This document shows positions 1-64,000 of a stretch of 64,000 nt of DNA, piece after piece. Position numbers and translations under genes: made by a program. Position 1 is the stretch's first letter. Each line of letters begins with the position of its first letter. The notes beneath the pieces were generated by a model. That model worked only from the letters and a program-made list of their open reading frames with translations, was not told where the DNA came from and made no database searches. The DNA is from Chryseobacterium sp. MEBOG06 (GTDB lineage: Bacteria; Bacteroidota; Bacteroidia; Flavobacteriales; Weeksellaceae), in the NCBI RefSeq assembly GCF_021869765.1, contig NZ_CP084580.1, forward strand, positions 2,914,001 through 2,978,000, written 5' to 3'.

Positions 1-383
1 AGTGATTTGCGAGGTTCGGATAAGCGCCACAACAATAATTTCTGTGCTTCCTTATTTTTGTATACATAATCAAACTGAGAGATCAGCATTTCTTCCATAA
101 ATAATCTTCCTCCATCATCTGTCTTCGGCTTTATTTTATCAATTTCCTCTATTGTTACTTTGCTCCAATAGTCCTGTGAGCGAATATATTCGTCCATCAG
201 GCCATCCATTCCTCCAAAATAATTGTAAATCATCTTCTTATCTACACCGGCAATAGTTGCAATATCATTAATTTTTAATGCGGCATATCCTTTGGTTTTA
301 AGGATTTTTCCTACGGCATCTAAAAATTTCTTTTTACTTCGTTCTTTATTGCGGATATTACCTCCTACTGACTTTCTTTCCAT
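1..383 (-). CDS. TetR/AcrR family transcriptional regulator (3' end beyond window)
   Basis: The reverse strand reads from an ATG at 383 for 127 codons and runs off the window edge, so the C-terminus is missing. The N-terminus has the TetR helix-turn-helix layout: a basic start (MERKSVGGNIRNKERSKKK), then GKILKTKGYAALKINDIA, the turn IAGVDKKMIYNYFGG, and the start of an effector domain. TetR proteins usually repress their own and neighbouring promoters by binding short palindromes. A perfect 7-bp inverted repeat with a 4-nt spacer lies 46 bp upstream at 429-446, and three further copies follow downstream. A minus-strand -7-like box (TAAACTTG, 402-409) lies between that palindrome and the start codon. 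The ligand is unknown. Confidence 0.85.
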   Translation of the reverse strand, partial: MERKSVGGNIRNKERSKKKFLDAVGKILKTKGYAALKINDIATIAGVDKKMIYNYFGGMDGLMDEYIRSQDYWSKVTIEEIDKIKPKTDDGGRLFMEEMLISQFDYVYKNKEAQKLLLWRLSEPRKS

Positions 384-428
384 GGTAAATATTAGATAAT
401 ACAAGTTTAAGAAAATTCCTTCTACTTT

Positions 429-446
429 AGACACTACCAAGTGTCT
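429..446. promoter_or_regulatory. TetR-type operator palindrome, copy 1 (divergent)
   Basis: AGACACT-ACCA-AGTGTCT is a perfect 7-bp inverted repeat with a 4-nt spacer. It lies between the leftward tetR gene and a rightward -7 box (CATATTTG, 454-461, one mismatch to TAnnTTTG). The same palindrome recurs at 884-901, 1256-1273 and 1607-1624, each time exactly 7 bp before a -7 box. Binding by the adjacent TetR protein is inferred. Confidence 0.7.
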
Positions 447-630
447 AATTTTGCATATTTGTAGAAACTAAAACCATTCTAAATAAGAAAGAGCCGTTAA
501 AGTGGGAGAATTAGAAACAATTGAGAGTGTAATTATGCTCTATCCAATAAAGACAGCTTCAGACATTCATTAGCTAATGAAAAATATTTAAACAAAAATC
601 TCGTTAGGAATTCAATGGTGCTTTCTTAAG
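447..630 (+). ncRNA. Putative small RNA unit 1 (divergent member of a four-copy family)
   Basis: A transcript starting just after the -7 box at 454-461 would hold no convincing ORF. It contains a hairpin, AGAGTGT-AATT-ATGCTCT (about 523-540), that aligns with hairpins in units 2 and 3 around a GTAATTATG core shared with unit 2. A perfect dyad, TTCATTAG/CTAATGAA, lies at 566-581. A degenerate form of the family terminator (CGTTAG, GAAT, TCAATGGTG) lies near 602-620. This is the least conserved of the four units and may be decaying. Confidence 0.4.
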
Positions 631-883
631 TTGAAAGGATGGTCACTTTTCCTAACAATGAGTAGATTATATTAAAAGCATTTATTATAAGAAGGAAACT
701 TCAGCAAAGGTATTGGAAGACCTTGAATGTAAATATTTAACCGTTTGATGGGAATTTTTTTTGAAATTTTAACCTCGAACAATATATTTTCTATTTTTAC
801 CAATAATTTAATCAATTAATATACAATGCTTTATAGATATTATATGAATCAAATCAGAAAAAAGGAAAAAAAAATAACATTTT

Positions 884-916
884 AAACACTTTATAGTGTC
901 TTATTTATTATATTTG
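884..916 (+). promoter_or_regulatory. Operator plus -7 box of small RNA unit 2
   Basis: AAACACT-TTAT-AGTGTCT (884-901) is followed after 7 bp by TATATTTG (909-916), a full match to the Bacteroidetes -7 consensus TAnnTTTG. The palindrome occupies the spacer between -7 and -33, where a bound repressor would block the sigma factor. Confidence 0.65.
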
Positions 917-921
917 CATCA

Positions 922-1085
922 AACTAATAACCGTTTTGTATTTTAAAACACTATCTAAGTTGAAAAAGAAGAAAAATTCAGACCGTAATTATGTTCCCTC
1001 AATTTAAAGATAGTTTCGAATATTAAACAACTAAGGTAAAAACACTTACACAAAAACATCATTAGAAATCTAATGGTGTTTTTCG
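922..1085 (+). ncRNA. Putative structured small RNA, unit 2
   Basis: About 160 nt run from the predicted start to a strong intrinsic terminator. No ORF is credible. The predicted fold is an outer stem ACTATCT/AGATAGT extended by AAGTTGA/TCAATTT, enclosing a hairpin GA-C-CGT-AATT-ATG-T-TC. A conserved single-stranded block with ACTAAGGTAAAAACAC follows, then the terminator. Relative to unit 3, several paired positions change on both sides of a stem. The family is not recognised; the Rfam Flavo-1 model would be one covariance model to test. Confidence 0.55.
1052..1085 (+). terminator. Intrinsic terminator of small RNA unit 2
   Basis: Stem AAAAACATCATTAG (1052-1065) pairs with CTAATGGTGTTTTT (1070-1083) with one G-U pair. 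The loop is AAAT, and the 3' side continues TTTTTCGTTTTC. Confidence 0.7.
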
Positions 1086-1255
1086 TTTTCGGGAAAATAT
1101 TACCCTGCCTCCTGTTTTTTTTCACCTTTATCCAGCATATCCAAGCTAATAGGGTTTAACTACAACTTTTTCCTTCTTAAAGCACTCATTTAAAAGACTA
1201 ATATATAGAACATTACACTTATTTTCGTAAAATAAATAAAAAATAATAATAATTT

Positions 1256-1288
1256 AAACACTTTATAGTGTCTTATTTATTATATTTG
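1256..1288 (+). promoter_or_regulatory. Operator plus -7 box of small RNA unit 3
   Basis: AAACACT-TTAT-AGTGTCT (1256-1273), 7 bp, then TATATTTG (1281-1288). The block from the palindrome to about 50 bp past the -7 box is essentially identical to the one at 884, which points to tandem duplication. Confidence 0.65.
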
Positions 1289-1293
1289 CATCA

Positions 1294-1449
1294 AACTAAT
1301 AACCGTTTTGTATTTTAAAACACTATTTAAGTGAAAATTCAGGTCGCAATCGCGTCCCTCAACTTAAAAATAGTTTCGAATATTAAACAACTAAGGTAAG
1401 ATCACTTACACAGGAGTATCATTAGACATCTAATGGTACTTTTTCATTT
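1294..1449 (+). ncRNA. Putative structured small RNA, unit 3
   Basis: This is a paralogue of unit 2, shorter by a few bases in the loop. The outer stem is ACTATTT/AAATAGT, a C-G to T-A compensatory change relative to unit 2, plus AAGT/ACTT. The inner hairpin is GG-T-CGC-AATC-GCG-T-CC, where A-T became G-C and T-A became C-G. The linker TTTCGAATATTAAACAACTA is identical to unit 2. It ends in an intrinsic terminator, and no ORF is plausible. Confidence 0.55.
1415..1449 (+). terminator. Intrinsic terminator of small RNA unit 3
   Basis: AGTATCATTAG (1415-1425) pairs with CTAATGGTACT (1430-1440) with one G-U pair. The loop is ACAT and the tail is TTTTCATTTTC. Confidence 0.7.
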
Positions 1450-1606
1450 TCAGGAAAAGCGTTCGCCAAACTATTGTTTTTTTTATTGATTTGAATAGAT
1501 CAGATTCTTTTTTACTTTATCATTATTGCTCTGAATACCTTCTATCAAACATTTTCTTTCCATTATCATAATATCAATAAGAGAGGAGATAAAAAAAATT
1601 AATTTT

Positions 1607-1639
1607 AGACACTTTACAGTGTCTTATTTTGTATATTTG
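1607..1639 (+). promoter_or_regulatory. Operator plus -7 box of small RNA unit 4
   Basis: AGACACT-TTAC-AGTGTCT (1607-1624) is a perfect 7-bp inverted repeat. It is followed after 7 bp by TATATTTG (1632-1639), the same spacing as in the other three copies. Confidence 0.65.
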
Positions 1640-1644
1640 CATCC

Positions 1645-1776
1645 AACTAATAACCATTTTACATATTAAGCACGACGTGAGTTGAAAAACTAAAAAAGAT
1701 TTCGAGAAAACCCACTAAGGTAAAAACACAAAACTTAGTCAGCAGCAATAGGATTCTAATGCTGCTGTTTTATTTT
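1645..1776 (+). ncRNA. Putative small RNA, unit 4 (shortened)
   Basis: About 130 nt. It keeps the 5' block CAACTAATAACC, a TTTCGA segment and ACTAAGGTAAAAACAC, but lacks the long central stem-loop of units 2 and 3. It ends in a different but positionally equivalent terminator. No ORF is seen. Confidence 0.45.
1740..1776 (+). terminator. Intrinsic terminator of small RNA unit 4
   Basis: AGCAGCAATAG (1741-1751) pairs with CTAATGCTGCT (1756-1766) with one mismatch; C1740 pairs with G1767. The loop is GATT and the tail TTTTATTTT. Confidence 0.7.
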
Positions 1777-2177
1777 GGGCATATTCTTTCATTTCTTAAA
1801 CGCAGCCAGCAAAGCAATTGATCATAGCCCATTTTCCAAAGATTATGAAAACAGCTTCTGCAAAACCTGAAAATCTCATGTTTGATTTTGACTAGGGTAA
1901 CATTAAATATTCTGATGGCATTGTCTGTTTTTTATTTCTTACTGACTCTAAAATATTTTGAGTATCAATTCTCATTTGATCAGTATTATATAAAATTCAT
2001 TCTTCTATTTAACTGATTATCTTTATATTTCATGTGTTTGTATGCATAAATACAATCTTCAATTTAGTATTTCCAGCAATTGACTGATAGGGCATAATTA
2101 AATTATGGGAATAATCTATCAAAAATGGGCTGTGATTTGGTATAATTAAGCCTATATTTACCAAAAAATTTAAATTA
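1777..2177. other. Intergenic stretch
   Basis: About 400 bp between the last small-RNA terminator and the next gene. I see no ORF, strong hairpin or further copy of the upstream palindrome. It presumably holds the promoter of the gene at 2178. Confidence 0.5.
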
Positions 2178-2537
2178 ATGAATTATAAGCTTGAGCTCAA
2201 CACTCAGGAGCCTAACTCTAAAATTGTTTTTAATACGGTCATATTTGATTCGTTCAAGGTTAATATAGTTGAAAGATATATCGGTTCTATGAAGGCTCGT
2301 CCTACATTATGTGAAGCTTTATTTAAAGTCAGAACTTTAGACAATACAATGATTGAAAGAAGGGATGGTAATACCAGAGTAAAGATTAAAGGTGATGATT
2401 TTGAAGTCTACCACAGATTAAGCAGAGATCTGAACTCTTACGAGTATAAGAACAGATTGGTCAACAGAAAAGATGTTGAACAGAACTATGTTCATTTCAT
2501 TCTAAGTTTAGTGATCGCCAACTATCAATTAAATTAA
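2178..2537 (+). CDS. Hypothetical protein, 119 aa
   Basis: A complete ORF with ATG and TAA. The protein is soluble, charged and has no signal peptide or membrane segment. It shows alternating beta-like stretches (KIVFNTVIFDSFKVNIVERY) and a charged C-terminal half (NTRVKIKGDDFEVYHRLSRD). I do not recognise a family. It lies alone, downstream of the small-RNA units and convergent with the LuxR-type gene. Amino-acid composition and uninterrupted length suggest a real gene. Function unknown. Confidence 0.6.
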   Translation: MNYKLELNTQEPNSKIVFNTVIFDSFKVNIVERYIGSMKARPTLCEALFKVRTLDNTMIERRDGNTRVKIKGDDFEVYHRLSRDLNSYEYKNRLVNRKDVEQNYVHFILSLVIANYQLN

Positions 2538-2926
2538 TCTGCCCTTAGTATTTTAACCCCTGCTGACAGGCTTAATATCCCCATTTTGTTCTAAAAAAAA
2601 TTGCAGTAATCCAATACTTCAATTTTATGTTATGGGCATAATCGGAATACTATTTGTTACAGGAATTTTACCGATACCGTTTTGTGCTTTATGAAAATTA
2701 GATGAACTCATGCTGATGTTTTTCTAGAATGCAGCAATTTCCGATAGGTATAAAAATCATAAAGTAAAGGCATAAAGATTAAAAATAGATTTTTCAATCC
2801 TTAAAAATCCCAGCAGATGTTGGGTTTTTTTTTGATTGTACTATAAGAAATACATTTCAGAATTAAAAAATTAAAATATCCGGTTCACTGATTTTAACTG
2901 AAGACAACTTTAAAATTTAAATTTTT
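2538..2926. other. Intergenic stretch with an orphan terminator
   Basis: No gene. A rightward terminator sits at 2809-2832, some 270 nt after the preceding stop codon. That leaves either a long 3' UTR or an unannotated small transcript. Confidence 0.5.
2809..2832 (+). terminator. Intrinsic terminator
   Basis: CCCAGC-AGAT-GTTGGG (6-bp stem with one G-U pair) is followed by nine T residues. It points rightward, toward the 3' end of the leftward LuxR-type gene. Confidence 0.6.
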
Positions 2927-3685
2927 CTAAATCAAATTATTGGTGATCACATAAGAAATGGCTTCGATAATATTTTTCACTCCTATTCTCTCAAATAATT
3001 TACTTCTGTGAAATTTAATGGTACTTGGAGCAACGAACAGCTGTTCAGCAATTTCTTCTATTTTCATTCCCTGAAGATAAAGTCTGATGATTTCAATTTC
3101 CCTGATTTTTAAGGTTATTTTGGCTTCTTCTGACCATTTTCCTGTAGAGAGATTATATTTCCAGTAGGTATCGGAAGTATTTGATAGTACGCGAATATTA
3201 CCAGCAGCACGGTTGAGTGAGTATGAAACTACACATACTATTTTAGAAATGTCTCCTTTTTCGCACAATTCTATGGGTGTAATTTTATGATTGATAAGTA
3301 CATCAACACTATTGGCGTATTTAACATGAAAATCATAAGTAATAGTATGCCGTTTTTTCTCTTCCGGTGAAAGACATTCAAAGAATTTGAATCCATAGAT
3401 CTTCACTTTTTTCAATATGTCAAGATCTTCTGATCTTGTATATTTACGAAAAAAATTGAATCCCATTTTCTCTACTTCAACAGAGCCCAGCCCTGAAAAA
3501 AGAAAACGGTTCTCGGAAATAAGCTCCATTTTCCCAGTTTTCAGATCTGCAATGTAAATACAGCCAAAATTGGTTTCTGCTACAGATTTAAGTGTATTAA
3601 AGTATTTGTTTGATACATTTTTTTCATCTGATTTTGGTAAAACCGACGAATTATCGCTACAAACTGAATTTATTATATCACTCAT
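2927..3685 (-). CDS. LuxR-type helix-turn-helix regulator, 252 aa
   Basis: The last ~65 residues form a GerE/LuxR DNA-binding domain: REIEIIRLYLQGMKIEEIAE, then the recognition helix APSTIKFHRSKLFERIGVKN. Residues ~35-150 look like a PAS-type sensory fold of the kind seen in flavobacterial LuxR-type proteins (FGCIYIADLKTGKMELISEN). There is no receiver domain or membrane segment, so it is probably a one-component cytosolic regulator. It is divergent from the surface-protein genes at 4751 and 7937 across ~1 kb, but nothing in the sequence shows that it controls them. Ligand unknown. Confidence 0.8.
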   Translation of the reverse strand: MSDIINSVCSDNSSVLPKSDEKNVSNKYFNTLKSVAETNFGCIYIADLKTGKMELISENRFLFSGLGSVEVEKMGFNFFRKYTRSEDLDILKKVKIYGFKFFECLSPEEKKRHTITYDFHVKYANSVDVLINHKITPIELCEKGDISKIVCVVSYSLNRAAGNIRVLSNTSDTYWKYNLSTGKWSEEAKITLKIREIEIIRLYLQGMKIEEIAEQLFVAPSTIKFHRSKLFERIGVKNIIEAISYVITNNLI

Positions 3686-4491
3686 ATTTTTGACATGATA
3701 TTAGTGGACACAAAACTATTTTATTAGATTATTTTTACAAACATATCCATAATTAAGCTAAATAAAAAATCTATTAAAACTTAATTATAGTTAAACATAA
3801 AACTGAAAATCTTTTATTTCAACATTAAAAAAATCTATAATTCCCCATTTTATTGATTATTTCCATATCTGTTAAAAATGTTTTCAGATTTTTTGGGGTA
3901 CAAATTAGAAAATAAATGAAAAGATCAAAGACAATAAGGTTTCAGGAAAGTCTTTTTTAATAAGACAAAATTCACATATCCTTTATTACAAAAGAGCCTC
4001 ATGATTATTCATCATCATTTTAATTCATCACTAAAGGAATTAAAACTATACGAAAGTATAGTAATATTAAATTTTTATTAAATTATTTTTACCCAAATCA
4101 TAATTATAAAGTAAAAAAATCTAATAACCCTTCTAATAAAATGAAAGAACATCCAAAAATAATCACAGACTTGCCGGTAGCTAAGCTATCGTAAAGTTAA
4201 GAATTTTGATAATAAAAAAACATTAAGTAATTTCTGATTTGCAGGTGAGTATTTTGTAATGAATTTAATATTTTGTTTATAAAATAATCACGGATATCAT
4301 TCAAAATAATTATACAAATCTTTTTTGCTTCGAATGTTGAACGTAATTAAAAAGAAATAATTCTATTATTCTTCCGATTCAGATCGCGTATCTCAAAATA
4401 GGTGATCAGGTGAAATAACAGGATCCTCCCCTTCCCACTTAGCGCCCAAATTTTTGATAATGAATCAATATCTCTGGATTTCTAAACGAAA
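3686..4491. other. Long AT-rich intergenic region
   Basis: No credible ORF. At 4421-4480 one frame gives RILPFPLSAQIF, which resembles the end of a signal peptide, but it has no start codon. It may be the other end of the decayed secreted-protein gene whose 3' end lies at 4492-4692. Confidence 0.3.
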
Positions 4492-4692
4492 TTTCCAGGG
4501 CCGTATTGGTACGTCACGAATATAAGCTCAAAAGCTAAATATAAGCTTTATAGTGCTGCAGGAAGACTAGTATCAATTGGTATCACCCTGAATAACTCTA
4601 TTAATGTAAGTAACCTTATCAATGGGGTTTATGTAATAGAAATAGAAGATGTTCGAGGAACCATACAAAAGAAATTCATAAAAGAACCATAA
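4492..4692 (+). pseudogene. Remnant of a T9SS type A sorting-domain protein (3' end only)
   Basis: The frame ending at the TAA at 4690-4692 encodes KYKLYSAAGRLVSIG, then NVSNLINGVYVIEIED and finally KKFIKEP. This is the typical pattern of the T9SS type A C-terminal signal: a beta-sandwich with 'GR' in the middle, 'L.nGvYvi' and a terminal basic KKFIK motif. No ATG or catalytic/adhesive domain precedes it, so it is the 3' scar of a deleted exported-protein gene. The functional copy nearest in type is the C-terminus of the phosphatase ending at 56954. Confidence 0.6.
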
Positions 4693-4750
4693 CAGCTTTT
4701 ATTAGTAATGAACTCAACCTTATTTTTCAGAAATTATAATTCTATCGCGC

Positions 4751-7700
4751 ATGAAAAACTTTATATTTAGTCTATTAAGCCTCTTTCTGACGTTCGGCTC
4801 TTTATTCGGACAAAGAGATACTGAACATTGGATAGCTCCTTACTATGCTTCAACAAGCTACACCCAGGCTTTGTATTTATCTACAGATTCTCTGATTCCT
4901 TTTGATGTTACAGTGTATAGCAATAATATTGCCCTGGGAACTGTCACCATCAGTAAAGGCAGTCCACAGATTTATACGGTTCCTGTCACTAATATAGCCG
5001 CCACAGTTCCTGCTGAAGCTTTCACAGTGATCAATAAAGGCTTATATCTTAACGGTGCCAAACCTTTCTACTGCACGCTTAGAATGGTGAGCAACACTAC
5101 TCACGCAGAAATTGTTACGAGCAAAGGTAAGGCAGGAATTGGGAAGGAGTTTTATGTAGCTGCAACTCCGTCTCCTTTTTCAAGTACGGGAAATAATTTC
5201 ACTGCCGGTATTTTGGCTACAGAGAATGCGACCTCAGTAACGGTAACGTGGAATGCGGGTGTCAATTTTCTGGGCACTGCTCCAGCAGGTACAACGCATA
5301 CTTTTATCCTGAATAAAGGAGAGTCTTTTATCTTCGCAGGTAATGGAGCCAATTCCTCGAATATCGGATCATTCATTGGAGCAAAAGTAGTTTCTGACAA
5401 GCCGGTTACTCTTACCAACGGAAACGTTAACGGAAATTTTGGAACTACAACCAATTCAGGATCGGATGCCATTTTGGATCAGGCTGTTCCTGTAGAAAGG
5501 TTGGGAAGTACATTTGCAATGGTAAGAACAAGATCTACCGCAGCAGACTTAGAGGGTGGCATTGTGATCGCTACTGAAAACAATACAGATATATTTTTAA
5601 ATGGCTCTACCACGCCCGCTGCTACAATCAATCAGGGAGAATGGTATAGAATTTCAGGGGATGCTTATGTACTTCAGGGGACTTCCGGACATGCCAATAT
5701 GTTTATAACCACCTCAAAAAATGTCTATTTGTATCAGCTGGTAGCTGTTAATAACAGTAGTGCAACTTGCGGGTTCAATTATATTCCTCCATTAAACTGT
5801 TTTCTACCGAGAAAAATAGACGAGATCGGCAAAATCAATGAAATGCCACTTCCTAATCCTACCCCAAGCGATATGGTCATTAAGTTAAATATCCTAACTG
5901 AAGCCGGCGCAACGGTAACAGTCAACGGAAATTTCCCTAATGCTACTCAGGGGCCTTATCCGCTGACCGGAAATGCATCATGGGTAACTTATGTGATAGA
6001 AGGAATTACAGGTAACGTAACTATTATTTCTGACAAAGCAGTCACTGCCGGTATCAATGGAGGATACAACACTTCCGGATATGGAGGATATTTTGCAGGA
6101 TTTTCATCAATCCCTGTAATTGCAAAAAAAACAGGAGACTGTGTTCCGGGTATTGTGCTGGAAGTAGATGACGGATATGATTCTTATCAATGGTTCTTAA
6201 ATGGAGCTGCCATACCAGGAGCCACATCCCATACCTACACTCCTACTCAGGCAGGAAATTACACCGTAAAAGTAACAATGGGAAGCTGTCCACCGGTTAC
6301 GACTCCTATTTATAAAGTCTTCCCTTGTTTATATGAATCTACTTCAACGGTTAATTCATGTGCTTCAAAGGTTATTACCCCTGCATTCTCCAATTCTGCC
6401 CAGACGCCACTAGGAAGTACAGTCACCATCATTACTCCTCCCGCTCACGGAACTGTTACCTCACCCAACCCTACTACAGGAGCATTTACATATGTTCCCA
6501 ATACAGGATATATAGGCCCGGACCTTATTGTATACCAGTTTTGCAGTAATGCACCGGAATTTATTGATTGTGAAAAAGTAACTTTACATTTAAATGTTGT
6601 ACCATTCATTCTGGATGATGCCACCGTTAAAGCATGTCAGTATAACGGAAAAGGATTTTTTGACTTAACAAAAGCTGCTGTTACTTCTTACAGTCCTGTA
6701 GTGAAAAAGTTCTACCTTAGTATGGCAGATCTTACTTCTGACTCCAATCCAATTACAGATCCTACAAATTATAACTCTGCCGCCGGAGTTGTGTATGTAA
6801 AGGTAACGACCAGTGAAGGATGTACGGGCACTGCTAAAATTACGTTAGCTTTCTTTCCTTCTCCTGTAGTACATGATGGTTTGTTAAGTGAATGTTTTCT
6901 TCCGGAAGCAGAAAATCAGTCAAAATTTGATCTGACAGCGGCCAACATCACAAATGAAACACCTGTCACAAAGAGTTTTTATACAACATTAACGGATGCC
7001 GGCAATGATACCAATGAAATCCAGAATCCGACAGCTTATACCTCTGCAAATGCCACTGTTTATGCAAGAGTTTACAACGCAGACGGATGTTATTCCATTG
7101 CAAAAATTATTCTTAAGGTAATTCCTCCGAAAAGATCTGCAGTACTTACAGATAGAATCATTTGTATAGATGCCAAAACTACGTTAGATGCAGGCCCCGG
7201 ATATGCTTCTTACCAATGGAGTACCGGAGCAACTACGCAAACAATACAGGATGTCATGGTGGGAACATACTGGGTCATTCTTGAAGATAACGGATGCTTT
7301 GTTAAACAGCCCGTCAATGTTAAAAAATCTCAGGATCCGGTGATTCAGGAAGTTGAAATTTCCAATAATACTGCAACCGTTCATATATCAGGAGGAAAAG
7401 CATCTTATCAATATGCGGTAGACGCTCCTTCTAACTGGCAGGACTCTAACGTTTTCACAGGACTTACAAGAGGCCAGCATACATTCTATATAAAAGATGC
7501 ATATAACTGTACGCCGGTTTCTGTAGAAGTAACAGTACCTAACCTTATTAATGCGATCACGCCAAACGGAGATCATAAAAATGATTTTATTGACTATAGT
7601 GAATTGGCTTATAAGGAGAATCTTTCATTCGTAGTGTATGACAGGTATGGAAACAAGATTTTCACCGGAAATAAGTTTAATAACTACAGGTGGGACGGAA

Positions 7701-7822
7701 AGCATTTCGATAAAAAAATAACAACTGACACTTATTGGTATCATATTAACTGGAACGAATCCAACAAAGAAAAGACCCCAATTAAGTATACAGGATGGAT
7801 TTTAGTGAAAAATATTGAATAA
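4751..7822 (+). CDS. T9SS-exported surface protein with IgGFc-binding-like N-terminus and gliding-type C-terminus, 1023 aa
   Basis: A signal peptide (cleavage near SLFGQ) is followed by a ~450-residue domain similar to the IgGFc-binding protein N-terminal domain (DTEHWIAPYYASTSYTQALY; VVSDKPVTLTNGN; TCGFNYIPPLNCFLPRKIDE). Next come Ig-like modules (SYQWFLNGAAIPGA; YTVKV), a cadherin-like module (ITPPAHGTV ... YVPNTGYIG), two related ~80-residue modules beginning near residues 620 and 710, a second SYQWSTGATTQ module, and a type B C-terminal domain (NAITPNGDHKNDFIDYSELA ... YDRYGNKIF ... YTGWILVKN). Type B signals direct passage through the type IX system and cell-surface attachment. The role is probably adhesion or surface coating; the ligand is unknown. 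A paralogue follows after 114 bp. Confidence 0.85.
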   Translation: MKNFIFSLLSLFLTFGSLFGQRDTEHWIAPYYASTSYTQALYLSTDSLIPFDVTVYSNNIALGTVTISKGSPQIYTVPVTNIAATVPAEAFTVINKGLYLNGAKPFYCTLRMVSNTTHAEIVTSKGKAGIGKEFYVAATPSPFSSTGNNFTAGILATENATSVTVTWNAGVNFLGTAPAGTTHTFILNKGESFIFAGNGANSSNIGSFIGAKVVSDKPVTLTNGNVNGNFGTTTNSGSDAILDQAVPVERLGSTFAMVRTRSTAADLEGGIVIATENNTDIFLNGSTTPAATINQGEWYRISGDAYVLQGTSGHANMFITTSKNVYLYQLVAVNNSSATCGFNYIPPLNCFLPRKIDEIGKINEMPLPNPTPSDMVIKLNILTEAGATVTVNGNFPNATQGPYPLTGNASWVTYVIEGITGNVTIISDKAVTAGINGGYNTSGYGGYFAGFSSIPVIAKKTGDCVPGIVLEVDDGYDSYQWFLNGAAIPGATSHTYTPTQAGNYTVKVTMGSCPPVTTPIYKVFPCLYESTSTVNSCASKVITPAFSNSAQTPLGSTVTIITPPAHGTVTSPNPTTGAFTYVPNTGYIGPDLIVYQFCSNAPEFIDCEKVTLHLNVVPFILDDATVKACQYNGKGFFDLTKAAVTSYSPVVKKFYLSMADLTSDSNPITDPTNYNSAAGVVYVKVTTSEGCTGTAKITLAFFPSPVVHDGLLSECFLPEAENQSKFDLTAANITNETPVTKSFYTTLTDAGNDTNEIQNPTAYTSANATVYARVYNADGCYSIAKIILKVIPPKRSAVLTDRIICIDAKTTLDAGPGYASYQWSTGATTQTIQDVMVGTYWVILEDNGCFVKQPVNVKKSQDPVIQEVEISNNTATVHISGGKASYQYAVDAPSNWQDSNVFTGLTRGQHTFYIKDAYNCTPVSVEVTVPNLINAITPNGDHKNDFIDYSELAYKENLSFVVYDRYGNKIFTGNKFNNYRWDGKHFDKKITTDTYWYHINWNESNKEKTPIKYTGWILVKNIE

Positions 7823-7936
7823 TTTTCAAAATAACAGCTTAATGAACTACGATTATTCATCGTGGTTCATTAAATTTAACAAAAATTTAACCTAATAAAC
7901 AATTTTCTATTATTCAGTGAACAAACTTTACATTAT

Positions 7937-10759
7937 ATGAAAAACTATCTACTCATTTTATTATTAATTATCTTAGGCATCAATGTCTCGGCTCAAAGGG
8001 ATACGGACCATTGGTTTGCGCCCTATTATGCCTCTACAAGCTATACCCAGGCATTATATTTATCCACAGATTCAGTAGCTCCTTTTGTTGTTACTATTAA
8101 CAGTAATAATGCACCTATCGGTACTGTTACCATTAGTAAAGGAGCCCCTCAGACTTTTGTTGTACCCATACCTAATATAGCTGCTACAGTAACATCAGAT
8201 GCGTTCAATGTTATCAATAAAGGACTATATGTACAGGGAACCAAACCATTCTATTGCTCATTAAGAATGGTAAGCAGCACTACGCATGCTGAAATTGTAA
8301 CCAGTAAAGGTAAAGCCGGAATTGGTAAAGAGTTTTATGTTGCAGGAACGCCTACTACCGCATCATCTTCAGGTTTTAACTTTACCGCAGGGGTGATGGC
8401 AACAGAAAACAATACGGTTGTGACTACTACCTGGAGTGGAAATGTAACATTCTTTGGTGCTACACCGCCAGCCAATACCCATACTGTTACCTTAAATAAA
8501 GGACAGTCTTTTATTTTTGCAGGAGGTACTGGAACTAATGGACTTAACCAATCTGCTTTTATAGGAGCCAAGATTGTTGCTGATAAACCCATCACTCTTA
8601 CCAACGGCAATATCAATGGAAATTTTGGAAATAATACATCTTCAGGATCAGATGGAATCCTTGATCAGGCCGTACCTACAGAAAGACTTGGTAGTACTTT
8701 TGCCATGGTAAGAACCCGATCAAGCAATCCGGATCTGGAAGGAGGTATTGTTATTGGAACTGAAGACAATACCCAAATATTCATTAACGGAGCCAATACG
8801 CCTATCGCTACAATCAACAGTGGTGAATATTACAGGATCCAGGGAAGCAATTATGTTCAGCAGGGAACTTCCGGGCATTTCAATATGTTCATTACCACTT
8901 CAAAAAATGTATATCTGTATCAATTGGTTTCAGTGGATAACAGCAGTGCAACCTGTGGTTTCAACTATATCCCGCCATTAAACTGTTTCTTACCCAGAAA
9001 AATTGATGAAATAGGAAAAATCAACGAGATGCCAACCGGAACTGGAACAAGCAGTACTGTTCCAAGCGGAACCGTTGTAAAATTGAATATTTTAACCGAA
9101 GCAGGAGCTAATGTAACCGTAAACGGTATTACTCCTACAGCGGCACAAGGACCTTTCCCTTTAACAGGAAATTCTAACTGGGTTACTTATGCATTGTCAC
9201 CTATCACCGGAAATGTGACCATTATTTCTGATAAAGCTGTAACTGCAGGTATTAACGGAGGGTACAGTACATCAGGGTACGGTGGATACTTCTCGGGGTT
9301 CTCCTCTATTCCATTAATTGCCAAGCAGACAGGAGACTGTATTCCAGGTCTTGTTCTGGAGGTTGATGACAGCTACGATACCTACCAATGGTATCTGAAC
9401 GGAAATCCTATTCCCGGGGCCAACTCCAACAGCTATACTCCTGTAGCTTCAGGAAACTATACGGTAAAAATCTCAGTAGGCTCATGTACTCCGGCAACCA
9501 CTCCGGTTTATAAAGTATATACCTGTCTGAATGAGACCACCAAAGCAATGACTGTTTGTGAAGGCTACCAGTCTATTGTTCCCGAATTTACAAATTCTAC
9601 CCAAACTTATGTACCGAGTACGGTAACCATCATTACGCCTCCGGCAAATGGTACAGCAACTGTAGATCCGGCAGGAGTTGTTAATTATGTTCCAAACTTT
9701 GGGTATATGGGAATGGATACTATTGTTTATAAATTCTGCGGAAATAACCCGGACTTTACAGATTGTGAACAGGTAACTTTAACATTAACTGTTTCTGAAA
9801 GCCCAATCGTAAAAGATGTTACGTTAAAATCATGTTTTACACCTGCTAACCCTGTATTGGGATTATTTGATTTAACATCCGCAGGAGTTAATGTGCAGCC
9901 GGGAACTACCAGAAAATATTATCCATCCCCTACTGATGCACAAAACGGAACAAACGAAATCCTTACCCCGGCCAATTACATTGCTCCAAACGGTGTAGTT
10001 TATATTAAAGTAAGCAATGCCAACGGATGTTTTAAAATTGCAGAAGTAACTCTTGTTGTGATCCCTCCAATGTACTCAGATGTTTTAAAAGATAAAATAA
10101 TCTGTATGGAAAATACCACAACATTAGATGCCGGACCTGGTTTCACAGGGTATTTATGGAGTACGGGAGCAACCACCCAGGTTGTCAATAACTTAGGAGT
10201 GGGTGTTTATTGGGTTGATCTTAAAACCAGAGAATGTACAACCAGACAGACGGTTAAAATCTATCCTTCCGAAAATCCTGTTATTTCCGATGTTAATATT
10301 ACAAACAATACTGTTACAATAACTGTTATTGCCGGAACACCACCTTACCAGTATTCAATGGATAATATCAACTGGCAGGATGACAATGTATTTACCAACG
10401 TACCTAGAGGGGTTACTACCTTCTATGTAAAAGATTCTTACAATTGTGTTCCTTTGCAGGTAGATATTACCGTACCTAATCTGATTAACGTAATCACCCC
10501 TAATGGCGATGGAGTAAATGATGTACTTGACTATTCTGCTTTAGCCGGAAAATCCAATTTAACATTTAACATTTATGACAGATATGGAAGTAAGATCCAT
10601 GAAGGAAATAAGCAAAGCGGATACAAATGGGACGGAACTATTGCAGGAAAAAAAGTAGCCACAGGGACTTATTGGTTTGATCTTGGCTGGAATGAGTCCA
10701 ACACCAAGCAGACTCCAATAAAATTCACAGGATGGGTTATGGTAAAAAACAGAGACTAA
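7937..10759 (+). CDS. Paralogous T9SS-exported surface protein, 940 aa
   Basis: The domain order matches the preceding gene: signal peptide (ending NVSAQ), IgGFc-binding-like N-terminus (DTDHWFAPYYASTSYTQALY), Ig-like module (TYQWYLNGNPIPGA), cadherin-like module (ITPPANGTATV), SYQW-like module (GYLWSTGATTQ) and type B sorting domain (NVITPNGDGVNDVLDYSALA ... YDRYGSKIH ... FTGWVMVKN). It has only one ~80-residue middle module where the upstream copy has two, which accounts for the 83-residue length difference. The N-terminal ~500 residues are highly similar and the central modules have diverged more. Likely one transcription unit with the upstream copy; surface location inferred from the C-terminus. 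Confidence 0.85.
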   Translation: MKNYLLILLLIILGINVSAQRDTDHWFAPYYASTSYTQALYLSTDSVAPFVVTINSNNAPIGTVTISKGAPQTFVVPIPNIAATVTSDAFNVINKGLYVQGTKPFYCSLRMVSSTTHAEIVTSKGKAGIGKEFYVAGTPTTASSSGFNFTAGVMATENNTVVTTTWSGNVTFFGATPPANTHTVTLNKGQSFIFAGGTGTNGLNQSAFIGAKIVADKPITLTNGNINGNFGNNTSSGSDGILDQAVPTERLGSTFAMVRTRSSNPDLEGGIVIGTEDNTQIFINGANTPIATINSGEYYRIQGSNYVQQGTSGHFNMFITTSKNVYLYQLVSVDNSSATCGFNYIPPLNCFLPRKIDEIGKINEMPTGTGTSSTVPSGTVVKLNILTEAGANVTVNGITPTAAQGPFPLTGNSNWVTYALSPITGNVTIISDKAVTAGINGGYSTSGYGGYFSGFSSIPLIAKQTGDCIPGLVLEVDDSYDTYQWYLNGNPIPGANSNSYTPVASGNYTVKISVGSCTPATTPVYKVYTCLNETTKAMTVCEGYQSIVPEFTNSTQTYVPSTVTIITPPANGTATVDPAGVVNYVPNFGYMGMDTIVYKFCGNNPDFTDCEQVTLTLTVSESPIVKDVTLKSCFTPANPVLGLFDLTSAGVNVQPGTTRKYYPSPTDAQNGTNEILTPANYIAPNGVVYIKVSNANGCFKIAEVTLVVIPPMYSDVLKDKIICMENTTTLDAGPGFTGYLWSTGATTQVVNNLGVGVYWVDLKTRECTTRQTVKIYPSENPVISDVNITNNTVTITVIAGTPPYQYSMDNINWQDDNVFTNVPRGVTTFYVKDSYNCVPLQVDITVPNLINVITPNGDGVNDVLDYSALAGKSNLTFNIYDRYGSKIHEGNKQSGYKWDGTIAGKKVATGTYWFDLGWNESNTKQTPIKFTGWVMVKNRD

Positions 10760-10839
10760 CTGATCCTAAAGATTGAAAAGAGCCACGGATCCGATCACAA
10801 AAAAATAATTTACTTACTATTTAAATATCTATTTTTATT

Positions 10840-11277
10840 ATGAAAAAGCTTTTATATACATTTCTAATTTTTGCTTCAGGAATGGTACTCGCGCAAAAAA
10901 GCAATACTGTAAAATTTGCCGTTTACAATGATGTAATAGGAACAGCTAAAATGTTTGACAACTACAAAAGCAGTATTGAAAAGATAAATGTTTTTAAGAC
11001 TAAAGCAAACCTTCCTTCCCATCTGAAAAAGTTTGAATACCTTGCTGATAATGGTTTGGCAGAAGTGAAACTGAAAAAAAATGGGGCCTATCCCGACAGT
11101 ATATCTCTTGAACTTCTTAACAGTCAGAACAACGTACCGAAAAACAGCCCGGTATTTATTGATGGCTATAAGATTGAAGGGCCGGATACCAGAATTTATA
11201 GTGAAATGATTGAAAATACTGACATTATAGATTATAATGGGCAGAAGTGTTTAAGCATATCTACCGCAAAAAAGTAA
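10840..11277 (+). CDS. Small secreted protein of unknown function, 145 aa
   Basis: A clear signal peptide (MKKLLYTFLIFASGMVLAQ) precedes a ~125-residue soluble domain without recognised motifs (NTVKFAVYNDVIGTAKMFDN; KKFEYLADNGLAEVKLKKNG). It lies 80 bp after the second surface-protein gene and is followed by a strong terminator, so it is probably the last gene of that operon. It could be a periplasmic partner of the surface proteins, but that rests on position only. Confidence 0.65.
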   Translation: MKKLLYTFLIFASGMVLAQKSNTVKFAVYNDVIGTAKMFDNYKSSIEKINVFKTKANLPSHLKKFEYLADNGLAEVKLKKNGAYPDSISLELLNSQNNVPKNSPVFIDGYKIEGPDTRIYSEMIENTDIIDYNGQKCLSISTAKK

Positions 11278-11303
11278 ATGCTCTTCCAGATAAAAAGCTA
11301 GTA

Positions 11304-11349
11304 AAAAAACAACAGGCTGTCTCCAAAGTGAGGCAGCCTGTTGTTTTTT
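11304..11349. terminator. Bidirectional intrinsic terminator
   Basis: AACAACAGGCTGTCTC pairs with GAGGCAGCCTGTTGTT across a 6-nt loop, with A- and T-runs on the two sides. It separates the convergent genes ending at 11277 and 11383 and can serve both. Confidence 0.85.
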
Positions 11350-11382
11350 ATAAAAATAAATACAGTAAAAATCCACTCTAAA

Positions 11383-12510
11383 TTATTTGAATATTTTTTG
11401 TGCAAACCGGTAAAGGCATCCTCTCCAGGTCAGCCATTCATGGTAGGTTTGTGGAGATTTGTACTGAGAATACGGATACTTATTTTGTTTAAAATAAGTA
11501 ACGATAGCTTCGTTAAATTCAAGGAATCTATGGTCCTCTTTCTCTCCAATTCCGATAAAGAAGAAAGGCTTCTGTCTTGACTTTAAGAGATTACCGATAG
11601 GAAGTTCCTTAAAAGGTTCTATTTTGGTTCCCTCATAAATGACAGGACTAAATGATCCAATAGCAGAAAATAACTCAGGATGACGGGATCCAATCAGCAT
11701 AGCCTGATAACTTCCACGGGAAAGTCCTGCAATAGCCCTTTTACTTGTAGTTTTATATTTCTTTTCAATGTAAGGAATCAGTTCCTGAACCACAATCCTG
11801 TCAAGGTTTTGAGCAGAAAGTACAGTTCTCGGATAATTGTCCGGCATTTTTTCTTCTTCAGGGTTAAGAGCAACTCCGTAATCCATCACCACGATCATTT
11901 CTTTCGCCTTTTTCTCTGCAAAAAGATTGTCCAGAATATTTCTGATATATCCTTGTTTTTCCCATCCGGTAATATCCTCACCCGTTCCATGATAAAGATA
12001 TAAAACAGGAAGTCTTTCAGTTCCGTAACCTGGAGGAAGGTAAACTTTAAAATTTCTCTTTCCATGAGTAATGATCGAGTTCAAAGAATCATCAACAATT
12101 TTCCCGTGCTTTACCTTTTTCTCAAAGAAGAAATCTTCTCGTGAATCTACTTCAATAGCACTCGTCGGCTGGCCATAGCCAAAATAAAGCTCGGTATTGG
12201 GATCATTGGTTCGTTTACCATCCACATTGAACCAGTAATAATGAAATCCTATTTCCATGGGTGAAGCAGAAATTCTCCAAAAACCATCTTTGTCTTTGTT
12301 AACAGTAGTTTTCAAATTCTGCATCCCGTCTCCCCCTTCTAAAGTAACAGATTTTGCCTCGGGAAAATAAACTTTAAACTGGGCTTTGCCTTCGGGGGTG
12401 ATCTTAGGAAATTCTTTTCCTTTCTGTGCTGTTACAGAGGTCTCTTCTTTTTGGGAAAATACCATAACAGAGGATAAAGTAACTATAGAAGTGATTATAA
12501 AGTTTCGCAT
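11383..12510 (-). CDS. Secreted esterase of the enterochelin-esterase/CE1 fold, 375 aa
   Basis: Signal peptide (residues 1-20, ending VFSQ), then an N-terminal immunoglobulin-like E-set domain (about 35-130: AQFKVYFPEAKSVTLEGGDG, FHYYWFNVDG), then an alpha/beta hydrolase domain (about 140-375). The nucleophile elbow is GLSRGS with Ser264; the C-terminal TYHEW supplies the likely catalytic His; LYLYHGTGED precedes an oxyanion-hole region. This architecture is common in CE1 acetyl/feruloyl esterases of polysaccharide-degrading Bacteroidota. Most relatives have GLSMGG at the elbow, so the Arg-Gly-Ser version is unusual. The substrate is probably an acylated polysaccharide or oligosaccharide. It is convergent with the surface-protein operon and not obviously part of the pectin regulon. 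Confidence 0.75.
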   Translation of the reverse strand: MRNFIITSIVTLSSVMVFSQKEETSVTAQKGKEFPKITPEGKAQFKVYFPEAKSVTLEGGDGMQNLKTTVNKDKDGFWRISASPMEIGFHYYWFNVDGKRTNDPNTELYFGYGQPTSAIEVDSREDFFFEKKVKHGKIVDDSLNSIITHGKRNFKVYLPPGYGTERLPVLYLYHGTGEDITGWEKQGYIRNILDNLFAEKKAKEMIVVMDYGVALNPEEEKMPDNYPRTVLSAQNLDRIVVQELIPYIEKKYKTTSKRAIAGLSRGSYQAMLIGSRHPELFSAIGSFSPVIYEGTKIEPFKELPIGNLLKSRQKPFFFIGIGEKEDHRFLEFNEAIVTYFKQNKYPYSQYKSPQTYHEWLTWRGCLYRFAQKIFK

Positions 12511-12655
12511 TGAGTTCGTTTCAGAATGATAGAAAGCGTGTAATTTAAGAATTTAAACTTAAAAATGCTATCACTTCCCTATTCCAAATGGTTAATTCCT
12601 GCGATAAAATTTTCATGAAAAGCTGTATTATGATCGTAATCATAATAAAATATCT

Positions 12656-12699
12656 TGATATCACTTACTTTTGAAAATGATAATCTTAGTGATATCACT
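12656..12699. promoter_or_regulatory. Pair of GTGATATCAC-type palindromes
   Basis: TGATATCACT (12656-12665) and the perfect 12-bp palindrome AGTGATATCACT (12688-12699) have centres 34 bp apart. Together they also form a 10-bp inverted repeat with a 22-nt loop. This could be a paired operator upstream of the leftward esterase gene or a hairpin; the binding protein is unknown. Confidence 0.35.
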
Positions 12700-12719
12700 A
12701 TCACACCAAAATCTTTTAG

Positions 12720-12742
12720 CTTCCCCATGAGGGAAGTTTTTT
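12720..12742 (+). terminator. Orphan rightward terminator
   Basis: CTTCCC-CATGA-GGGAAG followed by six T residues. No plus-strand gene lies immediately upstream, as the esterase gene is transcribed the other way. Confidence 0.5.
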
Positions 12743-13143
12743 AATTCATTTTAACCGGTTTCATAGGTGTTTTTTATTTTGAACGATAACTACAGATAAA
12801 ACGTATTAAAGCCCTAATCATCGATCCTATAATCCGAAAACATTCTTTTTAAATAAAAATCTGAAATCGTTCGGTCGAAATAGTAAATCTTTAAATGTTT
12901 CTTCCAGATCGTGAATGACGATTCCGGATTCTTCCCTCTTTTTCGATCAATTATAAATTCCCGCCAATAAAGAATAATTCTAAAACAAACATAATCAATC
13001 ATTTAAAACAACAGAAAAGGCAATAGGCATTCAATATCATACCTGGCAACATAAAATACGCTGGTTTTCCTTTTAAATAGCTATAATTTGATTAAATTTA
13101 ACCTTTATAATGTAGGTATAAAAACACGTAGAAAAATCTCTGT

Positions 13144-14172
13144 ATGAATAAGAAAAGTGCCACCATCTATGATATTTCAAAGAAGCTTAACGTGAGTGTG
13201 GCAACTGTTTCAAGAGCATTGAACGACCATCCGAGAATAAGCCAGGCCACGAAAGAACTGGTACGCCAAACGGCCAAGGAAATGAACTATAAGCAAAATA
13301 ACCTTGCCAAAGCCTTAAAAAGTGGTGAAACCAAAAATGTCGGCATCATTGTTCCTTACATCAACACCAACTTCTTTTCATCTGTGATACGGGGAATTGA
13401 GGAGGAGCTTTCTCCGCTTGGTTATCATGTGATTATCTGCCAGAGCCACGAAGATGCCAATATTGAAAAAAGACAGCTTAATACCTTGCTTAATGCTCAG
13501 GTAGACGGCATTTTCATGTCTGTATCCAAAACGACAACAGATACCACCCATATCCAAAACATTTTAGACACCTCGAATACACCGATTATCTTTTTTGACC
13601 GTAAAAAAGATATCGCAGGCATCAGCACCGTGACCATTGATGATTATCGCGGGGGGTATATGGCCACCGAACACCTGATCAAAGAAGGTTATAAAAATAT
13701 CTGTCATTTTGCAGGAGACCTTAACCTTGAAATTTATCAGAATCGTCTTAACGGGTATAAGCAGGCTCTTACGGATCACCATTTACCTGTAAAAGAAGAC
13801 AATATAATTTCTACAGAGAGTTCAATAGATGGCGGAATTGAAGCTATTAAAAAGCTTTGGAATAAAAAATCTGTTCCCGATGCTATATTTTCGTCCAGTG
13901 ATTTTGCAGCCTTAGGCGCTTGCCAGGAATTGAAAAAACGCAACATAAAGATTCCTCAGGAAGTTGCTGTTATTGGTTTTTCCAACGAGCCTTTCACTCA
14001 ATTTATGGAACTTCCGATCAGTTCAGTTGATCAGACTCCGGTATTAATGGGAAAAATGGCTGGGCAGGTATTTTTGGAAAGTGTAAAAGAGAATGGATCC
14101 GGAGTTTCCATTGAGAAAAAGGTTGTGCTTACCCCGCAGCTTTATATCCGAAAATCGTCTAAGAAAAAATAG
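13144..14172 (+). CDS. LacI-family transcriptional regulator, candidate pectin/galacturonate repressor, 342 aa
   Basis: N-terminal LacI helix-turn-helix (residues ~7-50: ATIYDISKKLNVSVATVSRA, LNDHPRIS), the hinge helix NLAKALKSG that inserts into a central CpG, then a periplasmic-binding-protein-like sensor (NVGIIVPYINTNFFSSVIRG; VDGIFMSVSK; GYMATEHLIKEGYKNICHFA; DAIFSSSDFAALGA). It lies just outside the uronate gene block, separated by a WG-repeat gene. Four palindromes of the form GCAAyCGrTTGC, the classic LacI-family operator shape, occur at pectin-gene promoters in this window, and no other LacI-type gene is present. Control of that regulon, with an intermediate such as KDG or a uronate as inducer, is therefore inferred. 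Confidence 0.85.
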   Translation: MNKKSATIYDISKKLNVSVATVSRALNDHPRISQATKELVRQTAKEMNYKQNNLAKALKSGETKNVGIIVPYINTNFFSSVIRGIEEELSPLGYHVIICQSHEDANIEKRQLNTLLNAQVDGIFMSVSKTTTDTTHIQNILDTSNTPIIFFDRKKDIAGISTVTIDDYRGGYMATEHLIKEGYKNICHFAGDLNLEIYQNRLNGYKQALTDHHLPVKEDNIISTESSIDGGIEAIKKLWNKKSVPDAIFSSSDFAALGACQELKKRNIKIPQEVAVIGFSNEPFTQFMELPISSVDQTPVLMGKMAGQVFLESVKENGSGVSIEKKVVLTPQLYIRKSSKKK

Positions 14173-14266
14173 TTTTTCTCCTGAGATTGATTGTTTACAT
14201 AAGCTATCAACAGCCTGTTTGTTATTCTGACGAAGGAAGAATCTCAATTTATAATCAATAAGTAAG

Positions 14267-14355
14267 TTTTGGCTTAAGCCAATGATAATTTCTCCTTTTT
14301 TTAAAACGGGCTCCTTTTCATTACGCTCAGGATAATAACCCGTTCCTATTGAATG
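14267..14355. repeat. Dispersed repeat, copy 1 (GGCTwAAGCC ... CCTATTGA type)
   Basis: TTTTGGCTTAAGCCAATG is followed ~45 bp later by AACGGGCTCC and then AACCCGTTCCTATTGAATGA. The same ordered blocks occur at 44902-44970. Short GGC/GCC and GGGC/CCC dyads suggest a small foldable intergenic element. The flank at 14219-14246 (TTGTTATTCTGACGAAGGAA) also looks like a second common intergenic repeat. It lies between convergent genes. Confidence 0.5.
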
Positions 14356-14411
14356 AGATTGTCGTTTTTTCATTCTGTTCCCAATCTTCATGCAGGCTCG
14401 AGGGTGTAAGA

Positions 14412-15137
14412 TCAAAACTGATGAATCTTTTGAAATTCATAGGAAAAGGGGTGATAATCAAGATTGTTATGTTTTTTATATTCTTCGGGAAACTTTTCAA
14501 TAACCTCATAGTACATCCCCAATTCGGTCTCTATATTCTGGAAGCGACTGAGGTAAATCACTTTCCATAAACCACCGCCTATTGAGAGTACGTCTTTTTT
14601 GTTATCTCCATGATACCATTTTATAATGGGAGTATCTCCTATATTACAGCATACAGTACGCTGATCCAGGATATCTATCCACTGATATTCTACAGGAATC
14701 AGGATCTGGTTTTCTGTATTGATCAGCCCCCACTTTCCCTGTCCTAGCCTTCCCTTATATTCGTCACCATTCCACGACTTGTTATCCCATAAAAATTCGT
14801 AAAAAAGCTCATTAGACTCATCATCATATTTCCAATGATAGTCACCTATAAAAATCTTAAAATATTTTTGATCGATCAAAGGAGATATATAATCATAAAC
14901 AGGAGGTATAATCTGGAAGCCATTAATTAGCATAACACCCCATTTTTTCTCTCCTTCAATCATATTATAAAATCGAACCATTCCATTTGAATAATCAACG
15001 ATTTTTGACACCTTAAGTTCCTCTATATTATTATACTCATCAGCTGTATAAACTTTTCCGTCTTTGTACTGAAAGATTGATATTTTAAGCCTTTTAGATA
15101 AGAAAATGGTCTCATAAAGCTCTAAAGGATTTTCCAT
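14412..15137 (-). CDS. WG-repeat protein, 241 aa
   Basis: Two WG-type repeats are visible: KKWGVMLINGFQIIPPVYDY (~residues 64-84) and GKWGLINTENQILIPVEYQW (~133-153). They have the family signature of Trp-Gly, a turn, and 'I.P..YD'. There is no signal peptide, so it is probably cytoplasmic. WG-repeat proteins are widespread in Bacteroidota, and their biochemical role is generally unknown. It is convergent with the LacI-family gene and follows a short coding-like fragment on the same strand. Confidence 0.7.
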   Translation of the reverse strand: MENPLELYETIFLSKRLKISIFQYKDGKVYTADEYNNIEELKVSKIVDYSNGMVRFYNMIEGEKKWGVMLINGFQIIPPVYDYISPLIDQKYFKIFIGDYHWKYDDESNELFYEFLWDNKSWNGDEYKGRLGQGKWGLINTENQILIPVEYQWIDILDQRTVCCNIGDTPIIKWYHGDNKKDVLSIGGGLWKVIYLSRFQNIETELGMYYEVIEKFPEEYKKHNNLDYHPFSYEFQKIHQF

Positions 15138-15167
15138 ATTATTTTGTACATCTTAGATGTAAAGTTT

Positions 15168-15287
15168 TTATTCCGTTGTATACATCCATTCTATGACCTC
15201 TTCAGTGATGTATGCAAAGGATCGTTCCATTTTTAATACTCCATCATTGTAGCCTTGAATGCCGTTCAAATATACATTGTTTTTACC
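15168..15287 (-). pseudogene. Possible 3' remnant of a coding sequence
   Basis: The minus strand reads GKNNVYLNGIQGYNDGVLKM, then ERSFAYITEEVIEWMYTTE and a stop, with protein-like composition but no good start codon (the only ATG leaves 20 residues). It ends 31 bp before the WG-repeat gene. It may be the scar of a lost gene or an N-terminal piece of that locus. No family recognised. Confidence 0.3.
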
Positions 15288-15332
15288 TCTGATAAAAGAA
15301 AATGCCCTCTACATTACATAGAAAGCATTTTC
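15288..15332 (-). terminator. Terminator of the uxaA operon
   Basis: On the minus strand GAAAATGCTTTCTA pairs over its whole length with TAGAGGGCATTTTC (two G-U pairs) around a 7-nt loop, followed by TTTTATC. It lies 35 bp past the uxaA stop codon. Confidence 0.8.
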
Positions 15333-15366
15333 AATCCTAATTAATATTTATAATTAAAAAAACATT

Positions 15367-16980
15367 TTACAAACTTACCCCTCTTCTCCAGGGGATAAAA
15401 TCATTTTGGTTTAAAATAGCAGCTTTGGTTTTTACTTCTCCGCTGGCTACTTTGATGATAAACTCCAGCAGTTCTTCTGCTTTTTCATCAATTGTTTTTT
15501 CTCCGGTAATCACATCTCCCGTGTTGAAGTCGATAATATCCGGCATTCTCTCGGAAAGAGAAGTGTTGGAAGATATTTTCACCACGGGAACCACAGGATT
15601 TCCGGTAGGGGTTCCCAGACCGGTTGTAAATAGCACAACATTGGAGCCTGAACCTACCAAAGCCGTCGTACATTCTACATCATTTCCCGGTGTACAAAGC
15701 AAATTCAAGCCGGGTTCTTTGATATATTCAGTAAAATCAAGAACGTCATTGATTGGGGATGAACCCCCTTTTTTCGCAGCGCCTGCAGATTTCATAGCAT
15801 CGGTAATAAGGCCGTCTTTAATGTTTCCCGGCGATGGATTCATATCAAAGCCTGAACCTGCCGCAACTACTGATGCTTCAAAGTCTTTCATCAACTGTAA
15901 AAACCTTTCTGCATCTTTTTCGTTTACACAACGGTTGACCAGCTCCTGCTCCACTCCGCACAGTTCCGGAAACTCTGAAAGAATGGTAGCACCTCCTACT
16001 CCGGCCATTAAATCCGACAGATGTCCTAATACCGGATTGGCAGAAATTCCCGAAAATCCGTCTGAACCACCGCATTCCAGCCCTAATACAAGCTTTGAAA
16101 GCGGAGCAGGTTTTCTTTGGATATCATTAGCTTTTTTGATGGCTTCGTAAGAATCTTTAATGATTCCGCTGAGCATTTCATCTACCGTTCCGGACTTTTG
16201 CTGTTCGTAAACGATGATTGGTTTATTATTTTGCGGACTAATCTTTTCTAAGGCATCCTTAAAAACCTGTACTTGAAGATTCTGACATCCAAGACTCAAA
16301 ACCGTTGCTCCGGCAACATTCGGATTGTTGACGTATCCTGCCAAAAGTCTTCCCAACGCTTCTGCATCCTGACGAATTCCGCCACAACCACCCTGATGAG
16401 TGATAAATTTAACTTCTACATTTTTAAAAATTCTTGAATCCTGATCTTCTTCAGCAACTGCTTCCGCCTCTGAATTATGGATTAAAGATCTTAATAATAA
16501 CTGGTGTTTGGTTGTTTTCTCAAATAAAAGCTCTTTTTCAAAAACATCTTTTAAGATCTCTACATTTCTGTTTTCACAAAAAACCAGCGGAAAGAACAGC
16601 CATACATTTTCTGTTCCTACCTGTCCGTCTTCTCTGTGGTAGCCCATGAAGGTCTTGTCTCTCCATTGGTCAACATTCGGGGCTGTCCAGGAAGTGGTTT
16701 CTGTTTTCTTTTGTACTTTTGCACTTTGGTGTTTCACATTCAGGGTAGTGATTACTTCTCCTTTTTGGATCGGCTGGTTTGCTTTTCCCACCAAGACACC
16801 GTACATAATGATAGAATCTCCCTCTGAAAGATCTTCCGTTACAAATTTATGCTTAGCCTTAGTATCTTTTATGATGTCATAAGTAAGATGACCCAAAGTA
16901 ACAGTCTCCCCTTGCCTCAGATCAACCAGTGCAACTACTACATTATCTTTGGGATTTACTTTCAGTACTTTCTTTTGCAT
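15367..16980 (-). CDS. uxaA: Altronate dehydratase, 537 aa
   Basis: Converts D-altronate to 2-keto-3-deoxygluconate (KDG), the third step of galacturonate catabolism after UxaC and UxaB. The N-terminal ~95 residues are the SAF-like UxaA domain (VALVDLRQGETVTLGHLTYD; LVGKANQPIQKGEVITTLNV). The rest is the catalytic UxaA/GarD domain (GYHREDGQVGTENVWL; THQGGCGGIRQDAE; LVLGLECGGSDGFSGISANP; MNPSPGN; LCTPGNDVECTTALVGSGSN). Length fits the single-chain form of the family. It is last in exuT-uxaB-uxaA, 5 bp after uxaB, with a strong terminator behind it. Confidence 0.95.
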   Translation of the reverse strand: MQKKVLKVNPKDNVVVALVDLRQGETVTLGHLTYDIIKDTKAKHKFVTEDLSEGDSIIMYGVLVGKANQPIQKGEVITTLNVKHQSAKVQKKTETTSWTAPNVDQWRDKTFMGYHREDGQVGTENVWLFFPLVFCENRNVEILKDVFEKELLFEKTTKHQLLLRSLIHNSEAEAVAEEDQDSRIFKNVEVKFITHQGGCGGIRQDAEALGRLLAGYVNNPNVAGATVLSLGCQNLQVQVFKDALEKISPQNNKPIIVYEQQKSGTVDEMLSGIIKDSYEAIKKANDIQRKPAPLSKLVLGLECGGSDGFSGISANPVLGHLSDLMAGVGGATILSEFPELCGVEQELVNRCVNEKDAERFLQLMKDFEASVVAAGSGFDMNPSPGNIKDGLITDAMKSAGAAKKGGSSPINDVLDFTEYIKEPGLNLLCTPGNDVECTTALVGSGSNVVLFTTGLGTPTGNPVVPVVKISSNTSLSERMPDIIDFNTGDVITGEKTIDEKAEELLEFIIKVASGEVKTKAAILNQNDFIPWRRGVSL

Positions 16981-16985
16981 GATTT

Positions 16986-18452
16986 TTAAGAATAAAATTG
17001 AACGAAATTGTGATAAGCCGTTTCTGTGTCGTGATGATCAATTTCCCATAATGCTTTTGCTACGGCAGATTTCAAGCCTTTAACCTTAGTGAGGTCCGTA
17101 TCCCAGAAAGATGCTTCGCTTAATGCCAGCTCCGCAACGGTTTCATAATCATTATAATGAGTCCAGATCTCTTTAAATTTCTCAACCACAGAGCTTTCAT
17201 CATTCAAAGGAAGCCATTTCTCACCATAACTTCCCTGATAAAAACGGATTAAACTTGCCAGAGAGAAAGTCAGGTTAAGCGGTAATTTCTGATTGATGTC
17301 AACATACCCTAAAAGGCTTGGAAGGATTCTTACTTTAAATTTGGATACAAAATACAAAGCGATACTTGTCAAATAGTGTTTGATAAAAGGGTTTTTGAAC
17401 CTGTCAAAAACATCTTCTGCAAAGTTTTTCAATTCATTTTCATCCAATCCTAAAGTCGGGTTCACTTCATTGAAAATTGTTTCACTTAAAAACTTACCGA
17501 TAAATGGATTCTCAATAGACTCCTTCACTGTTTCCATTCCTGATAAAATAGCAGGAGCAAGCATCAGGGTGTGGCCGCCATTCAAAATACGTACTTTTCT
17601 GAGACGGTAAGGCTGAATATCATCTACCACAAGGATCTGCTCATTAATCTGATCAAAAGGTATCCTCCCTTTCAGATTATTAACATCCTGAATTACAAAA
17701 AGTAAAAATGCTTCCGAAACCACCATCATCCGGTCTTCGTAATCAAGCTGTTCTTCGTAAGATTCAGCATCATCTTTAGGATATCCTGGAACAATCCTGT
17801 CTACCAATGTATTATGAAAATAATTATCCTGTTCGATCCATTGTACGAAACAATCTTCTAAATTCCACAGTTTTGCATATTGAAGGATAATTTGTTTTAA
17901 AGCTAAAGCATTGTCTTCAATCAGTTCACACGGGATAATTCTCAATCCTTTTTCAGGAGCTCCATTGAAATGTTTAAACCTTTCATATAGTAAAACAGTT
18001 ACTTTCGCAGGAAAGTTTTTGTGCGGACCCTGATAAGTATTTTCAAGTTCATCATAAGCAATTCCCGTTTCTGTGGTATTGGAAAAAACAAATTCCAAGG
18101 CCTCTTCTTTGGCTAATGCAAGGAACTCATCATAGTGTGTATAGGGATTGACTGATTTTTGAATAGCTGAGATAATCTGTTTTTCATCAATGATCTCTCC
18201 TTTTTTAATCCCTCTTGTAAAAAGAGTGTACAGATTATCCTGTTCTTCAAGCTTGTGAACGGAACCGCCCTGAGTAGGCTGCACATTCACAATTCCGGCA
18301 TTGAATCCTGTTTTTTTGTTAAGCAAATCAATCACATAATCTGTGAAACCCCTCATGAAATTACCCCCTCCAAACTGCACAATTTTAATAGGCAATTTCT
18401 CCTGAGAATCATTGAATTCACGATTTAATTTTTGTTTTATCTGATTTTCCAT
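16986..18452 (-). CDS. uxaB: Tagaturonate reductase (altronate oxidoreductase), 488 aa
   Basis: NAD-dependent reduction of tagaturonate to altronate. It belongs to the mannitol/fructuronate dehydrogenase family: an N-terminal Rossmann domain (KIVQFGGGNFMRGFTDYVID), then the conserved block CELIEDNALALKQIILQYAK, DRIVPGYP, and a C-terminal helical domain with KVRILNGGHTLMLAPAI holding the conserved active-site Lys/Asn/His of the family. UxaB is favoured over UxuB by its uxaA and uxaC neighbours. The start ATG at 18452 leaves a short hydrophilic N-terminus. 123 bp separate it from exuT. Confidence 0.92.
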   Translation of the reverse strand: MENQIKQKLNREFNDSQEKLPIKIVQFGGGNFMRGFTDYVIDLLNKKTGFNAGIVNVQPTQGGSVHKLEEQDNLYTLFTRGIKKGEIIDEKQIISAIQKSVNPYTHYDEFLALAKEEALEFVFSNTTETGIAYDELENTYQGPHKNFPAKVTVLLYERFKHFNGAPEKGLRIIPCELIEDNALALKQIILQYAKLWNLEDCFVQWIEQDNYFHNTLVDRIVPGYPKDDAESYEEQLDYEDRMMVVSEAFLLFVIQDVNNLKGRIPFDQINEQILVVDDIQPYRLRKVRILNGGHTLMLAPAILSGMETVKESIENPFIGKFLSETIFNEVNPTLGLDENELKNFAEDVFDRFKNPFIKHYLTSIALYFVSKFKVRILPSLLGYVDINQKLPLNLTFSLASLIRFYQGSYGEKWLPLNDESSVVEKFKEIWTHYNDYETVAELALSEASFWDTDLTKVKGLKSAVAKALWEIDHHDTETAYHNFVQFYS

Positions 18453-18575
18453 CTTTATTATTTTGAATATCCTTTTTGACTTTAACGCAAAGACTGCAAA
18501 GATTTTTTATTGATTTTAAGTTCACAAAGCCATTTCAGTCAGCTATTTTTATTGTGATGTTAAAGGAATATTGAG

Positions 18576-20102
18576 TTATTGTATCGCTTTGTATTTTGGG
18601 ACTAATGTTTTCATTACACTCCATGCAATCAGGTAAGCAACGGCACAGATAGAAAAAATGATCATATATCCTTTGTCTATTCCATCTGAAATGATCACAC
18701 CGGATTTTTCCAGGTTGTGTAAAAAGTTCTCCGGCAGACGTTCATTGATGTACTGCGGGTATTTTTCTAGCAATGGTGTTCCGTCAACAGTTGTCCATGC
18801 TTTATGGGCATGGTCAAACAATACGCCGGATGACTTATTGATAAGAAAAGAACCTACTCCTCCTGCCATTCCTCCAATTCCGGTAATGGTTGCAATCGCT
18901 TTTTTAGGAAACATATCGCCAACGGTGGAGAAAATATTGGCTGACCACGCCTGATGAGCTGCTCCTGCAATTCCGATAATCAATACGGGAATCCAATAGG
19001 TAACAGAGCCTAAAGGCTGTGCAAACAATGCCAGTAACGGGAAAAATGCAAAAATCAGCATTGCTTTCATTCTTCCTGAATAGGCGTTCATACCTTTCTT
19101 TTCTACGAAATATTTAGGAAGCCAGCCTCCGATAATGGACAGTAAAGTAATCATATAAAGCACGAACAGCGGTAATGCACTTTGAGTAGAATCCATTTTA
19201 TAAACGGAACTCAGATAAGCAGGTGTCCAAAAAAGGAAAAACCACCAGATCCCGTCTGTCATAAACTTTCCGAAAGCAAAAGCCCACGTCTGTCTGTAGC
19301 TGAAACATTCTTTGAAAGAAAATCTCTTTTCTGCACCTGATCCATTTTCAGCCGGGAAATCATCCTGATCCTGCTGAATGTAGATCAGTTCGTTTTCATT
19401 CACTTTGTGATGTTCATGAGGTTTCTTGTAATAAAACACCCAAAGCCCCATCCACACAAAACCTAAAGCTCCGATGATGATAAATGCCCACTCCCAGCCC
19501 ATAGATTTTGCAATAAAAGGAATACTAACCGGTGCAGCCAAAGCTCCTACCGTTGCTCCGGCATTGAAAATACTCGTTGCCAATGCTCTGTCTTTTTTAG
19601 GGAAATATTCTGCTGTTGTTTTGATGGCTGCCGGAAAATTTCCTGCTTCACCTACAGCCAGAACAAAACGGGCAAAGATAAAGAGGGTAACACTTGTACT
19701 GATAATGGCTCCGGCGTTATCTACCGTACCGATTATTTCTTTGGACTCTTCAAAACTTACCAGCCAGTTTCCGGTAAGAACTCCTGAAGTCGCGATTCCA
19801 CAGAATGCATGAATGACCGCTCCTACAGACCATATTCCGATAGCCCATAGAAATCCTTTTTTGGTATCCATCCAGTCCACAAACTTCCCTGCAAAAAGCA
19901 TACTTACCGCATAGAAAATAGAGAATAATGCGGTGATATTTCCATAATCATTATTGTTCCAGTGAAATTCCGGAGCAATGAAGTCTTTCCAGGTAAGAGA
20001 CAGCACCTGGCGATCCATATAATTGATGGTCGTTGCAATGAAAAGAAGTACACAGATCGTCCATCTGAAGTTACTCAGTTTCGAGGATATTTCTTTTTTC
20101 AT
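18576..20102 (-). CDS. exuT: MFS hexuronate transporter, 508 aa
   Basis: Inner-membrane major facilitator of the anion:cation symporter (phthalate/hexuronate) type, with about 12 membrane segments. The N-terminus SNFRWTICVLLFIATTINYM, DRQVLS is the family signature, followed by FVLAVGEAGNFPAAIKTTAE and EYFPKKDRALATSIFNAGAT. The predicted role is uptake of galacturonate or glucuronate from the periplasm. It is longer than E. coli ExuT because of extra loops (~residues 110-140 and near the C-terminus). 216 bp separate it from kdgA upstream, so a second promoter may lie there. Confidence 0.88.
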   Translation of the reverse strand: MKKEISSKLSNFRWTICVLLFIATTINYMDRQVLSLTWKDFIAPEFHWNNNDYGNITALFSIFYAVSMLFAGKFVDWMDTKKGFLWAIGIWSVGAVIHAFCGIATSGVLTGNWLVSFEESKEIIGTVDNAGAIISTSVTLFIFARFVLAVGEAGNFPAAIKTTAEYFPKKDRALATSIFNAGATVGALAAPVSIPFIAKSMGWEWAFIIIGALGFVWMGLWVFYYKKPHEHHKVNENELIYIQQDQDDFPAENGSGAEKRFSFKECFSYRQTWAFAFGKFMTDGIWWFFLFWTPAYLSSVYKMDSTQSALPLFVLYMITLLSIIGGWLPKYFVEKKGMNAYSGRMKAMLIFAFFPLLALFAQPLGSVTYWIPVLIIGIAGAAHQAWSANIFSTVGDMFPKKAIATITGIGGMAGGVGSFLINKSSGVLFDHAHKAWTTVDGTPLLEKYPQYINERLPENFLHNLEKSGVIISDGIDKGYMIIFSICAVAYLIAWSVMKTLVPKYKAIQ

Positions 20103-20318
20103 ATCAATCGTTAATAGTATTGATTTTTATTGATTTTGACAACAAAAAGGAGCAAAAAACTCCCTATCCATACTGATTTCAGTACAGGAATTATTATTTT
20201 CTTAAACCATTATGATTTGATTAGGGAATTTGGAATAATGAAGTTAAGCTTTGCTTTAAGATCAATGAATCTTCCTTTTCAAATTCCTTTAATGATTTTA
20301 TTAAAATTGTAAGGATCT

Positions 20319-20987
20319 TTATCTTAATTCTTTAATGATCTGAATGGAACCGGCAACTGTCTCTGTAATTTTTCTGTAATCATATTGGCCTTCTTCATTT
20401 TTCACAAATAACTGTGAGCCTAAACCGACACAGTAGGAACCTGCGGAGATCCATTGTGTAATATTTTCTTTTGTGGGAAGGACCCCGCCTGTCGGCATAA
20501 TATTCGTCCATGGCATTGGCCCTTTCACTGCTTTGATGAACTCTGGTCCTCCAACCTGTGTTGCAGGGAATATTTTAACTATTTCAGCACCCAGCTCTTC
20601 TGCATAAGAAATTTCAGAAACAGAACCACAGCCTGGCATCCATGCTACTTTTCTTCTGTTGCACACCTTAGCCACTTCGGGATTTAATAACGGAGCTACA
20701 ATAAAGTTTGCACCATTCTGAATGTACAGTGAAGCGGTTCCGGCATCGACAACCGAGCCTATTCCTACAATCATTTCAGGCAGTTCTTCTGCGGTATATT
20801 TTATCAGTTCAGTGAAAACTTCATGAGCAAGGTCGCCCCTGTTGGTAAATTCAAAAACGCGGGCACCGCCCTCATAACAAGCCTTTATGATATTCTTGCC
20901 TATTTCAGCATCTGCATGGTAAAATACAGGAACAATGCCTGTCTCCTTTGCTTTTAATGCTACCTCTATACGGGTAAATCTTGCCAT
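20319..20987 (-). CDS. kdgA: KDPG/KHG aldolase, 222 aa
   Basis: Cleaves 2-keto-3-deoxy-6-phosphogluconate to pyruvate and glyceraldehyde-3-phosphate, the last step of the uronate pathway. It has the class I Eda fold: TGIVPVFYHADAEIGKNIIK, GARVFEFTNRGD, the GIGSVVDAGTA block, and the Schiff-base Lys region (FIVAPLLNPEVAKVCNRR; VKIFPATQVGGPEFIKAVKG; PTGGVLPTKEN). The start overlaps nothing and lies 2 bp after kdgK, so the two are translationally linked. Confidence 0.92.
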   Translation of the reverse strand: MARFTRIEVALKAKETGIVPVFYHADAEIGKNIIKACYEGGARVFEFTNRGDLAHEVFTELIKYTAEELPEMIVGIGSVVDAGTASLYIQNGANFIVAPLLNPEVAKVCNRRKVAWMPGCGSVSEISYAEELGAEIVKIFPATQVGGPEFIKAVKGPMPWTNIMPTGGVLPTKENITQWISAGSYCVGLGSQLFVKNEEGQYDYRKITETVAGSIQIIKELR

Positions 20988-20989
20988 AA

Positions 20990-21997
20990 TTATCTTTTTA
21001 TTCTTCCTCCTGAATTTCCGTTCATAACTTCCATAATATCGTCAACACCAGAGTAATTGATATCTCCGGGAATGGTATGCTTAATAGCGCAGGCTGCATT
21101 GGCAAATTTCAATGCCTTTTGCTCATCAAAGTGGATCAAACCATAAATAAGACCTGCTGCAAAAGCGTCTCCGGTCCCGATTCTGTCGACTACAGGGTTA
21201 ACCTCCAGAAGCTCAGTTTCAAAATAATTCCCGTCCACTAAAGCTCTTCCCTGCGTCTGCTGAGAACTCGCTGTAACACCTATTCTTATTTTATCGAAAA
21301 TTTTATGAATGGAGGGGATCTGTTGTTTTAATTCTTTACAGGCTTCAATGAAACCTTCTTTATCTGAAGAAAACTGAGTTCCGAGAATTTCATTGATTTC
21401 ATTCACTCCACCCATGAAAATCGTAGAGTAAGAGACCAGTTCTTTCAAAACTTCGTTCCCATTTCTGCCGTATTTCCAAAGGTTGGAACGGTAGGCCGGA
21501 TCTGTTGTAATCTGAATTCCTTTTTTTTGAGCGGTTTTCAGACCCTGCTTTAATGTTTCATAGGCCGTTTCAGAAATTCCGGGGCTGATACCAGTCCAGT
21601 GGAAATATTCGCAATCTTCAAGGACCTTTTCCCAGTCTACATGGCCAGCCTGAATATTGGCAAATGATCCGTTAAGCCTGTTATATGCTATTCTGCTGGC
21701 ACGGACAGATGAACCCACTTCCAGAAAATACAGCCCTAACGGATGTTCATTTTTACTGATGAAAGTCGTGTCAATTCCAAAGCCTTTGATGAAAGAAACA
21801 GCAGATTCTCCCACAAAATCATTGGAAACACAGCTGATATGTTTCACTTCGCAGCCCATTGCTGCTAATGAAGACGCTACATTAAGCTCTGTTCCTCCGA
21901 AAAAGAACTCCATTTCGTGGCTTTGTTTCATGGTTCTGTTTCCGGGTGGGGAAAGACGCATGATCACTTCACCGAATGTGACTATTTTACCTGTCAT
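20990..21997 (-). CDS. kdgK: 2-keto-3-deoxygluconate kinase (PfkB family), 335 aa
   Basis: Phosphorylates KDG to KDPG. PfkB/ribokinase signatures: N-terminal GKIVTFGEVIMRLSPPGNRT and GGTELNVASSLAAMG, a middle ADP/ATP site region (TTDPAYRSNLWKYG), and the C-terminal motif DRIGTGDAFAAGLIYGLI with the catalytic Asp in GTGDAF. Placed between uxaC and kdgA in the kduI operon, where both the saturated and unsaturated uronate branches converge on its substrate. Confidence 0.92.
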   Translation of the reverse strand: MTGKIVTFGEVIMRLSPPGNRTMKQSHEMEFFFGGTELNVASSLAAMGCEVKHISCVSNDFVGESAVSFIKGFGIDTTFISKNEHPLGLYFLEVGSSVRASRIAYNRLNGSFANIQAGHVDWEKVLEDCEYFHWTGISPGISETAYETLKQGLKTAQKKGIQITTDPAYRSNLWKYGRNGNEVLKELVSYSTIFMGGVNEINEILGTQFSSDKEGFIEACKELKQQIPSIHKIFDKIRIGVTASSQQTQGRALVDGNYFETELLEVNPVVDRIGTGDAFAAGLIYGLIHFDEQKALKFANAACAIKHTIPGDINYSGVDDIMEVMNGNSGGRIKR

Positions 21998-22037
21998 AAT
22001 GTATTAAATGTGCAGATTCAATGATTGTATTTGAATT

Positions 22038-23435
22038 TTAAAAATCAAAATAATTTTTAGCGTTGTGATAACAGATGTCTGAGATCGTTTTCCCGATCAG
22101 CTCTATATCATCCGGAAGTTCTCCGTTTTTCATCTCTTCTCCGAAAAGGTTACACAATACTCTTCTGAAATATTCGTGTCTCGGATAAGAAAGAAAGCTT
22201 CTGGAGTCGGTAAGCATTCCTACAAAGCAGCTTATTAATCCCATATTGGAAAGAGCATTCATCTGCTTGATCATTCCATCTTTTTGATCGAGAAACCACC
22301 ATCCTGAGCCGAACTGTACTTTTCCTTTGATGCTGCCGTCGTTGAAATTCCCGATCATGGTGGCAAAAATTTCGTTATCGGCAGGGTTTAAATTGTATAA
22401 AATGGTTTTCGTCAATCTGTCTTTTCCATCTAAAGTATTTAATAATTTAGACAACGTTTCAGCCTGAACAAAGTCTCCGATAGAATCCCAGCCTGTATCC
22501 GGACCCAGAATTCGGTGCATTCTTTCATTGTTATTCCTCAATGCACCCAGATGAAACTGCTGAACCCATCCATACTGATGATATGCTTCACCCAGGAATA
22601 ATAAAATAGCTGTTTTGAACTGATTCACCTGTTTTTCGGCAATTACTTTTCCTGCCAGTTTATCATTGAAAATAGCATTCACTTCGGCTTCTGCAGCCTC
22701 TTCGAAAGAAATATTGTTCAGACCGTGGTCACAAAGTCTGCATCCGTTTTCATGGAAATAGTCGATTCTTTTAAGTAAAGCATCACACAACGTCTGGTAA
22801 GAATTGATTTCAATTCCCGCGGATTCGCCCAGTTTAGAAATATAATCAGGGAAATTATGATTTTCAATTAAAATAGCTTTGTCAGGACGGAAAGCGGTAC
22901 TTACTTTGATGCTGAAGTCACTTTTTACAAGATCCTGATGGTAATTCAACACATCTGTAGGGTCTTCCGTTGTACACAGAGATTCTACATTCATCATTTT
23001 CAGAAGACCTCTTGTTGATTTTTCAGGAGTCTGAAGCTGAGCAGTGATGTTGTCATAAATTTCAGATGCATTATCCCCACACAAAAGTTCATCAATTCCG
23101 AAGTATCTTTTTAATTCCAAATGAGTCCAGTGATACAAAGGATTTCTCAAAGTATAAGGAACTGTTTTTGCCCATGCTTCAAATTTTTCTTTGTCTGAAG
23201 CATCTCCTGTGATGAATTTTTCATTTACTCCCATCGTACGCATGGCCCGCCATTTATAGTGGTCGCCTGCAATCCACACTTTTGAAATATTCTCAAAAAC
23301 AGTGTCTTCTGCAATATCTTTAGGAATCAGATGATTATGATAATCAATGATTGGTTGTTTTTCTGCGAATCTGAAGTAGAGTTCTTCAGCGTATTTATTT
23401 TGTAATAAAAATTGATCTGTTATAAAAGGTTTCAT
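22038..23435 (-). CDS. uxaC: Uronate (glucuronate/galacturonate) isomerase, 465 aa
   Basis: Isomerises galacturonate to tagaturonate and glucuronate to fructuronate. Amidohydrolase-fold UxaC family: IIDYHNHLIPKDIAEDTVFE near the N-terminus, WKWRAMR-type segment (HYKWRAMRTMGVNEKFITGD), YHWTHLELKRYFGI, CTTEDPTDVLNYHQ, and the C-terminal LTDSRSFLSYPRHEYFRRVL. Length matches E. coli UxaC. It is 18 bp from kduD and 40 bp from kdgK in the same operon. Confidence 0.94.
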   Translation of the reverse strand: MKPFITDQFLLQNKYAEELYFRFAEKQPIIDYHNHLIPKDIAEDTVFENISKVWIAGDHYKWRAMRTMGVNEKFITGDASDKEKFEAWAKTVPYTLRNPLYHWTHLELKRYFGIDELLCGDNASEIYDNITAQLQTPEKSTRGLLKMMNVESLCTTEDPTDVLNYHQDLVKSDFSIKVSTAFRPDKAILIENHNFPDYISKLGESAGIEINSYQTLCDALLKRIDYFHENGCRLCDHGLNNISFEEAAEAEVNAIFNDKLAGKVIAEKQVNQFKTAILLFLGEAYHQYGWVQQFHLGALRNNNERMHRILGPDTGWDSIGDFVQAETLSKLLNTLDGKDRLTKTILYNLNPADNEIFATMIGNFNDGSIKGKVQFGSGWWFLDQKDGMIKQMNALSNMGLISCFVGMLTDSRSFLSYPRHEYFRRVLCNLFGEEMKNGELPDDIELIGKTISDICYHNAKNYFDF

Positions 23436-23453
23436 TCTAGTCTAATTCTGTTG

Positions 23454-24236
23454 TTATTCATTAGCCGGTTTTCCGATTGTTGCCAGGATTCCGCCATCAA
23501 CGTAAATAATTTGTCCGTTGATAAACTGACTGGCCTCAGAAGCCAGGAAAATAGCTGTTCCAGCAAGGTCTTCGGGGTTTCCCCATCTTCCTTCCGGAGT
23601 TCTGCTGATGATAAAATCATTGAAAGGGTTCCCATCCACACGAATAGGTTCTGTCTGAGAGGTTGCAAAATATCCGGGACCGATTCCGTTCACCTGGATA
23701 TTGTGTTTGGCCCATTCTGTTGCCAGATTTTTGGTAAGCATTTTAAGACCGCCTTTTGCAGAACCGTAGGCTACTACATTATCACGACCCAGCTCACTCA
23801 TCATCGAGCAGATATTGATAATCTTTCCCGATTTTCTTTTGATCATATATTTGCCGACTAATTTCGACATGATAAAAGGTCCGGTAAGATCTACATCGAT
23901 TACTTTTCTGAAGTCTTCCACCTCCATATCAATAGCGGGAACACGCTTGATGATACCAGCATTATTGACAAGGATATCTATTTTTCCATGGGTAGCTTCC
24001 ATCAAAGCTACTTTCTGAGCAGCTTCAAGCTCGTCTGTTACATCAAAAAGATAACCGGTTGCATTATATCCTTTTTCATGATAGTATTGTAAAGCCTGGT
24101 CTAGTTTTGACGGGGTCGTACTGGTGATTGCCAATTCAGCTCCTGCAGCAGCAAGACCTTCAGCCATAGCCATTCCTAATCCATGGGTACCGCCTGTAAC
24201 AACGGCTACTTTGCCGGATAAATCAAATAAATTCAT
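23454..24236 (-). CDS. kduD: 2-dehydro-3-deoxy-D-gluconate 5-dehydrogenase (SDR), 260 aa
   Basis: Reduces 2,5-diketo-3-deoxygluconate to KDG with NAD(P)H in the unsaturated-uronate branch. Classical short-chain dehydrogenase: coenzyme site GKVAVVTGGTHGLGMAMAEG, NNAG motif (DILVNNAGIIKRVPA), catalytic Ser in NICSMMSELGRDNV, YGSAKGG with catalytic Tyr/Lys, and a C-terminal INGQIIYVDGG. It is the immediate partner of kduI, 9 bp away, which supports KduD over other SDRs. Confidence 0.92.
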   Translation of the reverse strand: MNLFDLSGKVAVVTGGTHGLGMAMAEGLAAAGAELAITSTTPSKLDQALQYYHEKGYNATGYLFDVTDELEAAQKVALMEATHGKIDILVNNAGIIKRVPAIDMEVEDFRKVIDVDLTGPFIMSKLVGKYMIKRKSGKIINICSMMSELGRDNVVAYGSAKGGLKMLTKNLATEWAKHNIQVNGIGPGYFATSQTEPIRVDGNPFNDFIISRTPEGRWGNPEDLAGTAIFLASEASQFINGQIIYVDGGILATIGKPANE

Positions 24237-24245
24237 TGGAAAAAA

Positions 24246-25082
24246 TTACTTTAGTTCGTTTGTTTTGATGCCGTCCATATCACCGTAGTCCATATTTTCT
24301 CCGGCCATCCCCCAGATAAAAGTATAATTGGAAGTTCCTACACCGGAATGAATAGACCATTCGGGAGAAAGCACCGCCTGTCTGTTGGTCATAAAAATGT
24401 GGCGGGTTTCATCAGCCTGCCCCATGAAGTGGCTTACTGTCTGCCCTTCTTCCAGATCAAAATAGAAATAAGCTTCCATTCTTCGGGTATGAGTATGGGC
24501 AGGCATTGTATTCCAGACACTTCCAGGCTGAAGTTCTGTCATTCCCATCTGAAGCTGGCAGGTTTCAAGAACAGAATTTACAATCAGTTTATTGATCACC
24601 CTTTTATTGGCGTATTTTTCGTCACCCAGCTCTACAATTTCAGCTTCGTTCTTTGTGATCTTTTTCGTAGGATAGGTATGATGTGCAGGGGCAGAATTGA
24701 TATAGAAATACGGCTGTTCATCACCGGATCTTTCAAAAATCACTTCTTTTGCGCCTTTTCCAATGTATAAAGCTTCTTTATTTCCAAGTTCATAAACTTT
24801 ACCATCTACATTTACTTTTCCAACACCTCCTACATTGATAATTCCCAGCTCTCTCCTATCCAGAAAGTTTTCAGCTTTCAAATCATCAGTAGGCTCCAGC
24901 TTCAAAGCTCTGGACGAAGGCATTATACCACCCACTATAAGCCTGTCATACATAGAATAGACTAATTTCACCTGATCTTCATTGAATAAATCATCGATAA
25001 GAAACTCCCTCCTAAGATCTTCTGTAGTATACTTTTTAACATCTTCGGGATGATGGGCGTAACGAAATTCTGATTGTGCCAT
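24246..25082 (-). CDS. kduI: 5-keto-4-deoxyuronate isomerase, 278 aa
   Basis: Converts 5-keto-4-deoxyuronate (DKI) to 2,5-diketo-3-deoxygluconate. It has the bicupin KduI pattern: SEFRYAHHPEDVKKYTTEDL at the N-terminus, RRELGIINVGGVGKVNVDG, NSAPAHHTYPTKKI, and the zinc site WNTMPAHTHTRRMEAYFYFD. The start is placed at the ATG at 25082 (MAQSEFRYAHH), giving the usual ~278 residues. An in-frame ATG at 25142 would add 20 residues, but that segment overlaps a LacI-type palindrome at 25129-25140. First gene of the leftward operon kduI-kduD-uxaC-kdgK-kdgA. Confidence 0.94.
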   Translation of the reverse strand: MAQSEFRYAHHPEDVKKYTTEDLRREFLIDDLFNEDQVKLVYSMYDRLIVGGIMPSSRALKLEPTDDLKAENFLDRRELGIINVGGVGKVNVDGKVYELGNKEALYIGKGAKEVIFERSGDEQPYFYINSAPAHHTYPTKKITKNEAEIVELGDEKYANKRVINKLIVNSVLETCQLQMGMTELQPGSVWNTMPAHTHTRRMEAYFYFDLEEGQTVSHFMGQADETRHIFMTNRQAVLSPEWSIHSGVGTSNYTFIWGMAGENMDYGDMDGIKTNELK

Positions 25083-25128
25083 ACTACTTTTTATTTTTTG
25101 CGGTTTTCTCAAACCTGTTAAACATAGT

Positions 25129-25140
25129 GTAATCGATTGC
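25129..25140. promoter_or_regulatory. LacI-type operator upstream of kduI
   Basis: GTAATCGATTGC is one substitution away from the perfect palindrome at 25813. It lies 47 bp upstream of the chosen kduI start, at about the promoter. Confidence 0.7.
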
Positions 25141-25812
25141 ATAAAATCACACTAAAATTTGCAGAAATACTTGTGGGATAAATATATAATTATTCTCTAA
25201 TTAGTTAACAAAAAATTAATTTAAATTTTAAAGTAATTGATTTTCAGATTAATAAATTTTAAAAATGAAATGATTTATTTGGAAAAACTGTAAAAAAAGC
25301 GATTCTATTTTAACCAAAAACTGAACGAAACCTATCTTTAAATATAAAATCGTGCCAAAAAAATGAATCTAATAATCAGTATTGAATTGATAAAAATATA
25401 ACCAATTTACATAATAAATAATACCCATTAATGGATATTATTAAAAATGAAAAAATACACCATTCAAAGACCGTCTTAAAAGCTGACAAAAATCAGAAAA
25501 AGCATTTAAAATTTCTCCCAACATCAAAATTTCGGGGTTTTTAAGAGGTAAAATCTGCGATGATTTTAAGTAATTTTTAAGTTTTTTAAATTCAATCATT
25601 AAAAAATTTCTTAATTTAAAAACCTTCTTAAGGCTTGCAAGCAAACACACAAAATGCTATAAAACAAATATTTACAATGTAATTATCAACATTTATTTTG
25701 TTAATAAAACCGATTAAAACAGGTAAATTAATAAAAAAATAATATTTTTTTCTTTGTGTATTGAAAAATAATATTAGTTTAGGAGCCAGAATAATGTTTT
25801 ACAAAAAATTAC

Positions 25813-25824
25813 GCAATCGATTGC
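25813..25824. promoter_or_regulatory. LacI-type operator upstream of susC
   Basis: GCAATCGATTGC is a perfect 12-bp palindrome with the central CG typical of LacI-family operators. It lies 124 bp before the susC ATG. Confidence 0.75.
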
Positions 25825-25947
25825 ACTAAAGCGTACAGAATATTGAAAACATAGCAGCCACTAAAATCAGCAGAATACTTGACAGTCCTCAACAAAAAAC
25901 GATTGAAAAAACTTTCAACCAAGAATTAAAACTATAAGGATACAAAA

Positions 25948-28900
25948 ATGGATAAAAGAGTACAATCAATAAAGTGGTTATATTTAACTGTTTTTCTGCT
26001 TCCTGTCCTTGCCATGGCTCAAGAAAAAGAAACAAAAAAAGATAAAGAAACCAAGCTGGATGATGTGGTTCTGGTAGGCTATACAAAGGTTTCTAAAAAA
26101 GATGTTACGAATGCTGTTTCTTCTGTGAAAGGGGAAGCTCTGAGAGATATGCCCTCTACAAATGCTGCTGAAGCCATCCAGGGAAGGCTTGCCGGAGTAC
26201 AGGTTTCTCTCAGCGAAGGATCTCCCGGCGCAGATGTGGATATTGTGATACGCGGAGGAAACTCCATCACGCAAAGTAATGCCCCCCTCTATATTGTAGA
26301 CGGTATACAAATGGATAATGCCCTGAGCATACTTTCTCCAAAGGAAATAGAATCCATTGAAGTGCTGAAAGATGCTTCTTCTACTTCTATTTTCGGCTCG
26401 AGGGGCGCGAACGGTGTAGTGCTGATCACCACGAAAGGCGGACGTAAAAAGGGAAAAGCAACGATCAATTACAATGGTTTTGTAGGGGTAAGAAGCATTC
26501 AGAACAAAATTGATGTACTGGATCCTTATCAATATGTGCTTTATCAATATGAACAATACTATAAGAACGGCGATGTAAAAGATATTGAAACGTTTAACAC
26601 CCGTTATGGTACTTTTGATCAGCTGGACAAATATAAATCGGTTAAAAAGGTTAACTGGCAGGATAAACTTTTTGGAAGAGAAGCTTTTAACTTCACCCAT
26701 AATGTCTCTATGTCCGGAGGATCTGAAAATTCTGCTTTTGCGCTAACGTTAAATAATGTAGAAGAGGATGGCGTGATGATAGGTTCAGGATTTAAAAGGA
26801 ATATGGCAAATTTCCGGTATGATTATGATGTGTCTAAAAAACTAAGCATTGGAGTTAATGCCCGTTACAGCCGTCAGATGATTTACGGAGCAGGAACTTC
26901 TGCTTCAGGTTCGCAGACCACCAACCGTTTGAGAAATGCGATAAGATATCAGCCTTTTGAAGGGGGTTCTTCTGTGGATGTGGATGATTTTGATCCTTTA
27001 TTTGCCGATCAGACGAATCTTGTAAACCCTGTCTTGCTCGCTAATGATGAGATCAAAGAAAGCGGAAGAAACGACTTATTGCTTAACGGAACGATTGATT
27101 ATAAGATCAGCAAAGATTTCACTTTCCGAAGTGTCATCGGATACGTGCAAAGGGATCAGATCGTTAACCAGTTTTCCGGTCCTGTTACCAGTCTGGCCAG
27201 ACAGAACAATGATCAGCCTGTGGTATTTTTAAGTAATTCCCAAACAAGAAGAATCACAAATACGAATACCCTGAACTACAGAAAAACTTTGGGAAATCAT
27301 AAATTAGATTTATTGGCAGGCCAGGAAACGGTAAGAACGGATGGAGAATCTACTTCTTTCAATATCAAATGGTTCCCGAAATCAGCTTCGGCTCAGGAAG
27401 CATTTGCTAACGTACAGCTGGCTTCTCCTCCATCAGGAATGATTCAGGATGCGCCTAAAACGGCAAGAGAAGTGGACCGTCTGGCTTCGTTTTTTGGAAG
27501 AGCCAATTATATTTATAAGAACAAATATATTGCAACGGTATCTATGAGAGCGGATGGTTCCAGTGTTTTTAAACCAGGAACCAATCAGTGGGGATATTTT
27601 CCGGCAGCCTCATTAGCATGGAAGATCAAGGAAGAAAATTTCCTGAAAGAAAACAATTATGTGAATGAGCTTAAGCTTCGTTTAGGATACGGAAAATCCG
27701 GAAATAACAGAATTGGGGCATTTTTATACGATACCTTCTTTACTTCTTCTTCGGATTACGGATATGCATTCGGGACCAGTATAACCCCTGGTGCTACTAC
27801 AGGGAATATTATGGCTAATCCTAATGTAACCTGGGAAACAGCAAGTTCTTATAATGCAGGTTTAGATTTCGGCTTTTTCAAAGGAAGGGTTTATGGTACT
27901 CTTGATGTCTATAAAACCCATACGAAAGACCTTTTATTATTGGCTAAAATCCCTCAGACTTCAGGTTATGAATATCAATACCAGAACTCCGGAAGCAGTG
28001 AAAATAAAGGAATAGAATTCTCTTTAGGGACCACTATCATCAGCAAAGAAAACTTCTCATGGAAGATGGATGCGAATATCTCCTCCAACAAAAACACGAT
28101 CAAAAGCTTAGGAAGTAATGCATCGGCAAGTTCGAACTATTACTACTACCCTTCCGGATGGCAAAATAACTTATTTGACTTCCTTGTACAGGTGGGAAAA
28201 CCGGTGGGCACTTTTTGGGGCTACGAGACAGCCGGAAGATACGAAGTGAGCGATTTCAATTATGATGTTACCACCCAAGCTTATACTTTAAAGGCCGGAA
28301 TAGCAAGTTCTGCCGCAGTAGCTAATGGAGCAAAAGCCGTACAGCCGGGAGATTTAAAGCTTAAAGATCTTAACGGTGACGGTGTGATCGACAGCAAAGA
28401 TATGACTGATCTTGGAAATGCACAGCCTAAATTCTATGGCGGATTTACCCAAACCTTCCGTTATAAGAACTGGGATATGAGCCTTCTTTTTAATTTCTCC
28501 GTAGGAAATAAGGTATATAATGCCAATAAAGTAGAATATTCTACTCAATATCTGTATAAGGACAATAATATGCTTGCGGAAGTGGCAGACCGCTGGAGAT
28601 GGTTTAATGATGCGGGACAAAAAGTAACAGACCCAACTGCCCTTGCAGCACTTAATGCCAATACTACGATGTGGACTCCGCCTTCCGGAGCTTACTTCCT
28701 GCATTCCTATGCTATTGAAGACGGTTCTTTCTTAAGACTGAACAACCTAACTATTGGATTCACCTTACCAAAAGGATCTTTAGAAGCAATAGGCGTTAAA
28801 AACCTGAGATTGTATGCTACCGTTAATAATGTATTTACCATTACAGGGTATTCGGGATTTGATCCGGAAGCCAATACCAGAAGAAACCCACTTACACCGG

Positions 28901-28965
28901 GAGTTGATTATTCCGCCTATCCGAGAAGCAGATTTATTTTATCAGGAATAGACATCACTTTCTAA
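25948..28965 (+). CDS. SusC/RagA-type TonB-linked outer-membrane transporter, 1005 aa
   Basis: Imports pectin oligosaccharides with its SusD partner 11 bp downstream. Signal peptide (to ~residue 24, LPVLAMAQ), then directly a short acidic/lysine linker, a TonB-box-like segment (KLDDVVLVGYTKVSKKDVTN) and the plug (AAEAIQGRLAGVQVSLSEGS; IVIRGGNSITQSNAPLYIVD; EVLKDASSTSIFGSRGANGV), then a ~800-residue beta-barrel ending in SRFILSGIDITF. It lacks the N-terminal carboxypeptidase-D-like (DUF4480) domain of ~80 residues found in most SusC proteins; the receptor at 49036 has one. First gene of the rightward pectin operon, with a LacI-type palindrome upstream. Confidence 0.93.
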   Translation: MDKRVQSIKWLYLTVFLLPVLAMAQEKETKKDKETKLDDVVLVGYTKVSKKDVTNAVSSVKGEALRDMPSTNAAEAIQGRLAGVQVSLSEGSPGADVDIVIRGGNSITQSNAPLYIVDGIQMDNALSILSPKEIESIEVLKDASSTSIFGSRGANGVVLITTKGGRKKGKATINYNGFVGVRSIQNKIDVLDPYQYVLYQYEQYYKNGDVKDIETFNTRYGTFDQLDKYKSVKKVNWQDKLFGREAFNFTHNVSMSGGSENSAFALTLNNVEEDGVMIGSGFKRNMANFRYDYDVSKKLSIGVNARYSRQMIYGAGTSASGSQTTNRLRNAIRYQPFEGGSSVDVDDFDPLFADQTNLVNPVLLANDEIKESGRNDLLLNGTIDYKISKDFTFRSVIGYVQRDQIVNQFSGPVTSLARQNNDQPVVFLSNSQTRRITNTNTLNYRKTLGNHKLDLLAGQETVRTDGESTSFNIKWFPKSASAQEAFANVQLASPPSGMIQDAPKTAREVDRLASFFGRANYIYKNKYIATVSMRADGSSVFKPGTNQWGYFPAASLAWKIKEENFLKENNYVNELKLRLGYGKSGNNRIGAFLYDTFFTSSSDYGYAFGTSITPGATTGNIMANPNVTWETASSYNAGLDFGFFKGRVYGTLDVYKTHTKDLLLLAKIPQTSGYEYQYQNSGSSENKGIEFSLGTTIISKENFSWKMDANISSNKNTIKSLGSNASASSNYYYYPSGWQNNLFDFLVQVGKPVGTFWGYETAGRYEVSDFNYDVTTQAYTLKAGIASSAAVANGAKAVQPGDLKLKDLNGDGVIDSKDMTDLGNAQPKFYGGFTQTFRYKNWDMSLLFNFSVGNKVYNANKVEYSTQYLYKDNNMLAEVADRWRWFNDAGQKVTDPTALAALNANTTMWTPPSGAYFLHSYAIEDGSFLRLNNLTIGFTLPKGSLEAIGVKNLRLYATVNNVFTITGYSGFDPEANTRRNPLTPGVDYSAYPRSRFILSGIDITF

Positions 28966-28976
28966 AAACAAACGTT

Positions 28977-30812
28977 ATGAACAAAAATAAATTTTCAAGC
29001 CTTTTCTTATCTCTTGCCTGCGTGGTCACGCTAAATTCCTGCAGTGATTATTTAGAGGTGGAAAATCTTTCCAATACCACAGAGAAACAACAGTTTGACT
29101 CAGCACCGGATACTTTTGCTGCACTCGTGGGAGTTTACAACAGCGCCATGGGTGACAATACCTACGGACAGAGAATGAATCTTATTCTTTCACAGTCGGG
29201 AGACGATTTCAGAACATCCGGAGATTATAATGCCAATGACAGAAGAGGAATCAGCTGCTTCGGAGCAGTACCTACCAACACGGAATTACTGAGGCCTTTC
29301 CTTGATACTTATACAGGGATTGAAAGAGCCAATCTTATTATCAAGAACATCCCAATCTCACCTGTTTATCAAACCGGATCAGCGGCTGATAAAAAGCTGA
29401 TGGACCGATATCTGGGTGAAGCTTTAACCCTTAGAGCCCTTTTTTATTATGATTTAATCAAAAACTGGGGGGATATTCCTTTTCAGGATGTTCCTTCTGC
29501 CGACCTGCCTTCTGTATATCTTCCTAAAACAGACCGTGATGTCATCTATGATCAATTATTGGAAGACCTGGCCCAGGCATCAACCTTAGTTCCATGGAAA
29601 TCCGAGGGAGGAACAACTGCTCAAAGACTGTCAAAAGCAGCAGTAAAAGGGTTAAGAGCAAGAATTGCATTGGCAAGAGCAGGATATTCTCTTCGCAGAA
29701 GTCCGCAAATGATGGCACAGGGATCTAACCCTCAGAAATATTACCAGATCGCTTACGATGAATGTAAAGACATCATCAATTCCGGACAGCACAAACTGAA
29801 TCCTAGTTATGAAGGGCTTTTCAGATCACTGCATACCAACAGCCAGGATACAACGAACGAGGTTATTTTCGCGGTAGGTGCGTTCGGAGGAAATTCCAGA
29901 ACAGATTCTAAAATAGGATATTATAACGGATTAAGACATGACGATACAGACTGGAAATCAGCCGGAGGAATCAGTGCTATTCCTACTTATTTCTATGAAT
30001 TCAGCAAATATGATCTGAGAAGAGATGTAAATGTGGCTATTTTCAGGGTAAGTACCACAAAGCAGGAGGATCTTCAGACTTCAATCAACTGGAATGACGG
30101 AAAGTTCAGAAAATCATGGACCGCCATTACGGGAACTTCGCAGAATTTAGGGATCGACTGGCCTTTACTAAGATATGCCGATATTTTATTAATGTTTGCT
30201 GAAGCAGATAATGAACTGCACAGTTCTCCTTCACAGGAAGCTATTGACGCTGTAATGGCGGTAAGACAGAGAGCTTATGCAGGAAACTTAGGTCAGATTG
30301 GAACTATTCCCACTTCAAAAAATGCCTTCTTTAATTATGTAGTACAGGAAAGACTGCTGGAATTCGGAGGGGAAGGATTAAGAAAATATGACCTGATCCG
30401 CTGGAATCTTCTGGAAACAAAAATTAATGAAACCAGACAAAAGCTAACCGATTTTATGAACGGAACCGGAGCTTATGCCAATGTTCCCGAGTATATTTTC
30501 TATAAAAAACCAGCTTCAACAGTTGTAAACTACGTTCCTTCAAGAACAGCCCAGCAAAATGTTCTGGATATGGACCTGTATGTCAACGGAATCAGCAAGG
30601 CGGATGTATTCTACAGCCCCAACCAAAGTGTAGCCACTCCTTCAGGATACACCAAAATCAGCTGGAGACTGGCCATGACACAGCCTTACATCAGTGGAGA
30701 TCCTGTGAAAAGTTATGCTTACTATTTCCAGCCTAACAAAAAGGAGCTTCTTCCTATTGCACTGGATGTGATCAATTCAAATTATAACCTTACTCAAGAT
30801 TACGGATATTAG
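28977..30812 (+). CDS. SusD/RagB-type surface glycan-binding lipoprotein, 611 aa
   Basis: Lipoprotein signal with Cys in TLNSCSDYLEVENLS (~residue 22). SusD N-terminal region with TPR-like helices (FDSAPDTFAALVGVYNSAMG; EALTLRALFYYDLIKNWGDI, PFQDV) and the C-terminal SusD/RagB domain (WPLLRYADILLMFAEADNEL; QERLLEFGGEGLRKYDLIRW). It caps the SusC barrel and binds oligosaccharide at the cell surface. The stop codon is followed by a perfect hairpin with a T-run at 30832-30871, so part of the transcripts may end here. Confidence 0.93.
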   Translation: MNKNKFSSLFLSLACVVTLNSCSDYLEVENLSNTTEKQQFDSAPDTFAALVGVYNSAMGDNTYGQRMNLILSQSGDDFRTSGDYNANDRRGISCFGAVPTNTELLRPFLDTYTGIERANLIIKNIPISPVYQTGSAADKKLMDRYLGEALTLRALFYYDLIKNWGDIPFQDVPSADLPSVYLPKTDRDVIYDQLLEDLAQASTLVPWKSEGGTTAQRLSKAAVKGLRARIALARAGYSLRRSPQMMAQGSNPQKYYQIAYDECKDIINSGQHKLNPSYEGLFRSLHTNSQDTTNEVIFAVGAFGGNSRTDSKIGYYNGLRHDDTDWKSAGGISAIPTYFYEFSKYDLRRDVNVAIFRVSTTKQEDLQTSINWNDGKFRKSWTAITGTSQNLGIDWPLLRYADILLMFAEADNELHSSPSQEAIDAVMAVRQRAYAGNLGQIGTIPTSKNAFFNYVVQERLLEFGGEGLRKYDLIRWNLLETKINETRQKLTDFMNGTGAYANVPEYIFYKKPASTVVNYVPSRTAQQNVLDMDLYVNGISKADVFYSPNQSVATPSGYTKISWRLAMTQPYISGDPVKSYAYYFQPNKKELLPIALDVINSNYNLTQDYGY

Positions 30813-30831
30813 ATAGTTTAACATTCATATG

Positions 30832-30872
30832 AAAATACAGACTGTCTCTGTAGCGGATCAGTCTGTATTTTA
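30832..30872 (+). terminator. Terminator/attenuator between susD and the first pectinesterase gene
   Basis: AAAATACAGACTG (30832-30844) is perfectly complementary to CAGTCTGTATTTT (30859-30871) over 13 bp, with a 14-nt loop. It lies 20 bp after the susD stop. It would let susCD be made in excess over the downstream enzymes. Confidence 0.7.
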
Positions 30873-30888
30873 CCCCAAAAGTCATTCT

Positions 30889-31911
30889 ATGAAAACCTCC
30901 CTATTTTTTAAAAACAATCATCTGTTTCTCATCGTTCTGGTCGCTCTGTTCAGCCTCCTTTCTTTCAAAACCAATGATAGGACCATCATAGTTTCGAAAG
31001 ACGGAAAAGGTAATTTCACAACGATTCAGCAAGCGGTTGATGCTATTGAAAATGGTTCTTCCGTAAGGACGAAAATTTTTATAAAAGCCGGAATTTATAA
31101 AGAAAAGATCATTATTCTCGAAACAAAAGGTGCTGTTTTTCTGGAAGGAGAAAATCCTGAGAAAACCATGATCACCTATGATGATTTTGCTTCTAAAAAG
31201 AATGCAGAGGGAAAAGAAATCGGAACAACGGGCTCATCTACAGTTTTTATCTACTCCAATGATTTTACAGCGAAGAACATCTCTATTGAAAACAGTTCCG
31301 GAAAAGTAGGCCAGGCTGTTGCCGTTCTTACCTCCGGTGACCGGATCGCCTTTGAAAACTGCAGATTTCTAGGTAATCAGGACACTTTATACCTAAAAGG
31401 AGTTCAGGATATGCAGGACAAAACGAAACCTTCCAGGAATTATTTTAGAAACTGTTATATAGAAGGAACTACCGATTATATCTTCGGGGCAGGAACCGCT
31501 GTTTTTGAAAACTGTATTATTTATTCCAAAGAAACGGCAAGTTATATTACGGCAGCTTCTACTCCAAAGGACCATGAATTTGGATTTATTTTTATCAATT
31601 CAAAAATTACAGGCAATGCCAAAGACCATTCGGTATATCTGGGAAGACCCTGGAGACCCTTTGCAAAGACCATTTATATTGATTGTGAAATCAATTCAAC
31701 AATAAAACCCGAAGGATGGCACAATTGGAATAAGCCTGATGCAGAAAAGACAACATTCTATGCAGAAAGCAATTCAAGAGGAGCTGGTGCTGATAACAGC
31801 CAAAGAGTTCCATGGTCACATCAGTTAAGCAAAGAAGAAAGAAAAAAATATACAACAGTCAATATCCTTAAAGGAAAAGACAACTGGAATGTAAAAAAGA
31901 GCTTACCATAA
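30889..31911 (+). CDS. Pectinesterase, CE8 family, 340 aa
   Basis: Removes methyl esters from homogalacturonan. CE8 signatures in order: KDGKGNFTTIQQAVDAIENG, FLGNQDTLYL (QDTL), YIEGTTDYIFGAGTAVFENC with the catalytic Asp pair region (G..D.IFG), and YLGRPWRPFAKTIYI (LGRPW, substrate-binding Arg/Trp). The start is set at the ATG at 30889, which begins a signal peptide (NNHLFLIVLVALFSLLSF). The in-frame ATG at 30829 lies inside the preceding hairpin and gives no signal. A second CE8 gene lies at 39723. Confidence 0.9.
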   Translation: MKTSLFFKNNHLFLIVLVALFSLLSFKTNDRTIIVSKDGKGNFTTIQQAVDAIENGSSVRTKIFIKAGIYKEKIIILETKGAVFLEGENPEKTMITYDDFASKKNAEGKEIGTTGSSTVFIYSNDFTAKNISIENSSGKVGQAVAVLTSGDRIAFENCRFLGNQDTLYLKGVQDMQDKTKPSRNYFRNCYIEGTTDYIFGAGTAVFENCIIYSKETASYITAASTPKDHEFGFIFINSKITGNAKDHSVYLGRPWRPFAKTIYIDCEINSTIKPEGWHNWNKPDAEKTTFYAESNSRGAGADNSQRVPWSHQLSKEERKKYTTVNILKGKDNWNVKKSLP

Positions 31912-32091
31912 TGAAAACCTGATCCACACAGCCAAAGAACAGCTACAGTTGCCATAGACGGAAATTGGATAAAAACGAAAACAATATTAAAGTCTATCTG
32001 AATGATATTGTAAAAAAATAACCGATGAACAAAGCTAATAACCATGAAAACTCATTATTAAAAATCGGCACGCCCCATAATAAAAAATAGT

Positions 32092-33087
32092 ATGAAATTC
32101 AGTTTGTTTAAAATAGTCATTGCAGGAGCTTTTATCAGTTCTACCCTTTCAGCACAGACCTCTGTGATTGAAACCATTAAGAGAAATCCTAAAGCTCCCT
32201 TTTCCTACGCAGAACTTTCCGTTAAAAAAGGCGGAAAATGGGAAGGAAATCAATACGTTGGCGGAACTTTCCAAAACGTTCAGGAACTTACTCTCCCCGA
32301 TTCTCACACCGACCATTCTTCTTACATCAGGTATGAGGGAATCGGTCTGGAAAACAACCAGATTGGCTACAGGCTCTATCTGGACTGGAGAAATGCAACG
32401 GATATTTTCGGAAAAAAAGTGACAGCTTTGGTATTGCCGGAAGTAGGACAAGACGGCTTTGAATCCTATCATCATGATGCACCGTGGGGGCAGGATATTT
32501 TAAAATCCGGGCGCAGCATAGGAATCGGCTCTTACGGAAGATATGATGAACAGAATGATTATGTGGAAACCTTTAAAATCGTAAAAAGGACCACTGCGAA
32601 AGTAATCAATGAAAAAGATAAGTCTTATGCTGTCATCGATTATAAAGGTTGGAAAACCTGGGGCGATGCAATAGATTTACAGTCAAAACTGACTATTTTT
32701 CCAAAAGACCGTTTTGTAAAAGTAGACCTGAATCTGAGCAATACCCTTTCAGGTTTGTGCACCGGAATTGTTGCTGTTAAAGATATTCCGGTAAAACAGG
32801 GAATCAGCAAAAATAAAAAATGGGGCTATATTGCAACTTATGGACAGCAGACCCTTGCCCAAAAAGAAGACAACCTGGGAATGGCAGTCTTCTACCCCCT
32901 TGAAAATTTCGATAAATATGCCAAAACGAAATCCACTCACACCATCGTTTTCAAAAAGACAAAGAATGTATCCTATTACTTTTTAGGAGCCTGGTCTCAG
33001 GAACCCAATGGTTTAACAAGCGAGGAATCTTTCTATCAGGATCTGGATAAAAAACTGGATATTCTGGATAAAAACAACCAACTTTAA
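32092..33087 (+). CDS. DUF4861 family secreted protein, 331 aa
   Basis: Signal peptide (ending STLSAQ). The body matches the DUF4861 family of pectin-locus proteins: SYIRYEGIGLENNQIGYRLY, LDWRNATDIFGKK, SYHHDAPWGQDILKSGRSIG, GSYGRYDEQNDYVETFKIVK. Its biochemical role is not known to me; it is regularly found beside GH105 and pectate lyases and is probably a carbohydrate-active accessory protein. The 180 bp before it hold short coding-like but stop-interrupted sequence. A divergent second DUF4861 protein is encoded at 46370. Confidence 0.75.
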   Translation: MKFSLFKIVIAGAFISSTLSAQTSVIETIKRNPKAPFSYAELSVKKGGKWEGNQYVGGTFQNVQELTLPDSHTDHSSYIRYEGIGLENNQIGYRLYLDWRNATDIFGKKVTALVLPEVGQDGFESYHHDAPWGQDILKSGRSIGIGSYGRYDEQNDYVETFKIVKRTTAKVINEKDKSYAVIDYKGWKTWGDAIDLQSKLTIFPKDRFVKVDLNLSNTLSGLCTGIVAVKDIPVKQGISKNKKWGYIATYGQQTLAQKEDNLGMAVFYPLENFDKYAKTKSTHTIVFKKTKNVSYYFLGAWSQEPNGLTSEESFYQDLDKKLDILDKNNQL

Positions 33088-33098
33088 AGTTTAAAATC

Positions 33099-34352
33099 AT
33101 GAACTTTATCAATAACACTATCAAAGTATATGCATTGGCTGCAGTATGTTCGGGATTCTTTTTATCCTGTGCACAAAAAACTTTACAAACCACCTCACTA
33201 AATGTAGAGTCCGAAGTAAAAGGTAAAATTTCGGCCCAGCTTCCTTGGTCGCAAAGAATGCTTCTTTCCGAGATGAAACGTTTCCCGCAAGCCTGGATGC
33301 TGGATTATAACAAAGCCCCGAAATGGAGCTACCCTACCGCTATCGTTCTGGAAGGTGCAGAAAAACTGTATGAAAAAACCGGAAACAAAGACTATTACAA
33401 CTATATCACAACCTTCGGTGAAACGATGGTGAAAGAAGACGGAAACATCATTTCCTACGACCTTTCCAAGTATAATATTGATATGCTGAATTGCGGAAAT
33501 GTACTTCTTTACCTTTATCAGCAGGAGAAAAAAGATAAATATTTAAAAGCGTTACAAACCCTGCGCTCCCAGATCAACGGCCAGCCAAGAACCTCAGAAG
33601 GTGGATTCTGGCACAAGAAAATCTATCCCAATCAGATGTGGCTGGATGGTTTGTATATGGCCGAACCTTTCTACGCCCACTACACCCAATATTTTTCAAA
33701 AGGAGAAGCCGCTGAAAAAGCATTTAATGATATCATCAATCAATTTGACTTAATTCAAAAGCATTTGCTGGACAAAAAAACCGGACTTTTATATCATGCC
33801 TGGGATGAAAGCAGAGAACAACAGTGGGCCAACAAAGAAACAGGACTTTCTCCCAATTTCTGGTCAAGAGCGATGGGCTGGTACGGAATGGCGATGGTAG
33901 ATGTATTGGATTATTTACCACAAAACCATCCGGGAAGGGCCAGGTTACTTTCATATTTAAAATTTTACTGCGACGCTGTTATCAAAGTTCAGGATAACAA
34001 AACAGGACTTTGGTATCAGGTTTTGGACAAAGGAGGAGAAAAAGGAAATTATCTGGAAGCAACAGGTTCATCCATGTTTGTATATACCATGATCAAATCC
34101 ATCAACAAAGGATATTTAACCAAATCATACAAAACTTACGCAGATAAAGGCTACAAAGGCATCATCAAAAACCTGATTACAGTAGATGAAAACGGGGTGG
34201 TAAGTTTAAATAAATGCTGTGCCGTAGCAGGTTTAGGCGGAACTCCCTATAGAAGCGGCTCTTATGAATATTACGTGAATGAAGAAGTCCGTTCCAACGA
34301 TCCGAAAGGGACAGGTCCTTTTATTCTGGCCAGTTTAGAATTTGAGAAATAA
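33099..34352 (+). CDS. Unsaturated rhamnogalacturonyl hydrolase, GH105, 417 aa
   Basis: Removes the unsaturated galacturonyl residue from lyase-produced (rhamno)galacturonan oligosaccharides. Lipoprotein signal (FFLSCAQ, Cys ~25). GH105 (alpha/alpha)6-barrel signatures: KWSYPTAIVLEGAEKLYEKT, NIDMLNCGNVLLYLY, NQMWLDGLYMAEPFYAHY with the catalytic Asp, LLYHAWDESREQQWANKETG, SPNFWSRAMGWYGMAMVDVL, and the C-terminal GTGPFILASLEFE. Length fits YteR/YesR relatives plus the signal. It starts 11 bp after the DUF4861 gene. Confidence 0.92.
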   Translation: MNFINNTIKVYALAAVCSGFFLSCAQKTLQTTSLNVESEVKGKISAQLPWSQRMLLSEMKRFPQAWMLDYNKAPKWSYPTAIVLEGAEKLYEKTGNKDYYNYITTFGETMVKEDGNIISYDLSKYNIDMLNCGNVLLYLYQQEKKDKYLKALQTLRSQINGQPRTSEGGFWHKKIYPNQMWLDGLYMAEPFYAHYTQYFSKGEAAEKAFNDIINQFDLIQKHLLDKKTGLLYHAWDESREQQWANKETGLSPNFWSRAMGWYGMAMVDVLDYLPQNHPGRARLLSYLKFYCDAVIKVQDNKTGLWYQVLDKGGEKGNYLEATGSSMFVYTMIKSINKGYLTKSYKTYADKGYKGIIKNLITVDENGVVSLNKCCAVAGLGGTPYRSGSYEYYVNEEVRSNDPKGTGPFILASLEFEK

Positions 34353-34385
34353 AGAAAGGTCTTAATAAAACGTCAATCAGATTCT

Positions 34386-36029
34386 ATGAAGACAAAAAGT
34401 ATTTTAAATATCCTTTCCATTACGGCATTTTCAGTAGCTTCCACTTATCTGCAGGCACAGGAAAAAAACTATGTTTCCGAAGTATGGACTGCTGATCAGG
34501 GGAAGAACTACAGAAATCCAATTTTGTATGCAGATTATTCCGATCCAGATGTTATCAGAGTTGGCAATGATTACTATATGACCGCTTCAAGTTTCAATGA
34601 AGCTCCGGGACTGCCTATTCTTCATTCAAAAGATATGATCAACTGGAAGCTGGTCAATTACGCTATTCAGGACATCCTTCCTGATGACCATTTTTCCACT
34701 CCAAAAAGAGGCGGTGGAGTTTGGGCACCAAGCATCAGATTCCACAAAGGTGAATTTTATATTTATTGGGGAGATCCGGATTTCGGAATTTATATGGTAA
34801 AAACCAAAGATCCGCTAGGAACCTGGGAGAAACCGGTATTACTAATGGAAGGAAAAGGCTTAATTGACTCCTGTCCCTTTTGGGATGATGACGGAAACGC
34901 CTTTCTGATTCATGGCTGGGCCGGAAGCCGTGCGGGAGTAAAAAGTATTCTGACTCTTAACCGAATGAATCCTGAAGGAACAAAAATCCTGGATAAAGGA
35001 ACTCACGTCTTTGATGGCCACGATTCCCATCCTACAATAGAAGGCCCTAAAATGTATAAAAGAAACGGTTATTATTATATTTTTGCTCCGGCAGGAGGCG
35101 TAGCGACAGGATGGCAGCTGGTATTACGGTCAAAAAATATCTATGGTCCTTATGAAGAAAAGATTGTACTGGAGCAAGGCTCAACGGCTATCAACGGGCC
35201 TCATCAGGGTGCCTGGGTAGACACTCCTTCCGGAGAAGACTGGTTCTATCATTTTCAGGATGTAGATGCAGGTGGAAGAATTGTTCATCTACAGCCTATG
35301 AAATGGGAAAAAGACTGGCCTGTCGTGGGAATTGATCATAATAAAAACGGAGTTGGCGAGCCTGTGTTAACGTATAAAAAGCCTAACGTTGGCCAATCCT
35401 ATCCCGTTACTGCCCCTCCGGAAACTGATGAGTTTGATGGTGAAAAATTAGGATTACAATGGCAATGGAGCGCCAATGAAAACATCGTATGGTCGTCCAA
35501 ACTTCCCGGACAGCAATTTTTAAGATTATTTTCTGTAAAAGTTCCGGAAGGTGAAAAAAATCTGTGGAATGTTCCGAATCTGTTAACCCAAAAGTTTCCT
35601 GCTCCAAATTTCACTGCATCAACGAAAGTTAAGCTAGCTCCCGAAGATGCCAAAGAAGGAAAAACCGCAGGATTGCTGATTATGGGGCTGGATCATCAAT
35701 CCATAGTTATTACAAACAAACAGGATGGTTACTATTTACAGCTGAGAAAAGCAGAAAAAGCGGATAAAGGAGGTGAGGAAAAAATTGTATTCGAAACGAA
35801 ATTAAAAAACAACGAAGTCTATTTAAAAGTCAATGTAAATGAACCCAACGGGTTATGCCAGTTTAGTTACAGTGAAAACGGAAAAAACTTCATACAGGCA
35901 GGCGACGTTTTTCAGGCCAAACCCGGAAAATGGATCGGAGCAAAGGTAGGATTATACAGCATAAGCACAGAAAAAGCACCACGAGGAGGCTATGCCGATT
36001 TTGACTGGTTCAGGATTACAAAGAAATAA
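34386..36029 (+). CDS. Glycoside hydrolase family 43 enzyme with C-terminal beta-sandwich, 547 aa
   Basis: Signal peptide (TYLQAQ), then the five-bladed beta-propeller of GH43 (residues ~35-345). Visible catalytic landmarks are the general-base Asp in YADYSDPDVIRVGNDYYMTA, the pKa-modulating Asp in GLIDSCPFWDDDGNAFLIHG and the general-acid Glu in HPTIEGPKMYKRNGYYYIFA. The C-terminal ~190 residues are the GH43 C2/concanavalin-like domain (ETDEFDGEKLGLQWQWSANE; GYADFDWFRI). It likely trims arabinose or galactose side chains of rhamnogalacturonan I; the exact sugar cannot be told from sequence by eye. Confidence 0.88.
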   Translation: MKTKSILNILSITAFSVASTYLQAQEKNYVSEVWTADQGKNYRNPILYADYSDPDVIRVGNDYYMTASSFNEAPGLPILHSKDMINWKLVNYAIQDILPDDHFSTPKRGGGVWAPSIRFHKGEFYIYWGDPDFGIYMVKTKDPLGTWEKPVLLMEGKGLIDSCPFWDDDGNAFLIHGWAGSRAGVKSILTLNRMNPEGTKILDKGTHVFDGHDSHPTIEGPKMYKRNGYYYIFAPAGGVATGWQLVLRSKNIYGPYEEKIVLEQGSTAINGPHQGAWVDTPSGEDWFYHFQDVDAGGRIVHLQPMKWEKDWPVVGIDHNKNGVGEPVLTYKKPNVGQSYPVTAPPETDEFDGEKLGLQWQWSANENIVWSSKLPGQQFLRLFSVKVPEGEKNLWNVPNLLTQKFPAPNFTASTKVKLAPEDAKEGKTAGLLIMGLDHQSIVITNKQDGYYLQLRKAEKADKGGEEKIVFETKLKNNEVYLKVNVNEPNGLCQFSYSENGKNFIQAGDVFQAKPGKWIGAKVGLYSISTEKAPRGGYADFDWFRITKK

Positions 36030-36213
36030 ATTAAGCTGGAAAACGCTAACCCCCTAAGCCGTTAAAATACGCACAATTATACGGTGCAAAAATTTCATCT
36101 GCAATAAAATTGAAAACCACTAAAACTGCCGAAAATCTTTGATTTTCTTGAGCCTTAAAACAGGACAAAGAATAAAAAGCACTTACGCTTTTGCGATAAC
36201 CAACAAAAAAATC

Positions 36214-37059
36214 ATGAAGAAAACAATATACAAAACCGCTTCAATTTTATTCAGTATAGCCCTGTTATCAGCGTGCCAGTCACAAGACAAAGCCCAAAAA
36301 GCCACAGCAAAACCGAATAAAAAAGTAACCCACATCTACCTCATCGGAGACTCCACAATGGCAGATTACGCAGGAGATTACGATCCCGGAAAAGATTATA
36401 TGAAGGTAAGATACCCTATTACAGGTTGGGGGCAGGTTTTTCAGCCTTTTTTTGTGAAAGATAGCCTAGCTTCTCTGAAACCTGCTATCACAACAGATTC
36501 CGTAGCAGTTATTGACAGGGCCCATGGCGGAAGAAGTACCCGTACATTTTTTCAGGAAGGAAGATGGCGGTATGTTTATGAGCACCTTCAGCCCAAAGAC
36601 TATGTGATCATGCAGTTTGGGCATAACGATAGTTCCGAAAAGCATCCTGAACGTTATGTAAACATTCAGGGATACAAAGAATTTCTAAGGCTATTTGTTA
36701 CCCAGACAAGAGAAAAAGGAGGAAATCCCGTTATAGTAACACCTGTAGCAAGAAACTACCCCTGGAAAGAAGGAAAACTGAACAATGCACATGGAGAATA
36801 CTGGCAGGCTCCAATTGATATTGCCAAAGAAATGAATGTCCCATACATTGATCTCAATAAACTATCGATGGAATATTTCACCTCAAAAGGACAGGATTTC
36901 ACTACCAACAACTACTTTATGAATCTTCCTGAAAATCTTTACGAAGCTTATCCAAAAGGACAGAAAGACAATACTCATTTTCAGCCTGAAGGGGCAAAAG
37001 TAGTTGCATCACTGGTTTATAAAGAATTTAAAAATTTAATTAAAACTCAAAAAAAATAA
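36214..37059 (+). CDS. Rhamnogalacturonan acetylesterase, CE12 (SGNH/GDSL), 281 aa
   Basis: Deacetylates rhamnogalacturonan. The start is the ATG at 36214, which gives a lipoprotein signal (ASILFSIALLSACQSQDK); the longer in-frame start at 36139 would bury it. SGNH blocks: I LIGDSTMADYAG (nucleophile Ser), II AHGGRSTRTFFQEGRW, III MQFGHNDSSEKHPE, V DNTHFQPEGAKVV (Asp/His). It follows the GH43 gene and directly precedes the GH28 gene (1-bp gap). The second CE12 enzyme at 42307 lacks the lipobox, so the two may act in different compartments. Confidence 0.88.
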   Translation: MKKTIYKTASILFSIALLSACQSQDKAQKATAKPNKKVTHIYLIGDSTMADYAGDYDPGKDYMKVRYPITGWGQVFQPFFVKDSLASLKPAITTDSVAVIDRAHGGRSTRTFFQEGRWRYVYEHLQPKDYVIMQFGHNDSSEKHPERYVNIQGYKEFLRLFVTQTREKGGNPVIVTPVARNYPWKEGKLNNAHGEYWQAPIDIAKEMNVPYIDLNKLSMEYFTSKGQDFTTNNYFMNLPENLYEAYPKGQKDNTHFQPEGAKVVASLVYKEFKNLIKTQKK

Positions 37060-37060
37060 T

Positions 37061-38728
37061 ATGAAGAAGTCTCTTACCATTATCGGCTTAGCCGCAGCAA
37101 TGATGTTTTCCGGACAACTATTTGCCCAGAATCTGGATATTTATAAAAACATTGAGTTTACCATGCCTCAGGTTGCCGAAACTTCTTTTCCTGCCAACAC
37201 CGTATCCATCACACAATTTGGAGGGGTTGCGGGGGGAAATGTGAAAAATACGCTGGCTTTTAAAAAAGCGATTGATGATCTAAGCAAAAAAGGTGGCGGA
37301 AAACTGGTTGTTCCCAGAGGAATGTGGCTAACCGGCCCCATCGAACTGAAAAGCAACATCAATCTCCATGTAGAAGAAGGTGCATTCCTTATTTTCAGTA
37401 AAGATAAAGATGACTATCCCCTGGTAGACGTAAGTTTTGAAGGAGTAAATACCGTTCGCTGCCAGTCCCCTATTTCAGCTAAAAATGCTTCTAATATTGC
37501 CATCACGGGAAAAGGGGTCATTGATGGAAGCGGTGATGCCTGGAGAGCTATCAAGAAAAGTAAAGTAGCAGAAACCGAATGGAAAGAAATCATCAAATCT
37601 GGTGGAATATTATCTTCTGACGGCAAAAACTGGTATCCATCAGAAAGTTATAAAAAAGGATTTGAAAGCAGCTCAAACTTCAATGTTCCGGACAAAATAT
37701 CCAAAAATGAACTGACCACTGTAAAGGATTTCCTGCGTCCGGTGATGGTAAGCCTGGTAAGTTGCGACAAAGTATTGCTGGATGGTCCTACTTTCCAGAA
37801 TTCCCCGGCATGGAATCTTCATCCGTTGATGTGTTCCAATGTGATTTTAAGAAATCTTACCGTGAGAAATCCATGGTTTTCGCAAAACGGTGACGGTGTA
37901 GACCTGGAGTCCTGCAAAAACGTACTGATCCATGACAATACATTCGATGTGGGAGACGATGCAATCTGCATCAAATCAGGAAAAAATGAAGACGGAAGAA
38001 AAAGAGCAATGCCAACAGAAAATGTGATCATTAAAAATAATATTGTCTATCACGGCCATGGAGGATTTGTGGTAGGAAGTGAAATGTCCGGTGGTGCAAG
38101 AAATATTCATGTTTCCGACTGTACATTTATCGGGACGGATATCGGACTTCGTTTTAAAACTACCCGTGGAAGAGGAGGAATTGTTGAAAATATTTATATT
38201 AAAAATATTGATATGATTAATATCCCAACGCAGACTATCGGTTTCAATATGTTTTATGAGGGCGCTTCTCCGGTTTTAGAGGACGGACAGAAACAGGAAG
38301 GAAACAAAACACCTGAAAAAATTTACCCAGTCACAGAAGAAACCCCGATTTTCAGAAATATTTACTTTAAAAACATCAATGCGGTCAATTCTTACGAAGC
38401 GATTACCTTAGTTGGTTTAGCAGAAATGAATTTGAAAAACATTATCATTGAAGATTCAAAATTTGATACTAAAAAAGCTTTGACCATCGTAGATGCTGAC
38501 GGCATCCAATTGAAAAATGTAACCCTGAAATACACCGAAGGAACAGGAGCCACAGTTTACAACAGTAAGAATATCAATCTTTCAACTGTAAAATTTGAAT
38601 CCTCTAACAAGCCTTACATCAAAATTTCAGGAAGTAAAACAGGAACTGTGCTCTTACCCAAAGAAGCCACTGCAGATAAAAATGCTTTTTCTGTAGCCAC
38701 TGATATATCTAAAAATGCAGTAAAATAA
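37061..38728 (+). CDS. Polygalacturonase-type glycoside hydrolase, GH28, 555 aa
   Basis: Signal peptide (MFSGQLFAQ), then an N-terminal pectate-lyase-like start (VSITQFGGVAGGNVKNTLAF) and a parallel beta-helix with GH28 landmarks: NSPAWNLHPLMCSNVILRNL, NGDGVDLES (the NTD motif, here NGD), DVGDDAICIKSGKN (catalytic DD), the HGHGGFVVGSEMSG block (GHG) and RFKTTRGRGG (RIK variant). It hydrolyses alpha-1,4-galacturonosyl links; exo versus endo action cannot be decided. A ~55-residue insertion between LSSDGKNWYP and the PVMV strand lies before the active-site turns. Confidence 0.92.
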   Translation: MKKSLTIIGLAAAMMFSGQLFAQNLDIYKNIEFTMPQVAETSFPANTVSITQFGGVAGGNVKNTLAFKKAIDDLSKKGGGKLVVPRGMWLTGPIELKSNINLHVEEGAFLIFSKDKDDYPLVDVSFEGVNTVRCQSPISAKNASNIAITGKGVIDGSGDAWRAIKKSKVAETEWKEIIKSGGILSSDGKNWYPSESYKKGFESSSNFNVPDKISKNELTTVKDFLRPVMVSLVSCDKVLLDGPTFQNSPAWNLHPLMCSNVILRNLTVRNPWFSQNGDGVDLESCKNVLIHDNTFDVGDDAICIKSGKNEDGRKRAMPTENVIIKNNIVYHGHGGFVVGSEMSGGARNIHVSDCTFIGTDIGLRFKTTRGRGGIVENIYIKNIDMINIPTQTIGFNMFYEGASPVLEDGQKQEGNKTPEKIYPVTEETPIFRNIYFKNINAVNSYEAITLVGLAEMNLKNIIIEDSKFDTKKALTIVDADGIQLKNVTLKYTEGTGATVYNSKNINLSTVKFESSNKPYIKISGSKTGTVLLPKEATADKNAFSVATDISKNAVK

Positions 38729-38786
38729 AACCCTGCATCTTTACCATTTTACAACTTTCAGAACAAAAAAGCAATTCCTCAAGCGA

Positions 38787-39695
38787 ATGATTTTTAATAA
38801 AAGACATACTTATATTTCTATTTTCTTTGTAGGGATGATGGCATTCGGGCAAACTAGCAGACCGAATGCTTCTCCTTACACCAACGAAGCCACCTTTGAA
38901 AAATTAAAGAAAAAATACCCGTTCATTACCCCTATTGACCGCCCCGTTCCACAGAATATAAAAATTGATAAGAATGTAGAATATTCCAACATCAATGGAC
39001 TTTCCTTAAAAGCAGATGTTTATTACCCTCTTGATTCATCAAAAAAATATCCGGGAATTGCAATGGTTCACGGTGGCGGATGGATTTCCGGAAGCAAAGA
39101 AAATGAGAAATATATGGCGATGGAACTGGCTTCCAAAGGATTTGTCGCCATTGCTATAGGCTACCGTTTAGCAGATGCAGCAAAATACCCTGCGGGAATT
39201 GAAGATATTGAAAACGGTATTCAGTGGCTGAAGAAAAACCATGCAAAATACACTTTAGATAAAAAGAAAATAGTGGTTTTAGGAGAGTCCGCCGGAGCAC
39301 AGATGGCAACATTGGTGGGAGTTAAAGCCCGAAATAAAATAAAGGCTATCATTAATGTAGACGGAATTGTTTCTTTTACACATCCTGAAGCTGAAGAAAG
39401 CTCTTACGCGTCCTATTGGCTGGGTGGTGACAGAGATACAAATTTAAAAAACTGGACAGAAGCTTCCCCTTTGGAATATATTGATAAAAATACACCTCCT
39501 ACCCTGTTCATTAACAGTTCTCAACCAAAGTATCATGCCGGTAGAAATGACATGATGAAAAAACTGAAAACGTACACTATCCCCACGGAGTTTCACGAAA
39601 TAAAAGACTCTCCGCACTCTTTCTGGTCGGCCGAGCCATGGTTTACAGAAACATTGGATTATACAGTTGAATTTTTAAACAAAATTTTAAAGTAA
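38787..39695 (+). CDS. Secreted alpha/beta hydrolase, probable (pectin) acetylesterase, 302 aa
   Basis: Signal peptide (VGMMAFGQ). Hormone-sensitive-lipase/CE10-like fold: HGGG oxyanion motif (residues 95-98, MVHGGGWISGSKEN), nucleophile Ser168 in VVLGESAGAQMATL, and the catalytic His in KDSPHSFW near the end. Position between GH28 and a CE8 esterase in a pectin operon makes removal of acetyl (or other acyl) groups from pectin the likely role, but the substrate is an inference. Confidence 0.8.
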   Translation: MIFNKRHTYISIFFVGMMAFGQTSRPNASPYTNEATFEKLKKKYPFITPIDRPVPQNIKIDKNVEYSNINGLSLKADVYYPLDSSKKYPGIAMVHGGGWISGSKENEKYMAMELASKGFVAIAIGYRLADAAKYPAGIEDIENGIQWLKKNHAKYTLDKKKIVVLGESAGAQMATLVGVKARNKIKAIINVDGIVSFTHPEAEESSYASYWLGGDRDTNLKNWTEASPLEYIDKNTPPTLFINSSQPKYHAGRNDMMKKLKTYTIPTEFHEIKDSPHSFWSAEPWFTETLDYTVEFLNKILK

Positions 39696-39722
39696 GTTAC
39701 AAGACGATTAAGAATAAACAGC

Positions 39723-40688
39723 ATGAAAAAATTTCTTTTACTTCTATTCATTTCAACAGCTCAGTTTCTGCTGGCTGAAAGCGATCCCTATATTAAAATT
39801 ACGGTTGCTCAGGATGGAAGCGGTGATTTCAATTGTATTCAGAAAGCCATCAATTCGGTAAGAGATCTGGGACCTGCAGAAGCTTTGATTATAATTAAAT
39901 CAGGGACTTACCATGAAAAAGTAGTCATCCCCTCTTCAAAGCACAAAATCACATTGGAAGGTGAAAATAAAGACAACACGATCATTACAAACAATGATTT
40001 CTCGGGAAAACTTAATACATTCAATGAGAAAATGACAACATTCAACTCATATACCGTTCTGGTGATGGGTGATGATATTAAAATCAGTAATCTGACCATA
40101 CAAAACAGCTCATGCAATGAAGCTCAGGCAGTTTCCCTTCATGTAGAAGGAGACCGTTTTACCATGACAAATTCCAATATTTTGGGGTGTCAGGACACTA
40201 TATATTGTGCAACTAATCACAGCAGACAATATTTTGAAAATTGTTATATAGAAGGAACCACAGACTTTATTTTTGGACAGGCAACGGCTATTTTCAAAAA
40301 CTGTATCATTAAAAGCCTTGCAGATTCTTATATCACTGCTGCTGCAACAGAAGCCGACAGAAAATATGGCTTTGTATTTTTAGACTGTAAGCTGATCGCT
40401 AAAGAAGGCGTCACCAAAGTGTATCTGGGAAGACCATGGAGACCTTATGCAAAAACAATTTTCATCAATACAGAAATGGGAAAACACATCGTCCCTGAAG
40501 GCTGGAATCCCTGGAAAGGAGACAAAATGTTTCCTGATAAAGAAAAAACCGCTTATTATGCTGAATATGGTAGTAAAGGTCAAGGAGGAAATACCTCAAA
40601 AAGAGCTGAATGGTCTCATCAGCTGACAAAAAATGATGTTAAAAACTACACCCTGGAGAAAATATTCAACTGGTTTACAGGATATTAA
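39723..40688 (+). CDS. Pectinesterase, CE8 family (second copy), 321 aa
   Basis: Signal peptide (TAQFLLAES). CE8 motifs: AQDGSGDFNCIQKAINSV, GCQDTIYCATNHSRQYFENC (QDT), YIEGTTDFIFGQATAIFKNC (catalytic Asp region) and YLGRPWRPYAKTIFI (LGRPW). It differs from the CE8 at 30889 throughout, so the pair is old or separately acquired; they may prefer different methylation patterns. It is the last gene before the tandem repeat array that starts ~55 bp downstream. Confidence 0.9.
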   Translation: MKKFLLLLFISTAQFLLAESDPYIKITVAQDGSGDFNCIQKAINSVRDLGPAEALIIIKSGTYHEKVVIPSSKHKITLEGENKDNTIITNNDFSGKLNTFNEKMTTFNSYTVLVMGDDIKISNLTIQNSSCNEAQAVSLHVEGDRFTMTNSNILGCQDTIYCATNHSRQYFENCYIEGTTDFIFGQATAIFKNCIIKSLADSYITAAATEADRKYGFVFLDCKLIAKEGVTKVYLGRPWRPYAKTIFINTEMGKHIVPEGWNPWKGDKMFPDKEKTAYYAEYGSKGQGGNTSKRAEWSHQLTKNDVKNYTLEKIFNWFTGY

Positions 40689-40743
40689 ATCATAGAGTCA
40701 ACACAAACGTGTAAAGTTTTGGCTCTGTACATAATCCACAACA

Positions 40744-42300
40744 ACCTCCATACAATCGACATAGGAATATGGAGCGTTAAAAAAAATAATTCTGTGAACG
40801 TTAAAAAAATTCTACTGTCTGAGTGCGGCAACAATAATGAACCGAAGAACAAGCAGACAATCCGCACGAGTTTTAGAATTTTTAGAGAACAGAATTAATT
40901 TTTAGCGAAAGATTCCAGGTCTTGAACTTTTGGTTCTTTTGTTTTAATATCGAATAACGACCTCCATACAATCGACATAGGAATATGGAGCGTTAAAAAA
41001 AATAATTCTGTGAACGTTAAAAAAATTCTACTGTCTGAGTGCGGCAACAATAATGAACCGAAAAACAAGCAGACAATCCGCACGAGTTTTAGAATTTTTA
41101 GAGAACAGAATTATTTTTTAGCGGAAGATTCCAGGTCTTGAACTTTTGGTTCTTTTGTTTTAAGGCAAAAGAACTTAATAAATAAATTAAAATGAATAAA
41201 AGCAATACAACCCGATCAGTTGACAAATATCGAATAACGACCTACAGCCGATCGACATAGGAATATGGAGCGTTAAAAAAAATAATTCTGTGAACGTTAA
41301 AAAAATTCTACTGTCTGAGTGCGGCAACAATAATGAACCGAAGAACAAGCACTCAATCCGCACGAGTTTTAGAATTTTTAGAGAACAGAATTAATTTTTA
41401 GCAGAAGATTCCAGGTCTTGAACTTTTGGTTCTTTTGTTTTAAGACAAAAGAACTTAATAAATTAAAATGAATAAAAGCAATACAACCCGATCAGTTGAC
41501 AAATATCGAATAACGACCTCCATACAATCGACATAGGAATATGGAGCGTTAAAAAAATTAATTCTGTGAACGTTAAAAAAATTCTACTGTCGGAGTGCGG
41601 CAACAATAATGAACCGAAGAACAAGCACTCAATCCGCACAAGTTTTAGAATTTTCAGAGAACAGAATTATTTTTTAGCGGAAGATTCCAGGTCTTGAACT
41701 TTTGGTTCTTTTGTTTTAAGGCAAAAGAACTTAATAAATAAATTAAAATGAATAAAAGCAATACAACCCGATCAGTTGACAAATATCGAATAACGACCTA
41801 CAGCCGATCGACATAGGAATATGGAGCGTTAAAAAAAATAATTCTGTGAACGTTAAAAAAATTCTACTGTCTGAGTGCGAAAACAATAATGAAACGAAGA
41901 ACAAGCACTCAATCCGCAAGAGTTTTAGAATTTTTAGAGAACAGAATTATTTTTTAGCGAAAGATTCCAGGTCTTGAACTTTTGGTTCTTTTGTTTTAAG
42001 ACAAAAGAAATTAATAAATAAATTAAAATGAATAAAAGCAATACAACCCGATCAGTTGACAAATATCGAATAACGACCTCCATACAATCGACATAGGAAT
42101 ATGGAGCGTTAAAAAAATTAATTCTGTGAACGTTAAAAAAATTCTACTGTCTGAGTGCGGCAACAATAATGAACCGAAGAACAAGCAGACAATCCGCACG
42201 AGTTTTAGAATTTTTAGAGAACAGAATTAATTTTTAGCGGAAGATTCCAGGTCTTGAACTTTTGGTTCTTTTGTTTTAAGACAAAAGAACTTAATAAATA
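40744..42300. repeat. Six-copy tandem array of a long dyad element (period ~280 bp)
   Basis: Anchored on GGAGCGTTAAAA, copies begin at 40771, 40987, 41267, 41543, 41823 and 42103 (spacings 216, 280, 276, 280, 280). Each unit can fold into a long interrupted stem: AATTCTGT/ACAGAATT outside, AAAAATTCTA/TAGAATTTTT in the middle and GTGCGG/CCGCAC at the tip (broken in copy 5). Each ends with GTTCTTTTGTTTTAAG, which in four or five copies closes a hairpin with CAAAAGAA. Copies alternate between CCTCCATACAATC and CCTACAGCCGATC at the left edge (types a,a,b,a,b,a). Minus-strand frames inside it (40685-40867, 40895-41083) are read-through of the repeat. It splits the pectin locus between the second CE8 gene and the second CE12 gene. 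Confidence 0.85.
41192..41260 (+). other. Repeated 22-codon mini-ORF in the tandem array (first of four)
   Basis: ATG to TAG, encoding MNKSNTTRSVDKYRITTYSRST. Equivalent frames at 41468-41536, 41748-41816 and 42028-42096 end in either TYSRST or TSIQST. The sequence before each ATG (AATAAATTAAAATGAATAA) resembles the start of the true gene at 42307 (AATAAATAAAATGAATAAG), so the mini-ORFs may be duplicated copies of that gene's 5' end. Translation is unproven. Confidence 0.25.
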
Positions 42301-42306
42301 AATAAA

Positions 42307-43041
42307 ATGAATAAGAAACTTACCCTACTTTTTTTCTTTCTGTCCATCATGGCATCAGCACAAAAGCCGACTTTATTCCTGATCGGAGATTCAACTATGG
42401 CTAACAAAGAAAACCCGGAAAAAAACCCGGAACACGGCTGGGGACAAATGCTTCCGCCCTTTCTTACATCAGGAATTGAAATTCAGAACCATGCAACTAA
42501 TGGACGAAGTTCCAAAAGTTTCAGAACAGAAGGAAGATGGGAAAAAGTGATGAGCCAACTTAAAAAAGGAGATTTTGTGATCATTCAGTTTGGGCATAAT
42601 GATCAGAAAGTTAATGATTCGGCACGTTTCACCAATCCTTATACTCAGTATAGAGCCAATCTTGAAAGATATGTGAACGAGGTGAGAGCCAAAGGGGCTG
42701 TTCCCATTCTGATGACTTCCATTGTGAGGAGGAATTTCAATGAAAACGGTGTTTTGGTAGATACTCACAAAGAATATCCTCTGGTGGTAAGAATGGTTGC
42801 CAACGATCTTAAAGTACCTTTTGTTGATTTGCAGCTACAGACAGAACTGCTAGAAATATCTTACGGTCCGGAAAAATCAAAAAAACTGCATCTTCATTAC
42901 AGAAAAGGAGAAGATCCTTATTATCCGGAAGGAAAAGATGATGATACCCATTTATCAAAACTGGGTGCTGAATCTGTTGCAAAGCTGGCAGTCTATTCTT
43001 TGAAAAATCTGAAAACAGGGTTGGAAAAATACATTAAATGA
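42307..43041 (+). CDS. Rhamnogalacturonan acetylesterase, CE12 (SGNH/GDSL), 244 aa
   Basis: Signal peptide (FFLSIMASAQ) without lipobox. SGNH blocks: FLIGDSTMANKENPE (Ser nucleophile), ATNGRSSKSFRTEGRW (block II), IIQFGHNDQKV (block III) and DDTHLSKLGAESVAK (Asp/His). Similar to the lipoprotein CE12 at 36214 but shorter and apparently soluble. It sits directly behind the last unit of the tandem array, so its promoter or leader may be inside the repeat. 30 bp before kdgF. Confidence 0.88.
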   Translation: MNKKLTLLFFFLSIMASAQKPTLFLIGDSTMANKENPEKNPEHGWGQMLPPFLTSGIEIQNHATNGRSSKSFRTEGRWEKVMSQLKKGDFVIIQFGHNDQKVNDSARFTNPYTQYRANLERYVNEVRAKGAVPILMTSIVRRNFNENGVLVDTHKEYPLVVRMVANDLKVPFVDLQLQTELLEISYGPEKSKKLHLHYRKGEDPYYPEGKDDDTHLSKLGAESVAKLAVYSLKNLKTGLEKYIK

Positions 43042-43071
43042 AATCAAATGTAAAATCTAAAATAGACAAAA

Positions 43072-43413
43072 ATGAATTTTAAAAAAGAACCTTTCTTCGA
43101 TGGTAATTCTGAATGGGAAGATCTAGGAAATGGCGTTTCCAGACAGCTTGCAGGCTATAATTCTCAGGTAATGATGGTTATTGTAAAATTTGAAAAAGAT
43201 GCTGCAGGACCTTTACATCAGCATTTTCATTCTCAGATCACCTATGTTGCTTCTGGAAAATTTGAAGTTACCGTAGATGGTGAAATCAAAATATTGCAGC
43301 AAGGTGATGTTTTTTTCGCACAGCCCAATATTTTTCATGGAGTGAAATGTATTGAAGAAGGCAGATTAATTGATGCTTTTGCTCCTTTCAGAGAAGATTT
43401 TCTCATTCCTTAA
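43072..43413 (+). CDS. kdgF: KdgF-like cupin, unsaturated uronate linearisation, 113 aa
   Basis: A single small cupin with a metal-type motif PLHQHFHSQITYVASGKFEV (His49, His51, Gln55 region) and a second motif GDVFFAQPNIFHGVKC (His89). There is no signal peptide, so it is cytoplasmic. KdgF proteins turn 4,5-unsaturated galacturonate into 5-keto-4-deoxyuronate, feeding KduI. Size and cupin pattern fit, and the locus otherwise has all steps of that branch. An unrelated small cupin cannot be excluded from sequence alone. Confidence 0.8.
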   Translation: MNFKKEPFFDGNSEWEDLGNGVSRQLAGYNSQVMMVIVKFEKDAAGPLHQHFHSQITYVASGKFEVTVDGEIKILQQGDVFFAQPNIFHGVKCIEEGRLIDAFAPFREDFLIP

Positions 43414-43539
43414 TATGCAAGGAACAGCTTCTGGTCTCTATGTTTTTTTATATTCTTTTGTTAAAAAATTTCATATTCTTATCCATACAATTTTAATAAA
43501 AAACCAACTCATATCCAGTCTTTAAACATTTAATAAAAT

Positions 43540-43551
43540 GCAATCGGTTGC
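43540..43551. promoter_or_regulatory. LacI-type operator upstream of pectate lyase PL1
   Basis: GCAATCGGTTGC, one base from the perfect palindrome at 25813, lies 113 bp before the PL1 ATG in a 250-bp AT-rich gap. Confidence 0.7.
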
Positions 43552-43663
43552 TTAAATAAAATAATTAACATTATAATTATATAAATACTAATACAATAAA
43601 ATATAAAATAATTTAATAATAAATTTATAATTTTACATCACAACAAATCACAAAATATAAACT

Positions 43664-44770
43664 ATGAAAACAATGTTCAAGGCTACCTTTCTTACAGTAG
43701 CTCTAAGTTCCACTTTTGCACTAACCGGATGTGGTCATGAAGAGATTAATAACGATCTTACCACAAATGAATTAAGCATTAAAAATTCACTGGCTCAAAA
43801 GATCATCCCTTTAGCTGATTGTATTGCCCCGGGATGGGCTTCTCAAAATGGCGGAACTACCGGTGGCGGAACTGCAGCAGAAACAACGGTTTCTACCTAT
43901 GCCCAACTAAAAGCTGCCATTGAAAACACATCTGTAAAAGTGATAAAAGTAACAGGAACCATTACTATTACAACACGCTTATCATTTCAGGATCAGACCG
44001 GAAAAACAATTTATGGGGCAACCGGAGCCAAATTGGTTTCTACTGACCAGACAAAGGATGGCTCAGGAATCATCAATATTAAAAGATGTAATAATATCAT
44101 CATCCGAAACCTTATTTTTGAAGGACCGGGAGCTTATGACACGGATGGCTGGGATAATGCCATTCTGGATGACTGCCGAAATGTATGGATTGACCACTGC
44201 GAGTTCAGAGACGGTGTTGACGGAAATTTCGATATCAAAAACAAATCCGATTATATTACAGTATCTTACACAAAATTCCATTATCTGAAAGCCCCAAAAC
44301 CAGGAGGTTCAGGAGGAACGGATGACCACAGATTCTCAAATCTTATCGGATCAAGTGATGGAGCAACCGCTGATGCCGGAAAACTGAACGTCACTTTTGT
44401 TCGTTGCTGGTGGGCCCCGGGGTGCAGAGAACGTATGCCTAGGGTAAGATTCGGAAAAATCCATATTCTGAACAGTTATTTCAACAGTTCTGTAAGCAAT
44501 AAATGTATTGCAGCAGGGGTTCAGGCCAATATTTTGGTGGAAAGAAATGTTTTTGAAAATGTGAAAGAGCCTATCAATTTGATGACCGGATTTACAGCGG
44601 TAACCCAAACAGGAAACAGCTTCATTAATGTTACAGGAAATACTTCAGGAAGCGGAACGGCCTTCACACCTCCATACAGCATTGCTAAACTTAACGCAGC
44701 AGACGTAAAAGCGGATGTAATGGCTAATGCAGGGGCAACGTTGGGTGGAAATATATGTGATGCTTTCTAA
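43664..44770 (+). CDS. Pectate lyase, PL1 family, lipoprotein, 368 aa
   Basis: Cleaves de-esterified homogalacturonan by beta-elimination. Lipoprotein signal (STFALTGCGHEE). Parallel beta-helix with PL1 landmarks: TYAQLKAAIENTSVKVIKVT, GTITITTRLSF, NIIIRNLIFEGPGAYD, the calcium-site stretch NVWIDHCEFRDGVDGNFDIK, TDDHRFSNLIGSSDG, and the catalytic Arg block CRERMPRVRFGKIHILNSYF. It has its own upstream gap with a LacI-type palindrome and a terminator behind, so it is probably monocistronic. It generates the unsaturated oligosaccharides that GH105 and KdgF handle. Confidence 0.92.
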   Translation: MKTMFKATFLTVALSSTFALTGCGHEEINNDLTTNELSIKNSLAQKIIPLADCIAPGWASQNGGTTGGGTAAETTVSTYAQLKAAIENTSVKVIKVTGTITITTRLSFQDQTGKTIYGATGAKLVSTDQTKDGSGIINIKRCNNIIIRNLIFEGPGAYDTDGWDNAILDDCRNVWIDHCEFRDGVDGNFDIKNKSDYITVSYTKFHYLKAPKPGGSGGTDDHRFSNLIGSSDGATADAGKLNVTFVRCWWAPGCRERMPRVRFGKIHILNSYFNSSVSNKCIAAGVQANILVERNVFENVKEPINLMTGFTAVTQTGNSFINVTGNTSGSGTAFTPPYSIAKLNAADVKADVMANAGATLGGNICDAF

Positions 44771-44787
44771 CAGGAGGCTTTAATAGT

Positions 44788-44809
44788 AATAGTAGTAGTA
44801 GTAGTAGTA
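44788..44809. repeat. AGT trinucleotide microsatellite
   Basis: (AGT)6 at 44791-44808, preceded by imperfect AGTAAT, immediately after the PL1 stop codon and before its terminator. It is in the 3' UTR, so length changes would not shift a reading frame. Confidence 0.85.
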
Positions 44810-44820
44810 ATAAAAGAAGG

Positions 44821-44855
44821 AGGGTATCTCAGCAATGAGATGCTCTCTTTTCTAT
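44821..44855 (+). terminator. Terminator of the PL1 gene
   Basis: AGGGTATCTC pairs with GAGATGCTCT (10 bp, two G-U pairs) around AGCAAT, followed by CTTTTCTATTTT. Confidence 0.75.
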
Positions 44856-44901
44856 TTTAAACGCTTAAAAATATGATGAATGATTATATTTTGAGTAATA
44901 G

Positions 44902-44970
44902 GTTTTGGCTAAAGCCAATGGAAAAGGATAAAAATGAAAGAATGGGCTAAAACCCATTCCTATTGAATAT
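44902..44970. repeat. Dispersed repeat, copy 2
   Basis: TTTTGGCTAAAGCCAATGG is followed by AATGGGCTAAAACCCATTCC and TATTGAAT. It is the same element as 14267-14355, here with better-preserved GGGC/CCC symmetry. It lies between the convergent PL1 and PL10 genes. The rest of 44856-45267 shows no gene. Confidence 0.55.
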
Positions 44971-45267
44971 TTATAGTAATTTTCAGTGATTAATACCCTG
45001 CAAGATCAGACCTTTTATACAAACTCTATTATAAAAAATCGTGTATCCAAGGATAAAACATAGCCGAAAAGCTTTTATTTTCCTGTACCTTAAATTATAT
45101 AAACAATAAAAATCTTTACGCCTTAGCAATTCTCCAACAAAAAACAAATAAGTTGGACGATCGCAAAGATGCAATATTTCAGATTAAAAACAGCTCAAGG
45201 GCGCGAGGATTCTATCTACAGTAAAATTGAACACTGTATAAAATAAGTCATCACCAATAACAAAAAA

Positions 45268-46287
45268 TCATTCTGTTATTTTATTATTTTCCAACCACTT
45301 CGGGTACTCTTTCGCTATAAGTTTTTCTGCAAAATCTCCAAACCAGTTATAACCATTCCTTCTCTCCTCCGAAACTTCATTGTAATTGTATTTTACACTT
45401 CCGTCACGATCTCCGAACAAAGGCCTGTTGGTGTGAATATCATAAAATCTCGCCCAGATCACCGAATTTTTATCTTTTGCCAATACTCTTACTGCTTTTC
45501 CGTTTTGCTTGGAAACATTGTAGCTATAGCCTTCAATCTTGTTCTGCCTAAACCATTGTATCGCAGATTTTATAGATTTTTCAATTTCCGGTGTAACCGG
45601 CTGTAACATTAAAAACCTGATAACGCCTACCGATTCTCCTGTGGCTAATGAGATAGGTTCAAAAGCTCTCGCTTTATCGGGTTGCAAAGTGATTTCATTA
45701 TACTGATCTGCCCAGATGGAAAATATTCCTTTCTGCAAAACCTGGGTTTTTAAAATACATTCGATTCCTTTTTGTACCGCAGCTTTAGATTTTTCTTTTA
45801 GCGTTGAGTCAACGACATCAAAATTGTTTTTTCCTTCTGCCGTATTATAAAGAACGGTTAAGGCATTGATCATTGCATTGTCGTTGTAAGTCACCTGTTT
45901 TCTGTAGAGCCCTTTATTGGGATAATACTGAGGAAAACCACCGTTATCATACTGCATCAGAAGAAGGTAACCGATTCCTTTCTCCGCAGATTTCAAATAT
46001 TCAGGATTCTTTGTTGCTGAATAGGCTTTAATCAATCCATTGATCTCTCTGGAGGTCGCATTATTATCAATCGTTGCATGATCATCACCTGTAGATTTTA
46101 TCTTTTTTAAAAGGTTTTTATCAAGCGGTAAATTATAGTTCACCGTTGACTTATCTTCAAGCTGTTTCCCCCAACCTCCATTGGGGAGCTGATAAATCAT
46201 CATTTTCTCTGCTAATGTATCTTTAACCTGACTGGAAAAATTAACGGCCATTAAACCTAATGCAAATGTGTATATTTTAAGATTCAT
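45268..46287 (-). CDS. Pectate lyase, PL10 family, 339 aa
   Basis: Signal peptide (ALGLMAVNFSSQ), then an (alpha/alpha)-toroid PL10 domain: MIYQLPNGGWGKQLEDKSTV, HATIDNNATSREINGLIKAY, YLLLMQYDNGGFPQYYPNKG, YRKQVTYNDNAMINALTVLY, SIWADQYNEITLQPDKARAF and the C-terminal IWARFYDIHTNRPLFGDRDG (the RFYD..T region holding the catalytic Arg/Asp neighbourhood). A second endo-lyase of a different fold from PL1. It is transcribed leftward with the DUF4861 gene (82 bp upstream). Confidence 0.92.
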   Translation of the reverse strand: MNLKIYTFALGLMAVNFSSQVKDTLAEKMMIYQLPNGGWGKQLEDKSTVNYNLPLDKNLLKKIKSTGDDHATIDNNATSREINGLIKAYSATKNPEYLKSAEKGIGYLLLMQYDNGGFPQYYPNKGLYRKQVTYNDNAMINALTVLYNTAEGKNNFDVVDSTLKEKSKAAVQKGIECILKTQVLQKGIFSIWADQYNEITLQPDKARAFEPISLATGESVGVIRFLMLQPVTPEIEKSIKSAIQWFRQNKIEGYSYNVSKQNGKAVRVLAKDKNSVIWARFYDIHTNRPLFGDRDGSVKYNYNEVSEERRNGYNWFGDFAEKLIAKEYPKWLENNKITE

Positions 46288-46369
46288 TTTTTTATTTTTC
46301 AGAAATTAGTAACCATATTGTAAGAGAGAATGTTTATTTTCCGATCATTCTCAAACCCATAAAAATCTC

Positions 46370-47569
46370 TCATTTTACCACTTTTATCACCAACGGTTTT
46401 TCAATCATCCGGGACTGCTTCTCAAGAATGTTCTCCCAGTCTTTCTGAGTCTGAATTTGTCCGCTTTTCTGCCATGCAAACCCTGCGTAATAGGTTAACT
46501 TTTTTTCGGGTTTGGTAACGACCAGCAGGTTACTTTCGTCAGGAACATCAGATTTGTAGGCTATTGATTTTTCTACAATTTTAGGGTCTACAACAATTCC
46601 TTCTCCCACAAAAGCATCATCTATTTTTTCCCAGTGAAGGTAATAACGGTTTTTATCATTCAGTTTGGTTTCGCCCTCATTTTTGTGTAAAGTGATTCCG
46701 ATGGTGTAATTGGGAACATTTTTTTCAGTTTCAAAATGAGATTCAAACTTTGAAAAATTGGAGCCCAAATCCAAAGAAATTCTCTTGACTTCCTTTACTC
46801 CATATTCGCTCCACGGATCATAAATGAGTTCAAAAACAGTTCTTAAAGGTCCTTCAGCAATAGTTCTGGAGTGTACAAAGTTTTGTGAAGTCTGAAGTTT
46901 ATTATTCTGCCAGATTCCAATTCCTCCTGTTCCGCGGCTGTTTCCTACATGATAAGGATCGTAGCCTTCTCCTCTTGTATCTTTGTGGTAATACATCGGA
47001 TCGGTAAGATATCCTTTGTACCATTTGTTGATAATGGATTGATCGGTCCTTTTCAGCCAGATATCGACTCCGCTTGAAAGGGTGCTGCTTTTTATTCCCT
47101 GTAATGCTTCCTGCTGTCCTTTGGGGCCATATACCCTGAAGGCAATTTTATCATTTTCCCAGGCATAATCATCTACTCTCTCCGGAACCAATCTGGAATA
47201 GGTAGAAACCGTGGTTTCGGGAAGCGGAGCCTTTCCATCAGCCATAATGGTATAATTATTTGTTTTTTTAGCATTGATATGTACCTGAAAGAGTAGTTCT
47301 TCACTTATCCCGTCTCCATCATAGTCTATCCATTGAACCGGAAGTAATGCTCCTGTTGAATCCTTGATTCTAAGCTCTTTTTCACTGTGCTTAGATAAGA
47401 ATGACTGTAACTGAGCAGCTTGAACAGTCACCACTTCAGTTCTTGAAAAATCCAAAGGATTAGTCACCTTAACGGATTGCTGAGCTGGGGAAAAACCTGA
47501 AGTAATGCAACCGATTGCACAACTGAATCCAATAAAGCTTTTTTTTCTGATCAACATAATTTTATTCAA
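46370..47569 (-). CDS. DUF4861 family secreted protein (second copy), 399 aa
   Basis: Signal peptide (FIGFSCAIGCITSGFSPAQQ), an N-terminal ~110-residue beta domain (VKVTNPLDFSRTEVVTVQAA; LPVQWIDYDGDGISEELLFQ), then the DUF4861 body (WENDKIAFRVYGPKGQQEAL; GEGYDPYHVGNSRGTGGIGI; WSEYGVKEVKRISLDLGSNF; YYAGFAWQKSG). Longer than the copy at 32092 by that N-terminal domain. First gene of a leftward unit with PL10. A LacI-type palindrome (47507-47518) lies inside the coding region of its signal peptide. The start could also be the ATG at 47557. Confidence 0.75.
   Translation of the reverse strand: MNKIMLIRKKSFIGFSCAIGCITSGFSPAQQSVKVTNPLDFSRTEVVTVQAAQLQSFLSKHSEKELRIKDSTGALLPVQWIDYDGDGISEELLFQVHINAKKTNNYTIMADGKAPLPETTVSTYSRLVPERVDDYAWENDKIAFRVYGPKGQQEALQGIKSSTLSSGVDIWLKRTDQSIINKWYKGYLTDPMYYHKDTRGEGYDPYHVGNSRGTGGIGIWQNNKLQTSQNFVHSRTIAEGPLRTVFELIYDPWSEYGVKEVKRISLDLGSNFSKFESHFETEKNVPNYTIGITLHKNEGETKLNDKNRYYLHWEKIDDAFVGEGIVVDPKIVEKSIAYKSDVPDESNLLVVTKPEKKLTYYAGFAWQKSGQIQTQKDWENILEKQSRMIEKPLVIKVVK
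47507..47518. promoter_or_regulatory. LacI-type operator inside the 5' coding region of the DUF4861-PL10 unit
   Basis: On the minus strand it reads GCAATCGGTTGC, identical to the site at 43540. It is 51-62 bp inside the coding sequence, just downstream of the presumed promoter, a normal position for roadblock-type repression. Confidence 0.65.
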
Positions 47570-47850
47570 TGAGTTAATAATCCAAAAATATAAATAATTT
47601 GGGAATAAATCATTGATGATGACTGAAGTTATTTAAACTTTTATTTTTACGTTGATAAGTCTCAAATACATAAATGACATTATAAAAATTCAAAAATGTT
47701 ACCAATCCTATTAAAACATCAAAATTTCGAAGATTTAAGATTCTTGGTTATCACAAGGCAACGCTACAGCCAGACAGTAGCCTGATCTTACGGTAAAAAT
47801 CACCCATGGCATCAAAAAAGATTCTAAAAGCGGTTCTTTAATACGTTTTC

Positions 47851-47880
47851 CCCTTCCGGGGAGTATAAATACTCTTTTTT
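47851..47880 (+). terminator. Hairpin pair with T-run (plus-strand terminator-like)
   Basis: CCCC-TTCC-GGGG is followed directly by GAGTAT-AA-ATACTC and TTTTTT. No plus-strand gene lies upstream of it. Confidence 0.5.
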
Positions 47881-48087
47881 CCCGTTTCGACTTTAAAATG
47901 ACAGTTGTTTTGATTCCCGGCTTTTTTGCTGTGCACTATGATCTACCTGAATGTCTGCCGTCATTTTAGTCAAAAATAAAGAAAAACTTAATATTCTGGT
48001 TTAGTAAAAAGTAAATACTGGCTAAAAATTCCGGAATTAAAGTATAATATTTCATTCATAGAAAATAGTATTCAAAATAATATTACA

Positions 48088-48118
48088 TTTGTTTATATTA
48101 TTACTATTTGTAAACAAA
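48088..48118. promoter_or_regulatory. Candidate XRE-cupin operator, site 1 (own promoter)
   Basis: TTTGTTTA (48088-48095) and TAAACAAA (48111-48118) form an 8-bp inverted repeat. The right part, ATTACTATTTGTAAA (48100-48114), resembles the palindromes at 48744 and 48955. It ends 17 bp before the regulator's ATG. Confidence 0.45.
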
Positions 48119-48135
48119 ATCAGATTGAAAAAACG

Positions 48136-48711
48136 ATGAGCGATTTTATCATAGGAATTGGCAAGAGAATCAAGGATATCAGAAAAGAAAATAATCTTAC
48201 TATTAATGAGCTGGCCAACAGAGCCAATGTAAGCAATGGTCTTATTTCGAGAATCGAAAATGGAAGAACCATTCCTTCCCTTCCTGTTTTGCTGGATCTT
48301 ATACAGTCACTGGAGATTGATGCCAGTTATTTTTTTGAAGGTGTTGAAAAAGACAGCACTTCAAAATTCTTATATATTCCTAAAGAAAACCAGCAGATTA
48401 TAGAAAAAGAAATGGAAGCAAAAGGCTTTAAGTACATGCATATTTTCAGTAAAAGTCTTAATTCTTTAGGATTTGAAGCTGTCTTATTGACTTTAGAGCC
48501 TAATTCTAAAAGAGAAAAAGTAATTACCGATGCCTGGGAATTTAAATATATTTTAAAAGGAAAAGTAAAATACATCATAGATCAGGAAGAGATCATCTTA
48601 TCTGAGGGCGATGCCCTGTATTTCAACGGAAGACACCCTCACGTTCCTGAGAGTATTTCAGAAGAATCATGCCTTATGCTGGTATTGTATCTTTATTCTG
48701 AAAAAGCCTGA
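48136..48711 (+). CDS. XRE-family regulator with C-terminal cupin, 191 aa
   Basis: N-terminal XRE/Cro helix-turn-helix (residues ~8-62: RIKDIRKENNLTINELANRA, NVSNGLISRIENGRTIPSLP) and a C-terminal cupin (~115-188: FEAVLLTLEPNSKREKV, AWEFKYILKGKVKYIIDQEE, LSEGDALYFNGRHPHVP). This architecture senses a small molecule in the cupin and binds DNA with the HTH. It lies directly upstream of and codirectional with the receptor-phosphonate cluster, so it most likely controls it. Related palindromes are present at its own promoter, behind its stop codon and before the receptor gene. Confidence 0.85.
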   Translation: MSDFIIGIGKRIKDIRKENNLTINELANRANVSNGLISRIENGRTIPSLPVLLDLIQSLEIDASYFFEGVEKDSTSKFLYIPKENQQIIEKEMEAKGFKYMHIFSKSLNSLGFEAVLLTLEPNSKREKVITDAWEFKYILKGKVKYIIDQEEIILSEGDALYFNGRHPHVPESISEESCLMLVLYLYSEKA

Positions 48712-48743
48712 TCCTGGATTTTCAAAAACGCAAAAATTGATCA

Positions 48744-48773
48744 AAAAGTTTACTATTAGTAAACTTTTATTTT
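48744..48773 (+). terminator. Palindrome/terminator behind the XRE-cupin gene (candidate operator site 2)
   Basis: AAAAGTTTAC-TATTA-GTAAACTTTT is a perfect 10-bp inverted repeat followed by ATTTTTGC. It can act as terminator, and it is also the most symmetrical copy of the TTTACnATTAnTAAA motif. Confidence 0.6.
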
Positions 48774-48954
48774 TGCTATTTAACAAATAAATAACAGTTT
48801 CTTAATATCACATTTCTTAATTTATCGTATTCAGGACAAAAAAAACAGTTCAGAAATAAAATCAAACAACTGAAAACAAACATCTTAAGAGACATAAAAG
48901 CTCAATCAAAACTATCAATACACTTATTTCTATTTAAATTAAATATATAATTTG

Positions 48955-49010
48955 TTTACCATTACTTAATATCAAAAGTTTATAAATATTAAAAATCAAG
49001 CATATTTTTG
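48955..49010 (+). promoter_or_regulatory. Receptor-gene promoter with candidate operator site 3
   Basis: TTTACCATTACTTAA (48955-48969) resembles the palindrome at 48744. It is followed 33 bp later by TATTTTTG (49003-49010), a match to the -7 consensus TAnnTTTG, 25 bp before the ATG at 49036. The operator would thus lie just upstream of the -33 region. Confidence 0.5.
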
Positions 49011-49035
49011 CGGTACAATTTTAATATTTGTAAAA

Positions 49036-51861
49036 ATGAATGGCGTAGTTAAAAAAAGTTTTATTCCATTATTTGCCTGCTGTACGATTGGGATTTTTGC
49101 CCAGAAACAAATTGTTACAGGAATTGTGTCTGACGACAGCCAGGTTCTTCCCGGGGCAGCCGTTACCGTAGAAGGAACTTCTAAAGTAATCATTACAGAT
49201 GCAGAAGGAAGATTCAGTATCAGTGATCTGAAGGCTGGACAATACAACCTTAAAGTAAGTTATATTGGTTTTGAGGCTAAAAAACTGACTATTGAAATTC
49301 CGGAGGCTCAGAATCTTGATCTTGGAAGTATTGTTTTGTATCAGCGCCAGAAAAGTATTGAAGAAATAGTCGTCTCCGGAACCCTTAAAAACAGTGAAGC
49401 GAGGGCTTTAAACATGCAGAAAAATGCCATCAATATTACCAATGTAATTGCTTCCGACGGAATCGGAAAACTTCCGGACAGAAATGCAGCAGAAACGGTT
49501 CAGCGCGTTCAGGGCGTTTCTATCGAAAAAGATCAGGGTGAAGGAAGATTCGTTTCTTTAAGAGGGCTTCCGCCGTTCTGGGCTTCCACTACCATCAACG
49601 GGAACAGACTTCCGACAGCTGAGGAAGAAACCACTTCCAGAGCTACAGCTTTTGACTTTTTCCCTACGGAACTCATTTCCTACGTCAACGTCAATAAATC
49701 ATTTACACCGGATCTTGAAGCAGACGGAATTGGAGGCGGCGTTAATTTTATTACCAAAACACCACCAATGAAAACTGAATTCAGAGGTACAGTGGGAACC
49801 GGCTATAATGCAAAAGCAGATAAAGGGATTTACAACCTGGGATTCTTGTACGGAGGAAGAGCTAAAGACAAAAAATTCGGTTATCTAGTTAACTTCTCAC
49901 ATTTTATCAGAAACTGGTCTACGGATAATTTTGAAGCCAGAAGAAGTGGTGACGAAGGGGTATTCAGACTGGAACTCAGAGACTACAACGGGGTCAGAAA
50001 AACCACCGGAGCCAACGTGGCATTAGAATATGTTCTGTCTCCCAAAAGCACATTTTATGTGAAAGGAATGTACGGAACTCTGTCTGATGATGAGACGCAC
50101 TACAAACATAGAATACGTTTTGATAAATTCAATGGTGTTAATAATACGGCAAGAGTTGAGCTTCAGAATATTCATAATTTACTGATCACGGAGCTTACTT
50201 CAGTTTCTCTAGGTGGTGTTCATCAGCTGAATAAAAGTAAAATAGACTGGGATCTCTCTTACTACAACAACCTTTTTAAATATGGAAATATTCCGGATAA
50301 GCAGAATAATTCTTATTATGTCATTAAATATACTCAAAATGGCGTAGGAATCAATCCAGATTACATTTCTGATAAAGGAGTCGGGCCAAGAGCTTACTGG
50401 AAAGCAGACGGCGGAAAACTGGATTACAAAAACACGGATGCTTTATTTGGTTTTTACAGTGATCCGAATTTCAAAATGGATGCTTCCCAAATGAGATTTA
50501 CCGATCTTGAATTCTACAAGGTCTACGTTCAGGAAAAAGATAAAATCGTGGCAGGTTTCAATCATGAAATCAATGTTTCTGATCAGCTTACCTTAAAATA
50601 TGGGTTTAAATACCGCGACAAGGAAAGAAATGCAAGATTTTCAGACATTTTTTACAATTGGAGCAGTGGAACAGCGCCTTTACTTTCTGATTTTGCACAG
50701 TATATCACAACGCAGCCCAGAGGGCCTCAATATCTAAGTGAAATGAATGCTCATATCGGAAATACGTTTGGTCCGGTATTAACTACGGGCGGGATGAATC
50801 AGTTTTGGTTCCAGAATCAGGGAAATCTTACCATCAACAAAACAGATTCTGAAGCGCTGGAATATAACAAGGCACTAGGAAGAAATTTCGATGTTTTTGA
50901 GAAGCACTTTGATGCTTATGGAATGGGAACATACAGAATTAATGATAAAATGACCATTCTGGGAGGGGTAAGACTCTCCAACACCCATACCAAAGTAAAA
51001 GGGTACAGCGTAATAGATGATGTTCTTACTCCGGTTGAAAACACCAAAGAATATCTTGCTGTTTTGCCTATGATCCATTTCAAATATGCTATTAACGATA
51101 AAACAAACCTGAGATTTGCTGCAACACGTACTTTTTCAAGACCCAATTTTGGAGATCTTACACCGGGAGGAACTTATATAGAAGCTGATAATGAGTTTAA
51201 AGGAGGGAATCCTAACCTGAATCCCACCTACTCGATCAACCTGGACTTAATGGGTGAATACTACTTCTCTAATGTCGGGATTTTAAGCGGTGGTGTTTTC
51301 TATAAATCGATTACAGATCCTATTTTCCAGGATTCTTTCATCGGAACGTATAACGGAATCGGCGGGGTGCAATTCAGTGCTCCCAATAACGGAAAAGCGG
51401 CATGGCTGGGAGGAATTGAACTGGGAATCAACAGAAGGTTTGACTTTTTACCGGGGTTCTTACAGTATTTTGGAACTCAGCTTAATGCCACGTTCATGAC
51501 TTCAGAAATGGAAAAACCGAGCGGCAGAAAAGTAAAGCTTCCTTATCAGGCCAAAGAGCTTTATAATATCCAGCTGTTCTTTGAGAAAAAAGGATTCAAT
51601 GCCAGGCTGGCTTACAACCACAAGGGAAAATTTGCTGTAGAATATGCGGAGGAAGATCTTTATGATTCTTACTACGGAAAGTACAGCAATCTCGATTTCG
51701 GAGCTTCGTACCAGATCAATAAACATATTACAGTTTTTGCTGATGTGAATAATATTCTGAATAAACCTCTGATCTATCATTTCGGGGAAAGCCAGGACAG
51801 ACCTGAGCAGGTGGAATACTATGGCGTAAGAGGAAATCTTGGGGTAAAACTGAATTTCTAA
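49036..51861 (+). CDS. TonB-dependent receptor with CarboxypepD_reg-like N-terminus, 941 aa
   Basis: Signal peptide (FACCTIGIFAQ), a carboxypeptidase-regulatory-like domain (~22-110: IVTGIVSDDSQVLPGAAVTV; ITDAEGRFSISDLKAGQYNL), plug (LPDRNAAETVQRVQGVSIEK; DQGEGRFVSLRGLP; GGGVNFITKTPP) and a beta-barrel ending VRGNLGVKLNF. No SusD partner is present, so it is the substrate-specific TBDT type rather than a SusCD pair. Three bp separate it from the next gene, starting the five-gene phosphonate-type operon. The likely cargo is an organophosphorus compound too large for porins; this is inferred from neighbours only. Confidence 0.88.
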   Translation: MNGVVKKSFIPLFACCTIGIFAQKQIVTGIVSDDSQVLPGAAVTVEGTSKVIITDAEGRFSISDLKAGQYNLKVSYIGFEAKKLTIEIPEAQNLDLGSIVLYQRQKSIEEIVVSGTLKNSEARALNMQKNAINITNVIASDGIGKLPDRNAAETVQRVQGVSIEKDQGEGRFVSLRGLPPFWASTTINGNRLPTAEEETTSRATAFDFFPTELISYVNVNKSFTPDLEADGIGGGVNFITKTPPMKTEFRGTVGTGYNAKADKGIYNLGFLYGGRAKDKKFGYLVNFSHFIRNWSTDNFEARRSGDEGVFRLELRDYNGVRKTTGANVALEYVLSPKSTFYVKGMYGTLSDDETHYKHRIRFDKFNGVNNTARVELQNIHNLLITELTSVSLGGVHQLNKSKIDWDLSYYNNLFKYGNIPDKQNNSYYVIKYTQNGVGINPDYISDKGVGPRAYWKADGGKLDYKNTDALFGFYSDPNFKMDASQMRFTDLEFYKVYVQEKDKIVAGFNHEINVSDQLTLKYGFKYRDKERNARFSDIFYNWSSGTAPLLSDFAQYITTQPRGPQYLSEMNAHIGNTFGPVLTTGGMNQFWFQNQGNLTINKTDSEALEYNKALGRNFDVFEKHFDAYGMGTYRINDKMTILGGVRLSNTHTKVKGYSVIDDVLTPVENTKEYLAVLPMIHFKYAINDKTNLRFAATRTFSRPNFGDLTPGGTYIEADNEFKGGNPNLNPTYSINLDLMGEYYFSNVGILSGGVFYKSITDPIFQDSFIGTYNGIGGVQFSAPNNGKAAWLGGIELGINRRFDFLPGFLQYFGTQLNATFMTSEMEKPSGRKVKLPYQAKELYNIQLFFEKKGFNARLAYNHKGKFAVEYAEEDLYDSYYGKYSNLDFGASYQINKHITVFADVNNILNKPLIYHFGESQDRPEQVEYYGVRGNLGVKLNF

Positions 51862-51864
51862 AAG

Positions 51865-53169
51865 ATGAAAACCAAGCACTTAAAAAACAATACCCTGAAT
51901 GTAACTCTGAAAGCGGCCATCGCAGCTTTCGGGGTCTACTTCTCCATGTATGCTTTCAGGAAGCCCTTTACTGCAGCTTCATTCAGTAATCTTGAATATT
52001 TCGGTTTTGACTATAAAATCTTAATCATTATTGCTCAGGCGGTTGGATATTTCATTTCTAAATTTATCGGAATTAAGTTTATCTCAGAATTAAAACCTGA
52101 AAAAAGGATCCTGTTCCTCTTTAGCTTTATAGGAGTTGCAGAATTAGCATTACTTGGATTTGCTATGGTTCCCGCTCCTTATAATATCATCTGCATGTTC
52201 ATCAATGGTATTCCATTGGGAATGATCTGGGGGATTGTATTTTCTTATATTGAAGGAAGAAAAACTACGGAAATCATTGGTTTATTCCTTTGTTCAAGCT
52301 TCGTGGTTTCATCGGGAGTAGTAAAATCAGCAGGTAAATTTTTGATGGACCATTTCAGTATTTCAGAATTCTGGATGCCTTTTACAACAGGGTTAATCTT
52401 CATCATTCCAATGATTATTTTTGCTGTTATGCTGAATAAAACCCCTGCTCCTACAGAAGAAGACAAAGCTTTAAAGAAGGAAAGAATACCTTTAAGCAAA
52501 GAGGAAAGAAAAGCGTTGATTAGAAAGTTCTTTATCCCTTTAATCAGCATCACTGTTTTGTACATCAGCCTTACGGTTTTAAGAGATTTCAGGGACAATT
52601 TCAGCAGGGAAATATGGGATGAGATGAGCGGAAATACCAACAGTGCTGTTTTCACTCTTACAGAAGTTCCAATCTCTATCATGGTTCTGCTTATTCTCGG
52701 GTTTATGGTCAAAGTTAAAAATAATCTGAAGGCCTTTGCTTATTACCATTACATTCTTTTTGGCGGAATCATTTCTGTAGCATTATCCACCTATTTCTTT
52801 CAAAACGGAATTATCTCTCCTTTTCTGTGGATGACTGTTTCCGGCTTTGGAATGTACCTTTGCTACATCCCTTTCAACGGAATTTATTTCGACAGGATGA
52901 TTGCAGCCTTTAAAATCAAAGGAAATGTAGGTTTTTTCATTTATTTCGTTGATGCATTCGGATATCTGGGCAGTGTTTCTGTTCTGTTTCTGAAAAATTT
53001 AAGTTCTGCGGGCCAGTCTTGGCTTCAGTTTTATATCCATCTCAATTATATCATTGCCGGAACCGTACTGTTGTTTGCTGTGATTGCACTTCTGGCTTTT
53101 CAGAGAAAATCAAAAATAAAATCAAAGGAAGACGACAATTCTCCCATTATGAGTTTCGATCCTTTTTAA
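51865..53169 (+). CDS. DUF5690 family MFS-like membrane transporter, 434 aa
   Basis: About 12 hydrophobic segments (KAAIAAFGVYFSMYAFRKPF near the N-terminus; GIPLGMIWGIVFSYIEGRKT; FFIYFVDAFGYLGSVSVLFL) and a long charged cytoplasmic loop around residues 195-220, as in MFS permeases. The FRKPFTAA and FSYIEGRKTTE motifs match my recollection of the uncharacterised DUF5690 family. It probably moves the compound delivered by the receptor across the inner membrane. It lies between the TonB receptor and the FAD oxidoreductase, with gaps of 3 and 12 bp. Confidence 0.8.
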   Translation: MKTKHLKNNTLNVTLKAAIAAFGVYFSMYAFRKPFTAASFSNLEYFGFDYKILIIIAQAVGYFISKFIGIKFISELKPEKRILFLFSFIGVAELALLGFAMVPAPYNIICMFINGIPLGMIWGIVFSYIEGRKTTEIIGLFLCSSFVVSSGVVKSAGKFLMDHFSISEFWMPFTTGLIFIIPMIIFAVMLNKTPAPTEEDKALKKERIPLSKEERKALIRKFFIPLISITVLYISLTVLRDFRDNFSREIWDEMSGNTNSAVFTLTEVPISIMVLLILGFMVKVKNNLKAFAYYHYILFGGIISVALSTYFFQNGIISPFLWMTVSGFGMYLCYIPFNGIYFDRMIAAFKIKGNVGFFIYFVDAFGYLGSVSVLFLKNLSSAGQSWLQFYIHLNYIIAGTVLLFAVIALLAFQRKSKIKSKEDDNSPIMSFDPF

Positions 53170-53181
53170 TAATAAAAAAAA

Positions 53182-54342
53182 ATGAATATGAATCATCAAT
53201 ATGACCTTATCGTAGTAGGTGGTGGAGTTTTAGGAACATTTCATGCCTATCACGCTTTACAGAAAAACCTGAAAGTTGCTGTTTTGGAAAGAAATTCTGT
53301 TCCGCAGGGGGCAACCGTAAGAAACTTCGGGCAGGTAGTTCCTTCGGGAATGGATATCAAATGGCAGAACTTCGGCAAAGAAAGCCTGCATATTTATAAA
53401 GATCTTCAGTCTAAAACGGATCTTACCGTTCGTCAGAACGGCTCTGTTTATATCGCTTCTAATGACGAAGAGCTTCAGCTGATTGAGGAACTTTTTCAGA
53501 TCAACAAAAACAATGATTATGAGTCTGTGCTTCTTTCTAAGAATGAATGCATTCAGAAATTTGACGGATTAAGATCAGACTACTGTAAAGGCGGGTTGTT
53601 TTTTCCTCAGGAAATCTCAGTTGACTCCAGTGAGATGATTGTTAAACTTCATCAATATTTAAAAAACCATAAAGAATTAGATTTATTTTACAACACAACT
53701 GTAGTAGAAACTTTTGAAAATAATACCCATTGTACAGCGGTTACAGCAGACGGAAGAAAAATAACGGCATCTAAAATAATAATATGCGGCGGCCATGAAT
53801 TTAAAACAATGTATCCTGAAATATTTAACGAGAGTGATCTTGAAATAAGCAAACTGCAGATGCTTCAGACCAAACCTCAGGGGATCTATTCACTTCCCGG
53901 AAATATCCTCACCGGACTTTCAATCAGAAGGTATGAATCTTTCAGCGAGTGTTCCTCTTTCCGTAAAATAAAAGAAGCTGAAGACTCCAACTCTTTTGAA
54001 AAGAAATTCGGAATTCATATTCTCTTCAAACAGGCTTTAGATGGCTCTGTCATCATTGGCGATTCCCACGAATACGCTGATGCAAAAAATGCAGACGATC
54101 TGGGCTATGATCTAAATATGGATATTGACGAATTTATGATTCAGGAAGCTAAAAAAATCATTAATCTCCCTACCTATGCCATTCAGAAAAGATGGTTCGG
54201 AATCTACTCCCAATGCAAAACAAAGGATATTTTCGAGCATAATATTTCTCCGAATATTCATATCATAACAGGAATCGGTGGTAAAGGAATGACCGGAAGC
54301 GGTGGTTTTTCAAAATTTAATATCAATACAATTTTTTCTTAA
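53182..54342 (+). CDS. FAD-dependent oxidoreductase, TIGR03364 type (aminophosphonate oxidation), 386 aa
   Basis: DAO-like flavoprotein: dinucleotide motif YDLIVVGGGVLGTFHAYHAL at residues ~7-26, the ERNSVPQGATVRNFGQVVPS segment typical of TIGR03364, then FFPQEISVDSSEM and the C-terminal GIGGKGMTGSGGFSKFN. TIGR03364 proteins are described as genomic partners of the phosphonatase-like family TIGR03351 and are proposed to oxidatively deaminate an aminophosphonate other than plain 2-aminoethylphosphonate. That partner is the next gene, 3 bp away. Cytoplasmic (no signal peptide). Family assignment is by recognition of motifs and context. Confidence 0.8.
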   Translation: MNMNHQYDLIVVGGGVLGTFHAYHALQKNLKVAVLERNSVPQGATVRNFGQVVPSGMDIKWQNFGKESLHIYKDLQSKTDLTVRQNGSVYIASNDEELQLIEELFQINKNNDYESVLLSKNECIQKFDGLRSDYCKGGLFFPQEISVDSSEMIVKLHQYLKNHKELDLFYNTTVVETFENNTHCTAVTADGRKITASKIIICGGHEFKTMYPEIFNESDLEISKLQMLQTKPQGIYSLPGNILTGLSIRRYESFSECSSFRKIKEAEDSNSFEKKFGIHILFKQALDGSVIIGDSHEYADAKNADDLGYDLNMDIDEFMIQEAKKIINLPTYAIQKRWFGIYSQCKTKDIFEHNISPNIHIITGIGGKGMTGSGGFSKFNINTIFS

Positions 54343-54345
54343 AAA

Positions 54346-55014
54346 ATGAATATACAATTACTGGTTCTGGATATGGCCGGAACAACGATAGATGAAGACA
54401 ATGTAGTATATAAAACACTTGCCAAAGCCGTGAACAGTTACGGGTATGATGTCACCCTGGAAAAAGTACTTGAAATCTGTGCCGGAATGGAAAAAGCAGA
54501 AGCCATCAGAAACCTTCTTGAAAATATTGGCGGAAATACCGATGATACCGATGCTATTTTTGAAAATTTCTCGGATGATCTTGCTCTTGCCTATGAGGAA
54601 CTGGAGGTGAAGCCTATTGACAATGTCGAAAGTTTCTTAAAGAAAGTAAAATCCGCTGATAAAAAAGTAGTTTTAAATACGGGTTATACCAAAAAAGTGG
54701 CTCAACAGCTGTTGTCAAAATTAGCATGGCAGAAAAATGTTCATTTTGACGACCTTATCACTGCTGATGATGTTTTTGAAAGCAGACCAAGTCCGCAAAT
54801 GATCAGACTGGCCATGTCAAAATTCGGGATTACAGATCCTAAAGAAGTAATGAAAGCAGGAGATTCCGCCATCGATATTGAAGAGGGTAAAAATGCAGGA
54901 TGCGGAATAACCATTGCAGTACTGAGCGGCGCACAGACAAGAGAACAGCTAGAAGCTGCGCAACCGGATTATATCTTAAACAATATTTCAGAAGCTGAAA
55001 AAATTCTTCTTTAA
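54346..55014 (+). CDS. Phosphonatase-like HAD hydrolase, TIGR03351 type, 222 aa
   Basis: HAD superfamily with the PhnX-like motif I LVLDMAGTTIDE (nucleophile Asp9; the AGTT is characteristic of phosphonoacetaldehyde hydrolases), motif II LNTGYTKKVAQ, motif III with Arg/Lys in ADDVFESRPSPQMI, and motif IV KAGDSAIDIEEGKNAG. Lys50 in AGMEKAEAIRNLL aligns by eye with the Schiff-base Lys of PhnX. It would cleave the C-P bond of an alpha-keto/aldehyde phosphonate made by the preceding oxidoreductase. Substrate inferred. Confidence 0.82.
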   Translation: MNIQLLVLDMAGTTIDEDNVVYKTLAKAVNSYGYDVTLEKVLEICAGMEKAEAIRNLLENIGGNTDDTDAIFENFSDDLALAYEELEVKPIDNVESFLKKVKSADKKVVLNTGYTKKVAQQLLSKLAWQKNVHFDDLITADDVFESRPSPQMIRLAMSKFGITDPKEVMKAGDSAIDIEEGKNAGCGITIAVLSGAQTREQLEAAQPDYILNNISEAEKILL

Positions 55015-55097
55015 TTCTTTTTCAAACTGCTTACAGAGTTTTCTGTAAGTAGTTTATTCCAACCTTCAGGAATCAATCTTTTAATATAAAAATTAAT

Positions 55098-56954
55098 ATG
55101 AAAACAAAACTTCTTTCTGTTTTGGGACTCTCTGCTGCCCTTATAAGCGCACAAACCAAAAAAGTATTATTCATTGGGATCGACGGATGCAGAGCAGACG
55201 TTATGATGTCTTCAAACACCCCTAATATCAAAGGTTTATTACCTACTGCTATTTATTCTCTGGATGCCATCACTGCTGCACCTACCTGGAGTGGGAATGG
55301 CTGGAGTACCATGCTGACCGGAGTATGGCACAACAAACACAATGTACAGGATAATAGTTTTACTAATCCAAACTTTACCAATTATCCTGATTTTATGACA
55401 AGAATTGAGACTTTTAACCCAAACCTGAGAACTATTTCACTGGTTAACTGGACTCCTATTAATAATACGATTATTCAGAATGCGGATGTAAAGACCAATT
55501 CGGGTACAGACCTCGCAGTAAAAAATGCCGCAGTGCAGGCTTTACAAAGTGATAATCCGGATGTCCTTTTTGTAGATTTTGACGATGTGGACCATGCGGG
55601 ACATTCTTACGGATTCTCTTCAGCAGTCCCTCAGTATGTTAGCGCAATGCAGACTACCGACTCATATATCGGGGAAATTCTTACCGCGATGAAGAGCAGA
55701 AGTAACTTCAATAACGAAGACTGGCTGGTTGTAGTGACCACTGATCATGGAGCTGTAGACAACGCTCACGGTGGTGGGAACCTTTCTGAAAGGAATATTT
55801 TTTCAATTTACTCAAACCCTTCTTTTTCGTCACAGCAAATCAGTAAAACACAAATTCAGAATTCAAAGACCTTCAATCAATTGAATTTTCCTGCGGGAAC
55901 TTACGCTAAACCAGCCTCTCAGAGTAGTTTTAATTTCGGAGCCAATCAGGATTTCACCATTGAATTCTGGGTTAAACCTAATGCAGGCTACAGTAGTGAT
56001 CCCGTTATGATCGGTAATAAAAACTGGAATAGCGGTACCAATAAAGGCTTTGTAATTTCAGGGTATTCAGGACAGACCTTGAAAATGAATATAGGGGACG
56101 GAACCAACAGACTGGATTTGGTGGGAGGAAAAGTGAATACCAATCAGTGGAAGCATATTGCTGTAAGCTTTGATCGTGACGGCCTGGCCACACTGTATGA
56201 AGACGGAGTTCCTGTAACTTTCGGGAAAATGAACACTATCGGAGATATCAATTCCAATCTTCCTCTTACCTTCAATCAGGACGGCACGAATACTTACGGA
56301 GTAAATCTTGCAGCTTCTTATAAAGACGTCAGGATCTGGAAAACGGCACTCCCTAAGGAGGTTATTGTTCAGTATGCCAATCAGGACGTTACCAGCTCAC
56401 ATCCTTATTATAATCAGCTTCTGGCCAATTATAAAATGAATGAAACTTCCGGCAGTACACTCACTGATTCCGGGCCTCTTAGTAACAACGCATCGATAAC
56501 GGGTTCACCAACAAGAAACCTTCAAACCACAGAAGTTTTTACTATTCAGAATTATTTAGACACCCCGCGTCAGACAGACCACTTCCCTACTGTTTTGAAC
56601 TGGTTTTGTATTCCTGTAATGTCTTCCTGGGGCATAGACGGAACAAGCAGAATTCCGGCATGTGATCTGAATAGCTTATCTGTAAACGAGCAGAGCAGCA
56701 ATGCTGGATCAAATTTTAAAATCTATCCTAATCCGGCTAACAGCGAAATTAATATAAAATTCAAATCAGTTGAAAATAAAATCAACATTCATATTATTGA
56801 TTTTTCCGGAAAAGTTCTTGTAACAAAAGCGGCAGCTTCATCCACAGGAAATTATGAGGAAATGATCAATATTTCCAATCTTACCAATGGTTCTTATTTT
56901 ATAGTGGTAACAGAAGGAAGCAAAAGAATTCAAAAAACATTCATTAAAAAGTAA
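55098..56954 (+). CDS. T9SS-exported alkaline-phosphatase-superfamily phosphodiesterase with nested LamG domain, 618 aa
   Basis: Signal peptide (GLSAALISAQ). Type I phosphodiesterase/nucleotide pyrophosphatase fold: metal ligand Asp29 in FIGIDGCRADV, nucleophile region APTWSGNGWSTMLTG (Thr63 or Ser65), Asp165/His169 in DDVDHAGH, Asp216-His217 in TTDHGA. A LamG/concanavalin-like domain (~235-480: FTIEFWVKPNAG; NTNQWKHIAVSFDRDG; YKDVRIWKTALPKE) is then inserted before the final phosphatase segment TDHFPTVLNWF (~505). A T9SS type A signal ends the protein (FKIYPNPANSEI ... NGSYFIVV ... KTFIKK). Likely releases the phosphonate or phosphate headgroup outside the cell for import by the cluster's receptor. 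Confidence 0.85.
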   Translation: MKTKLLSVLGLSAALISAQTKKVLFIGIDGCRADVMMSSNTPNIKGLLPTAIYSLDAITAAPTWSGNGWSTMLTGVWHNKHNVQDNSFTNPNFTNYPDFMTRIETFNPNLRTISLVNWTPINNTIIQNADVKTNSGTDLAVKNAAVQALQSDNPDVLFVDFDDVDHAGHSYGFSSAVPQYVSAMQTTDSYIGEILTAMKSRSNFNNEDWLVVVTTDHGAVDNAHGGGNLSERNIFSIYSNPSFSSQQISKTQIQNSKTFNQLNFPAGTYAKPASQSSFNFGANQDFTIEFWVKPNAGYSSDPVMIGNKNWNSGTNKGFVISGYSGQTLKMNIGDGTNRLDLVGGKVNTNQWKHIAVSFDRDGLATLYEDGVPVTFGKMNTIGDINSNLPLTFNQDGTNTYGVNLAASYKDVRIWKTALPKEVIVQYANQDVTSSHPYYNQLLANYKMNETSGSTLTDSGPLSNNASITGSPTRNLQTTEVFTIQNYLDTPRQTDHFPTVLNWFCIPVMSSWGIDGTSRIPACDLNSLSVNEQSSNAGSNFKIYPNPANSEINIKFKSVENKINIHIIDFSGKVLVTKAAASSTGNYEEMINISNLTNGSYFIVVTEGSKRIQKTFIKK

Positions 56955-56976
56955 TTATTAGATTTATATTTTTTGT

Positions 56977-57013
56977 ATAGTACAGATTATTTCATGGTCT
57001 GTACTATTTTTTT
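56977..57013 (+). terminator. Terminator of the phosphonate-type operon
   Basis: ATAGTACAGA pairs perfectly with TCTGTACTAT over an 11-nt loop and is followed by a run of T. It closes the 49036-56954 transcription unit. Confidence 0.85.
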
Positions 57014-57310
57014 ATGGTATATACACATCTGACATCTTTTTTTACAATCTTAACAGGATATAAAAACCGATGTGTTAAAGTGGAGCTTTTTGACAGAATA
57101 ATTTTATTGCTAAATTTTTAATATTCTATTTATTTTTAATTAAAAATCATATTATCAAAGCATCTCAATGAACCAGGAAAAAATTTCACAAAACAATCAA
57201 AATCAAGTTATTTTACACAACCAATCACAGGTTTCTATACTTAAACATCAAAAAAACCATTGGGTAAATATTTCGTATTTTTAATAGACCAATTAAAAAT
57301 TCTCAAAGTT
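57014..57310. other. Intergenic stretch before the alcohol dehydrogenase
   Basis: AT-rich, with no gene or strong hairpin. It presumably contains the dehydrogenase promoter. An in-frame ATG at 57260 exists but would add 17 non-conserved residues. Confidence 0.4.
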
Positions 57311-58336
57311 ATGAAAGCAGTACGTTTTTTCGGACACAAAGATGTCCGTGTTGTTAATGATATGGAAAAGCCAACCCCAAAAGGAGATGAAGTTTTGTTA
57401 AAAATTGGAGGTGCCGGAGTATGTCATTCCGACCTTCACATTATTGATGAAGGAACAGTAGGAGGTTCAGTATTCACTTTGGGGCATGAAAATGCAGGCT
57501 GGATAGAAGAAACAGGACCTGACGTAAAAGACTATAAAAAAGGGGACGCTGTTTTGGTATATGGACCATGGGGATGCGGACATTGCAAGCCTTGTCAGCA
57601 GTCTAAAGAAAACTATTGTGATCATCAATCTGAAATGGCGTATGGAGGCGGATTGGGACTGGACGGAGGTATGGCAGACTATATGCTTGTACCGTCTTCA
57701 CGCTTACTGGTTCCTATTTATGACCTGGATCCTGTGGTAGCAGCCCCACTTACTGATGCTGCATTAACTCCTTATTCCGCTATTAAAAGATCAATTGCTA
57801 AATTGACACCCGATGAGTATGTAGTTGTTATAGGCGTTGGAGGACTGGGACATGTAGCATTGCAAATTCTTAGAGAAATAAGCGCCAGCACCATCATAGC
57901 GTGTGATGTTACTGATGAAAAGCTTGCTTTTGCAAAAGAGCTGGGAGCCGCATTCACCATCAATTCTAAGGATGAAGATGCTGCAGAACAGATTCAGAAA
58001 ATCACAGGCATTAAAAAAGCCAAAGTTGTTATTGATTTTGTAGGAGCTACCTCAACAATTGAACTGGGAACCAAAGTAGTAAGTTTAGATGGAGATCTTA
58101 CAATAGTTGGGCTTGGCGGCGGCCATTACCAGTACACGATGTCCGGCCTTCCGTTTGGAGTAAGCATGACAAACCCTTACTGGGGCTCCAGAGTAGAACT
58201 TATGGAAGTTGTAGGATTGGCAAGACAGAAAAAGATCCATATCGAAATTGAAAAATATAAACTGGACCAGGCCAATGAAGTCTATGACCGAATGAGAAAT
58301 GGTAAAATAAAAGGACGGGCAGTGCTTATTCCTTAG
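57311..58336 (+). CDS. Zinc-dependent NAD(P)-dependent alcohol dehydrogenase, 341 aa
   Basis: Medium-chain dehydrogenase. The catalytic zinc site is AGVCHSDLHIID (Cys/His) and TLGHENAGWIEE (His-Glu); the structural zinc site is four Cys in CGHCKPCQQSKENYC; the cofactor site is VVIGVGGLGHVALQIL, with Asp in IACDVTDEKL suggesting NAD. Start at ATG 57311 (MKAVRFFGHKDVRVV), the usual N-terminus of the family. Substrate unknown; monocistronic, with a bidirectional terminator behind it. Confidence 0.9.
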   Translation: MKAVRFFGHKDVRVVNDMEKPTPKGDEVLLKIGGAGVCHSDLHIIDEGTVGGSVFTLGHENAGWIEETGPDVKDYKKGDAVLVYGPWGCGHCKPCQQSKENYCDHQSEMAYGGGLGLDGGMADYMLVPSSRLLVPIYDLDPVVAAPLTDAALTPYSAIKRSIAKLTPDEYVVVIGVGGLGHVALQILREISASTIIACDVTDEKLAFAKELGAAFTINSKDEDAAEQIQKITGIKKAKVVIDFVGATSTIELGTKVVSLDGDLTIVGLGGGHYQYTMSGLPFGVSMTNPYWGSRVELMEVVGLARQKKIHIEIEKYKLDQANEVYDRMRNGKIKGRAVLIP

Positions 58337-58352
58337 TATAACATAAAAACTG

Positions 58353-58388
58353 AAAGCCGGAAGAAATTAGACTCTTCCGGCTTTTTTG
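58353..58388. terminator. Bidirectional terminator
   Basis: AAAGCCGGAAGA is perfectly complementary to TCTTCCGGCTTT with an 8-nt loop and T-runs on both strands. It lies between the convergent dehydrogenase and phytochrome genes. Confidence 0.9.
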
Positions 58389-58401
58389 CATTTGTTATCT
58401 G

Positions 58402-60579
58402 TTAAAGAGGAACATTGATAAATTCAACCTGGAAACTTGTACCGACATTGATTTCACTTTCTACAGAAACTTTAGCTCCTAAACGGTCAGCTATCCTTTT
58501 TACAATGGAAAGGCCAATGCCTGCACCTTCAAATTCTGCAGTATTGGGCATTCTGTTGAAAATATCAAAAATATTGGTCCCATTATTCAGGTCAATACCA
58601 ATACCATTGTCGCGGACTTCATAGATCACAGATAAACCTTTCCTGTAGCTCTTTACCTCTACCATTGGTTCTTCTTTTTTGGAGCTGTATTTGACTGCAT
58701 TTCCAATAAGATTTAAAAACATCTGATAAAGCAGTGTTCTTTCCCCGGGAATTGCTATAGTGTCGTCCAAGCTGAAAATAAGGTTTTTGCTGTTATATAG
58801 TTTCTTGGAATTTTTAAGAATATCAAGTATTTCACTCTGCGGATTGATCAGCTCTAGCTCAAAATGAATATAATTTGACTGGGAGAGGTCGTAAACCTTA
58901 TCCATCATTTCCGCCATGAGATGGGACGAATCCAGAATATTGGTCGCCAGCTTGTAAAACATGCTGCTTTTGTCTTCCTCACGGCTTAGTATCATCTGAG
59001 CAGACAACTTAATCATTGCCAGTGGATTTTTAAGATCATGAGTCAATGTATATCCAAAGGTATCCAGCGCATTATTTGAACGGATAAGTTCCCTGTTCAA
59101 ATTGAAAATTTCGCCACCTCTTTGCCCAATCGCCTGCTGGGTAATATTCACTATTTTTTCAAGAAATGCCAATTCGATTATTTTCCAATTGATGGCGCTA
59201 CCCTTGGTCATCTCTTTCCATTTCGCAAAAGAGGTGCGCGGGCCCGGATAAGAAATCCCGCTGTTTTCATTTGTTACAATGAGCTTTTCAGGCTTTCCGG
59301 CCCATATTTCCTCAACAATACTTTCTTTTCGGAAAAGATAGAGAAACCATTTATTTCCCGGGAGAATATTAATGCGGATTACACCAGGAAAATAAAGACC
59401 ATCCCTGCCATCCGGTTGAGAGTATATAAACTTGTTTGTAGAAAACAGGATTTCATCATCCTTATCTAAAAGAAAATCGTCTATTAGTTCTATTTCTTTC
59501 TGCCCCGGAGTTTCTCCTATGCAGCTCAGTCCTCCGTCATAGATTAATACTATTCCATCCGCAGCAACAATCTCCATTATTTTGGGAGCAAACTGTTCCA
59601 GAACGCCATGAAAATCATGCTGCACTAAAAGCTCCGCCTTCAGGTCTCTTTCTACAGCTCCCATTACTTTGTAAGCATCAATCAATTCTTTCTGATGTTC
59701 CAGAAGATGATAGTTAACGGCATACTGTGTTAAAAAAGTACATAGATTTCTCTGTCCAAGGTCAACATGTTTAGGCAGAGTATGCTGGCAGGTTACCAGT
59801 CCCCAGAGCTTTCCCTCAATCATTATCGAAAAACTGGCGCTGGCACGCGCATGAGCGTTCCTGAGATACTGCAGATGCATAGGCGAAAAAGCCCTGAGTC
59901 CGCAATGACTCAGATCCAGTTGATCAGCTGAAATACCAAGGATCTCAAACAGTTTCCCATCAATGTCCGCTACATTTCGGGAAGGGAACCTTGTGTAAAG
60001 TTCACGTGCCTGTATGGGGACATCAAACTCAGGATACCTATATGACAAAAAGGAAGGTAATTCTTCATTTTTTGACTCTGCAATCACCTGCCCGCTATTA
60101 TCCTCAAGAAACCGGTATACCATAACACGGTCAAAACCTGTTATTTCTTTGATCAGCTCGGTAAGCATATGCCAACGGTCATTGCAGTGTTCAAGTGCCC
60201 GGGCATAATTATTCAGGTTGTTCGATTTTGCAATATAATCACTGCATATTTCTATTTCAAGAAATTGTTTCTTACTGTACTGATATATACTTATATAATA
60301 TTCCTGAACACCAATTCGGATATGTTCTGTAAACCTGTTATTCGGAATCGATATATTCACGTCAATTTCACTGAAGTTCCATCTCTTATCAGGGGTCATC
60401 AAATTCAAGAGCTGGTCTATTGTAAGTCCAATTATTTGTTCAATGGAACGTTCTGTAATTTCAATAGAGTTCTTACTGGCTGCAATGCAGACATTATTTT
60501 CAAAAACAAAAAGATAACCAAAATACTGGATTTTTCCGCAAAGATGTATTTGCTCGTCATGACAGTCAACCTGAGGCAT
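58402..60579 (-). CDS. Bacteriophytochrome-type histidine kinase, 725 aa
   Basis: Domain order PAS (1-120), GAF (~130-290), PHY (~300-480), HisKA and HATPase (508-725). Light-sensor landmarks: Cys6 in MPQVDCHDEQIHLCGKIQ, the biliverdin-attachment position of bacteriophytochromes; the GAF motif FDVPIQARELYTRFPSRNVA (variant of PASDIPAQAR); and the PHY tongue PRTSFAKW. Kinase: phospho-acceptor His514 in YTLTHDLKNPLAM, N-box NLIGNAVKYSS, G1 VRDNGIGIDL, G2 GAGIGLSIVKRIA. Soluble. No response regulator and no heme oxygenase (biliverdin source) lies within the window on either side. A 15-bp palindrome lies upstream at 60638-60652. Confidence 0.92.
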   Translation of the reverse strand: MPQVDCHDEQIHLCGKIQYFGYLFVFENNVCIAASKNSIEITERSIEQIIGLTIDQLLNLMTPDKRWNFSEIDVNISIPNNRFTEHIRIGVQEYYISIYQYSKKQFLEIEICSDYIAKSNNLNNYARALEHCNDRWHMLTELIKEITGFDRVMVYRFLEDNSGQVIAESKNEELPSFLSYRYPEFDVPIQARELYTRFPSRNVADIDGKLFEILGISADQLDLSHCGLRAFSPMHLQYLRNAHARASASFSIMIEGKLWGLVTCQHTLPKHVDLGQRNLCTFLTQYAVNYHLLEHQKELIDAYKVMGAVERDLKAELLVQHDFHGVLEQFAPKIMEIVAADGIVLIYDGGLSCIGETPGQKEIELIDDFLLDKDDEILFSTNKFIYSQPDGRDGLYFPGVIRINILPGNKWFLYLFRKESIVEEIWAGKPEKLIVTNENSGISYPGPRTSFAKWKEMTKGSAINWKIIELAFLEKIVNITQQAIGQRGGEIFNLNRELIRSNNALDTFGYTLTHDLKNPLAMIKLSAQMILSREEDKSSMFYKLATNILDSSHLMAEMMDKVYDLSQSNYIHFELELINPQSEILDILKNSKKLYNSKNLIFSLDDTIAIPGERTLLYQMFLNLIGNAVKYSSKKEEPMVEVKSYRKGLSVIYEVRDNGIGIDLNNGTNIFDIFNRMPNTAEFEGAGIGLSIVKRIADRLGAKVSVESEINVGTSFQVEFINVPL

Positions 60580-60834
60580 AGTTCCTTATTTAAACATACA
60601 CTATTCAGAAATCTTTGAGCAATTATTTAAGGATACTGACAGACAGTCTGTCTCAAAGATATTGAATTGATTCACTAAAATACTAAACAATAATCTAAAT
60701 ACCTAATATGATTGAATACAATAATCTAAATATTTTATTTAAACGAAATCATCAATGTACTTATGATATATATTTGTCTTATCCCTTTTTATTTCAATGA
60801 TCAACTGCAGGCCAAACTGGATATAATCATGTAA
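60580..60834. other. Intergenic stretch upstream of the phytochrome gene
   Basis: AT-rich, with no gene. It contains one strong palindrome (60638-60652) and a loosely repeated ACAATAATCTAAATA at about 60687 and 60719. Confidence 0.45.
60638..60652. promoter_or_regulatory. GACAGAC-A-GTCTGTC palindrome upstream of the phytochrome gene
   Basis: A perfect 7+1+7 palindrome about 60 bp before the phytochrome start codon, of the kind bound by TetR- or MarR-type dimers. It differs from both TetR operators at the window ends, so a regulator outside the window is more likely. Confidence 0.5.
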
Positions 60835-60871
60835 TAAAAATAAAAAATCCCTACTTCTAAAGGTAAGGATT
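60835..60871 (-). terminator. Terminator of the glutathione peroxidase gene
   Basis: On the minus strand AATCCTTAC pairs with GTAGGGATT (one G-U pair) around an 8-nt loop, followed by TTTTTATTTTT. Confidence 0.75.
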
Positions 60872-60902
60872 ATATAGGATAACTGATCAATATCTGTAAA
60901 TA

Positions 60903-61469
60903 CTATTTGAAGTAATGAGTAATCTGATCACTTTCAGGAACCACCTTGGAATCAAAATGTTCCAGTAATTTCCCATCCGGACTGATCAGAAATTTATTAA
61001 AATTCCAGCTTACAACAGCATCTAAAACTCCATTTTTAGATTTGTGGGTAAGATAGTCAAATACCGGAGTGATTTTTGCTCCTTTTACATTAACCATAGT
61101 AGTAAGCGGAAATGTCACCCCATAATTTTTCTCGCAAAAAGATTTGATTTCCACATTGTCATGAAATTCCTGATCTGCAAAATTATCAGATGGAAAACCA
61201 ACAATAACAAGCTTATCACCGTACTCTTTATACAGCTGCTCCAGCCCTTTGTACTGAGGGGTATACCCACATTTGGAAGCAGTATTCACAATAAGAATAT
61301 ATTTGCCTTTGTACTTTGAAAAGTCGATTTGCTTCCCGTCAATAGATTCCACTTTAAAATCGTAGATCGACTTCGGAGGTTTTGAACCTGTAGAATCTCC
61401 TGATTTAATAAATGATGAAAGACTTACAATGGTAATAAGCATCATCCCGATAAAAAGTATTTTTTTCAT
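60903..61469 (-). CDS. Secreted glutathione peroxidase family protein (thioredoxin-dependent type), 188 aa
   Basis: Signal/anchor segment (residues ~3-20), then a GPx domain: SIYDFKVESIDGKQIDFSKY, peroxidatic Cys67 in VNTASKCGYTPQY, LVIVGFPSDNFADQE (Gln100), likely resolving Cys112 in IKSFCEKNYGVTFP, and the Trp-Asn pair in VVSWNFNKFLIS. Cys instead of selenocysteine plus a second Cys suggests a thioredoxin-like reductant rather than glutathione. It reduces peroxides in the periplasm. Monocistronic. Confidence 0.9.
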   Translation of the reverse strand: MKKILFIGMMLITIVSLSSFIKSGDSTGSKPPKSIYDFKVESIDGKQIDFSKYKGKYILIVNTASKCGYTPQYKGLEQLYKEYGDKLVIVGFPSDNFADQEFHDNVEIKSFCEKNYGVTFPLTTMVNVKGAKITPVFDYLTHKSKNGVLDAVVSWNFNKFLISPDGKLLEHFDSKVVPESDQITHYFK

Positions 61470-61683
61470 TGAAAAAAGATTTTAATTAGATTTTATATGT
61501 TTTATAACTTTTTTTTGATTTATACAATTCATTTGTCCCGTGGTTCAATTTTTCATAAACACAGAACTTTATTGTATTTATGAAGAAGGTTTTATACTAA
61601 TAACCAGCAACAAATACTTTGCCGTCTTTATAAGCTTAACGGGTTATTACTTCATTTATCCTTTAAACTTTTGAAAATAGATC

Positions 61684-62157
61684 TCAGGGCATTACAGAAG
61701 GCTTCATTTGAAGAATTATTTTGATTCTTTCTGCACTCTCTCCTGTTACTTTTTTAAGTTCTTTCCCTTCGTATCTCTGATATTGGATTCCCGAATTACC
61801 TGAAAATGTTCCTGTGCTTCTGATCACCTCTACCGATAGCAGATGATCAGGAATTTTTGCTCCAAACCAATCAGGATCATCTTTTTGTGACCAGGTAACC
61901 AGTGCAAGTATTTTTTCTTTATTTTCATTCTTTGTGGCATTACCCTTCAGATCATCCATTGCTGAAGTATTACCATACAGAGTCATCATTGTCTGTTTTT
62001 TATGATTAATGGAAGAAGTCACCACATGCAGATTCATGGCATTAAAATCAAAATGTTCAGGAAGGGAAGCATTTTGATTAACCGGTTCATATTCTTTTTT
62101 AGAACTGCAGCTCATCATAAACGCAGAGACGATCATATAAACAATTAGATTCTTCAT
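61684..62157 (-). CDS. Lipoprotein with P460-like C-terminus, no heme motif, 157 aa
   Basis: Lipoprotein signal (MIVSAFMMSCSSKKE, Cys17). The C-terminal half (ILALVTWSQKDDPDWFGAKI; PDHLLSVEVIRSTGTF) resembles the core of cytochrome P460-family proteins (trp/acid-rich 'W...DD.WFGA.IP' followed by a 'vE.i' strand), but no CxxCH is present. It starts 3 bp behind the haem_bd-P460 gene, so the two are probably cotranscribed and act together at the outer face of the periplasm. Assignment is tentative. Confidence 0.55.
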   Translation of the reverse strand: MKNLIVYMIVSAFMMSCSSKKEYEPVNQNASLPEHFDFNAMNLHVVTSSINHKKQTMMTLYGNTSAMDDLKGNATKNENKEKILALVTWSQKDDPDWFGAKIPDHLLSVEVIRSTGTFSGNSGIQYQRYEGKELKKVTGESAERIKIILQMKPSVMP

Positions 62158-62160
62158 AGC

Positions 62161-63120
62161 TTAATGGTTAATAGGAGATGTAAATACAAAATCATTGTCT
62201 TTCATAGGACGGTGGCAGTTGATACATTCATTTGAAAATTCTGCAGTTTTTCCGTATGGTTCAAGTTTGGGAGATACAAATCTCGCCCATCCCCATCCTT
62301 TTGTGGAAGCAAACCTCTTGCTGTCCTTAATCATATATTCTATCTGTTTAAAGGCTCCTGTGGTTACATTCCCTTCGCTGTCTATGATCTGATCCCATGC
62401 CACCTTAGCCAGTATGGTTCCATGCGGCCACGGATTTGTTTTATGTTCTTTTGCGGCTTTTACAGCAATGTCATTCCCGAATATGATCCTCATTGTTCCA
62501 TTGTCGAACCTCTCAGTAGAGCTGATGGGCTTCCAGTTTTTATAATCAGGAATATAGCTGATTCCATTCAATGCAACAGGCAGTGAAGCGTTGGATGCCT
62601 TTTCATTGGTCATAGCATTCAATTGCAGAGACTGCTTGTGATAAGCGGCAATTTTTGCGGTATCCGGCTTTTGTTTAGGAGCAAGCGAGCTCACATATCT
62701 TTTCAGTACAGTAATGTCTTTTTCAGATAATTTAGCCTGGGGATGTAATAATTCATAACTTTTCAAAGGCATAACTCCCAGATTGATCTGGTTGAAAGCT
62801 TCCCATAATTTTGCATTTTGCGCCGGAGGGGCTAACTTATCCCACTCAGAAAAGTTCAGTCCTTCTTTTCCTTTTTTAATATGGTCTGCTACCAGCCAGT
62901 AAGCAGGAGCGATCTGATCAAACCATTTCAGATCTGTCTGGTTGGAATGACAATCAAAACACGAACGCTGCAATATTGCCCTTACATCAGCGGGGACATG
63001 TATATCTCCGGTAACAGGCTTATGCGTAATTTCAGGTCTGTAAAACTGAATGCCTATAAAAGCAACTAGAACGAAGGCCAGAATATTTTTTGTTTTTATC
63101 TTTTTAAAAAAACGATCCAT
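62161..63120 (-). CDS. Haem-binding (Haem_bd) plus cytochrome P460 fusion protein, 319 aa
   Basis: One N-terminal membrane segment (ILAFVLVAFIGIQFY), then a Haem_bd domain with CxxCH at Cys54-Cys57-His58 (ILQRSCFDCHSNQTDLKWFD; APAYWLVADHIKKGKEGLNF) up to residue ~150, and a C-terminal cytochrome P460 domain (ISYIPDYKNWKPISSTERFD; WPHGTILAKVAWDQ; KGWGWARFVSPKLEPYGK) ending with a second CxxCH (Cys299-Cys302-His303 in ECINCHRPM). P460 proteins of known function oxidise hydroxylamine or bind NO; many Bacteroidota members are uncharacterised. Probably a periplasmic anchored redox protein. Confidence 0.8.
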   Translation of the reverse strand: MDRFFKKIKTKNILAFVLVAFIGIQFYRPEITHKPVTGDIHVPADVRAILQRSCFDCHSNQTDLKWFDQIAPAYWLVADHIKKGKEGLNFSEWDKLAPPAQNAKLWEAFNQINLGVMPLKSYELLHPQAKLSEKDITVLKRYVSSLAPKQKPDTAKIAAYHKQSLQLNAMTNEKASNASLPVALNGISYIPDYKNWKPISSTERFDNGTMRIIFGNDIAVKAAKEHKTNPWPHGTILAKVAWDQIIDSEGNVTTGAFKQIEYMIKDSKRFASTKGWGWARFVSPKLEPYGKTAEFSNECINCHRPMKDNDFVFTSPINH

Positions 63121-63374
63121 ATCCGTAAATTTTTATTGAAATTACGCAACTTTACCTTATGTCTTACGTAAAATCTACACCAAGTAGACAGATTTCACAT
63201 TGAATTAGACAAAACTGATTCCGAAATTACAGATCTATAAAGATTAACAAGCTTACTGTATCAGTCTTCTTTTCAATGAAATCCTATCAAAGAACTTACT
63301 TATCGTATCATTCTACCTTAAACAAACCGCCTGTTTAAGGGTAAAAAATAAAAAACATTAAAATATTTTGTTTT

Positions 63375-63398
63375 TATGACCAATCGGTCATATATTTG
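63375..63398 (+). promoter_or_regulatory. TetR operator abutting the -7 box (autoregulation)
   Basis: TATGACC-AATC-GGTCATA (63375-63392) is a perfect 7-bp inverted repeat with a 4-nt spacer. Its right arm overlaps TATATTTG (63391-63398), a full -7 consensus match, 21 bp before the start codon. Confidence 0.75.
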
Positions 63399-63418
63399 CA
63401 TTGTAATTGAGAAACATT

Positions 63419-64000
63419 ATGGCAAAAGGAGAAGAAACCAGACAGTTTATTGTAGAAAAAGCCGCCCCTATTTTTAATACAAAAGGGATCGCTGCTACTT
63501 CTATGAGTGATATCATGGAGGCTACCAAGTTGTCTAAAGGCAGTATGTACGTTCATTTTGAAAATAAAGAAGTTCTTGCCTGTGCCGCAGTTGATCACAA
63601 TATGAAAATGCTCAGTAATCAATTACAAAAGGCATTAAGCAAGGCTAAAACTTCTAAAGAGCAGTTATTGGCATACATCGATTTTTTTAGTGACCCTAAC
63701 CATCCGCCTTTGATTGGAGGTTGTCCCTTATTGAATTTTGGAACGGAAGCTGACGATACCAATCCGGTTGTTAAGGAAAAAGTAAATCATGCTATTAAGC
63801 AAGGGCAGGAATTGCTTTCAGGCATTATTGAACAGGGAATTAAAAACAATGAATTTAGAGCAGACTGGAATTCGGGAGATTTTGCAGCGGTTCTGTTTGC
63901 CATGCTTGAAGGCGGACACTTAATGTCTAGAATGTCCGGCAATAATAGCAAAATGCAGGTAATCATCAATACGCTTAAAAATTTAATAGAAGAAAACAGT
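63419..64000 (+). CDS. TetR/AcrR family regulator (3' end beyond window)
   Basis: Open from ATG 63419 to the window edge (194 codons). HTH: MAKGEETRQFIVEKAAPIFN, TKGIAATSMSDIMEATKLSK, GSMYVHFENKEVLACA, the N-terminal pattern of TetR regulators. The effector domain (LLAYIDFFSDPNHPPLIGGC; FAAVLFAMLEGGHLMS) resembles the TetR C-terminal class with an 'F.dp..pp..gGC' loop seen in regulators responding to electrophiles or aldehydes, but the ligand is unknown. It is divergent from the P460 pair. Confidence 0.88.
   Translation, partial: MAKGEETRQFIVEKAAPIFNTKGIAATSMSDIMEATKLSKGSMYVHFENKEVLACAAVDHNMKMLSNQLQKALSKAKTSKEQLLAYIDFFSDPNHPPLIGGCPLLNFGTEADDTNPVVKEKVNHAIKQGQELLSGIIEQGIKNNEFRADWNSGDFAAVLFAMLEGGHLMSRMSGNNSKMQVIINTLKNLIEENS

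Follow-up and report, generated by a model that had tools for sequence, protein, structure and literature searches.

Layout of the tetR-linked array

The window analysed here, a 64,000-nt stretch of the Chryseobacterium sp. MEBOG06 genome, opens within a tetR gene, which is followed by four RNA units, each made up of an operator palindrome, a -7 box, and an RNA with its terminator (Table 1). A sequence-only reading of the window had described four ORF-free units with palindromes at 429, 884, 1256, and 1607, each 7 bp upstream of a -7 box, three of them ending in clear intrinsic terminators and one in a degenerate version. From the results, the palindromes and boxes are present as claimed, units 5 to 7 have clear terminators and unit 4 a degenerate one, and no plus-strand ORF of at least 30 aa starts inside any of the window's units.

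We searched the 5.29 Mb host genome with the operator-promoter pattern and obtained seven matches at up to three mismatches, all on a single strand and within a span of 3.7 kb (genome positions 2911955, 2913003, 2913504, 2914430, 2914885, 2915257, and 2915608). As the reversed pattern gave no match in the same 5.29 Mb, this array is not a chance arrangement. The first three matches are additional units lying directly to the left of the window, together with two more tetR paralogs. The four units and one tetR gene described earlier are thus real, but the window holds only the right part of the locus, and the full array comprises seven RNA units and three paralogous tetR genes. An eighth, very degenerate palindrome is located at approximately 11668 in the host locus (L001).

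Table 1. Features of the array. Positions are those of the window unless marked L001 (host locus). X and Y sites are the segments pairing with elements X and Y (see below), with predicted energies in kcal/mol.
Feature	Position	Strand	Remarks
tetR paralog 3, 5′ part	1-383	-	216 aa; extends left of the window to genome position 2913733; TetR_N 35 bits
Three tetR paralogs	L001 10963-11619, 12319-12954, 13733-14383	opposite to RNA units	ORFs
Operator palindrome 1	429-446		between tetR and unit 4; ~45 bp 5′ of the tetR start codon
-7 box CATATTTG, unit 4	454-461	+	sequence
RNA unit 4, degenerate	462-640 (end approximate)	+	weak terminator; X site 462-478 retained (-13.7), no real Y site (-7.7)
Operator palindrome, unit 5	884-901		sequence
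-7 box TATATTTG, unit 5	909-916	+	sequence
RNA unit 5 and terminator	917-1084	+	X site 920-935 (-16.0), Y site 1032-1046 (-16.7)
Operator palindrome, unit 6	1256-1273		sequence
-7 box TATATTTG, unit 6	1281-1288	+	sequence
RNA unit 6 and terminator	1289-1445	+	X site 1292-1307 (-16.0), Y site 1392-1406 (-12.9)
Operator palindrome, unit 7	1607-1624		sequence
-7 box TATATTTG, unit 7	1632-1639	+	sequence
RNA unit 7 and terminator	1640-1773	+	X site 1644-1658 (-15.5), Y site 1716-1733 (-19.7)

All three tetR paralogs encode a Pfam TetR_N domain (31.5-35 bits), which places them in the TetR family. Paralogs 1 and 2 share 74-79% identity with the third, the one cut by the window edge, and a fourth TetR homolog of the host genome shares 49%. 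The best PDB matches to an AlphaFold model of paralog 3 (pLDDT 85.9) were TetR-family entries, with TM-scores by query of 0.44-0.66 in the 50 listed matches, and the predicted fold is ordinary for the family.

Across 41 loci, a palindrome with at most one mismatch lies 44-53 bp (median 47) upstream of the start codon in 73 of 73 tetR copies, one of which (in L056) reads only 96 aa. On the tetR side, where the sequence-only reading had proposed self-repression, the palindrome sits outside the likely -7 box of tetR, as judged by eye. The palindrome arms are kept and the four central bases vary, in a search whose pattern itself held the arms to two mismatches. This arrangement suggests that the TetR proteins may bind the palindrome and repress the RNA units.

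Conservation and properties of the array RNAs

The operator-promoter was found in 50 of 148 genus genomes, and the reversed pattern in none. Half-sites, spacing, and boxes are retained across the 50 genomes, and the named relatives carrying the operator-promoter are labelled Chryseobacterium. A check proposed with the sequence-only reading was whether the operator string adjoins tetR in relatives. For 40 of the 49 other operator-bearing genomes, the loci were fetched for inspection, and tetR was present in all 40; in the remaining nine, tetR lies within approximately 1 kb by coordinates, with G063 the loosest. Genome G025 has one solitary operator match with two mismatches and no tetR nearby among the matches listed, and the apparent orphan unit in this genome was rejected as coding sequence. 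The size of the locus ranges from a single divergent tetR-operator-RNA module up to the seven-unit array of the host genome.

Each of the 148 genus genomes contains at least one TetR homolog. We sampled 15 loci of the paralog with 46-50% identity: it is located a few bases 3′ of a PLP-enzyme-like gene in 13 and 5′ of a dnaX-like gene in 14 (names assigned by eye), and no array-type operator was seen upstream of it in these loci. Outside the genus, loci of Chishuiella and Myroides/Paenimyroides and two Flavobacterium loci have a TetR homolog of 55-61% identity with a similar palindrome upstream of apparent protein genes (by eye); they contain no motif of element X and at most one weak match resembling element Y (L234). 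Judging from the 48 loci of a search among close relatives, coupling the TetR module to RNAs therefore looks like an invention of Chryseobacterium.

Of 139 fuzzy operator matches, we kept as array RNAs the 91 whose box ends in TTTG and whose terminator has 9 pairs or more, a filter that excluded unit 4 of the window. The 91 RNAs come from 39 locus ids and are related, so that matches among them are non-independent. Their length from box to terminator is 118-562 nt, with a median of 165 nt. An ATG ORF of at least 20 aa was present in only 3 of the 78 short RNAs, with the 13 long RNAs outside this count; with ORFs so few, the short RNAs appear to be non-coding and seem unlikely to be small-peptide genes.

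In an alignment of 51 of the 91 RNAs, the X site had a column identity of 0.86 and the Y site of 0.87, compared with 0.62 in the stretch between and 0.79 in the terminator; these two sites are the best-kept stretches upstream of the terminator. Compensatory changes occur at every predicted pair of the terminator stem (8 of 8). A short helix, CCUCAGU/ACUGAGG, is paired in 80.3% of cells where present, against at most 46% for slid versions. None of 500 shuffles reached its paired fraction or covariation score, whereas its pair-count and pair-type measures were reached by 165 and 53 of 500, and the helix is moderately supported as real. No conserved RNA structure was found beyond the terminator and this helix. 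At the gathering score, Rfam gave no match in the window; the units gave three sub-threshold matches (E up to 5), none of them plausible.

Complementarity to the elements X and Y

The two best-kept segments of the array RNAs are reverse complements of two elements, named X and Y, that lie elsewhere in the genome. Element X was found from the conserved 5′ motif AAACTAATAACCATTTTA in nine genomes, where it appeared, among the matches listed, as a repeated 18-mer on the opposite strand beyond the arrays. In X, the conserved linker TTTTCATGGTTATTAGTTTTT lies between a small hairpin and a terminator whose sequence varies; the element is approximately 65 nt in length and multi-copy, with 1-6 copies per genome among the matches listed for the 148 genus genomes. 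Its 37-nt core (up to three mismatches) is present in 148 of 148 genus genomes, with no match for the reversed control, and a 26-nt core in at least 204 of 246 family genomes and at least 26 of 33 genera. Upstream of 22 of 24 copies, we observed a -24/-12 sigma-54-like pattern, TGGCA[CT]-N4-6-TT[GCT], although this is a loose pattern used without a control; sigma-54 promoters in a flavobacterium are described in PMC9723704. The reverse complement of the linker resembles a translation start (AACTAATAACC-ATG-AAAA), and the linker has a predicted unpaired probability of 0.81 (one sequence). An Rfam search of X loci (L138-L141, L146) returned only tRNAs and sub-threshold matches. X is a candidate sRNA.

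The 21-nt linker of X was also detected in 25 IMG/VR stretches, 21 of which resemble X by eye. ARAGORN placed a same-strand tRNA gene upstream of the linker in 8 of these 25 stretches, with its end at most about 85 nt away. Several phage copies have an altered first hairpin and an unchanged linker. Neither Y nor the array operator was found in the viral contigs searched.

Element Y was found by a genome search with the 3′ motif of the array, in which locus L136 proved to be Y. It consists of CATTTGTGTTTTTACC followed by a terminator with a varying stem, and CGAAATAATTTTTTTTCAT precedes it in 30 of 31 copies. Its 24-mer (up to three mismatches) is present in 147 of 148 genus genomes, and the genome lacking it is 73% complete; the few extra matches are chance matches in coding sequence (L132). 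As with X, the reverse complement of the conserved Y linker resembles a translation start (ACAA-ATG-ATG-AAAAA), the linker has a predicted unpaired probability of 0.73 (one sequence), and Rfam gave only tRNAs and sub-threshold matches at Y loci (L136, L163, L170). Y is likewise a candidate sRNA. We also noticed by eye that the array motif ATTTCGAA is complementary to 7 nt at the 5′ end of Y.

Pairing of the X linker with the first 30 nt of the array RNAs had a mean energy of -13.3 kcal/mol, compared with -6.3 (sd 1.5) for shuffled linkers, none of 200 reaching it, while pairing with the next 30 nt was no better than that of the controls (matched by 82 of 200 shuffles). Over whole RNA bodies, the mean was -16.5 kcal/mol for Y (shuffles -8.9, sd 0.9) and -13.5 for X (shuffles -9.4, sd 0.9), with 0 of 100 shuffles reaching either value. 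The best Y site lies directly upstream of the terminator in 87 of 91 RNAs, and the best X site within the first 30 nt in 74 of 91; in long single-unit RNAs, the strongest X match is sometimes internal. We then set thresholds of -9 (X) and -10 kcal/mol (Y), chosen after viewing the earlier energies, and tested both ends against both elements. X sites were found at the 5′ end of all 91 RNAs and Y sites at the 3′ end of 85, so that 85 carry both. With the ends exchanged, Y was found at the 5′ end of none and X at the 3′ end of one; shuffled seeds yielded both sites in 1.4 of 91 RNAs on average (maximum 9, 60 shuffles). The array RNAs thus have the complementarity to co-resident elements expected of a sponge, provided that X and Y are sRNAs as we infer, and they have sequence signals for a promoter and a terminator of their own.

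At the 0.1% level, single windows of the 64 kb region already pair at -15.5 kcal/mol with X and at -15.8 with Y, so one X or Y match alone would mean little. Because the RNAs are related, the shuffle counts are not probabilities, and the figures describe retention rather than independent events. In addition, some complement somewhere was expected, since the genome searches that led to X and Y used array motifs; the unexpected part is that both complements fall in ultra-conserved RNA-like elements.

An exact 14-nt complement of X is present in 30 of 91 RNAs and the 11-mer GGTAAAAACAC in 44; the others pair with bulges or mismatches. The base following CCAU at the X site is T in 73 RNAs, C in 15, A in 1, and G in none, the motif being absent in 2 of 91. 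The site therefore reads AUU, AUC, or AUA and never AUG, for which a start-site decoy that avoids AUG is a simple explanation. An ATG occurs farther on within the first 45 nt in 7 of 91 RNAs. The X site is predicted to be more accessible than the rest of the RNA (unpaired probability 0.73 versus 0.50 elsewhere, 90 array RNAs), whereas the Y site is hardly more so (0.55 versus 0.50 on average, in the 74 of 91 RNAs where its motif was located).

The Y site is poor in 6 of 91 RNAs. A GGTAAAACATTAC-like variant occupies it in 15 of 91, including three of these six, and RNAs of this class that were seen to pass the Y threshold did so narrowly (about -10.4). No alternative partner for the GGTAAAACATTAC class was found in eight genomes, and none for the middle segment TTAGTTCCCTCAGTTTAA in nine. 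In these partner searches, some matches were shared by two to five genomes, with overall counts not above the reversed pattern, and the recurrent matches fetched for TTAGTTCCCTCAGTTTAA, GGTAAAACATTAC, and the 3′ motif were all (6 of 6) inside ORFs. Among the matches listed, array-motif matches followed beyond X and Y are coding, except L137, whose context is ambiguous and which lies behind an ORF. Inspection by eye had suggested that the 3′ motif might be another X site; this was rejected, as 187 of 200 shuffles did at least as well (motif located in 73 of 91 RNAs), and the motif fits Y.

A possible sponge circuit, its alternatives, and known systems

The earlier description of the locus as a regulated battery of sRNAs stands in so far as these are TetR-linked RNA units conserved in relatives. 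The complementarity of their best-kept segments to X and Y points instead to sponges rather than to sRNAs with mRNA targets of their own. With a probability of about 70%, we consider the locus to be a TetR-gated, multi-copy array of two-target sponges for the core sRNAs X and Y.

In this proposed circuit, TetR-family proteins would occupy the ACACT-N4-AGTGT palindrome 7 bp upstream of the -7 box and silence the RNAs; a ligand would relieve TetR, and all the RNAs would come on together. Each RNA would present a decoy for X at its 5′ end and a decoy for Y just before its terminator. Because the linker reverse complements look like translation starts, X and Y probably block mRNA start codons via their linkers, predicted to be mostly single-stranded, like FopS and GibS in Bacteroides. 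Since their X site has AUU, AUC, or AUA in place of AUG, the array RNAs could be bound without translation from there, and they would hold X and Y, thereby freeing the mRNA targets of both.

An ordinary trans-acting role on mRNA targets of their own, with the resemblance to the complement of X and Y arising from shared start-codon-like sequence, is unlikely for the array RNAs. Their 5′ segment is predicted to be largely single-stranded, like a seed, and the copies diverge in mid-RNA, as target-specific seeds would. However, the identity extends up to 14 nt for the X complement and 16 nt for the Y complement at fixed, separate ends, and the exchanged-end controls were 0 and 1 of 91. Ordinary start regions (159) average -8.1 kcal/mol with X, against -13.3 for the array RNAs, and the motif matches followed up elsewhere are, among those listed, coding bar L137.

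A quite unlikely alternative reverses the roles, with X and Y clearing excess array RNA whose function lies elsewhere. The complementarity would be identical under either reading, mutual lowering of a sponge and its sRNA is known from CrfA and SisA (PMC12559287), and further short stretches of the array RNAs are kept to some degree. Against a separate function speak the scarcity of ORFs (3 of 78 short RNAs), the variable length (118-562 nt), and the position of the best-kept sequence before the terminator, which is precisely at the pairing sites.

The array RNAs might also act mainly on their own regulator, by pairing with tetR mRNA or binding TetR protein. The head-to-head tetR-operator-RNA module is fixed, and LuxR/HapR with the Qrr sRNAs of Vibrio is a known feedback between a TetR-type regulator and sRNAs. 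Pairing with tetR mRNA was nevertheless rejected, as 185 RNA-tetR start-region pairings had a mean z of -0.01, and conserved structure is limited to the terminator and one short helix. X itself pairs only moderately better with tetR start regions (-11.1 kcal/mol, 68 regions, 9 of them in the top 5%) than with those of other genes (-8.1, sd 3.1, 159 regions). We regard cis feedback as very unlikely. Finally, it is hardly credible that the units have no function and are remnants of a promoter-terminator unit duplicated and carried along with tetR: unit 4 and the palindrome at L001 ~11668 have decayed, but half-sites, spacing, and boxes are retained over 50 genomes, and pairing sites and compensatory terminator changes are kept despite the divergence between them.

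Returning to the sponge circuit, there is weak support for X also dampening the translation of tetR, which would close the loop: the tetR start regions are about 1 sd better than those of other genes. A broader scenario, in which one TetR ligand derepresses the array and so withdraws two genus-wide anti-start-codon sRNAs, with the expansion and divergence of the sponge units as a possible arms race against phage-borne X, is doubtful as a whole; the arms race is conceivable because viral contigs carry X, which in 8 of 25 stretches closely follows a tRNA gene. If the sponge circuit is true, it would provide Flavobacteriia in one step with a complete small-RNA circuit, in which a multi-copy, two-target sponge gated by a repressor controls two ultra-conserved core sRNAs that match no Rfam family. 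The function of X and Y would become directly testable through the array, and a TetR operator module would have been captured by RNA genes and tandemly amplified.

Ordinary divergent TetR modules resemble the array in having a divergent gene and a palindrome adjoining the promoter; they differ in that the regulated product of the Chryseobacterium array is RNA, multiplied up to seven times. The Qrr sRNAs of Vibrio are activated by sigma-54 and LuxO, dispersed in the genome, and target luxR mRNA. They are similarly sibling sRNAs wired to a TetR-type regulator, whereas in the array the tetR genes lie within it and the 185 pairs revealed no pairing with tetR mRNA. We found no paper on the array among open-licence papers, a search whose aim did not include the X and Y sequences and which is hence no proof of absence.

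The FopS and GibS sRNAs of Bacteroides thetaiotaomicron bind mRNAs, including those for glycan uptake, around their start codons (PMC11697453, PMC7366714). FopS is described as a 65-70 nt RNA from dispersed genes, with a 5′ seed and sigma-ABfr promoters, that represses mRNAs (PMC11697453). Compared by description only, X is like FopS a multi-copy Bacteroidota RNA of similar length; it also occurs in some phage contigs, and its seed, predicted to be single-stranded, is apparently aimed at start codons. Unlike FopS, X carries the linker between its two hairpins and is mostly preceded by sigma-54-like promoters. FopS represses mRNAs, whereas the array RNAs are proposed decoys.

The closest parallels to these decoys are sponges. 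CrfA of Caulobacter is an independently transcribed sRNA sponge, whose transcriptional regulation is said in the same paper to remain to be determined (PMC12559287), and others are the Vibrio cholerae quorum-sensing sponge (PMC9732341) and the Bacillus RoxS sponge (PMC8216469). As proposed for the apparently non-coding array RNAs, each is a non-coding RNA whose sequence complements the seed of an sRNA that is conserved and sometimes multi-copy. The array differs from all three in its up to seven tandem copies with their own operators and a linked tetR gene, and in that the two ends of each RNA would address two unrelated sRNA-like elements.

X-like sequences in the window and on viral contigs

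A relic resembling X, the putative core sRNA of small hairpin, linker and terminator, was found in a pectin-type polysaccharide locus encoding TonB plug/SusC-like, SusD, GH88 and GH43 proteins, where it is flanked by a pectinesterase gene and a DUF4861 gene. Its hairpin and linker are present, and no terminator was seen by eye at the relic. Read on the opposite (plus) strand, the relic is an X-target-like site within what is likely the transcript of the operon.

On viral contigs, X copies lie close behind tRNA genes in 8 of the 25 IMG/VR stretches (L260, L262, L264, L266, L270, L272, L273 and L279). Further IMG/VR stretches, such as L263, L269 and L278, carry X with an altered first hairpin and an unchanged linker.

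Further genes in the window

The 119-aa ORF adjoining the array has no Pfam match, and a similar ORF also lies beside the array of genome G124. The 1023-aa IgGFc-binding-domain protein carries a CHU_C type IX secretion signal.

Coordinates of the features
Feature	Stretch	Position	Strand
119-aa ORF	window	2178-2537	
Similar ORF	L124 (G124)	6444-6803	
IgGFc-binding-domain protein	window	4751-7822	
X-like relic	window	32030-32070	minus

TetR paralogs and operator-like palindromes

In the single-unit arrays of L065, L067-L070, L073 and L075, the gene downstream of the RNA looks by eye like one for a VOC-like protein (MNLVSIRI or similar). In front of this gene stands a palindrome-like sequence, TGACA..TGTCA, which differs from the array operator. 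At 13 of 15 sampled loci (L109, L110, L113-L119, L121-L123, L129), a PLP-dependent acyltransferase-like gene is followed within a few bases by the 46-50% TetR paralog and then by a dnaX-like gene (names by eye); this paralog is perhaps a lipid-sensing ancestor. Upstream of the 55% TetR homolog in L112, from genome G143, the palindrome is changed to TCACC-N4-GGTGA, which a TATATTTG-like box adjoins. The change may reflect a shifted operator specificity.
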